IMG/VR virus record: IMGVR_UViG_3300005747_000106
Coordinates: 1 to 32,704 of that record
Length of the DNA: 32,704 bases
DNA from: a virus
Strand: one strand, 5' to 3'
In this document: positions 1-32,704 of the stretch, piece after piece
Position numbering within the stretch: position 1 is the stretch's first letter
Layout: the number at the start of each line of letters is the position of its first letter
The notes under the pieces: model-generated
Databases searched by the model: none
What the model saw: only the letters and a program-made list of their open reading frames with translations
Told to the model about the DNA's origin: nothing
Program-made: the position numbers and the translations under genes

Positions 1-343
1 CAAAATGCTGGTTTACGGCAAAGCTCGTAGCCCTAGCAGACAACTCTTGGCGGTCTTTGCGACTAGGAGTTTCATCCGTGATTACGCCGTTTAGGGCAGG
101 AGGCTGCGCGACGAGGTAAGAACCGAGTGTATCGGCGTGCAGTGAATTAAACCCAAGCGAGCGATAGGCAGCGGCAATCGTTCTTTTCTGGATGCTATCT
201 CGATTGCTAACAATCCCACTGGGGAGAAGGTTTATGATGCTCCGTGAAATGCCTTGAATTACGCCCACTGATTTGACCTGCTCGAGGGAAAGGTTGAACC
301 GGTTGGAAGTATAGCGAGTGCCGCGCTCAGGTTTGGAGCGCAA
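1..343 (-). CDS. Unrecognised protein, 3' part beyond the left edge
   Basis: The minus strand is open without a stop from about 352 down to base 1, at least 114 codons, and runs off the left edge. An in-frame TGA lies just upstream of 352. The first usable start is TTG at 343-341, and a GTG further in is also possible; no convincing Shine-Dalgarno sequence precedes either. The visible residues are of mixed character, with a stretch around ISRSIINLLPSG and no motif I recognise. It lies downstream of the iteron region and on the same strand as the primase. Its reality rests on the long open frame. The start and the function are unknown. Confidence 0.5.
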   Translation of the reverse strand, partial: MRSKPERGTRYTSNRFNLSLEQVKSVGVIQGISRSIINLLPSGIVSNRDSIQKRTIAAAYRSLGFNSLHADTLGSYLVAQPPALNGVITDETPSRKDRQELSARATSFAVNQHF

Positions 344-447
344 AATGATTCAGACGCTTCCCGATATCGATGACGTAGTTCTTTGGTTTACCTATGCTTC
401 CAAGATTTTGCATTCCACCCAATTCATCCGCCGAGCTAATCTCAGAT

Positions 448-489
448 CGTTTGTCAACGTTTGTCGACGTTTGTCGACGTTTGTCAACG
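448..489 (-). repeat. Four tandem 10-bp iterons (TYGACAAACG on the minus strand)
   Basis: On the plus strand CGTTTGTCAA or CGTTTGTCGA occurs four times head to tail at 448-457, 458-467, 468-477 and 478-487, with an exact 10-base period. Read on the minus strand the unit is TYGACAAACG. It differs at one core base from the TTGCCAAACG repeats found in the opposite orientation to the right. Ten-base phasing puts every copy on the same face of the helix. Confidence 0.85.
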
Positions 490-496
490 CAGTTTG

Positions 497-780
497 TTGC
501 CAAACGTTTTTGGGCTTAATGTGAAAATAAACGCCCTTAATGGTATGAATTTGTTGTTTATTGTTATTATTATTATCATTATTATTATTATAAAAACAAA
601 TTTCTCCATTTGTCGCATCTACCGGAGGTGCTTACCCCATCCCCAGTCTCTTAAGGTCTATCCCTATCCCCTCTTTCAAGAAAAAGTGTCGCCAAACGAA
701 AAAACGACGTAAGTCGTTACTGTGTAAAGACTTGCGTCGTTGCCAAACGGTAGCCAAACGTTGCCAAACGTTGCCAAACG
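497..780 (+). repeat. Six plus-strand iterons (TTGCCAAACG)
   Basis: Copies of TTGCCAAACG or a one-base variant lie at 497-506, 689-698 (TCGCCAAACG), 740-749, 751-760 (TAGCCAAACG), 761-770 and 771-780. The last three are head to tail and end six bases before the primase stop codon. They are the same family as the 448-489 repeats but inverted, so a single protein probably binds both groups. Confidence 0.85.
703..741. repeat. Inverted repeat within the iteron region
   Basis: AACGACGTAAGTC at 703-715 pairs with GACTTGCGTCGTT at 729-741 in 12 of 13 positions around a 13-base loop. The left arm is also part of a smaller palindrome, AACGAC-GTAA-GTCGTT, at 703-718. There is no T-run, so it is not an obvious terminator. 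It may be a protein-binding site or an origin hairpin. Confidence 0.55.
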
Positions 781-786
781 ATTTCA

Positions 787-3030
787 TTAAGTAATTGTGT
801 CCTGTTGATCTATGCTGTGCAAAAAAATACTAATTGGTCCTCCAGCATTTGGTTGCGACTCTTCAACCCTGATTATTTTTTTGGAATCCAGGACTTTCGC
901 AGCATTTTTGATGTCACCAGCAGTGAACTTTCGCGTGCCTCGGTAGATGGACCGCACGTTAATTTTTGATCGTCCCTGCATCTTATTGAGGATCAGTTTT
1001 TGAGCCTCAATTGCCTGGGTATCCTCAACCGATTCGTTCGCCAGACTACACGAGATCCGAGCCAGGTAATTACTGAGCCGGATCGCCCAGTTCACGTCCT
1101 CTAACTCGATTTTGAAGTTTATTCCGACATGACTCGGGTCGTCCATGAAACGAGCGCACCGTTGGCACATTGCCAGTTTCATCGTTCGAATAGCAACTCG
1201 ACCCCAGATCCCCGCGCGAAACTCCGGTTCTTCCTGTTGTCTTTCGTTGATTTGCTCAAAGTGCGTATCCCATCGCTCAAGTGCCTCGTCAGTCATTTGA
1301 ATCTGTGGGGGGCAAGGATTCTCCCAACCTAAATCGCCATGCGTGTAGTCAATCCATTTTCCGATTTGCTGTGCAAGCTCATTAGGGACTGGTTTCGGAC
1401 GATTATGCCTGTAGAACCTTGGTCGTGGTGCAGGCCAAAACGCAAGCCGCCCGTACAAGCCATCTTCGATCTGGTCCGCAGTAATCGAATTGAAAACACT
1501 GTGAGTCGTCATGCCGAGCATACACAAGTGAGGTTGGTTGACCTCGTTCTTTGCACCGGAGGAGTGCGCAGCACCGTAGTATATCGAGCCGGACTTGCCG
1601 TACATCTTGAGCATGACCGTCCCAATCTGCTGGGCATGTGCGTTGTTCGACTTGCTGTCGATGATCTGACGCAGGTGTTTTCCGAATTCGTCACAGATCC
1701 ACAAGCATGCTTTTTTGTCAGCAATCTCACGTAAAAGACCATTCCCGCTCTGAACGTCCGGCGGCAGGATGAATTTGACCTCATCCTGGCTTGAAGCGTT
1801 CACGCCTGCTTCGATCATCAATTGAGTAACCTTCTCGCAGGATTCCTTACCGCTCGAGGTTCCGGCGATGACCACGTTGTAATCGTTCGTTCTGGCACCC
1901 GTATGAGATTCGACGCGTCGACCGAGGATCGTTTCCATTATGGAGATGCCAATGCACAATCCCATCGCGTTCGTTCGGAAGTTCTGAGTATCCCAGTAAT
2001 AATTGAAAATGTCTCGAATCAGACCTGTCTCTGGAATGCACGACTTGAAGAACTCCTCATCGCTCACGTACTCGGCATCATCGTCGTACTCATCAACGAT
2101 CGGAGCAGGTGGATTACAGATCCCGTTTATTTCTGGGCCGTAACCGACTTGCAATGATGTCGTTGACTTTAAGAGCCCACCCATCGGGTCGCCTGCTGAC
2201 ATCCCCTGGTTCGCTTTACGCCAAAGCTCGGCATCAGTCCAGGGACTTGGCGACCCGTCTCTCCCAAGACATCTCGGGTTGTATTCATACTTCAGCAGGT
2301 TAAAAACCTCCCCCTCGGGAAGCGCAAACCCTCGCGCCAATGTGCAGGCTAACCGGTAAGTGATATCGCTCGCTCCACTACCCTGAATTGCTGGATCTGC
2401 TTTAGCCAGGTACTTGGACGCTCGAGAGATCCGTTCGGACACTGGGATCAATGTCCAATCACCAGAAGTCACAGGGAGCATTGGAGTTGTCTGAACGACC
2501 TCTTGAGGCTTGAAGTAGGTCTGGTAAAGCCAATCGATAGTTTCCTGATGCTCTGCAATCACTGATGGTCCGTATGACTCTGCCGTGACCGTAAAATACC
2601 TCGAGTGTTCGTAAGCTTCGATCGCACCGTTTTCGACCTGAACCTTCTTTCCTTTCTCAAATGGTAGCGACCCGCGAAGAAAGAATTTGAGACCGTTTCC
2701 GCTTGGAGAAATCTCGGAGTAGGTATTGGATAGCCGGTCGATAATCGGCTTTGCCCATCCCTGGACCTCGCCATTGACAAAGCAGTCATCCAGATCGATC
2801 CCAACATACGGGTCGTCTTTTGAGAACACAAATCCGATCCCACTGTAATCGCATTCGAATTCAACCACATCGCTTAGTGAGTACCAATCACACGGGTCTG
2901 TTGACTTTGCTCCGTACCCACCAATGGTAACTGGTATTTTCGTCGGTTTACCTGTGCCTCGATCTTCGTATTTCCAATTGACCCACTGCTTGAGTCCACG
3001 CATTTCTTCGGGAATGCAGCTTATATTCAT
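787..3030 (-). CDS. Primase-polymerase fused to a DUF3987-type ATPase
   Basis: A 747-residue replication protein. Residues 10-150 look like an archaeo-eukaryotic-type primase domain: GIDLDDC at 77-83 gives the DxD metal site, SPSGNGLK at 108-115 matches the SGxGxH-type motif with Lys where His is usual, and EAYEHSRYFTVT at 138-149 matches the third motif. Residues 200-275 resemble a PriCT linker domain. Residues 335-640 resemble DUF3987, with a Walker A-like AGTSSGKE at 389-396 and a Walker B-like stretch ending ICDEFG near 445-450. The expected role is primer synthesis coupled to a helicase-like motor at the origin; the iteron region lies just downstream. The ATG is preceded by GGAT eight bases upstream. 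A hairpin terminator separates it from the previous gene. Confidence 0.8.
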   Translation of the reverse strand: MNISCIPEEMRGLKQWVNWKYEDRGTGKPTKIPVTIGGYGAKSTDPCDWYSLSDVVEFECDYSGIGFVFSKDDPYVGIDLDDCFVNGEVQGWAKPIIDRLSNTYSEISPSGNGLKFFLRGSLPFEKGKKVQVENGAIEAYEHSRYFTVTAESYGPSVIAEHQETIDWLYQTYFKPQEVVQTTPMLPVTSGDWTLIPVSERISRASKYLAKADPAIQGSGASDITYRLACTLARGFALPEGEVFNLLKYEYNPRCLGRDGSPSPWTDAELWRKANQGMSAGDPMGGLLKSTTSLQVGYGPEINGICNPPAPIVDEYDDDAEYVSDEEFFKSCIPETGLIRDIFNYYWDTQNFRTNAMGLCIGISIMETILGRRVESHTGARTNDYNVVIAGTSSGKESCEKVTQLMIEAGVNASSQDEVKFILPPDVQSGNGLLREIADKKACLWICDEFGKHLRQIIDSKSNNAHAQQIGTVMLKMYGKSGSIYYGAAHSSGAKNEVNQPHLCMLGMTTHSVFNSITADQIEDGLYGRLAFWPAPRPRFYRHNRPKPVPNELAQQIGKWIDYTHGDLGWENPCPPQIQMTDEALERWDTHFEQINERQQEEPEFRAGIWGRVAIRTMKLAMCQRCARFMDDPSHVGINFKIELEDVNWAIRLSNYLARISCSLANESVEDTQAIEAQKLILNKMQGRSKINVRSIYRGTRKFTAGDIKNAAKVLDSKKIIRVEESQPNAGGPISIFLHSIDQQDTIT

Positions 3031-3051
3031 TGTTTCAATCCGTTATTAGAT

Positions 3052-3078
3052 AAAAAAAGCCACGGTCACCCGTGGCTT
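3052..3078 (-). terminator. Intrinsic terminator upstream of the primase gene
   Basis: AAGCCACGG at 3057-3065 and CCGTGGCTT at 3070-3078 form a 9-bp stem with a 4-base loop. On the minus strand a run of seven T (complement of 3052-3058) follows. It ends transcripts of the 3099-3437 gene, so the primase needs readthrough, antitermination or its own promoter. Confidence 0.85.
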
Positions 3079-3098
3079 GCTTAAAAAAAACTTACAAC

Positions 3099-3437
3099 TC
3101 AATTATCAAATGGCAACTCGATATCGTCGTCTCCGCAGAACGGGTAATTCCTGAGTTCTTTAACCATGCGCACCTCGAAGGCAGAAAACCCCCAGTCAAT
3201 CAGAAATTTTTTATTCCTGACATACCAACTCTGTGGATGGATCTTAGTTTCAATCCGCACGTTTGGAGTTTCGTCGTCAATAAAACCATACTGTACATCT
3301 TCGATTTTAAACCCTAATGTTTCACCGATCCAAATCGTTTCACCAATTCGCGGAACATCTGAAAATTTAAACTTTCTGCAAGTCGAATACAGATCTTCCT
3401 TAAATATTACTTGGATAGCAAATTCGCATACAACCAT
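3099..3437 (-). CDS. Small protein of unknown function
   Basis: A 112-residue protein with an acidic C-terminus and alternating hydrophobic and charged residues that suggest a beta-rich fold. I recognise no family. The ATG at 3437 has AGGAG about 10 bases upstream, which supports translation. It lies between the structured RNA (3543-3758) and a strong terminator, so it is the last gene before an expected drop in transcription. Confidence 0.7.
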   Translation of the reverse strand: MVVCEFAIQVIFKEDLYSTCRKFKFSDVPRIGETIWIGETLGFKIEDVQYGFIDDETPNVRIETKIHPQSWYVRNKKFLIDWGFSAFEVRMVKELRNYPFCGDDDIELPFDN

Positions 3438-3542
3438 TACTTTATCACTCCTGCATTTTCATTGAACCGTTTTGTCGTCGAATGGATATACGGTGTCGCA
3501 AAACAGCCTGAAACATAAAATCACTTAGTAACAAAATGTTAT

Positions 3543-3594
3543 AAAAACCCCTGGTGACGACTTAACGTCTTAGATCGGGTTAGGATCTCCAGGG
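3543..3594 (-). terminator. Three-way-junction terminator-like structure
   Basis: CCCTGG (3549-3554) pairs with CCAGGG (3589-3594) and encloses two smaller hairpins: GACG/CGTC at 3556-3559 and 3566-3569, and AGATC/GATCT at 3572-3576 and 3584-3588. On the minus strand five T follow the closing stem (complement of 3543-3547). The branched shape is unusual for a terminator, and it may be the 3' domain of the structured RNA that begins at 3758. Confidence 0.55.
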
Positions 3595-3635
3595 ATAGCC
3601 TCCGCGACATAGCCGCGAAGAAGCTCACGATTTAC

Positions 3636-3656
3636 TTCCAGGCAACAAGCCTGGAA
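3636..3656 (-). ncRNA. Stable hairpin abutting the tRNA-like element
   Basis: TTCCAGGC (3636-3643) and GCCTGGAA (3649-3656) make a perfect 8-bp stem with a 5-base loop. It begins at the base next to the 3' end of the tRNA-like element. Further on, CGCG/CGCG around 3603-3617 and the branched structure at 3543-3594 continue the folded region. No open frame explains the conservation of pairing, so a non-coding RNA is the simplest reading; processing of the tRNA-like part is another. Confidence 0.4.
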
Positions 3657-3758
3657 AGCGGTGAGCAGGATTCGAACCTGCAAAGCGATACGACTGCACT
3701 GCCGTACTTGGTGCCAATTCCTCGTTTAATCAAGGTGCAATTTGTTCGCCACCACCGC
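3657..3758 (-). tRNA. tRNA-like element, non-canonical 5' half
   Basis: On the minus strand a perfect T-arm (GCAGG, loop TTCGAAT, CCTGC) is followed by TCACCGC, which pairs over seven positions (one G-U) with GCGGTGG 102 bases upstream. These are the T-arm and acceptor stem of a tRNA. The rest does not fold normally. A perfect D-loop sequence, AATTGGCA, lies too far in. A similar block (AAATTGCACC) precedes it, as if a D-arm segment of about 26 bases were duplicated. One anticodon candidate, TAA in CCTTG-ATTAAA-CGAGG, has a 6-base loop; another, GCA, has an 8-base loop. Without one block the length would be about 76, the normal tRNA size. CCA is not encoded. It may be a pseudo-tRNA, a type II tRNA I fold wrongly, or a tRNA mimic. 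It starts 10 bases after a gene end. Confidence 0.4.
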
Positions 3759-3768
3759 TAAACTCTTC

Positions 3769-4341
3769 CTATGGCAACCCGTCGTCTCCCACCCATCCAT
3801 TCGCCCTCGGGTCGTCAGTGTGATCAAAATAGGTCTCAACTAGTTCAATCAATTCAACCAATCTACCTGTCTTCAGAATTGGCATGCTTGCCATGTACTG
3901 TTTGCATAAATTAACGAGCGTCTTCACGTCGTTTTCGAAATCCCTTTCAGGCTCAATACAATCAAAGCTTTGCTCTGATCCTAAGAACGATTTATCCAGA
4001 CCGTAAACTTCAGAACCTTTCAGTTCTAATCCCTTTGGCCTCGCTAACCAAAGAATCGCATACGCTCCCAAGTCCTTGATTGTATCCTCAAGCGATTCAT
4101 CAACCTCTGCCTCTTTGCTCTGCAGGCTTGCGATCCGAGCTACCTTATCACTCATCCGAACCAAGATCGCATCACCGGCATCCATCTCTGGCTTAAGTGC
4201 TGGTGGTTTCCAAACAGACGACCCGTAGTCTGAATTCTTTGCGAGCAGAGTTGCAAGCCACTCGAGCCCAGTCACTGCGATCCGTCTCTGGTCTGGGTGG
4301 TCACTTTCCAGTGCCTTTTTAATGTTTGATAAATCGTCCAT
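3769..4341 (-). CDS. Nmad1/DUF1599-like protein
   Basis: A 190-residue mostly helical protein. Residues 36-100 carry the pattern I associate with nucleotide modification associated domain 1 (DUF1599): DYGSSVW, then ILVRMSDKVARIASL, then ESLEDTIKDLGAYAILWL. The acidic residues in these helices resemble the metal sites of all-alpha NTP pyrophosphatases of the MazG type, so a role in nucleotide metabolism or base modification is plausible; the substrate cannot be told. Residues 100-190 are acidic and unassigned. The start is two bases after the stop of the gene upstream (4344-4547), which suggests translational coupling. Confidence 0.6.
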   Translation of the reverse strand: MDDLSNIKKALESDHPDQRRIAVTGLEWLATLLAKNSDYGSSVWKPPALKPEMDAGDAILVRMSDKVARIASLQSKEAEVDESLEDTIKDLGAYAILWLARPKGLELKGSEVYGLDKSFLGSEQSFDCIEPERDFENDVKTLVNLCKQYMASMPILKTGRLVELIELVETYFDHTDDPRANGWVGDDGLP

Positions 4342-4343
4342 TG

Positions 4344-4547
4344 CTAATCCTTAAATCCTTTTACTTTGGTTGAGTAACTTTCGTTATCTTTGGGATGAAA
4401 TAGGTCGATCCCTTGCTCTAGTCGATTGGCATAAACTTCAATTCGTTCTTCTGTGCCAACTAAAGTTGTTGTTGGTTCCTTGACTGGTTTTGGAACAAAA
4501 TCGTTTTCTGCATACCGGTCCATTTCCAGTTGCTCAAAAATGTTCAT
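4344..4547 (-). CDS. Small protein of unknown function
   Basis: A 67-residue protein containing GTEERIEVYANRLEQGIDLF, with no family I recognise. GGAG lies about seven bases upstream of the ATG. It sits 12 bases after the helicase gene and two bases before the Nmad1-like gene, so it belongs to the same transcription unit. Small size and position suggest an accessory or regulatory role, which is inference only. Confidence 0.65.
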   Translation of the reverse strand: MNIFEQLEMDRYAENDFVPKPVKEPTTTLVGTEERIEVYANRLEQGIDLFHPKDNESYSTKVKGFKD

Positions 4548-4559
4548 AAACTCCTCTCT

Positions 4560-6215
4560 CTAAAATGCGTCTGCTTCAACTTCAGATTCTTCAATGTCTG
4601 GGATCTCACCGAGTTCGTATTTCACGATTCGATCAAATCGTTCGCCTGGCGGACGAATAATTGATATCTCAGTCGGTTCGGCTAAGAATCCTCGAGTGCC
4701 TAACTCAACTGCGTCTCGAGACTCATGTGGCATATCAAGCTTGCTTCGTTTTCTCCACCAACTGCGTGCTTTCTCATGCGCAAATCCCGTGTGCTCAATA
4801 CAAATCCATTCGTCGGCAACTGCAATGAGCCCTTCGTAGTAAGTGACCCTCATTGTCTTTGGTCCAGATTCAAAACCTTTCTTCTCATGCACTGAGTAAG
4901 AGACTTCAGAAACGGTGTACTTGCGTGCTGGAATTTGATCCGTCGTGATTGCATCGGTCGCAGCGGAATGTTCGTGGTTCGGCTTGCGTTCCTCGACCTC
5001 AAAAACAAAACCACAGTCTTGGCATTTGGTGTACGCAGTTGGCATTATGCAATCACACTGTGGACATGACCTTGCTGGTGCCTCTCCTTTTAAGTCACGG
5101 TCTGCTCTCACCTGAATGTCATCGACGCATCCATGCCGTGCTACATTCCCGCCAAAATCGAGTATCAAGCAATTCTCTTTTTGTGGATGGATGCGAAGTC
5201 CACGTCCGACCATTTGGTAGTAGAGGCCAGGTGACAATGTCGCGCGGATGATCGCTACGCAGTCAACTTGCTTTGCATCAAATCCCTCAGTAAGGACATT
5301 CACATTGACCAGGTATTTCAGATGCCCGCTTTTAAAATGATGAATCGTTTTATCTCGATCCTCTTTTTTTGATTCTCCGGTGACAATCCCACAATTCTCA
5401 CCGGTCAGTTTTTTGATTGACTCCTGGACATGCTCCGCATGCTCGATGTTGCAGCAGAACATCAAAACGCTCTTTCGAGCAGCTGTTAAGCTTGCAATCT
5501 CCTGACAAGCCAAGCTAACTTTTTCGTCAGTGTCATAAGCATCCGACATCATCTTGTTGTCAAATTCCCCGTTCTTTATTGTTAGTTCACCTGAATCAAT
5601 AGACGACTTGCCTTTTTTGCTCGTTAAAGGGCACAGGTAACCTTTCACAATCAGTTCGCGGACGTTCGCCTCATAACAGATCTCGTTGAGAAAGTGCTCG
5701 TCGCTACACACGTAACCACCTTTCAAACGGTATGGCGTTGCCGTTAATCCAATCACTCTGATCGTCGGAGATGCCACCTGCAAATCAGAAAGAAGATTCC
5801 GGTACATCCCATCCCCTGACGTTGGGATGCGATGCGCTTCGTCAACCATAACGATATTGAATGGACGATCGCCAGTTAGCTCGAGTCCACGCTTGTGAAC
5901 CGACTGCACGCTCGCAACGAGAATATCTGATTTCTTATCACGTCGATTCAATCCAGCTGAATAAACACCAACATCGAGGTCTGGGTGCCAGTCATGTAAC
6001 GTCTCAGCTGTTTGCTTGATCAGTTCTTTAACATGGCTCAGGATCAAAACACGACCATTCCACCGATTAACAACATCATTGCAGATGTTTGCCATAACTG
6101 GAGTCTTCCCTGCTCCAGTTGGTAACACAATACACGGGTTGTCTTTTCGATTACGAATAAAATCGTATGCCGAATCAATTGCTTCCCGCTGGTAATATCT
6201 CAGTTCGTGGGGCAC
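4560..6215 (-). CDS. DEAD/DEAH-box superfamily 2 helicase with zinc ribbon
   Basis: A 551-residue SF2 helicase of the phage/restriction (ResIII) type. Visible motifs: Q-like motif near residue 9, Walker A LPTGAGKT at 31-38, DEAH at 125-128, LTATP at 157-161, motif V VNVLTEGFDA at 305-314, motif VI QMVGRGLR at 334-341. A four-Cys zinc ribbon follows at 384-401 (CPQC...CQDC), and a C-terminal 120-residue tail is unassigned. Expected role: ATP-driven strand separation or branch migration in phage replication or recombination, beside RusA and the SSB-like gene. The start is GTG at 6215, with AAGGA six bases upstream. It overlaps the preceding gene by 16 bases. Confidence 0.85.
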   Translation of the reverse strand: MPHELRYYQREAIDSAYDFIRNRKDNPCIVLPTGAGKTPVMANICNDVVNRWNGRVLILSHVKELIKQTAETLHDWHPDLDVGVYSAGLNRRDKKSDILVASVQSVHKRGLELTGDRPFNIVMVDEAHRIPTSGDGMYRNLLSDLQVASPTIRVIGLTATPYRLKGGYVCSDEHFLNEICYEANVRELIVKGYLCPLTSKKGKSSIDSGELTIKNGEFDNKMMSDAYDTDEKVSLACQEIASLTAARKSVLMFCCNIEHAEHVQESIKKLTGENCGIVTGESKKEDRDKTIHHFKSGHLKYLVNVNVLTEGFDAKQVDCVAIIRATLSPGLYYQMVGRGLRIHPQKENCLILDFGGNVARHGCVDDIQVRADRDLKGEAPARSCPQCDCIMPTAYTKCQDCGFVFEVEERKPNHEHSAATDAITTDQIPARKYTVSEVSYSVHEKKGFESGPKTMRVTYYEGLIAVADEWICIEHTGFAHEKARSWWRKRSKLDMPHESRDAVELGTRGFLAEPTEISIIRPPGERFDRIVKYELGEIPDIEESEVEADAF

Positions 6216-6397
6216 GACATTTCCTTTTCAATTTCACGCTTTGCTGCTTCCAGTTTGATGATCAGTTCGCAAGAGTGCCTGATCGTTCTCTTGCACCGAT
6301 CTTCAGTGATCGCGTTTGTGGTCGTCTCCAACCTTGCTCGAGCTTGCCGCACTTCTTGCTTCAAGTTGTTAATTATTCTTGATAGCTTTTTCATCAT
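6200..6397 (-). CDS. Small basic coiled-coil protein, unknown function
   Basis: A 65-residue, highly helical and charged protein (KKLSRIINNLKQEVRQARAR, later KLEAAKREIEKEM). Heptad-like spacing suggests a coiled coil. I take the start at ATG 6397 because AGAGAG lies seven bases upstream; a longer reading to 6511 would run deep into the resolvase gene. It overlaps the end of the resolvase by 29 bases and the helicase start by 16 bases, so the three are probably translationally coupled. No family is recognised. Confidence 0.55.
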   Translation of the reverse strand: MMKKLSRIINNLKQEVRQARARLETTTNAITEDRCKRTIRHSCELIIKLEAAKREIEKEMSCPTN

Positions 6398-6770
6398 CAC
6401 ACTCTCTAAAAATTTCAACTTCAATAACTGGTCCCAACGACTTCCGATCAGGATCCTGGAAAAACCGAGTCTCGGTAATAAACTTCGGGGAGTCGTCATG
6501 AAAAAAACCAACCGCTACCATGGCATCTTCAATCTCTTTCCAGTTTCCTCGACCTATGCTCGATGAATCCCAAAGTCTTTGCCCTTTTCCAAGCACCCTG
6601 GTCACATGCACAACAACCGGGAAGTCAAAAGGTTTTCTAGCCGGATAGATTGATCGCAATTGCATTTCGAATTGCTTTCGAATCTTTGCCGAGTTGAACC
6701 ACTTCCCACCGCGCCCAGAGTTGCCGTTCGTTAGTTCAAACGGCAACATAAATGCTTCAATGACTTCCAT
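6369..6770 (-). CDS. RusA-like Holliday junction resolvase
   Basis: A 133-residue protein, close to the RusA family length of about 120. Residues around LWDSSSIGRGNWKEIEDAM followed by VGFFHDDSP match the RusA layout: a first Asp with a conserved Asn-Lys segment, a second Asp, then a DD near the strand before the C-terminus. The D-x-D-N motif is not textbook, so the assignment is tentative. The start ATG 6770 is chosen because AAGGA lies four to six bases upstream and it follows the SSB-like stop by 13 bases. Expected role: resolution of four-way junctions made during phage recombination and before packaging. Confidence 0.6.
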   Translation of the reverse strand: MEVIEAFMLPFELTNGNSGRGGKWFNSAKIRKQFEMQLRSIYPARKPFDFPVVVHVTRVLGKGQRLWDSSSIGRGNWKEIEDAMVAVGFFHDDSPKFITETRFFQDPDRKSLGPVIEVEIFRECDDEKAIKNN

Positions 6771-6783
6771 GCCGTCCTTTTTT

Positions 6784-7443
6784 TTAGAATGGGGTTTCGT
6801 CATCTTCGACCGATGCAGGTTGATGAGAAACTGGTTGTTGCCCAGGAATCGGAGCACCAAACTCTTGAGGGGCAAGCACTTGTTGAATCGGTCCCGCAGG
6901 GGTAGTAGTGTGAAGGACAGTGCCCGCTGCTTCGCCCGGAAATGGAAGAGGAGCAGGAGGTTGAACAGGCTGTTGGGCAGGAGCAGGAACAGGTTGCTCC
7001 CATGGTGCAGGAGAGTTCGCTTGAGGTGCCGCAACTGTTGCCGCAGATGCACTCTCTACCGATTCATAACTGCTTGGCTCATTGTTCGTCTTGCCGTTGT
7101 GCTCCTTCACCTTGAGCCCAACGATGAATGGGATACCATGCAACTGAGAACTGTCATTCGCTCTCATAACCCCAGTCGCACGACAAATTGAAGACAGTGT
7201 TGCATTCGCGATATCGACGGCAACCTGTGACGCGTTTTTAAGATTGAGCTTCTCCCAAACTCGACGACCTTTGTATTTTGGGTCAAGTATCTCAATCATA
7301 AACTCGAGATACTGTCCACCTTTTTTTGTGGGTTTCCACTCCGACTTCAAAATGACTGCGCGATACTTTCCAGCTGGGATAGCAGTGAATTGCTGTGCTG
7401 GTTCAACTGAGTTCGCGTCAAAAGTTTGGCCTAAGTCTGCCAT
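6784..7443 (-). CDS. DUF669 single-strand DNA-binding-like protein
   Basis: A 219-residue protein. Residues 1-120 match DUF669: FDANSVEP, then IPAGKYRAVILKSE, then a GGQYLEFMIEI strand, and GRRVWEKLNLKN. Residues 130-205 are rich in Pro, Ala and Gln. The C-terminus ends in acidic EDDETPF, which copies the tip of bacterial SSB proteins used to dock partners. It most likely binds single-stranded DNA and recruits recombination enzymes. It lies directly after the Sak4-like gene, a pairing known from other phages. GAGGAAAT upstream of the ATG gives a good ribosome-binding site. Confidence 0.8.
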   Translation of the reverse strand: MADLGQTFDANSVEPAQQFTAIPAGKYRAVILKSEWKPTKKGGQYLEFMIEILDPKYKGRRVWEKLNLKNASQVAVDIANATLSSICRATGVMRANDSSQLHGIPFIVGLKVKEHNGKTNNEPSSYESVESASAATVAAPQANSPAPWEQPVPAPAQQPVQPPAPLPFPGEAAGTVLHTTTPAGPIQQVLAPQEFGAPIPGQQPVSHQPASVEDDETPF

Positions 7444-7479
7444 GGCTAATTTCCTCTACGTTTAAAAGTTCTTAAAAAG

Positions 7480-8235
7480 TTACTGAATAAATTGTGCGTA
7501 CTGTGAAAAGTCGAGCGACATTTCAGCAGGCAACCGCATACGTGTTTTTGCCACATGAGTTGCCCGCTCTTGTGTGTAAATCATTCGCTCGCCACCACCG
7601 ATCGCGATCCCTCGTTCCCGATTAAAACCTTGGTTTTCACTTCGAACATCGATCCGGTAGTTCGCGAAAAGAAGTTCATCACACCACTCTTGTAGAATCT
7701 CACTTGCACAAGGACCGTTGCTGCTCGTCTTGTGGAGTTTAGGTTCGTAGCGGGTGTATGCTGACTGACCAGGTGGTTCAACTTTGACTGTCCGTGCATG
7801 AGCGAGAATCACGACGTGCATGCCTTTTGCTCGACAACCATCAAGTGCCGTCAAAATTTTAGAGAACTCTGTTGATGCTTCTCCGTAACCTTTTCCAAAG
7901 TCAATGTCGGTAATTGCCTTTACGTGATTTCCTTTCATGGCAACCACTTTGTCCCAAATCAAACGCTCTAGCCAATCAGCTGAATCGATCACGACAGTCT
8001 TGTAAGGATGTTCCTCTCCACCAAGTTCTATAACAGCGTCCCAAACATCTTTAACGGTCTCACTGAGCGGGTAGGCCATCACGTTGAGATCAGAAATGCC
8101 ATCTTCTGTTGGGATAAAAACAGGACTCGGCCAACATGCTGCCCAGGTAGACTTGCCGATGCCATGGACCCCGTAAAGAACTGTCCTTCTGGGTTTCTTT
8201 TGCTTTGCTAGTTGTATTTTTGAAAACGCGCTCAT
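7480..8235 (-). CDS. Sak4-like RecA-fold ATPase (AAA_24)
   Basis: A 251-residue P-loop ATPase of the phage nucleotide-binding (AAA_24) group. Walker A GVHGIGKST at 22-30 and Walker B VVID at 81-84 are clear. An FGKGYGEASTEF segment and VVILAHAR follow, as in Sak4 proteins, which are reduced RecA/Rad51 relatives that anneal single strands. Expected role: strand annealing with the SSB-like DUF669 protein encoded just downstream. It overlaps the SMC-like ATPase stop by four bases (ATGA), with GAGGTG as a ribosome-binding site. Confidence 0.75.
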   Translation of the reverse strand: MSAFSKIQLAKQKKPRRTVLYGVHGIGKSTWAACWPSPVFIPTEDGISDLNVMAYPLSETVKDVWDAVIELGGEEHPYKTVVIDSADWLERLIWDKVVAMKGNHVKAITDIDFGKGYGEASTEFSKILTALDGCRAKGMHVVILAHARTVKVEPPGQSAYTRYEPKLHKTSSNGPCASEILQEWCDELLFANYRIDVRSENQGFNRERGIAIGGGERMIYTQERATHVAKTRMRLPAEMSLDFSQYAQFIQ

Positions 8236-9668
8236 TGCACCACCTCTGCTGTCAGTTCTTCATCTGATGCCAGTGCCGTGACGATCACGATTTTTTTCTT
8301 TCTGGCTAAGTCTCGGATCAGCAGTCGGTTCTCTGGATCAAGACCCTCATATGCTGCTTGCTCAACTGGCAAAATTGCTCCTTCTCCAAGTCCGTTGGCA
8401 GCAACCTTGATTGCGAGCCTCCATCGCTCGCCATCACTCAACTCGGAAACCAATTCAAGTCCACGGTCTGACTTCACTTTGAGCCTCCCGTCATCGACGA
8501 TCACATCTGTAAAACCCATGCTCGATAACTGGCGACCAAAAATAGAATCCGTTCCTCGAGCAACTTCCCGAAGTTTTTTTGCTTCAGTTTTTTCCTTCTC
8601 GAGTTCGGCCTTAATTGCATCGCCCTTGATCAAGTCGTCGCGGACCTTTTTTGCGAGCAAAGCCTGTTCATGCAATCTTGTTCCCTTTGCAATCCTCGCC
8701 TCTATGTCGCTTACTTCGATTGTTGGCTGGATCTCTAGTGCAGCAGAAGACTCAAGATCATCGATTAACTTTTGCAATCTCCTCGAGTTCTCGAGTTGTG
8801 TTTCAAATTGTTCTTTTCGAAACTTCATTTCTTGCAAGTCAATTTCTTTTCTCTTTAACTCCCGACCTAAATCTTCCATTTCACTTTCAAGGATTAGAAT
8901 TCCTCTATTGTGACTCTCTAGTTCAGACTCCACTTCAGAGACAGGAACGGGTCTCGCGATTCCATCTAGCTTTAACTTCGCCTCGGTGACCTTCGCGTTT
9001 TGCTCGATCGCGTTTTTATTCTCAATTGCTGCCGAGAATAGATCCTTACGCAGTTGGTCAAGCAGATCGGCAAAAGTGTCTGCTTTCTCGGCAAGAGATA
9101 AATCCTGATCCATCGCTGGACGGATTAAGGCATCCGCTTCTCGAGATCGCTTTTCGATCTGCTCCTCAAGCATTTTCGCTTCGGTGTGAATCGCTCGACG
9201 AATGCGATCGGCAGTTTCGATTGGATCGGCCTGGACGAGGTCTTCATACTTCCCGCCGGTAAGTGACATCCAATCTGACTTCAGAATCTTAAGACCACTG
9301 AGCCGAACCAGGACATGCAGACGCTTTGCATCTGCTTTGACTTCATCCTTGATTCCAGGATCAACAAATACGCTTGGATCAAGACCCCCATCAATCGAAT
9401 CGCAAACGAGTTCGCCGATGGTGGACTTGGACTTCCCGAGTTTGACTCGCACGCCTTTTCCATGGATTGTTCCTGGGTCGATCGACCTGTCACTTGTCTC
9501 GAGTGACTTCCGAGCGATCGGGTCGTACAAACTCTCCACGCTCTTAATCGCGGTGCTCTTGCCTGCACCGTTTCTACCTTTCAATACCACCAATCCACCA
9601 CCTTCTGGCAACGGAATGCTTAGGTGATTAATCGCTCCAACCTTGTCAATTTCTATTGTCTCGTTCAT
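8232..9668 (-). CDS. SMC/RecF-like ATPase
   Basis: A 478-residue ABC-class ATPase of the SMC/Rad50/RecF superfamily. Residues 31-39 are a perfect Walker A (GRNGAGKST). A long coiled-coil region spans about 160-370, without a Cys zinc hook. A signature-like LSDGERWR lies near 410-417. The Walker B region reads ILPVEQ (about 432-437), so the catalytic Glu is present but the usual preceding Asp is replaced by Val. LDPENR follows at 443-448. Expected role: DNA tethering or loading during recombination, together with the Sak4-like protein. The start has AAGGA upstream. Confidence 0.75.
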   Translation of the reverse strand: MNETIEIDKVGAINHLSIPLPEGGGLVVLKGRNGAGKSTAIKSVESLYDPIARKSLETSDRSIDPGTIHGKGVRVKLGKSKSTIGELVCDSIDGGLDPSVFVDPGIKDEVKADAKRLHVLVRLSGLKILKSDWMSLTGGKYEDLVQADPIETADRIRRAIHTEAKMLEEQIEKRSREADALIRPAMDQDLSLAEKADTFADLLDQLRKDLFSAAIENKNAIEQNAKVTEAKLKLDGIARPVPVSEVESELESHNRGILILESEMEDLGRELKRKEIDLQEMKFRKEQFETQLENSRRLQKLIDDLESSAALEIQPTIEVSDIEARIAKGTRLHEQALLAKKVRDDLIKGDAIKAELEKEKTEAKKLREVARGTDSIFGRQLSSMGFTDVIVDDGRLKVKSDRGLELVSELSDGERWRLAIKVAANGLGEGAILPVEQAAYEGLDPENRLLIRDLARKKKIVIVTALASDEELTAEVVQ

Positions 9669-9681
9669 TTTCAGCGTGTCC

Positions 9682-10032
9682 TTAATTGTTATCTCGAAAC
9701 CTTAAACCTCGTTTTGTAAGTGCCTGCTCGATTTTGTAGATGAGCGTGTATGAAATCCTCGGCACCTCTAGTAATTGGTCCATGCTTATGTCTGTAATTT
9801 GGTCTACAAAATGAAACCCAAATTTCTTATCAAACATGTTGCCAATTCGCATTCCAATTGCATCTGAAATCAATTCCCTCTCACCTTGCTTTTTCAGATC
9901 TTTCATAATCGTTTCAAATTTTGTGCGTGCCCCATCTTCATTGCCATAACTCATTAACTGAGCCACAGACCGCATCATGGTTTCGCACTGCTCAAGCGGG
10001 TAAACCTCCTCATTTGACGTTTTGGTTGGCAT
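9682..10032 (-). CDS. Protein with a C-terminal helix-hairpin-helix-like domain
   Basis: A 116-residue protein of unknown function. The last 45 residues (ISMDQLLEVPRISYTLIYKI and the following EQALTKRGLRF) resemble the helix-hairpin-helix of the RNA polymerase alpha C-terminal domain, which binds DNA. The N-terminal half is helical and unassigned. AAAGGAAAAGG precedes the ATG. It overlaps the winged-helix gene upstream by 23 bases, so the two are probably coupled. Phages do encode alpha-CTD mimics, but this is only a resemblance seen by eye. Confidence 0.6.
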   Translation of the reverse strand: MPTKTSNEEVYPLEQCETMMRSVAQLMSYGNEDGARTKFETIMKDLKKQGERELISDAIGMRIGNMFDKKFGFHFVDQITDISMDQLLEVPRISYTLIYKIEQALTKRGLRFRDNN

Positions 10033-10288
10033 CCTTTTCCTTTAAAAATCTCTTTGGAGAAATCCAGCGAACAGTGTTATTGCGTTTATCAAATTCAACA
10101 AAACCCATCTCTGATAGCTGCACAAAATCACGTTCGACAGTTGCCCTTCCAAATTCTGGGCAAACAATTTTCCTGATCTCTGTGTGATGCCACCAATTGT
10201 TATTGCTGGATAAAAATTCCATGATCCGAACCACACGATCAAGTTTGATCGAAAACCGAACCTCCTTACCGTTTTGCTCATGGGTCAT
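10010..10288 (-). CDS. Winged helix-turn-helix DNA-binding protein
   Basis: A 92-residue basic protein. Residues 15-80 form a winged-helix pattern: helix with RVVRIMEFLSSN, helix with HTEIRKIVCPEF, recognition helix with RATVERDFVQLSEMGF, then wing strands FDKRNNTVRWIS. It is probably a transcriptional regulator or replication accessory factor of the early operon. The ATG at 10288 is preferred; a GTG at 10297 would add three residues. Neither has a strong Shine-Dalgarno sequence. Confidence 0.65.
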   Translation of the reverse strand: MTHEQNGKEVRFSIKLDRVVRIMEFLSSNNNWWHHTEIRKIVCPEFGRATVERDFVQLSEMGFVEFDKRNNTVRWISPKRFLKEKDANQNVK

Positions 10289-10321
10289 TACTTTCACACT
10301 GTTGATGGCAACCGTTAGTTA

Positions 10322-10507
10322 TTAGGCATCGCCTAGATGACGATCCCCAAACATATCTCTACTTTCTTCATCGTTCGGGAAGTCTTCAGGCATCCCATTT
10401 GCGTCTTTTGCACTTTCATGCACGTCTCTTGCAAGCCATCCACAAAAAGTTGCAATGATCAACATGACCACTGTGTAGACTTGCCCTGTTGTTGTTGTTA
10501 AAAGCAT
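10322..10507 (-). CDS. Small single-pass membrane protein
   Basis: A 61-residue protein. Residues 8-26 (QVYTVVMLIIATFCGWLAR) form one hydrophobic helix, followed by a charged, acidic tail of 35 residues. This is consistent with an inner-membrane anchor with a cytoplasmic or periplasmic tail. It is the first gene of the leftward early operon after the terminator at 10528-10558. Function unknown; superinfection exclusion is one possibility for such a position, but there is no direct evidence. Confidence 0.6.
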   Translation of the reverse strand: MLLTTTTGQVYTVVMLIIATFCGWLARDVHESAKDANGMPEDFPNDEESRDMFGDRHLGDA

Positions 10508-10518
10508 TTCAGTTACTC

Positions 10519-10558
10519 CAAAAAAAAACGCTCCGATGCTGTCAGGCCATCGGAGCGT
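10519..10558 (-). terminator. Strong intrinsic terminator ahead of the early operon
   Basis: ACGCTCCGATG (10528-10538) and CATCGGAGCGT (10548-10558) form a perfect 11-bp stem with a 9-base loop, followed on the minus strand by nine or more T. It lies between the leftward promoter (10687-10716) and the first early gene, so early transcription must pass it. The loop contains CTGACAG (minus strand), complementary to an upstream leader segment at 10594-10600. Confidence 0.9.
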
Positions 10559-10680
10559 CCCAAACCGAGGAAGGTTTTATGGTTCGCAAAAGTCTGACAG
10601 TAAAACCAGTTGCGACTTAATCCTTTTGAATCCTTGCGACCAGAGTTCCATTCATCCTTGGTCGCCGTCGCAACTGGCAT
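10519..10680 (-). ncRNA. Structured leader RNA or small RNA
   Basis: From a predicted start at about 10680 the minus-strand transcript forms a nested hairpin at once. The outer stem is CCAGTTGCGAC/GTCGCAACTGG (10606-10616 with 10667-10677, 11 bp); the inner stem is GCGACCA/TGGTCGC (10636-10642 with 10659-10665). A linker and the terminator at 10528-10558 follow. The product would be about 160 bases. It may be a free small RNA, an attenuator, or a put-like antitermination leader. A 55-codon frame (10680-10513) also starts at the same A and reads through all the hairpins; I do not call it a gene, but a leaderless leader peptide cannot be excluded. Confidence 0.55.
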
Positions 10681-10686
10681 GGTGAA

Positions 10687-10716
10687 AGAATACGGGTTCA
10701 AAAACCCGATTCTCAA
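10687..10716 (-). promoter_or_regulatory. Predicted leftward early promoter with a palindromic operator
   Basis: On the minus strand TTGAGA (10716-10711) and TATTCT (10692-10687) are separated by 18 bases. The spacer holds CGGGTT-TTTG-AACCCG, a 6-bp palindrome that extends to imperfect arms GAAT/ATTC. A repressor bound there would block the promoter. The predicted start is the A at 10680, six bases beyond the -10 box. Confidence 0.55.
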
Positions 10717-10773
10717 ACTCGCACAAAAAAGCTTGAAAAAACACGACATTTGCCCAAAGGTGTCACAGTTCAT

Positions 10774-10817
10774 GCGAGGTCGTGTGAGGTCGTGCAATTT
10801 CAAGATAGATCGTGCAA
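10774..10817 (+). promoter_or_regulatory. Three direct operator-like repeats in the switch region
   Basis: The unit AGGTCGTG or AGATCGTG occurs three times on the plus strand between 10774 and 10817 (GAGGTCGTGTG, GAGGTCGTGCAA, AGATCGTGCAA). The first two are 11 bases apart and the third 20 bases further on, about two turns. They lie between the two divergent promoters, where phage repressors or Cro-like proteins usually bind. Confidence 0.6.
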
Positions 10818-10833
10818 CGCATGATCTACTGCT

Positions 10834-10846
10834 TATGATTTCAACA
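10834..10846 (+). promoter_or_regulatory. Predicted -10 box of a leaderless plus-strand transcript
   Basis: TATGAT at 10834-10839 is followed by TTCAAC and then ATG at 10846. The expected transcription start is the A of that ATG, so the message would have no leader, as for lambda cI from PRM. No good -35 box is seen, which suggests that an activator binding the repeats at 10774-10817 is needed. Confidence 0.5.
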
Positions 10847-11079
10847 TGGAAAAACTACTAACTATTCCCGAAGTTGCAGCACTGCTTAACGTAGGTCGGA
10901 CGACTGTTTATCGCCTGGTCGAGTCGGGAGAATTGCGTTCAAAAGTTGTCGGCAAAAACAAGCTTCGAAAGACGATCCGAATCAAAAAAGAATGGGTTGA
11001 TGACTATATCAACTCAGACATTCCTGAAATTAAGATCTCGAAACATCGTAAACCGAAGACCACTGTTGAAATCTTTTAA
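10846..11079 (+). CDS. Excisionase/AlpA-type helix-turn-helix protein
   Basis: A 77-residue protein. Residues 4-54 are a MerR-fold helix-turn-helix of the excisionase (HTH_17) type: LLTIPEVAALLNVGRTTVYR, then LVESGELRSKVVG, then RIKKEWVDDYI. A basic tail follows. It begins the only plus-strand transcription unit in the window and shares the control region with the leftward operon. It may be the excisionase partner of the integrase or the switch regulator; the position in the immunity region slightly favours a regulatory role. No Shine-Dalgarno precedes the ATG, which fits a leaderless message. Confidence 0.75.
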   Translation: MEKLLTIPEVAALLNVGRTTVYRLVESGELRSKVVGKNKLRKTIRIKKEWVDDYINSDIPEIKISKHRKPKTTVEIF

Positions 11080-11092
11080 GAAAGCAAAACAG

Positions 11093-11572
11093 ATGTCAGA
11101 AGTTATTAGCGATCAAGTCGTGCTGAGTGATTCAGAAATGAAAATTGCTTCCTTGGTTGGCATCAGTCGAAATACTGAAGCAATATCAAAAGGACTCTTA
11201 GATAAACATGGATTCAAAGGCGACGGATGGTCTGTCAACATTGAAGGTGCATGTGGCGAGTTAGCGTTCGCAAAATTTGCCAATCAATACTGGAACGGCA
11301 GTGTAAACACGTTCAAAAATGGTGGAGATGTCGGTCGATTACAGGTGCGAACGAGAAGTGACCATTCATATGATTTAATCATCCGACCTGATGATCGAGA
11401 CAGTGACTACTTCATCCTTGTCACTGGGCAAGCACCAGTGTTTCGAGTGAGAGGATTTATTCTTGCTGGAGACGCAAAGCGGATGACTGATTGTATTCAG
11501 ACACACGGAGGCAGACCGCCCGCATGGTTCATTCCTGCTGATCGCCTCAATAGAATTACCTGCAGGATGTAG
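11093..11572 (+). CDS. Possible PD-(D/E)XK-fold nuclease-like protein
   Basis: A 159-residue protein I cannot name. Residues 51-90 hold GACGELAFAKF, then FKNGGDVGRLQVRTR: an acidic helix residue (Glu56), a GD at 78-79 and a beta strand with Gln84-Val-Arg86. This resembles the layout of PD-(D/E)XK nucleases, with Q-x-R where (E/Q)-x-K is usual, so activity is doubtful. YDLIIRPDD and FILVTG continue an alternating beta pattern. The ATG at 11093 is preferred; a longer reading from 10946 would overlap the upstream gene. It ends one base before the integrase stop, convergent. Confidence 0.6.
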   Translation: MSEVISDQVVLSDSEMKIASLVGISRNTEAISKGLLDKHGFKGDGWSVNIEGACGELAFAKFANQYWNGSVNTFKNGGDVGRLQVRTRSDHSYDLIIRPDDRDSDYFILVTGQAPVFRVRGFILAGDAKRMTDCIQTHGGRPPAWFIPADRLNRITCRM

Positions 11573-11573
11573 A

Positions 11574-12668
11574 TCAATTAAACAGCCACTTGCGAACGTG
11601 ATCAGTGATCTTTTTCAACCTCGGGACGTAGACTCCATCGGCATAATTCTCGTAGAGAGTCGACCCATCGCTGTGACCCATCAAAGCTTTTAGAGCCAGG
11701 TCATCACCGACTTCCTTGCCAATGTTCGAGAACGTGGTCCTGAGTGCTCCAAAGTTCTTTCCTGGCGAGTACAGTCCGAGCCTGTTTAAATATCGGTAGA
11801 ACATTTTTGAAATCAGATCATGCCTGCCCCAACTGCAATAAGGTTTTCCACTTGCGGTTAAGAACAGTTCTGGCCCCGCAGCCGGGTAGCGTTCATCGAT
11901 CGCGATCTTCAAAGCCTCAATCGTCTCGGGCCAAAGCGGAGTAACACGCATAAAGTGAGTTTTCTCTCTGGGGTACTCAAGCTTCCCGGTGGAGATTGCA
12001 ATTTGTGCATTGGTTGTTTTCAACGTCTTGATGTCAGAGTTATTCAGTGCTCCGTTAATTGCTAAGAGAATGATCGCCTTAAATTTTGTGTCAGCAATCT
12101 CGAGTACTTGTGTAATCTCCCCTGCAGTCAGGGATCGCTTAGGACTTGCCTGGCGATGCTTTCTTAGTTCACTGTCAGGCACTGATGCCAGGGCACTTTG
12201 AAAAGGCAGTTGTCGATCGATAAATCGATTGTCAATTGAAGCAAACCGGAAGATCGTCCGCGCGTAACCCAGGCGGATGTCGAATCGTTTTGGTGAAACT
12301 GACTTCTTATTTTTTGCTCGCATGAGACCTTGTCGGATCGCTTCAAAGTGCTCGACGGAAAGGATCGATATCGCGTTGTGTTTTGAAATCGATCCAGCGA
12401 TCAATTTGCAAACCTCGAGGTAATCATCGTAGGTCCGCTGTGACAGGTTACCGGCATCGAGCTTTTCTTTGCGATGTGAGAGAAATGAATTCAGCAATGT
12501 CGCGACCGTGCATTGGTCAAGCGGTGGCGCGACCCCTGACTCCAGGTAAGGTTTCTGCCGCAGGTACTCGAGGATCGCGTCATCGTAATCTGTTCCGAAA
12601 TAATGGACTTTCCCTCGTATCTTCTTAGCCCAATATTTACCTTGCTTCAGCGTAAGTTCTCGTTTCAT
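11574..12668 (-). CDS. int: Tyrosine recombinase, phage integrase
   Basis: A 364-residue integrase. Residues 1-40 form an arm-binding-like N-terminal region, 55-150 a SAM-like core-binding domain, 178-345 the catalytic domain. Lys236 (in REKTH), Arg310 (in GALRTTF), His332 (in MGHSD) and the nucleophile Tyr342 (in ENYADG) fit the family. The first catalytic Arg is absent: the motif reads NGALNNSD (205-212), with Asn where TGLR is usual, and the box II His is replaced by Gly307. I recall such Asn variants from planctomycete integrases. The ATG directly abuts a GGGGACA arm repeat and has no Shine-Dalgarno, so Int may regulate itself. Role: recombination of attP with a host tmRNA gene. Confidence 0.9.
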   Translation of the reverse strand: MKRELTLKQGKYWAKKIRGKVHYFGTDYDDAILEYLRQKPYLESGVAPPLDQCTVATLLNSFLSHRKEKLDAGNLSQRTYDDYLEVCKLIAGSISKHNAISILSVEHFEAIRQGLMRAKNKKSVSPKRFDIRLGYARTIFRFASIDNRFIDRQLPFQSALASVPDSELRKHRQASPKRSLTAGEITQVLEIADTKFKAIILLAINGALNNSDIKTLKTTNAQIAISTGKLEYPREKTHFMRVTPLWPETIEALKIAIDERYPAAGPELFLTASGKPYCSWGRHDLISKMFYRYLNRLGLYSPGKNFGALRTTFSNIGKEVGDDLALKALMGHSDGSTLYENYADGVYVPRLKKITDHVRKWLFN

Positions 12669-12706
12669 GGGGACAATTCGGGGACATAGTTTTAGAGCAG
12701 TGCATA

Positions 12707-12752
12707 AAAAAAGTCATTTCACCTCAAATATAGTTGGTGAAATGACTTTTTT
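12707..12752. terminator. Bidirectional terminator between int and the att core
   Basis: AAAAAAGTCATTTCACC (12707-12723) pairs perfectly with GGTGAAATGACTTTTTT (12736-12752), a 17-bp stem with a 12-base loop. U-runs exist in both directions. It isolates the integrase gene from leftward transcripts coming from the late side and would also stop plus-strand transcripts before the att core. Confidence 0.85.
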
Positions 12753-12768
12753 AAATAGCTAGTCTTCC

Positions 12769-12792
12769 GGTTCGATCCCCGCCGCCTCCACA
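12769..12792 (+). other. att core: 3' end of tmRNA (ssrA)
   Basis: The segment begins GGTTCGATCCCCGC and ends CGCCTCCACA. It contains the T-loop TTCGATC, the 3' strand of a T-stem (CCCGC), an acceptor 3' strand CGCCTCC and discriminator A. The U at position 70 predicts a G3-U70 pair, the alanine identity of tmRNA and tRNA-Ala. The sequence to the left does not pair with the T-stem, so only the 3' fragment is present. On integration it would restore the host gene end. tRNA-Ala is the alternative to tmRNA. Confidence 0.7.
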
Positions 12793-12795
12793 TAG

Positions 12796-12820
12796 AAAAG
12801 CCCTGTTTTACGGGGCTTTT
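12796..12820 (+). terminator. Terminator downstream of the att core
   Basis: AAAAGCCCTG (12796-12805) pairs with CGGGGCTTTT (12811-12820), 10 bp including one G-U, with a 5-base loop. It lies where the terminator of the tmRNA gene should be. The phage thus carries a replacement 3' end together with a terminator. Confidence 0.8.
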
Positions 12821-12864
12821 CGCATTTCTCATGTCCCCGTAAGCAGAAATAAGTCCAATTTGTT

Positions 12865-13272
12865 TCAGCTTAGGGGACAATGTCCCCGGTCAATCCTTGC
12901 CGCAACAGATATCGCATTGATCATTCGAGTTCCCCGACTGTCACCGGTTCGTCGCACCCAGTCAACTTCGTTGTTTTCGACCCATTTACGAACTTCATGC
13001 TTCGGTTGAGCAAATGCCTCGCAAATGTCACCTATCGTCATCCACGCCTGCCCACGAAAAGCATCGTTTGCAAGTTCAAGATTTTCCAAAGCTTCTCGCT
13101 CGTCAATGATCGTCGGTTTGGTTTGTTCCTCACTAAATTTCTCCTCCTTGTTTTCTACAGCGGTCAGGCTCAAAAGTATGCGTGTAATTTGTTCACATTT
13201 GTCAAAGTCATACCTGTTTGCAAGCTCGATAGCTCTTTCGAGCAAGGTACGATTAAGATCTTCGAAATCCAT
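12865..13272 (-). CDS. Putative helix-turn-helix DNA-binding protein
   Basis: A 135-residue protein. Residues 1-60 are helical and charged. Residues 85-133 form an excisionase-like helix-turn-helix: MTIGDICEAFAQPKHEVRKW, then VENNEVDWVRRTGDSRGTR with wing-like basic residues. The coding tail contains the att arm palindrome (12873-12887). It could be a second excisionase-type or regulatory factor acting at attP. The ATG 13272 is preferred to a TTG at 13299; GGAA lies upstream at an ordinary to long distance. Confidence 0.6.
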   Translation of the reverse strand: MDFEDLNRTLLERAIELANRYDFDKCEQITRILLSLTAVENKEEKFSEEQTKPTIIDEREALENLELANDAFRGQAWMTIGDICEAFAQPKHEVRKWVENNEVDWVRRTGDSRGTRMINAISVAARIDRGHCPLS

Positions 13273-13311
13273 TTTAAAAAATTCCGTTCGTATTTGCAAA
13301 ATTCAAATTTC

Positions 13312-13340
13312 ATGACTTGCAAAACAGATCTCTCTACTGT
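13312..13340 (+). promoter_or_regulatory. Weak candidate promoter for a plus-strand small RNA
   Basis: ATGACT (13312-13317) and TACTGT (13335-13340) are 17 bases apart and precede three consecutive hairpins. The boxes match the consensus poorly. TTGCAAAA occurs twice nearby (13294-13301, 13317-13324), perhaps a regulator site. Confidence 0.3.
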
Positions 13341-13346
13341 AACGTG

Positions 13347-13464
13347 CGCATAGAAATCCGCTCTGCGGGTTTCGAGTGGTCGGCAACGAACTTCATCGTT
13401 GTTGGAAGTTGCCGACCCGATTAAAAATTTGAAAAGCCCAGCAGTAGCATGCTGGGTTTTTTTT
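13347..13464 (+). ncRNA. Candidate plus-strand small RNA with three hairpins
   Basis: Three hairpins follow in order: GAAATCCGC/GCGGGTTTC (13353-13361, 13365-13373), GGTCGGCAAC/GTTGCCGACC (13378-13387, 13408-13417, 20-base loop), and the terminator stem CCCAGCA/TGCTGGG (13437-13443, 13450-13456) with eight T after it. No plus-strand coding frame of any length ends at this terminator, so a small non-coding RNA antisense to nothing nearby is the simplest explanation. The start at about 13347 is inferred from the weak promoter. Confidence 0.5.
13437..13464 (+). terminator. Intrinsic terminator on the plus strand
   Basis: A 7-bp GC-rich stem (CCCAGCA, loop GTAGCA, TGCTGGG) is followed by eight T. 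On the minus strand it has a shorter T-run and could act weakly on leftward transcripts as well. Confidence 0.85.
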
Positions 13465-13502
13465 GTGGATTAATTATTTCATGGCATTGCTTTCAGGTTG
13501 GT

Positions 13503-13555
13503 ATAGGGAAAGTTCTATAGGAAAGGGGTAGCCCCATCACGAAAGGGGTAGCCCC
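13503..13555. repeat. Tandem GAAAGGGGTAGCCCC repeats
   Basis: GAAAGGGGTAGCCCC occurs at 13521-13535 and 13541-13555, an exact 20-base period. Each copy contains the small inverted repeat GGGG-TAG-CCCC. A shorter TATAGG(G)AAAG pair lies at 13503-13525. Two-turn spacing of inverted units suggests cooperative protein binding. They lie after the last gene of the leftward late operon. The rest of 13465-13621 holds nothing else I can recognise. Confidence 0.7.
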
Positions 13556-13621
13556 CATTTGAACTACACATGTAACAGAAATCAATCTGACAGATTCAAA
13601 AAAAATAAAATTTTTGATGTT

Positions 13622-13849
13622 TTAGGTTGACTGCTCCTTTTGACAACGTTGGTCAGAATCCTTGTTTTTTTTCCAATTTCTGAAACCTCGACTCGAGACA
13701 ACTAGTTTTTCGATCGTCTCTGCGGCGTTCTCCAGCTGACAGAAGTACTCCAGGATCTCAACCTTGAATCGGTTGCAATACTGTTTCTTTACACTTCCCG
13801 CTGGAGAGGGTTTTCGACCGGCACCTTCACGTTTTCCGCCTCGAGGCAT
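13622..13849 (-). CDS. Small basic protein with GGKREGAGRKP motif
   Basis: A 75-residue basic protein starting MPRGGKREGAGRKPSPAG, a Gly-rich basic N-terminus common in phage and mobile-element DNA-associated proteins. The rest is helical and charged. The ATG at 13849 has AAGGA eight bases upstream and begins one base after the stop of the next gene upstream; a longer reading to 13885 is unlikely. Function unknown, DNA binding possible. Confidence 0.65.
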   Translation of the reverse strand: MPRGGKREGAGRKPSPAGSVKKQYCNRFKVEILEYFCQLENAAETIEKLVVSSRGFRNWKKNKDSDQRCQKEQST

Positions 13850-13850
13850 G

Positions 13851-14051
13851 TTAATTATCCTTGTAGGAGTCAAGGGCTTTACCAACTTCGTCGAGTGCTT
13901 GATTTAAATCATCTAAAGCGTTTTGACGGCAAGCATTTAACTCGGCGACCATTTCTGGGTCGCTGTAATGTTTTGCCATCTCAGCGAACGCGATTCCAGT
14001 GAAGATCCGATCCTTGATCAACTCTAAAAGTTTGATTTGATTGTTGCTCAT
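13851..14051 (-). CDS. Small helical protein, unknown function
   Basis: A 66-residue, predicted all-helical acidic protein (LLELIKDRIFTGIAFAEMAK and ALDDLNQALDEVGKALDSYK). GAGAGAG precedes the ATG. Its start overlaps the stop of the 48-residue gene upstream (ATGA), and it is followed after one base by the next gene, so these small genes form one operon. No family is recognised. Confidence 0.65.
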   Translation of the reverse strand: MSNNQIKLLELIKDRIFTGIAFAEMAKHYSDPEMVAELNACRQNALDDLNQALDEVGKALDSYKDN

Positions 14052-14194
14052 TTTCTCTCTCGTTTAGGTTTTAGTAAGTTAGCAATTTCCTGTTCTATTT
14101 CGTCGAATTCTTTTCTTTTGTCGTCACTGTCAATCGGACCAATGTCTGATTGCTGGTCTCGCTTTTCGTTCACTTTTTCCAGCCACGTCTTCAT
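14048..14194 (-). CDS. Small charged protein (48 residues)
   Basis: Reading the minus strand from ATG 14194 gives MKTWLEKVNEKRDQQSDIGP and ends KPKRERK at a TGA that overlaps the next ATG (14051) as ATGA. GAGAG lies about eight bases upstream of the start. The protein is very charged and probably helical. The overlap, ribosome-binding site and position in a tight operon support it, although it is short. Function unknown. Confidence 0.6.
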   Translation of the reverse strand: MKTWLEKVNEKRDQQSDIGPIDSDDKRKEFDEIEQEIANLLKPKRERK

Positions 14195-14251
14195 CGTTTT
14201 GCTCTCGTGTTTGTGTAGAAAGAGATGCGGGTGGTTAGCCCGCGATTGGGG

Positions 14252-14434
14252 TCAAGATTTGCAATTACTATTTTTGATTTCGAACCTATGCGGATTCATT
14301 AGCATAAGTGCTTTAAGCTGGGTTGGGATGACATCCCCAACAGATAGGCCACATTTCCTGTATTGGCTTGTTTCGTTGTTGTTTTCGATTGCCAAGACCT
14401 TGTTTTTTTTGACTGTGATAATAACTTTTTCCAT
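14252..14434 (-). CDS. Small protein, unknown function
   Basis: A 60-residue protein from ATG 14434 (MEKVIITVKKNKVLAIENNN), with GGGA upstream. A longer reading to 14512 has no ribosome-binding site and would reach into the terminator zone. The leader ACACAAACACGGGAAACAAAACGATG is almost the same as that of the 14194 gene (split here as ACACAAACACG plus AAAACGATG), so the leader seems duplicated. No family is recognised. Confidence 0.55.
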   Translation of the reverse strand: MEKVIITVKKNKVLAIENNNETSQYRKCGLSVGDVIPTQLKALMLMNPHRFEIKNSNCKS

Positions 14435-14520
14435 CGTTTTGTTTCCCGTGTTTGTGTCTTGTATGTCTCCAATCTTAGGTATCGGTTTGATTAGCGTCAA
14501 GCCTTTATTCAAAAGAAATA

Positions 14521-14550
14521 AAAAAAAAGACCAACCTTTCAGTTGGTCTT
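14521..14550 (-). terminator. Terminator at the end of the tail operon
   Basis: AAGACCAAC (14527-14535) and GTTGGTCTT (14542-14550) form a 9-bp stem, loop CTTTCA, followed on the minus strand by at least eight T. It ends the leftward late transcript after the 14579-14995 gene. Confidence 0.9.
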
Positions 14551-14578
14551 AAAATCTCGAGTTTTTCGGTCGGGAAGC

Positions 14579-14995
14579 TTACTTCACTTCGTTTTGAATT
14601 GTAATGTCAATCACGAAATCGCCGTCTTCATTTACATAACCGAGACGCACGAGTTGATCTAGCGAAGAGACATCGCTGTATTCACCAATTGCTGTACCGG
14701 CAAGGTAGTACTGTGTTCCAGGCGTAAGCGACGAACCGTAATCAATCACAGTGCCCTTGGTTGTCACAAACCAAACGTACTTATCAGTTTCACTGGGGGA
14801 CACTGTGATACCAACAACCTGACTTGTTGCTGAGTCGGTCGGATCCGAATCGGCGACCGTGTACTTACCGGTTGTTGAGTTGAGATAAATTGGTTGCATG
14901 ACCGAAAGAGCAGCGGTCGCTTGCCCTGACTCGGGTCGCACGTTTGCGGTTTTTGGGAATGGTTGAGCACCAACCGGAATCGTTAAAGTTGCCAT
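14579..14995 (-). CDS. Putative virion structural protein
   Basis: A 138-residue beta-rich protein, low in charge, with PGTQYYLAG near residue 90 and a repeated Thr/Ser/Val pattern. SLTPGTQYYLA followed by a VGYVN strand is common in phage surface and tail-associated proteins. AAGGAAACC precedes the ATG. It is the last gene of the late operon before a terminator, a place where tail tip or receptor-binding accessories are frequent. No family can be named with confidence. Confidence 0.55.
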   Translation of the reverse strand: MATLTIPVGAQPFPKTANVRPESGQATAALSVMQPIYLNSTTGKYTVADSDPTDSATSQVVGITVSPSETDKYVWFVTTKGTVIDYGSSLTPGTQYYLAGTAIGEYSDVSSLDQLVRLGYVNEDGDFVIDITIQNEVK

Positions 14996-15028
14996 TAGGT
15001 TTCCTTGTTCAAAATTTTTGAGTTGTTA

Positions 15029-16537
15029 TTAGTTTAAACCTGGGTCCAATAATTCGTCGCCTGCACCACCAGGCCCTGGATTATTCTGAACGTCGGTCCC
15101 GTTACGAACTGGGACAATAGTCCCGATATCCTCGAGTTCAACATCCACATATTCCATTAACGAACGTCCCTTGTATGAGTTCGTGTTAAAGATGTAAGGA
15201 TTGTGGTTGTGTTTAAACACTGGATAGTCGTGGATGTGCCAGTCATCAGCAACGTACTGAAACATGTTCAGCTGATTGACCATCACCGTCCCGACTTCCT
15301 CTTCTGTGATGTAAAAGTGAAAGTCAAAATTGATTTTGCTTCTATGCTCAAAAAGCGTGTTAGCGATATTGACTGCTGATTGTCCGTCGAGAATATAATT
15401 TCGACGCTCCTGGTGATGCGTAATGAATTTTATCTGCCGCAAGTAAAGTCCTTGGTCCGACATCAAAAGAAACGCATTAGTCATGGTGTTATCTAACGAT
15501 TCGAACAAGTAACGAACACTCTCAACCTCAAGACTTCCGTTAACAATCCCGATATTCGGAAAGTTATCCCTGTTGGTTAGATCACCATCAAGGCATATAA
15601 AACCATGGAAGACATCAAATTCGACATGGCACAGATAAAGCCCACGCTTTCGAAACTGAAACCCATAAACATTATCCTGGATGATGTTACGTGTCCCTGT
15701 GTTATTGACCCCGGTCACAAAGTCAACCGATTTCAATTGATCGAACTTAAACAGCTTCCAAACGCTACCCGACAGATCTGTCGTGTTGCCAAAATTCTTC
15801 TTGCCCTGCGACTCCTCTCCAGCAACTTCACCAAACGCCATGTTAGAAAAGTTCCCTCCGGCAACGATTTTGTCGTCAGATTTTATGATGTCCCACAGAG
15901 GAAAGATATTGTTGACACTTGGGTTGTTCGTGCCTTGCGATTTGGTGTGGGTAAAATTCCCATACGGTCGCCCACAAGTAAACTCCAGGAACTCTCGATC
16001 CAATGGCTTTTGGATCGGCACCCACCTGCCAGTTGCAGCCCTGGTTTCGTTGCCTGCAGGTTTATCCCGATCAGTCTGATACGACACCCAGAAAATCGAG
16101 TCCTTTACGATTGGGTAAGTCGCCCAAACATTGATCTCTGTCAGATAGACAAGTTCCTTGCAGTTCTCTTCACCTGGTACTTGGCTGTTGTCTTGTGATT
16201 CAGTCTCGATCTGACAGACAACGTTGGTACAAATCGCTCCATTCGCCGTCGCCTTTACTTTGCGAAACAAGCCGCGCGACCCGAGTGGATAGAACTGACC
16301 ACGCTCTTGATCGAAAGATGCCTCAAACTTTTCAAACGGCAGGATGCAATTGCAATTGTGGATATCGTAGAGTTGAAACAGAGCGTCGTTTTCGCCATAT
16401 TCGACCTGTCGTCCCCGTGCGTAGCCTTGTCCATTAGGCAAGATCGTCTCAACACAGGTCATTTGAAACGTCGGGACTTCCTGACCGGCGATCGATTTAA
16501 AAATCTTCCGCTGTTCTGAATTCTTAATCGAAGTCAT
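15029..16537 (-). CDS. Putative tail tip or baseplate protein
   Basis: A 502-residue protein of unknown family. It begins MTSIKNSEQRKIFKSIAG, is beta-rich with many aromatic residues, and ends in a flexible Pro/Gly/Asp tail (NNPGPGGAGDELLDPG). The start ATG 16537 overlaps the upstream stop as ATGA; a longer frame to 16651 lies inside the previous gene. Its place after tape measure and two tail genes points to a tail tip or host-recognition component. This is inferred from order only. Confidence 0.55.
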   Translation of the reverse strand: MTSIKNSEQRKIFKSIAGQEVPTFQMTCVETILPNGQGYARGRQVEYGENDALFQLYDIHNCNCILPFEKFEASFDQERGQFYPLGSRGLFRKVKATANGAICTNVVCQIETESQDNSQVPGEENCKELVYLTEINVWATYPIVKDSIFWVSYQTDRDKPAGNETRAATGRWVPIQKPLDREFLEFTCGRPYGNFTHTKSQGTNNPSVNNIFPLWDIIKSDDKIVAGGNFSNMAFGEVAGEESQGKKNFGNTTDLSGSVWKLFKFDQLKSVDFVTGVNNTGTRNIIQDNVYGFQFRKRGLYLCHVEFDVFHGFICLDGDLTNRDNFPNIGIVNGSLEVESVRYLFESLDNTMTNAFLLMSDQGLYLRQIKFITHHQERRNYILDGQSAVNIANTLFEHRSKINFDFHFYITEEEVGTVMVNQLNMFQYVADDWHIHDYPVFKHNHNPYIFNTNSYKGRSLMEYVDVELEDIGTIVPVRNGTDVQNNPGPGGAGDELLDPGLN

Positions 16538-18444
16538 ACTGTTCGCCCTCTCAATGTGCCAATTTGTAAAGTGGTCGTTTGGTTCTGATAGTCCATTTCC
16601 CACCCGAGCAATGTTGGGTACTTTCGCTGCTGCGGATCCAAAACAAACCAAACATTTCGACCATTAATACCTTCAACCGGGCGACCTAACTTATCGTCAA
16701 GTTCATAATTAACTCCAATCAACTTAATGTTGGCAGAGATGTTTGAGTGTCCCCAATTATCCGAAAGTTCTGATGCCAAGTCCTGAATCGCTTGCCTGTC
16801 ATCTTTCTCTGTGTTCTTATAAATCGAGGTGTTCTTATACGGGAAGTGCTTTGATGCTTGATCAACTACCCGTAGTTTGAAAGACGGCATCTTAATGACC
16901 TCGACCTTTTGATTGATCATATCACTGCGGGTAGTTTCTTCGTAGCGAATCCTTTGATCGCCAAGCAGGCTTGCTGTGATCCTGATCTTTGCTCGAGGCA
17001 CATTTGTTCCTTGCTCAAGTCCAAACGCCATCAACTGCAGTGGTGGTAACTGTGATGTGAAATAGATGCCACATTCATTCTCTAGTAACCTGACTGAAGT
17101 CCCTTGCTTGAGCCCGACATACTCGCCTGTAGTGTTTTCGTTGCCAGTGATTGAATGCCAACCACTCTTTTCGGGGTGATACCATTCAATCAACGTCCCG
17201 TCATGAATCCCCACCGCGCCGCCGAGCAGTTCTTCAATGATCGTTGGAAGGAATTGTCGCCGCTTTTGAAGGTTCGGTTTTAACTCGAAAAAGTGGTTCG
17301 CAAACCACACTGGAAACGTTCGCCCTTGCCCAGACCCATTATGATCTCCTGCTTCATTCAGTACCCATCGTCTCCAGGCAAACTCCGCCCCTGGATTGGA
17401 TTTCATGTAATCTGACCCAAGCTGCAGTTTGTCTGGTTCAGTGTAGAGATCATCGTAAACATGACTCCAACCAGGGATCAATTCGAACGTGCTCTCTCTA
17501 CGTTCATAGTCACCAATGATTCGAATATATTTTGCGGAACTCTTGACTCTCTCGTAATTGACATCAATCTCATGGACCTCCGAGATATCAAGATCCGCTT
17601 GAGTGTTCAGTGCTTGGCCTTTTAACTGGAAGCTATCACCATCGTTTCGTTTATTAATGAAGATGTATGGCTTGTCACCTGAACCATAGACCGTTCTCAT
17701 TTGATAGCCATACGGCTCAAGCAGTTTTTTTAATGCGACCGGCAGATACGTTCCTTTTGGGATTTCGAGGTTCGTCAGAATTGTGTCCTGGTTCGAAATC
17801 ACGTTGGAGATTTGGTTGTATTGAGGATTAATGACATAAGTTTCGTTTGGATTCAATGTTTGAATCAAATACCAAGTGGCATCAAGCAATGTCCATGGCT
17901 CAACTCCCTGAACGTCTTGCGGTAGAGAATCAATATCCACAAACGCACGATTAGATGGCACCGACTGGTCAAACAAGATGCTCATGTTGGGTTGTATTCG
18001 ACCATCAAAGACAGGGTTGAATACTGCATCACCATCGACCTGAATGCTACCCCATGATGCCACATTACTTTGCTCGGATGGGTATCGGTAGGCGACCCAG
18101 ATCTGATCCAGCGGGTCGCCAAACAGTTCGTTAGAGTGCCTTGATTTTTTTATCCACACATCACCTGTTTCGTTATAGCCAACATCACCACCGGCAATAA
18201 TTCCAGCATGTATCAACGTGTCTGGAGTCCCTTGAACGTCCATGTAGATTTTACATGTGACTGATTCAAATCTGTTTCTGACACTTACATTCGAAAGCGG
18301 CAATCGAGGCATGAGTTCGATTTCGGCTGTGTCAATATGTTCAGGATGAATTCCTCTCTTCAGCCTTAACAGTCGCGCATCATCTTGAAACCTGTCTCCA
18401 AGTTTTATTCGGTACGCCGGAGATTTTTTTTGTACGGTTGGCAT
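16534..18444 (-). CDS. Putative tail hub or baseplate protein
   Basis: A 636-residue protein. Residues 1-130 are beta-rich with LGDRFQDDARLLRLKRGI. A middle part (about 190-260) includes WYLIQTLNPNETY and LPVALKKLLEPYGYQ, a helical segment like those in tail hub proteins that switch to the tip. The C-terminus describes more beta structure. It overlaps its neighbours by one and four bases. Position after the tape measure and one small tail gene fits a tail hub or tip protein such as the gp27/gpL-gpJ region. I cannot assign a family. Confidence 0.55.
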   Translation of the reverse strand: MPTVQKKSPAYRIKLGDRFQDDARLLRLKRGIHPEHIDTAEIELMPRLPLSNVSVRNRFESVTCKIYMDVQGTPDTLIHAGIIAGGDVGYNETGDVWIKKSRHSNELFGDPLDQIWVAYRYPSEQSNVASWGSIQVDGDAVFNPVFDGRIQPNMSILFDQSVPSNRAFVDIDSLPQDVQGVEPWTLLDATWYLIQTLNPNETYVINPQYNQISNVISNQDTILTNLEIPKGTYLPVALKKLLEPYGYQMRTVYGSGDKPYIFINKRNDGDSFQLKGQALNTQADLDISEVHEIDVNYERVKSSAKYIRIIGDYERRESTFELIPGWSHVYDDLYTEPDKLQLGSDYMKSNPGAEFAWRRWVLNEAGDHNGSGQGRTFPVWFANHFFELKPNLQKRRQFLPTIIEELLGGAVGIHDGTLIEWYHPEKSGWHSITGNENTTGEYVGLKQGTSVRLLENECGIYFTSQLPPLQLMAFGLEQGTNVPRAKIRITASLLGDQRIRYEETTRSDMINQKVEVIKMPSFKLRVVDQASKHFPYKNTSIYKNTEKDDRQAIQDLASELSDNWGHSNISANIKLIGVNYELDDKLGRPVEGINGRNVWFVLDPQQRKYPTLLGWEMDYQNQTTTLQIGTLRGRTV

Positions 18445-18944
18445 TATGGATTTGTAACAAAGAGACTATCTGAAATCCCTGTCTGAAGTTGATGGAAAAA
18501 CAAGTTAACCTCAAGCCACCATGTATCGGCAGTCCCGTTGAGCATCGTCGTGGTGTCCTTCAGAGGAGCGACCATTTGATGCCCAGGTTGTGGAACAAGT
18601 TCGTATTTTTCAAAGGTGCATTTTTTTATGTTTGCTTTTGTTTCGTCTGGGTAGGTCATTTCAATCTCAAGGTTGATCCCGATGATTGGGTCAAGAGTTG
18701 TTTTGAGATAATTTAATACATACCAAGGTTTCAGCCATGTTGAATCATTAAAGATCGCATTCAATATGACTGGACGACCCGTCTTTCCGCCATAAATCTC
18801 AACCTCTCCAAGATTGCCCCAGAAGTATCTGCGATGAACCTTCGGAGACGGAGTTTTCAGATCTGGAGCACCATGCAAATCACCGCACTTTAAAGTCGTT
18901 GATATTTGCTGACCATCGTCAGTTCTTTTGAGAATGATAGACAT
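18444..18944 (-). CDS. Putative minor tail protein
   Basis: A 166-residue beta-rich protein with several Trp (YFWGNLGEVEIYGG, WLKPWYVLNYL). It directly follows the tape measure gene and shares one base with both neighbours. In lambda this place is taken by the minor tail proteins M and L, so a distal tail or tail-tip role is likely. The identity is based on order only. Confidence 0.55.
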   Translation of the reverse strand: MSIILKRTDDGQQISTTLKCGDLHGAPDLKTPSPKVHRRYFWGNLGEVEIYGGKTGRPVILNAIFNDSTWLKPWYVLNYLKTTLDPIIGINLEIEMTYPDETKANIKKCTFEKYELVPQPGHQMVAPLKDTTTMLNGTADTWWLEVNLFFHQLQTGISDSLFVTNP

Positions 18945-20764
18945 TATTCACCCAACCCTGCTGCACCAGTTGATTCGTTCAAAGCACCAGCGTTGGTGAT
19001 TTCCACTTTCCCTTCGATTTTTTGGAATCCACCATTCTCAATCGCCGCAGACAGTCGATCGAGAGATTTGATAGACTCCAACTGTTCGTCCGAGATTCGC
19101 CTGGCATCGTAATCTTTAAAGACCCCACGTCGTTGATAAAACAGGTCGCCAAGCTCGTCGACTGATAAGTCTTCAAGTTTTCTTTGTTTGTATCGGCCTT
19201 CCTCTTCATTCCAAACCATTTTTTCCCACATAAATGATCTTTGACCATTAGCCATGGTCACAACGCCATCCATCCCCTGGTTCGGGTGATCCTGAATCAA
19301 TCTCCTGCGAGCTTTTTTAATCACTCGCTGCATACCTTCATCTTGACCAAACTGAGAAGTGTAGTATTCAATGTCAGCAAACAATTGAGACATTGGAACG
19401 CCAGAGTTTTCCATGATTCGCGTAAACGCATCACGCTTCATCTTTTGATTTGCACCAGTAGTTCTCGACATTTCAATGTCGGATGCAGTCATGTCAAGTT
19501 TGTTTTTTTCAATGAATATTTTTGCATGTTTGTTGCTACTGATATCGTCAAGTTTTTCGGTAAACTGCTCTCTTGATTTCTTGAGAGTCTTTTCCATATC
19601 AACTTCAAACGTATCCCCTTTGGTCTCGAGAGGAATCTGGTTCGATTCCTTGATCACCTGCATCACATTACGGAGATTGTTTGGGTCTTCCTCTCCTCGC
19701 TCTCGAATCAAATCCATCAAGTAGAATTTCTGTTTTGATCGGCCTTCAAGTTTTAATGCCGCTTGTGCCCTAGTCAGTTCAAGGAAACCATCTTCTTCGC
19801 CATCTGCAAAAACACCAAGCAAGTGCTTTTGCATGTCCTTGTGCTTTTGAGACTTTCCTTCACGCAATGCACGGAGCAATTCAATCCCTGATTCATCAAC
19901 GCCAAACTGAGCTTTAACCTCTTCCAATTGGGCAGCAAATTTCGTCAGTGCGGTTCGAGACTCCGTACCCTCACGATCATTTGCGGCAGAAGTCAAAGCA
20001 GATGCGAGCAATAGACTCTCGCCTTGGTTGTAGCCAAACCGCGCCATATCCAAACCAATAGGCGCGACGTTTCCATAAAACGCAGCGTCGTCGGTAACCT
20101 TCGATGCTGCTTTTGCCCCTTCGAATAATGCAATCATAGACTCTACTGAGGAATTCAGACCTCGAGCCAAGTTCTTAGCGTGGTTGTCGGCAACTTGGAC
20201 TCCAGCAACTTTCATTTCCTCCTCATCGAGGTCGTATCGCTTAGTCATCAACGTCTCAGTAATCTCGGCCTTTTTTGATAAAGCCAAGTCAGCATTTGCA
20301 CCGTGAATGTGCTGAAACACTCTTAATGCTTTCCCAGGATCGTTTGTTCCCGAACTGAACCGGTCGGATATCTCATCAATGCTCATATCAGCCAGAGCGT
20401 TTGATCCTTTTTCAGGCAAAGCCCATGCAACCTTCGCTACTGTCTGCCCATAATCAAGTTGCCGATCTTTCATTCGGTCCATTGTGTCATTAATTACACC
20501 AAGCTCTTTTCTTACCAGGCTAATGACCGTGTGAGCCGCACCCGTTGCCGAACCAAACCCGACCATCGCAAGTGCTGCAGTTTTGATGCTCCCGCCCCAA
20601 GAGCTAAGAATCTTATTTGTCCTACTTCCTGCGGTAGCTGCTTTCTTTGTGTTTGCCGACATTGAATTAGTCATTGCAGCAAACTTGGCTTGAAACTGGT
20701 TCAGCGCAGCAAGGGCTTGTCGCTGTGCGACGGTTAGTTTGATTGCTGCTGCGTTACTTGCCAT
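18944..20764 (-). CDS. Tail tape measure protein
   Basis: A 606-residue protein. Residues 1-60 are helical and Ala/Gln rich (AQRQALAALNQFQAKFAAMT). A hydrophobic Gly/Ala segment at about 64-84 (AALAMVGFGSATGAAHTVIS) may be a membrane-active helix. The rest is helical and charged. Size, hydrophobic segment and position after the chaperone gene mark it as the tape measure. At about 0.15 nm per residue it would set a tail of about 90 nm, moderately short. There is no visible lysozyme or peptidase domain. Its first bases overlap the end of the frameshifted chaperone product (20754). Confidence 0.75.
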   Translation of the reverse strand: MASNAAAIKLTVAQRQALAALNQFQAKFAAMTNSMSANTKKAATAGSRTNKILSSWGGSIKTAALAMVGFGSATGAAHTVISLVRKELGVINDTMDRMKDRQLDYGQTVAKVAWALPEKGSNALADMSIDEISDRFSSGTNDPGKALRVFQHIHGANADLALSKKAEITETLMTKRYDLDEEEMKVAGVQVADNHAKNLARGLNSSVESMIALFEGAKAASKVTDDAAFYGNVAPIGLDMARFGYNQGESLLLASALTSAANDREGTESRTALTKFAAQLEEVKAQFGVDESGIELLRALREGKSQKHKDMQKHLLGVFADGEEDGFLELTRAQAALKLEGRSKQKFYLMDLIRERGEEDPNNLRNVMQVIKESNQIPLETKGDTFEVDMEKTLKKSREQFTEKLDDISSNKHAKIFIEKNKLDMTASDIEMSRTTGANQKMKRDAFTRIMENSGVPMSQLFADIEYYTSQFGQDEGMQRVIKKARRRLIQDHPNQGMDGVVTMANGQRSFMWEKMVWNEEEGRYKQRKLEDLSVDELGDLFYQRRGVFKDYDARRISDEQLESIKSLDRLSAAIENGGFQKIEGKVEITNAGALNESTGAAGLGE

Positions 20765-21610
20765 GTTCTCGCTCTAAAAAGTACCAGTCAAATGGAGTAG
20801 GACGGTGGTCTGGACACATCCCGTTTCTCCACGTCAGGTAAGTGAGGTAACGGGGATGGAAACAACTTCCTCTTCCTTTTTTTTTTGCTGATCTACCTGG
20901 AAGATATCAGGCATATCAAACGTGCATGCGACAATCCCAACGAGGCAGTTTTCGTCCAACAGTCCGAGTATCAAAGCTACTTCATAATTTAGCCGGTAGT
21001 TTATCGATAATGCCTCACATGCGAGCTTGGTCCCGTCTTCGATAGTAATAGTTTTGATTTCGTCAGTTGGCTCAATGTCCTCCTTGAATCCGTTTTCATC
21101 ATTCCACATCCCAAATGGGCGGAAGACCTCTTGCATCGCTTTAAATGCTCGGTCGAAATATGATCGGTAACGAGTTTCAACTTCCCGCTGGACTTCTCCT
21201 TCACTTCCAAGTTCAAGAGTTCTTGGAAGCTGCTGCGCGGCAGGAATCAACCACTCTTGACCATCACGCAACCTTATATTGGTGCCAGGCATCATTTGCT
21301 TCCTGGCTAAATCCTTTGGGCGGATCGGACGGGTTTTTTCAAAACCAATCCAAACTTCACCCTCTGGTCGATTCCCGTTAGCAGGCAATGACAACCAGGT
21401 CTGAGATTCGTTGATCAGCATCGTCGGGTCGTCACGGTCACCTTTCAACCACCCGCAAAGTGCTCCGCTGTTGCGATCAACATTTGGTCCCTGCTCGACA
21501 TGCGTAATCATCAAGTTATCGGTCCCGAGATCCCCCAGTCCGAACTCGACTAATCGCTGTTTAGCATCTGCACTATTCGCACCTTTTATAAAAATCAGGT
21601 AGCTTGCCAT
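20754..21610 (-). CDS. Tail assembly chaperone G-T fusion by -1 frameshift
   Basis: In the -1 frame after the A10 run (minus strand of 20877-20886) the reading continues for 40 codons: GRGSCFHPRYLTYLTWRNGM, then CPDHRPTPFDWYFLEREHGK, and stops at 20756-20754 inside the tape measure start. The fusion would have 285 residues. It explains the otherwise empty gap 20765-20833 and copies the lambda G/G-T arrangement and position. The shift itself is predicted, not shown. Confidence 0.6.
20834..21610 (-). CDS. Tail assembly chaperone (G-like product)
   Basis: A 258-residue protein between the tail tube region and the tape measure, the position of gpG. Residues 1-150 hold LIFIKGANSADAKQRLVEFG and a beta-rich part; 150-240 are helical with RYRSYFDRAFKAMQEVF. 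The end reads QQKKKEEEVV, coded by an A10 run that suits ribosomal slippage. It is longer than lambda gpG (about 140 residues), so an extra N-terminal domain may be fused. The homology is inferred from gene order and slippery site; the N-terminal part I do not recognise. Confidence 0.6.
   Translation of the reverse strand: MASYLIFIKGANSADAKQRLVEFGLGDLGTDNLMITHVEQGPNVDRNSGALCGWLKGDRDDPTMLINESQTWLSLPANGNRPEGEVWIGFEKTRPIRPKDLARKQMMPGTNIRLRDGQEWLIPAAQQLPRTLELGSEGEVQREVETRYRSYFDRAFKAMQEVFRPFGMWNDENGFKEDIEPTDEIKTITIEDGTKLACEALSINYRLNYEVALILGLLDENCLVGIVACTFDMPDIFQVDQQKKKEEEVVSIPVTSLT
20877..20886 (-). promoter_or_regulatory. Slippery A10 sequence for -1 frameshifting
   Basis: Ten A on the minus strand, read CAA AAA AAA AAG in the zero frame, allow tRNA-Lys to slip back one base. 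GGAAGAGG follows at once. The purpose is probably a low-level chaperone fusion. Confidence 0.6.
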
Positions 21611-21622
21611 TTCCTCTCCAAA

Positions 21623-21835
21623 TCAATTTGACTGTGCATCCCATTTTAAAGTGAGATACTCCACATCCTCTTCCGAACTCGCAGAACCGGATGTTCCATC
21701 TTCAAAATGATATTGAAGATATCCATCCATTTGCACAAGCCTAACGATTTGAGAATCTGGGAACTTGTCGTTTGACAGTTTGTCTTGAGGCGTGACTAAG
21801 TTGTCATCCTCATAATTCATATTTTCTTCTGACAT
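21623..21835 (-). CDS. Small acidic protein of the tail region
   Basis: A 70-residue acidic protein (MSEENMNYEDDNLV, later FEDGTSGSASSEEDVEYL). No family is recognised. It lies between the tail tube and chaperone genes, with short gaps on both sides. A role in tail assembly is possible. The reading is supported by packing and the lack of any other frame in the gap. Confidence 0.6.
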   Translation of the reverse strand: MSEENMNYEDDNLVTPQDKLSNDKFPDSQIVRLVQMDGYLQYHFEDGTSGSASSEEDVEYLTLKWDAQSN

Positions 21836-21849
21836 GGATACCTCAGAAA

Positions 21850-22779
21850 TTAGTAGTCAATTGCTGATGTTGTTGAAACGGCAAGCGTTCCGACCACATC
21901 GACCGTGAACGATACCGAAGCATCATCGTTCTGAGATGCTGAGTCTTCGTCTGGTGAAAATTCTCCAGTCGCAGAAATCTTGATGTGCTCCGCAGTGGCC
22001 TTTGCGACTCGACTATTAGCAGTCGTCGCCGATTCTTTCATCAAATACAGTGACACTGTGTCACTGTTCGTGAAAGCGCGATAGGTGACACTAAAGTCAG
22101 ACGCTGCACAGGTGATTTTAAATGATGGATCGCGACTAACGATTGAACCACATCGAGGAAATGTTGAGCCATTGAATAACTTGGCACTGAACTCTTTTCC
22201 GAAATCAACCGTAAACCCGTCAACAGACGGAACTTGTGTTTGGTCAACTGCAACTGGTCCCATAAAAAACCTCGAGACGTAAGCTGGATCCGTTGGAGTA
22301 TTAATTTCTCCCAGGGAAATTGTTTCAGGAACTACAAGTCCATCGCTCGATAGCGGTTGGTACATGACAGTAGCTTTTGCCCCAGCAGCATCATCTTGCC
22401 GAACTGAGATGTCTTTCACGCAGGCAAAACCATACGCCGAATTAAAAACGACATGTTTGTCTGTTGCTGTCAAAGATTCGAAGACATCATTGTCTTTTCG
22501 GCGAATTCGACGGAATGTTGCCCCGAGTCCAGCGGAAAATCCTACCAACGGATCAATATTAGCAAGCACTGTGGTCAAGTCGCAAGTTTCGAACTCATGC
22601 ATCGGCATTGCAATCGACAATCCTTGAAATGCCTTATCGACTGCACCACCTGGCCGATATGGTGCCTTGGTCGCATTGGGTGTCCAGCGGTGGGCATCAA
22701 TCGACGGGAAGTCAATCACAGACGCAGGCGCGGATGGAGCGAGAGTCGCTGTGTAAATTGAATATCTTTGTTCTGACAT
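21850..22779 (-). CDS. Probable major tail tube protein
   Basis: A 309-residue, Ser/Thr/Ala-rich beta protein with PSIDAHRWTPNATKAPYRPG near the N-terminus and an acidic C-terminal part ending in VSFTVDVVGTLAVSTTSAID. Size, composition and position (after tail-completion genes, before the chaperone) fit the tail tube protein (gpV position in lambda). A direct family motif is not visible to me. The start overlaps the previous stop as TAATG. Confidence 0.6.
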   Translation of the reverse strand: MSEQRYSIYTATLAPSAPASVIDFPSIDAHRWTPNATKAPYRPGGAVDKAFQGLSIAMPMHEFETCDLTTVLANIDPLVGFSAGLGATFRRIRRKDNDVFESLTATDKHVVFNSAYGFACVKDISVRQDDAAGAKATVMYQPLSSDGLVVPETISLGEINTPTDPAYVSRFFMGPVAVDQTQVPSVDGFTVDFGKEFSAKLFNGSTFPRCGSIVSRDPSFKITCAASDFSVTYRAFTNSDTVSLYLMKESATTANSRVAKATAEHIKISATGEFSPDEDSASQNDDASVSFTVDVVGTLAVSTTSAIDY

Positions 22780-23336
22780 TAGATCACTCCTAAGTTGGTA
22801 TACCGCTTCAACATTCGCGGTGAGTTTTTAATTTCTTCTAGCAAGGATGCCTTGTAGATTGCTGCGTATTTTTGGAGGATCTCAGATTCTTCCTCTGATA
22901 CCCAACGTCCCAATTCCTTGTTCATTTGGTCACGAGATACACTTCCTGGTTTACCCTTCCCAGCGGGGAAAGGCCATCTCAGGTACATCGTCGTTATCAT
23001 TAGTGAATCTGGCGAACCAGAATTACGAATGGTCGGCATCATTGTTGTCATTGAGTCTCGAGTGCGACCAGTCTTTACGATATCAGTGATCGACTTATGG
23101 ACTTTTCGCTTGTAACCCATGTACCGACGACTACGTGGAGCGTGATTATAGAGTTGACGGTTGTTTTGCTGAAAGTGACGAGGAACATACTTACGCCAGT
23201 GCAATAGCATTGCAGCTTGTGCTGATGCCTTACTGATCTTGCGATGGATTCGCCCCATCCTGGAAGTACCAAGAAGTGCATCAGATGCAACGATCGCAAA
23301 ACCGACCTTCGGGATAATTTCTCCACGAAAATTCAT
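22779..23336 (-). CDS. Tail completion or head-tail protein (gp10/gpZ-like)
   Basis: A 185-residue, strongly basic protein, MNFRGEIIPKVGFAIVASDA followed by many Arg and Lys (RRYMGYKRKVHKS). Small basic proteins of this kind between connector and tail tube genes are usually tail-completion proteins of the HK97 gp10 or lambda gpZ type. The ATG at 23336 overlaps the upstream stop as ATGA. The specific family is uncertain. Confidence 0.55.
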   Translation of the reverse strand: MNFRGEIIPKVGFAIVASDALLGTSRMGRIHRKISKASAQAAMLLHWRKYVPRHFQQNNRQLYNHAPRSRRYMGYKRKVHKSITDIVKTGRTRDSMTTMMPTIRNSGSPDSLMITTMYLRWPFPAGKGKPGSVSRDQMNKELGRWVSEEESEILQKYAAIYKASLLEEIKNSPRMLKRYTNLGVI

Positions 23337-23881
23337 TTTGTCGCAACCTCCCATCTTCCGTACCAGATCATCTTCTGCTCTGGGACATCTGGGTCTGCGT
23401 CATCCTCTGGATCAGTCGGTAGCAATTCACTTGTATTGATGAGGTCATACTCAATCAATGTCAGTGACATGATTCTAAGGTACGTCTGCCCTGTCTCATC
23501 TTCACCGGATCCCTGCAGAGCGATCATCTCGTTGATAATGGTCCCGAACGTATTTAAAACCTCGTCTTCACGCTCAGATAAACCAGTTGCTGTTTCCGCA
23601 GGCAAGTCTCGCTCAAGATCGATTGTCAAAAGCAACCTCGATGAATCACGCCAACTTCCGATCCCTTCGTCAGAGATTAAATGCTGCCCGATTCTGATGA
23701 TTCCGCGAGAACCGGAATGAAACTCCTCGATCGCCTCGAATCGGTGTACCTTGAGCTTTGCAGCTTCTTTTCTCTCAGAGGCTGTTCCAGTCGTGACCCC
23801 AACCTCTGCCTGAAACGCTGGGCATGCGGCGAGCAGATTGCGTAGGAGATGTTGCTGACCAAATCTTGGAGGGACAGGCAT
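23333..23881 (-). CDS. Probable tail terminator (gpU-like position)
   Basis: A 182-residue acidic protein. The central part (HRFEAIEEFHSGSRGIIRIG, later SSRLLLTIDLERDL) has the alternating strand pattern of tail terminator proteins, and the end is acidic (DPEDDADPD) with a final WYGRWEVATK strand. Between the FII-like and tail tube genes it probably closes the tail tube. In lambda Z precedes U; here the basic gene comes after this one, so the order may be swapped or my labels exchanged. Confidence 0.5.
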   Translation of the reverse strand: MPVPPRFGQQHLLRNLLAACPAFQAEVGVTTGTASERKEAAKLKVHRFEAIEEFHSGSRGIIRIGQHLISDEGIGSWRDSSRLLLTIDLERDLPAETATGLSEREDEVLNTFGTIINEMIALQGSGEDETGQTYLRIMSLTLIEYDLINTSELLPTDPEDDADPDVPEQKMIWYGRWEVATK

Positions 23882-24315
23882 TATTGTCTCCTCATCGATT
23901 CACGGGTCGCCAAGGTATCCTTACGCACGAATAGAACTCGCTTGGTTGCAGAATCTTCCGCGACCAATCGCACTGCAGTGAGAATAACTCCGTCCTTCAC
24001 TCTTTTAATCTTGTCAGGACGTTTTGGATTCTGCGGATCAGAAACATTTGCGGTAACTGGAAGATCAATCAGAAAAGCTTTTCGTTCAGCTTGCCCGCGA
24101 TCTTCGACTAATGTTCGACCATCACCTTGAGCCTCGTTCGTTCCCTCGAGTGCATGTTCCTGGACAACAGCACCCTGCCCACCAGTGGACGACGTGAACT
24201 CTTGCCGGTTGGATTCTTTGCCTTCAGGCCAAAACACAACATCTTCCGCAAAGAACTCATCTCCTAAGAAGATGTCCGCAAAAATTTCCGATGCTAATGT
24301 GTCGATGACGCCCAT
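23881..24315 (-). CDS. Head completion or head-tail joining protein (FII position)
   Basis: A 144-residue protein beginning MGVIDTLASEIFADIFLG, then FFAEDVVFWPEG and a beta-rich second half (ILTAVRLVAEDSA, KRVLFVRKDTLA). This layout resembles head-tail connector proteins of the gpFII kind. The ATG 24315 follows the upstream stop by one base; an upstream TTG is unlikely. It overlaps the next gene by one base. Assignment is by position and general pattern. Confidence 0.55.
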   Translation of the reverse strand: MGVIDTLASEIFADIFLGDEFFAEDVVFWPEGKESNRQEFTSSTGGQGAVVQEHALEGTNEAQGDGRTLVEDRGQAERKAFLIDLPVTANVSDPQNPKRPDKIKRVKDGVILTAVRLVAEDSATKRVLFVRKDTLATRESMRRQ

Positions 24316-24316
24316 G

Positions 24317-25141
24317 TTACTCTGCAACTAATCCTTCAATGAAACCCTCAACATCACCCTCTGATAGAAGAATGGCATTGCCGGTCTCTTCTTCCACGTT
24401 TAAACACTCGCCAGACGGTGCATGGATAAAGTAAGCCCCGTCTCTATTAAAGACATTCAGATTTGCATCCATCGCACAATCAAATGAACCAAGTGCGTTC
24501 TCGCCGAGCAGCGATTCCGACTCAAGCCATTCGTAAACGTCCGAGGTGTTGTATCCTGCATCAGGTTTTTCCAGCCCAAGTCCTTTCCATTCCTTGACCA
24601 TCTTTTCAGATACGCCAAAGAACTCGGCAAGTTTGGCCTGGGAAGTCAGTAGCAGCGAATCTAATTCAGGTTCAGGATGAACCTCTTCAAGAATCGGTTC
24701 ATCCTCGACCGGAGTTTCCGTTGGGGATTCGTCCGGTTCAGACTGCTCTAACGTGACTTCGAATCCGCTTTTTTCAAGCTTCTCATAAGCTTTGACTTGG
24801 AACTGTGACAAGTAAGCAGCAATCCCTTTTGCGTCGGCATCTGCCATCTTTTTAATGGCGTACTCAGCAGCAAACTTCTGAGTTGCTTCCCAATCTGGTT
24901 TGATCATGAACTCGTCAGGCTCAGTCACCTTTTGTTTGCTCTTGAGAACCTTCTTGGTGATTACCAAGGCCGATCCAATGTCATTTGCAAGAGCATTGAG
25001 TTGATCTTCGTACAGTTCCTGCGGGACGCCAGGCTCAAAGTCGAAGGTTTCAACGACATCCCCTTTTTCATTTCTTACAGCGCGACGAAATGGGATGTCA
25101 ATTTGTGGGTTTCGCGCTACAGCAGTTGTGTTCTTAGCCAT
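24317..25141 (-). CDS. FI-position head protein with Nu1-like winged helix
   Basis: A 274-residue acidic protein in the place of lambda gpFI, between capsid and connector genes. Residues 1-65 form a small domain (IPFRRAVRNEKGDVV). Residues 75-130 are helical. Residues 135-160 are an acidic Glu/Pro linker. Residues 165-208 look like a terminase small subunit type winged helix: SQAKLAEFFGVSEKMVKEWK, then GYNTSDVYEWLES. The last 55 residues are acidic. gpFI helps terminase bring DNA to the prohead, so a DNA- or terminase-binding role would fit; that is inference. Confidence 0.6.
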   Translation of the reverse strand: MAKNTTAVARNPQIDIPFRRAVRNEKGDVVETFDFEPGVPQELYEDQLNALANDIGSALVITKKVLKSKQKVTEPDEFMIKPDWEATQKFAAEYAIKKMADADAKGIAAYLSQFQVKAYEKLEKSGFEVTLEQSEPDESPTETPVEDEPILEEVHPEPELDSLLLTSQAKLAEFFGVSEKMVKEWKGLGLEKPDAGYNTSDVYEWLESESLLGENALGSFDCAMDANLNVFNRDGAYFIHAPSGECLNVEEETGNAILLSEGDVEGFIEGLVAE

Positions 25142-25179
25142 GTGTCTTTTTGAGATAAAAGTTAGTGGTTAAACAGCAG

Positions 25180-25225
25180 AAAAAAACCAAGCGGCGAGAA
25201 CGAGAGGGGGAACCTCGCCGCTTGG
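25180..25225 (-). terminator. Terminator or processing hairpin after the capsid gene
   Basis: CCAAGCGGCGAG (25187-25198) pairs perfectly with CTCGCCGCTTGG (25214-25225), 12 bp with a 15-base loop, and seven T follow on the minus strand. An outer CAGCAG/CTGCTG pair (25174-25179, 25231-25236) can also form. It lies within the late operon, so it should lower downstream expression relative to the capsid gene. Confidence 0.85.
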
Positions 25226-25239
25226 CGACACTGCTGATT

Positions 25240-26202
25240 TTAGGTGGACAATGTGATCTCGATCGCATACTGCCACATGAAGTAACCAAAGTTGTACCGA
25301 GCTTCGGTCATGAACTTGATGTACTTGTCTTCGATCGAATTGAGACCTTTGATCTCAGTTCGAAGTCTCTGCCGTGGTTGCCATACGAATGGCTTGAGTC
25401 GACCACCGACATAGAACAAGTAGAACTTCGAATCCGAACCGTTGGTCTCAGTCGCATTTAAATAAGGGCACGACAAGATCGTTGGCTTTTCGCGGAAGTG
25501 GTTGGTGGTTGCACCAAACGAAGAACTGACGATTTCGAGCGATTGCTTTTGCTCAAATGCATCATCAATCGGGTCTTCCAACGCACCAGGGCAGATGACA
25601 ACAAAATCAGACATTCGGACGACGTTCGGGCGATACCAGAACTTTCCGTTGTCTTTTTTGAAGGTCTTCATCCGAGCGATACCAGCACGAATTGCTTTCT
25701 TCGCTTCCATTGGAGTTACGTTTGAAAGCGATCCAACAGTGCTGGTAATCTTGTTGGACAATGCCGTTGAGTCTCGCCACAAGTGGTCCGAGTCAAAGAA
25801 GTACTGACCATCATAACAGTTCGTTGAAGCACCATTTTTGACCAAGTCAAAAAGGAGTTCGTCAGGATGACACATTGCTTCATCGCCAAGGTCGGCAATC
25901 GCATCGGTGTACATCCCGATTCGATCGTCGTCGTAATCGACTCGATCGATTTCAACGGATGACTCAAAGTGCTTGTTAGGTACGGTAAACCGAGCACTGG
26001 TCAATTGGTGAAAAACACGATCACCAAGGAACTCACGCATTCCAGGCTGTGAACCTGAAATGACGTACTCTTCATCACGACCGGATGAATTGTTAACCGT
26101 GCACATCTGCGGATAGATTGGGGCAGCCTTTGCCGCTGCCTGCCGGAATGTTGCGGTGATACCACGTTTTACCGCATTCACCTTGGCGGTTTCAATTGCC
26201 AT
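25240..26202 (-). CDS. Major capsid protein, Mu gpT type
   Basis: A 320-residue protein matching the Mu gpT major head family over most of its length: MREFLGDRVFHQL, then VPNKHFESSVEIDRVDYDDD, RIGMYTDAIADLG, HPDELLFDLVKNG, CYDGQYFFDSDH, and near the end LKPFVWQPRQR and YNFGYFMWQYAIE. gpT forms the icosahedral shell in the HK97 fold. A strong ribosome-binding site (AGGAG) precedes the ATG, as expected for a very abundant protein. It is preceded by the decoration protein gene and followed by a strong hairpin. Confidence 0.9.
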   Translation of the reverse strand: MAIETAKVNAVKRGITATFRQAAAKAAPIYPQMCTVNNSSGRDEEYVISGSQPGMREFLGDRVFHQLTSARFTVPNKHFESSVEIDRVDYDDDRIGMYTDAIADLGDEAMCHPDELLFDLVKNGASTNCYDGQYFFDSDHLWRDSTALSNKITSTVGSLSNVTPMEAKKAIRAGIARMKTFKKDNGKFWYRPNVVRMSDFVVICPGALEDPIDDAFEQKQSLEIVSSSFGATTNHFREKPTILSCPYLNATETNGSDSKFYLFYVGGRLKPFVWQPRQRLRTEIKGLNSIEDKYIKFMTEARYNFGYFMWQYAIEITLST

Positions 26203-26288
26203 TTTATTAACTCCTGAATGTTAGTTAGTTTTGTGCGGATGCCCGCTGATAAGCAACGGGTTTAACGAACCCGCCAACTAATTTTTAG

Positions 26289-26705
26289 TTAGGGAAGTTG
26301 AACGTCAATCTTGACCCAAACTTGAGTTGCCGAGGCGAACTTAGTAACTGTTCCAATGTAAGTGCGACTTGTGCTAGTCAAATTCACGGCATAGTTATCC
26401 GTTGCATAGATTTTTTTTCCAACATCGTCGGCAGCAAACCCAGAACCGGTAAGCAAAAACTCACCTTCCTGGTAGAACTCACCATCCACATCGCCATCGG
26501 CACCGGCAGAGTTATCTGATCCGCCCTGGGCAACGATTCCGGCGAACTTGTTTGCTCCACCGTTGATAACATTGGTCAGTTGACCATCAGTCGCATCGAT
26601 AAAGCACATTGTTAAATCGTAAAGTGTGATGGCGGCACCGACCGGTCCATCACCAAGGAATCCAGCATTTCTCATCTGGGTGTATTGTGCAGCTGTAACA
26701 GCCAT
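26289..26705 (-). CDS. Head decoration or cement protein (DUF2190-like)
   Basis: A 138-residue beta-rich protein, starting MAVTAAQYTQMRNAGFLGDG and containing KFAGIVAQGG, GEFLLTGSGF, and a C-terminal strand region VTKFASATQVWVKIDV. The pattern of a small beta-barrel with GIV and G-x-F-x-L elements is typical of capsid cement proteins of the DUF2190 or Mu gp35 kind, and the position between protease and capsid equals lambda D. GGAG lies eight bases upstream of ATG 26705. Confidence 0.65.
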   Translation of the reverse strand: MAVTAAQYTQMRNAGFLGDGPVGAAITLYDLTMCFIDATDGQLTNVINGGANKFAGIVAQGGSDNSAGADGDVDGEFYQEGEFLLTGSGFAADDVGKKIYATDNYAVNLTSTSRTYIGTVTKFASATQVWVKIDVQLP

Positions 26706-26764
26706 TTCATTCTCCAAAGTTTATTGTTTGTTTGATCGCAACTCTTCAAGCTTCCCGGAGGATT

Positions 26765-27844
26765 CTACTCGAGGAAGTCTGCGTACCCAGCTGAAAGCGA
26801 GTCCTTGTACGTTTCGAAGTCACCGACTTCCAAACCCATTGAAACTGCAAGATCGTATTCTTCTTTCAGTTTCGCATCTTCCTTGCTCGCTGGAGCGGTT
26901 GTTTCTCCAGCACCATCATCCATTGAAGAGGCACCAGACGACAAAAGGTGATCATTGAATTTGATCATTGCCGCTTCGCTAGTGAGCTTGCCTTCGCGAA
27001 TCTGCGAAGAAAGACTGGTTACGTCTTCCTTTGGCATCTTGCCGAGAGCACGTTCAGCAAAATCGACTGCAGCAAGGGCAAGGTCGGCTTTTGCAAGCTT
27101 CGCGTCTGCTTCCTGTTCTCGCTTTTCGATCTCACTCGCATTCGCAAGTTCTTGCTCACGAGCTTCTCGAGCCGACAAAGCAGACTCGATTGCTGCCGTG
27201 ACAGAATTGCTGATTGTGTCCTGAATGAAGGACTTCGTTTCGTTATCTAGAGGCACTTGACTGCCCTCCATTTCGGGACTGTTTAGATCTTCGGAGGTAT
27301 CCGTCCCGTCAGGATCGTCCGAACTTAAAAATGAATTGGTAGCATCACCCTCGAGGACAATATCACCTCCTCTTAGGGTCTTGATGTGCCAGGCTGAAAC
27401 TGTGCCACCATCCGACTGACGGTCAATCTCACCGGGACGTAATGAGAAACCAAGTGCTCGAGGGTCTTCCTCGGCCAGGTCCATCACGTATTCGCCCCAG
27501 CTTCGGTCAGTCTTTGTGTTTGGTTGCGGTTTCATCGCCGTCTTGCTCAGGTGCAAATCGACTCGAGTCTTTCCGCCATCACGTCTCGCGTTTTTGAAAA
27601 CGCCAAGGTATGGGCGATCAACATCGTTACCGCTCGAGGGATGTCCGAGGTAGGAGATGAAACCACGATCGTTTGAATTAATGAGTTTTGCAATCTGGTC
27701 AAGATCCTGATCTCGGAACTTCCCTCGACGAGTTTTAAACGTCCCGACTTCCGCCGCGACAATCCCTCGGATTACATTGTGATCACGATCAACACCAAGG
27801 TGATTAATCGGACCAGCATCTAGTTGATATTCACAAACAGGCAT
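26765..27844 (-). CDS. Prohead protease with scaffold domain (Mu gpI-like)
   Basis: A 359-residue protein. Residues 1-170 look like the phage protease group: FRDQDLDQIAKLIN, then SYLGHPSSGNDVDRPYLGVF and RVDLHLSK, then ALGFSLRP, as in Mu gpI. Residues 210-330 are a long, Ala/Glu/Lys-rich helical region (ESALSAREAREQELANASEI) that should act as internal scaffold, as in Mu gpI/gpZ. Processing of itself and of the head proteins during maturation is expected. It overlaps the portal stop (TAATG) with GGAGG upstream. Confidence 0.7.
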   Translation of the reverse strand: MPVCEYQLDAGPINHLGVDRDHNVIRGIVAAEVGTFKTRRGKFRDQDLDQIAKLINSNDRGFISYLGHPSSGNDVDRPYLGVFKNARRDGGKTRVDLHLSKTAMKPQPNTKTDRSWGEYVMDLAEEDPRALGFSLRPGEIDRQSDGGTVSAWHIKTLRGGDIVLEGDATNSFLSSDDPDGTDTSEDLNSPEMEGSQVPLDNETKSFIQDTISNSVTAAIESALSAREAREQELANASEIEKREQEADAKLAKADLALAAVDFAERALGKMPKEDVTSLSSQIREGKLTSEAAMIKFNDHLLSSGASSMDDGAGETTAPASKEDAKLKEEYDLAVSMGLEVGDFETYKDSLSAGYADFLE

Positions 27845-29730
27845 TATTCGTAACCTCCAGCCATTTCTTTTTCCTCTTCACGATCCTTGGCATCGGTGTC
27901 AGTCGATTCAGAATCTTCAGAGTTGTTTTGGTTGTCTTCTGGCATCGGCAGTCCTGCTGCCGCTCGAAGTTTGCGGTCAAGTGCTTCAACTTCGACCTGA
28001 GTTCGAAGTCTTGCTTTCTTTTCTTCCGCGCGAATCCTCTCCTCCTCGAAGAAGTCTTCGCCATCTTCCTGAGCAAAACGCGATCGAGTTGATTGCTCTG
28101 ACTCGATTGCAACCCTGCGAGCTTTGAACTCTTTCTCTTCGTCGATTGCACCAAACGGCTTGCTTCGCCAAATTGCATCTTCGTACAAATCTGGCTGTTC
28201 TCGATAATCGAATAGGCTTATTGATGGGATCAAATCATGCAGTTCAATCATGTTCCAAATTGCAGCTTTCCAAAGTGGTCTGCAGAACATGTCAATCAGG
28301 ATCGCCTGTCTCATCTTGAAAGCACGTTTTCCATCAAGCATTGCAAGCTTCCCGGAGGAGAATGTCGTGCGAAAGAAATTCTTTGCAAGCAACTCATACG
28401 GGTAGTTTGCGGCACTGGCAATTGATCGCAATCCAGCCTCAATAAACGGAGCGAACGATGCACCAGGTCGACTTGGGTCGATGACCTTGATGTCTTCGGG
28501 TCCGCGATGGATCATCCCAGGAGAGAGTTCTTCTTCAAGCCAACCAGTGCGAGAATCGGTTTCACCGTTGGACGCTTGCCCAGCTAGTGTATGCGGGTCG
28601 GCAGTCGTGTCAGGATTTGTTTGAATGTGAATTCCAAAGCACGACTCAATATGCTTGATTATCAATTCAGCTTCGAAGTAATCATCAATATCTTTCATTC
28701 GATTCGCCGCAGCACCTAACCACGGGATCCCTCGAGATTGCTCAGGGAAAATAGGATCGAAAACATGAATCATTCTCGGGTGACCATCTGGACCGAATCG
28801 AGGATAAAACGTGTGCTTGTATTCGACTTGCAAGTTGTCGCCGGGATGCTCCGACCTTACCCAGTAACCGGTCACTACCGTGTTTCCGGTGCTCCCTGAA
28901 ATTTCCCAGGATTCTGACTCGCTGTTGTACTGATAATAATTTCCTTTTTGCACACCAAACCGACATGATGGATCAGACTGTAGACCTGGAGGTGACTCAA
29001 CTCGCTCTGCTGCGATCAATTGAATTGCAAGGTTAATTGGACCTTTGATGTTTGCTGATGAACCAACGAGGACAAAAGCTTCGCCCATGTTCGCGAACTC
29101 TCGACACACTTGCCGCTGAATCGCGTAGAACGAATGTTCTCGAGATGGATCAACACCAGACTCTGACCACAACCGAAAATATCGCTCAATAAACCTGCGG
29201 GAAGCTGCAGCAACCTCAGACGAAAGCTTACCCTCAAACTCAGTCACCTGGGACTGTGGAACAACCCCCTCGCCAACCTCGTGAGAAACTCGACCTTCGA
29301 TCGCAGAGTGAGCAATCGTGTTTGTGCGGTACAATTCCCGCATGCGGATCTGAGTTGACTCAAGATCTTCGTCTGCACCAGCGTCAGGTGAAAGAAGGGC
29401 ATCGCCCCAGCGATCTTCACGATGTGGATCATTTGAAGCGATCGGATTGAAACGTCCTGCAAGAACGTCCTGATACATCTCGTTTCTGACCGCAAGCTCG
29501 GTGTATTTATGCCGAGCTTCTATTCGGCTGTTAGCCCAAGTTGGGGCGATGAACCCAGTAATGTTTTCGTCAAACCAATTCCCTACTCTGTGGGAGAATG
29601 GTTGCTTGTGTGAATTTCGTTTTTGTTTTTGTTTTTTGAAGAATGAACTCGTAAGCGCACGCAACCTGGAGACCTTACGTTGCCGTGTAGGTTTCTTTGG
29701 GGTTTGCATGTTTGGGCTCAGTTTCGACAT
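27844..29730 (-). CDS. Portal protein, lambda gpB family
   Basis: A 628-residue portal protein. Typical family parts: ELYRTNTIAHSAIEGRVSHE, an EFANMGEAFVLVG strand, IHVFDPIFPEQSRGIPWLGA and AANRMKDIDDYFEAELIIKH, then a GLRSIASAANYPYELLAKNF segment with FRTTFSSGKLAML. These define the lambda-type portal (PF05136). The N-terminus is very basic and the C-terminus acidic with a helical arm (about 540-628). It forms the dodecameric DNA gate. AAGGTAAC precedes the ATG. The gpW gene stops one base before the portal start. Confidence 0.9.
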   Translation of the reverse strand: MSKLSPNMQTPKKPTRQRKVSRLRALTSSFFKKQKQKRNSHKQPFSHRVGNWFDENITGFIAPTWANSRIEARHKYTELAVRNEMYQDVLAGRFNPIASNDPHREDRWGDALLSPDAGADEDLESTQIRMRELYRTNTIAHSAIEGRVSHEVGEGVVPQSQVTEFEGKLSSEVAAASRRFIERYFRLWSESGVDPSREHSFYAIQRQVCREFANMGEAFVLVGSSANIKGPINLAIQLIAAERVESPPGLQSDPSCRFGVQKGNYYQYNSESESWEISGSTGNTVVTGYWVRSEHPGDNLQVEYKHTFYPRFGPDGHPRMIHVFDPIFPEQSRGIPWLGAAANRMKDIDDYFEAELIIKHIESCFGIHIQTNPDTTADPHTLAGQASNGETDSRTGWLEEELSPGMIHRGPEDIKVIDPSRPGASFAPFIEAGLRSIASAANYPYELLAKNFFRTTFSSGKLAMLDGKRAFKMRQAILIDMFCRPLWKAAIWNMIELHDLIPSISLFDYREQPDLYEDAIWRSKPFGAIDEEKEFKARRVAIESEQSTRSRFAQEDGEDFFEEERIRAEEKKARLRTQVEVEALDRKLRAAAGLPMPEDNQNNSEDSESTDTDAKDREEEKEMAGGYE

Positions 29731-29731
29731 G

Positions 29732-29959
29732 TTACCTTTTAATTCGGGCGCGAGTTCTGGCGGATCCGGTGGATGATTTTGACGTGTAACGAGAGATCAA
29801 CTTTTCAACCATATCGAGAGTCGCTTGGGTAGCTGGATAGCGAACCTCTTTTGCTCCCATCATCACCTGGGTCACATTTTTGCCAGCAAGAATGTCGGCA
29901 ATGACCTTGTCTCGGGTCAGTTTGAGTTGCTCAAGAACTTCTGCATCGGTATTAGCCAT
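29732..29959 (-). CDS. gpW-like head-tail joining protein
   Basis: A 75-residue protein: two helices around a short beta hairpin (TRDKVIADILAGKNV, then KEVRYPATQATLDMVEKLIS), with a basic tail. Length and pattern fit gpW, which closes the portal after packaging. Its place between terminase and portal is that of lambda W. The start has only a weak GGTTCGAG upstream. An 89-base segment with a palindrome separates it from the zinc-finger gene. Confidence 0.75.
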   Translation of the reverse strand: MANTDAEVLEQLKLTRDKVIADILAGKNVTQVMMGAKEVRYPATQATLDMVEKLISRYTSKSSTGSARTRARIKR

Positions 29960-30001
29960 GCTCGAACCATAACCGATAGAGTCCTAAAGCCGGGCTAAAC
30001 G

Positions 30002-30018
30002 ATTTACATGATGTAAAT
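30002..30018. promoter_or_regulatory. Perfect 17-bp palindrome between late genes
   Basis: ATTTACAT-G-ATGTAAAT is a perfect 8+8 palindrome in the only sizable gap (29960-30048) of the late operon. The form is that of a dimer-binding operator. No clear promoter boxes are near. Confidence 0.5.
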
Positions 30019-30048
30019 AGGTAGTGAAATGTTATGACTCCATTACTA

Positions 30049-30249
30049 TCATCGTTTCTTCCTGCTTGGTACTCGAGGTGCATCGCCGATCGGAACGACA
30101 CGCTTCCCGCTCCATCCGCATTTTTTTGAACAGCCAAGGTACTGGGTTCGGTATTTCAAAGTCGTTGGTGAACTCGTAACACAGACAGTTCCTAGCAAAC
30201 AATCTGGACAGTCATGACCTGGCTCAGGTTTTTCGTTTTTGGTTTTCAT
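30049..30249 (-). CDS. Small zinc-finger protein (Ogr/Delta-like)
   Basis: A 66-residue protein with a four-Cys zinc site: CPDC at about 15-18, then CSKKC at about 40-44, in the context RTQYLGC...CGW, followed by a basic tail PRVPSRKKR. Spacing and the Arg-x-x-Tyr-x-x-Cys segment recall the Ogr/Delta late gene activators of P2 and P4. A position inside the late operon is unusual for such an activator. It may instead be a packaging accessory. The ATG 30249 overlaps the terminase stop as ATGA; an in-frame ATG at 30276 would lie within the terminase gene. Confidence 0.6.
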   Translation of the reverse strand: MKTKNEKPEPGHDCPDCLLGTVCVTSSPTTLKYRTQYLGCSKKCGWSGKRVVPIGDAPRVPSRKKR

Positions 30250-32303
30250 ATTTTGAACCTGCTTTTGGGGATCCATCCAACTCGTTTTGATCGAATAGAC
30301 CCTTTTCGGACTGGCTGTTTTTGGGTCTTCCTTTTTTGTTTCTCTGGAACGGCAGTAACCCCTCCAGCCGGAATAACATTCAATATCCTGTTTGGCCCAA
30401 GCGTTCTCCAGTTACCGTTCTGGTGGACTTCAGCCGCGCACCTTGCATATCGAACAGCATCGCGAAAGTCCCAAGAGATGTGCTCGTTTACCACGACCCA
30501 TACCGTTGTGTCATCGTGCCCAGTGGAGTCCATTTTCTTATCGGGCTGTTCGTTCAGCAGTTGTTCAAGGAAGTCCTGGTCATCGGCAGCCTCTGCGGGA
30601 AGTGCCAGACTGTAAGGTTCCCCAGGCTTGCGTTTGACCAAGCAGTTCTGAATCCACTGCTGCCAATAGTTAGCGTTCACCGATATCCAATAAAACCCAA
30701 GTGACTTTCGTTTTGCACGACTGTTTTTCAGTCCGTCCGAACCATCAACCTCATTGCGAGTAAATGACTTTCCACGCATGATTGATGTTCGAGTTCCCAT
30801 CGAAGGCCATACCCAGCGACTTCTCGTTGGCTTGTTCATCTTTCGGCAGAGTTCGATCACTTCGTCTTGCCGGTTACCGTCTCTCGCATCCATCAACGTC
30901 AAACGAGGGAACATCTCAACTTCGCCACCATCGACCTCCATGATCCCTGGAGTTTCAATTTCGTTCACCAAATCAGATTCGTTGTGGCAGATGCCATACC
31001 CATAAACGAACCCAGCCTGACGGTAATCCCAAGCGATCTTCACGTAGACATAGTGATCAACCTGGACATCAACTCCCATCGTCGCAAAACAGCAACCCTT
31101 TGGAATCATCCCCATCTTGTAGTCGAGCGCGGCGAGCTTCGGACCAAGGACTTCCCATGTGGTCACAAGTCGGCGTGGAGTCCAGGTTAAACCCAACCAC
31201 GAGTTGTAGAAGTTTCGCATGAGTTCGTCGTTGCCAGCATCCTGCTTCAGCTTGCAAGTGACAAACTGCCTTGCGATGTCTCCGAACGAAAACGTCGGAG
31301 CATAGATCCTGGAAAGCTGAAAACTTGCCACTTCACTGTCTCGAGTCTTCTGACCTCGGAGCCTACCGGTCTTTGTGAGAAACTGACCTTCTGGGCACCA
31401 CTTACCTCGACGGATCATGCCACGACGTTGATGCTCTTGGATTTCACGACCGCACTTTTCACATTGATAGCGAGCAGTGTTGTAAGCGATATTTGGATCG
31501 AGCGAACCGTCCTTAGCTTTGTCGAAAATGATTCCACCGACAGTACCATCACCAAGAACCAGTTCCTGGAAGTGACCACAATTTTTGTGTGGGCATGGAA
31601 CATGGTATCGGCAGTTTGTTCCAATCGTCAGGTAGTTGTTGATCCGACTTCGGCCTTCGATTCCTGGAGTTGACTCGAGAATTGATTTCCTATCTGGAAT
31701 CTCAATCCCACGCTCCATGAATAGCTCAAGCGGATCAGCCTCAGTCGATTTGCTCGCATCCCATTTATCGATCTCACCTGCATGCTTATAGCGAGGATCC
31801 TTGTCAGCGAGGGTTGAATAGCTTCCCGACCAAGCGGTGTACATGGTCATCTGTGTCAGGTCCATCCTGGACTGAAGTCTTTTTGACTTCAGCGGAACCC
31901 ACTTCCGAGTTCGTTTGCACTTTTCAAACATCGGGTAGTATTTGTTCTTGATCGTTTCTTTTACCAATTGCTCAGTGGACGACCCGAACATTGAAGTCGC
32001 AGGAGACTTTGAATTCATCGCGATCATGAGCGACTGAGCCAGAACTGTCTTTCCAATCCTTGCAGCAAACTGCAAGACAATTGTTCGGATGTTTGGGTCA
32101 TCCGCCGCATCGCAAATCCCCTCAGTCCACGGGTAGTCGTTTGAACTAAACGGTTCATTCTTATGACTTCGAATATCCTGCGAAACGATGTCCCAGGTTC
32201 GCTCTTCTCGAGGCGGACGAATTGATCGGATTGTGTCCCTACGCAGGCGGAACTTAAACTCGCTATCCGTTTTCTCGTCATCAACCTGTTCAGCAGTAAT
32301 CAT
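30246..32303 (-). CDS. Terminase large subunit, lambda gpA family
   Basis: A 685-residue packaging ATPase-nuclease of the gpA family (PF05876). The Walker A-like motif FAARIGKTV lies at 79-87, the deviant form usual here, and GEIDKWD marks the Walker B region. A zinc-ribbon-like insertion with CPHKNCGHF and CEKCGREI follows. The nuclease part shows MGVDVQVDHYVYVKIAW, an Asp-rich strand. It cuts and pumps DNA into the prohead; the gpA family normally makes cos ends. It overlaps the small subunit stop as ATGA. The C-terminus is very basic. Confidence 0.9.
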   Translation of the reverse strand: MITAEQVDDEKTDSEFKFRLRRDTIRSIRPPREERTWDIVSQDIRSHKNEPFSSNDYPWTEGICDAADDPNIRTIVLQFAARIGKTVLAQSLMIAMNSKSPATSMFGSSTEQLVKETIKNKYYPMFEKCKRTRKWVPLKSKRLQSRMDLTQMTMYTAWSGSYSTLADKDPRYKHAGEIDKWDASKSTEADPLELFMERGIEIPDRKSILESTPGIEGRSRINNYLTIGTNCRYHVPCPHKNCGHFQELVLGDGTVGGIIFDKAKDGSLDPNIAYNTARYQCEKCGREIQEHQRRGMIRRGKWCPEGQFLTKTGRLRGQKTRDSEVASFQLSRIYAPTFSFGDIARQFVTCKLKQDAGNDELMRNFYNSWLGLTWTPRRLVTTWEVLGPKLAALDYKMGMIPKGCCFATMGVDVQVDHYVYVKIAWDYRQAGFVYGYGICHNESDLVNEIETPGIMEVDGGEVEMFPRLTLMDARDGNRQDEVIELCRKMNKPTRSRWVWPSMGTRTSIMRGKSFTRNEVDGSDGLKNSRAKRKSLGFYWISVNANYWQQWIQNCLVKRKPGEPYSLALPAEAADDQDFLEQLLNEQPDKKMDSTGHDDTTVWVVVNEHISWDFRDAVRYARCAAEVHQNGNWRTLGPNRILNVIPAGGVTAVPEKQKRKTQKQPVRKGSIRSKRVGWIPKSRFKI

Positions 32304-32704
32304 TCCTGAATCTCCAGATCGTCTAAGCTTTCGACCCAGTCTCCCAATTGGTTAAGAAGCAGGTCTTTTCGATTGCCAAGATCCACCCGAAGATCTTCCT
32401 CGAGGTCACGACCATAACCAGCACTAAACTCAACGACCATGCGGTCCAAGAGGTTTCGAGCTTCGGTGAGGAACTCGGTAATAAATCGGTTGACATCAAC
32501 GGAACGGAGTAGACCTCCTTCCTCGATGCGATCCTTTCTCGCGAGGATGTTAGCCTGAAGTCCCAGTTTTCGTGCCTTCTCAATCTGCTCAATTGCTGCC
32601 GCGCGGACTGCTTCTTCGGTGAGTTCATGTTCCGTCTTGTCCTCGTTTGACCGGCGACCCTTACCATTGATCGTCGCCCACGTTCGGATTTGATCGACAT
32701 TGTA
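32300..32704 (-). CDS. Terminase small subunit, 5' end beyond the right edge
   Basis: The minus-strand frame from 32704 to a TGA at 32302-32300 is open for 134 codons and continues off the right edge. It reads YNVDQIRTWATINGKGRRSN, later AAAIEQIEKARKLGLQANIL and EEGGLLRSVDVNRFITEFLT, ending SLDDLEIQE. The start resembles the end of a Nu1-type winged helix, followed by the helical Ala-Arg-Lys-rich region with EGGLL and VNRFI typical of lambda gpNu1-type small subunits. It would recognise the packaging site. The stop overlaps the large subunit start (ATGA). A 125-codon frame at 32323-32700 in another phase is a shadow. Confidence 0.75.
   Translation of the reverse strand, partial: YNVDQIRTWATINGKGRRSNEDKTEHELTEEAVRAAAIEQIEKARKLGLQANILARKDRIEEGGLLRSVDVNRFITEFLTEARNLLDRMVVEFSAGYGRDLEEDLRVDLGNRKDLLLNQLGDWVESLDDLEIQE

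Follow-up and report, generated by a model that had tools for sequence, protein, structure and literature searches.

We found that the RNA leading into the leftward early operon of IMGVR_UViG_3300005747_000106, a 32.7-kb virus record analyzed here over positions 1 to 32,704 (the window), can adopt two competing structures: an intrinsic terminator directly before the first early gene, and an antiterminator that is new here and was missed by the original prediction. All evidence was computational. Our preferred but tentative explanation is that repressible divergent promoters are combined with a conditional stop in early-operon transcription, the control part of which would be located at 10508-10605. 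Most likely, this locus controls divergent early transcription in a temperate tailed phage; the proposal of such a region was supported, and it adjoins excisionase and integrase genes. Two related phages were used for comparison, UViG_3300044657_001344 (sequences L002, L004 and L007) and UViG_3300044676_008138 (L003). The following features of the window were considered.

3057-3078, minus strand: second terminator, internal to the early operon and preceding the gene for the DUF3987 primase-like protein
10322-10507, minus strand: first early gene, an ORF of 61 aa with its ATG at 10507
10516-10519, minus strand: GGAG, Shine-Dalgarno sequence for the first early gene, touching the T-run of the terminator
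10528-10558, minus strand: intrinsic terminator hairpin, 11-bp perfect stem, 9 T, T-run at 10520-10528
10539-10545, minus strand: antiterminator 3' strand CTGACAG, within the terminator loop
10594-10600, minus strand: antiterminator 5' strand CTGTCAG, with the terminator loop as partner
10606-10677, minus strand: nested hairpin, an 11-12-bp outer stem around two inner hairpins (three-way junction)
10687-10716, minus strand: leftward promoter candidate TTGAGA-18-TATTCT
10693-10708, no strand assigned: palindrome CGGGTTTTTGAACCCG within the -35/-10 spacer, a possible operator or antiterminator-loading element
10776-10816, plus strand: three direct repeats containing TCGTG at 10780, 10790 and 10810
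10806-10828, no strand assigned: imperfect palindrome TAGATCGTGC-AAC-GCATGATCTA upstream of the rightward -10 box (0.044 of shuffles have one)
10834-10839, plus strand: rightward -10 box TATGAT, 6 nt before the ATG of the HTH gene
10846-11079, plus strand: excisionase-family HTH protein, 77 aa (Pfam HTH_17, PHROG excisionase, TIGR01764)
12668-11574: integrase gene

The leftward early operon begins at 10507 and encodes proteins of 61, 95 and 116 aa, an ABC-type ATPase, a Sak4-type AAA protein, a DUF669 protein, a helicase and a DUF3987 primase-like protein. The record also has genes for a GpA-type terminase, a lambda-type portal and Mu gpT-like head proteins. The first early protein has one likely membrane segment (by eye), 11 of 19 differences between its gene and that of L007 fall in synonymous codons, and the 95-aa protein weakly matched a transcriptional-regulator family. 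The gene for the 116-aa protein (10032-9682, minus strand) was the most conserved near the control region, with 347/351 nt identical to L007; no family was recognized for this protein, and an alpha-CTD-like end suspected by eye received no support in follow-up. Besides, small CsrA-like proteins were noticed by eye in translations upstream of the Sak4-type gene in L008 (3630-3803) and L009 (4404-4592), phages that have the replication module in common with the window.

A strong terminator had been predicted ahead of the first early gene, and it is indeed present, with arms that exceed shuffle expectation and a sequence (10528-10558) identical in both relatives. Its T-run abuts the Shine-Dalgarno sequence, and the promoter scan detected no sigma70-type match between the terminator and the first early gene; therefore, transcripts from the left promoter must cross the terminator. 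The positions of these elements support the earlier suggestion that early expression from this promoter requires read-through, and this read-through is probably regulated. Terminator hairpins directly before a Shine-Dalgarno sequence and start codon were also seen after the DUF669 gene in early operons of phages with a common replication module (L013, L016, L027, L031 and L034).

The antiterminator is a 7-bp CTGTCAG/CTGACAG stem over inner stems that take part of the terminator's 5' arm, and the two folds are mutually exclusive. Both pairings and their exclusion are directly visible in the sequence, as are the abutting ribosome-binding site and the sequence conservation in three phages. The antiterminator region, comprising the 47 nt ahead of the terminator and the terminator's 5' arm and loop, had a folding energy of -21.3 kcal/mol, compared with -11.8 ± 2.5 kcal/mol in shuffled sequences, 4 of 2000 of which were as low. 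When 20 terminators from the window and related phages were compared using a 47-nt upstream stretch, the window site and its L007 copy showed the strongest excess; this excess was gone with 70 nt upstream, a stretch which cuts into the nested hairpin. In stepwise folding of the three phages, the antiterminator formed first and the terminator afterwards, the antiterminator being favored until the 3' arm of the terminator is made. The energies were -26.7 for the terminator state and -21.9 for the antiterminator state, so that the terminator prevails at equilibrium once complete, and a barrier of 14.7 kcal/mol is predicted to separate them; these values describe equilibrium and stepwise folding, while in the cell polymerase pausing and effects of the exit channel determine which fold comes first. 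Near 10580, a short ORF on the plus strand, noticed by eye, was dropped because its frame differs between relatives.

These observations favor attenuation, which the original prediction had named as an alternative, since a second exclusive fold exists and is conserved in sequence. Exclusive antiterminator and terminator folds define transcription attenuators as a general class (e.g. PMC2965389). Like them, the window has a leader with two such folds and a terminator located upstream of the start of the first gene, and the exclusive fold was beyond chance with the 47-nt spacer; unlike them, its leader precedes a phage early operon and had no Rfam family match. We suggest that two gates would control the operon. 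At the first, the phased repeats between the left and right promoters would serve to regulate both, and the most likely regulator is the excisionase-family HTH protein encoded divergently. At the second, RNA from the left promoter, starting near 10680, would meet the conditional terminator immediately ahead of the first early gene's ribosome-binding site, and the leader would take either the terminator or the antiterminator hairpin (10600-10594 with 10545-10539), some factor or condition presumably selecting between them. If the terminator wins, as in equilibrium folding, termination would leave a folded transcript about 155-160 nt long; an antiterminator that closes before this has predicted kinetic stability, and polymerase would go through. 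The locus could act as a lysis-lysogeny switch, as originally suggested.

The strong terminator, the highly folded RNA and the preference for the terminator state once complete would also suit a possible but rather unlikely alternative, in which the left promoter mainly yields a structured small RNA, about 155-160 nt long and ended by termination, with the terminator as an insulator or leaky stop. Early genes would then be expressed through fixed low read-through or from an unrecognized promoter, and the alternative fold would have no role. It has been reported that IsrK of the Gifsy-1 prophage is a small RNA and that part of its transcription passes the terminator and enters the genes that follow (PMC4825925); the window would likewise produce a phage RNA with a terminator ahead of the next genes, but it gave no Rfam match. 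Terminator-like hairpins before genes are also common in related phages. However, no other promoter match was found ahead of the first early gene, no RNA family matched, and this explanation leaves the conserved antiterminator pairing unaccounted for. An Rfam search of the window yielded nothing at the gathering threshold, and its weak permissive matches were chance-like. Another structured stretch ending in a terminator was observed at 13357-13459 (plus strand); its conservation extends to L003, where inspection by eye suggested a possible compensatory change, and it perhaps represents a phage small RNA.

The preference for conditional termination at 10508-10605 also draws on where conservation falls. 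This stretch was 98/99 identical in both relatives, and the inter-promoter DNA (10717-10845) was 128/129 and 126/129 identical, whereas nearby genes were 77-99% identical, mostly about 90%. Both strands of the antiterminator pairing were identical in all three phages, which are near-identical copies. The nested hairpin was the least conserved part of the leader, with 66/75 and 68/75 identities (7 to 9 substitutions). Thus, conservation lies on the terminator/antiterminator stretch and the inter-promoter DNA, not on the hairpin fold, and the high identity can also reflect constraint at the DNA level. The searches gave no copy of the leader beyond these three phages. Searches with the AAA, HTH, integrase and 116-aa proteins gave no further phage carrying it; a pattern search of viral contigs for the outer stem returned the two known relatives and otherwise chance matches, apparently in coding sequence; and a covariance model of the leader run over 32 sources recovered the three known copies and noise. 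Similarly, a genome collection queried with the primase profile and with the putative attP core yielded no relative, and a DNA search in phage records gave no match.

The nested hairpin itself was found where it had been predicted, and its fold (-34.4 kcal/mol) was more stable than in shuffles (-17.7 ± 2.9 kcal/mol, z -5.7). Together, the hairpin arms and the terminator arms form two 11-nt perfect inverted repeats, and two such pairs occurred in 0.001 of shuffles. The original prediction regarded this hairpin as a possible antiterminator RNA like HK022 put, and named compensatory mutations in homologues as support for the fold. As with putL, an RNA of about 70 nt folds right after the early leftward promoter, and more than one terminator-like hairpin lies ahead. 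However, put consists of two consecutive stem-loops (PMC9378689), whereas the ends of the window hairpin pair around two inner hairpins as a single closed three-way junction, and a search of HK022 25500-30100, a stretch that carries no put annotation, gave no significant sequence match (12 nt at most, E 0.037). In the two relatives checked, the hairpin remained strongly folded (z -4.4 and -4.5), but every change at a base paired in the window structure breaks its pair, without any compensation; when the window hairpin was mutated at random, 25% of the mutants were as stable. With no compensatory pair and the poorest conservation in the leader, a put-like role is very improbable. A further cis-acting case is Tn916, a mobile element with terminators and the antiterminator RNA canT (PMC11658703). 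Its own transcript also has terminators to pass, but canT is a separate cis RNA, distant from the terminators overcome.

The leftward promoter with a palindrome in its spacer, as originally described, is present in the sequence, but its consensus match was at chance level (1 found, 0.8 expected), and promoter-like matches over 10 kb numbered 7 against 11.6 expected. Since such matches are no commoner than expected by chance, the case for the left promoter is based on where it lies and how well it is conserved; its stretch (10681-10716) was 34/36 identical in each of the two relatives. The inner GGGTTNNNNAACCC of the palindrome occurs exactly once in the window, and the outermost pair of the palindrome is lost in relatives (10693 C>T). 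Sequence between the -10 box and an ATG is nearly identical in both directions, TATTCT-TTCACC-ATG leftward (TTCAAC in relatives) and TATGAT-TTCAAC-ATG rightward. A leader peptide starting at ATG 10680 was unsupported because its lengths are unequal (55 codons here, 24 in relatives) and the differences have no synonymous-site bias.

The location of this palindrome between -35 and -10 bears on another explanation, that an antiterminator protein in the manner of lambda Q or Pseudomonas aeruginosa AlpA binds it and loads on polymerase, so that the terminators of the leader and before the primase-like gene are both read through and the alternative RNA fold is secondary. It has been reported that AlpA binds between -35 and -10 and enables polymerase to pass a terminator that precedes the first gene (PMC7969949, PMC9371919), and a similar element was proposed for GafZ (PMC11150451). 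The window resembles the AlpA, Q and GafZ systems in having a candidate element in the spacer with termination signals ahead; as at AlpA targets, one terminator is located directly before the first gene, and another lies within the operon (PMC7969949). Unlike these systems, it has no recognized antiterminator protein or established sigma-pause element. No AlpA- or Q-like protein was recognized among the proteins scanned, although such proteins share little sequence. Moreover, solved structures searched up to E 10 gave no match between AlpA and the HTH protein, which at 77 aa also lacks an N-terminal ring region like that of AlpA (PMC9371919), and the palindrome may be a simple operator. We consider this explanation unlikely. 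An AlphaFold model of the HTH protein (pLDDT 51) was too poor for a fold search.

On the rightward side, the three direct repeats that had been noted between the promoters are present. Their TCGTG cores share one helical face, with 10-bp phasing and one 20-bp step; a 5-mer in this spacing occurred in 0.0005 of shuffles, a post hoc value for a pattern picked after being seen. The predicted -10 box, TATGAT, also exists, but it has no recognizable -35: the promoter scan found no sigma70-type -35 at the correct spacing. A rightward promoter may nevertheless be located here, and the TATGAT-TTCAAC-ATG arrangement would fit a leaderless start of the HTH gene, in which 16 of 21 differences fall in synonymous codons. 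The HTH protein could be the ligand of the phased repeats. In phage 186, the excisionase Apl also represses early promoters and binds direct repeats spaced 10-11 bp apart between them (PMC7498355). Similarly, the window has an excisionase-family protein and direct repeats one helical turn apart between early promoters. In contrast to 186, where the promoters face each other and there are 7 repeats, those of the window are back to back with 3 repeats, here putative operators, and its repeats were not recognized at the putative attP; no cluster of GAGGTCGTGCA-like sites occurred near 12760. The probable attP (12669-12887) adjoins the integrase gene, and includes a segment (about 12760-12792) that resembles a tRNA or tmRNA 3' end; around this segment lie 5 of the window's 7 GGGGACA motifs, perhaps integrase arm sites.

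No CI-like repressor was detected among the proteins scanned, in a record that is possibly incomplete and whose short ORFs were scanned in part. It is improbable, in our estimate, that the early operon has no protein repressor and that immunity is set by the two-state fold of the leader or by the terminated RNA acting in trans. RNA-set immunity through premature termination is a P4-like principle, and the window phage is unrelated to P4.

Regulated termination before phage early genes is represented by few known systems, mostly from well-studied hosts. The present analysis moves the place to look for such control to 10508-10605, away from the conspicuous nested hairpin, and a compact leader with two exclusive folds, adjacent to a regulator of the excisionase type, would offer a simple case from an uncultivated group that can be tested.
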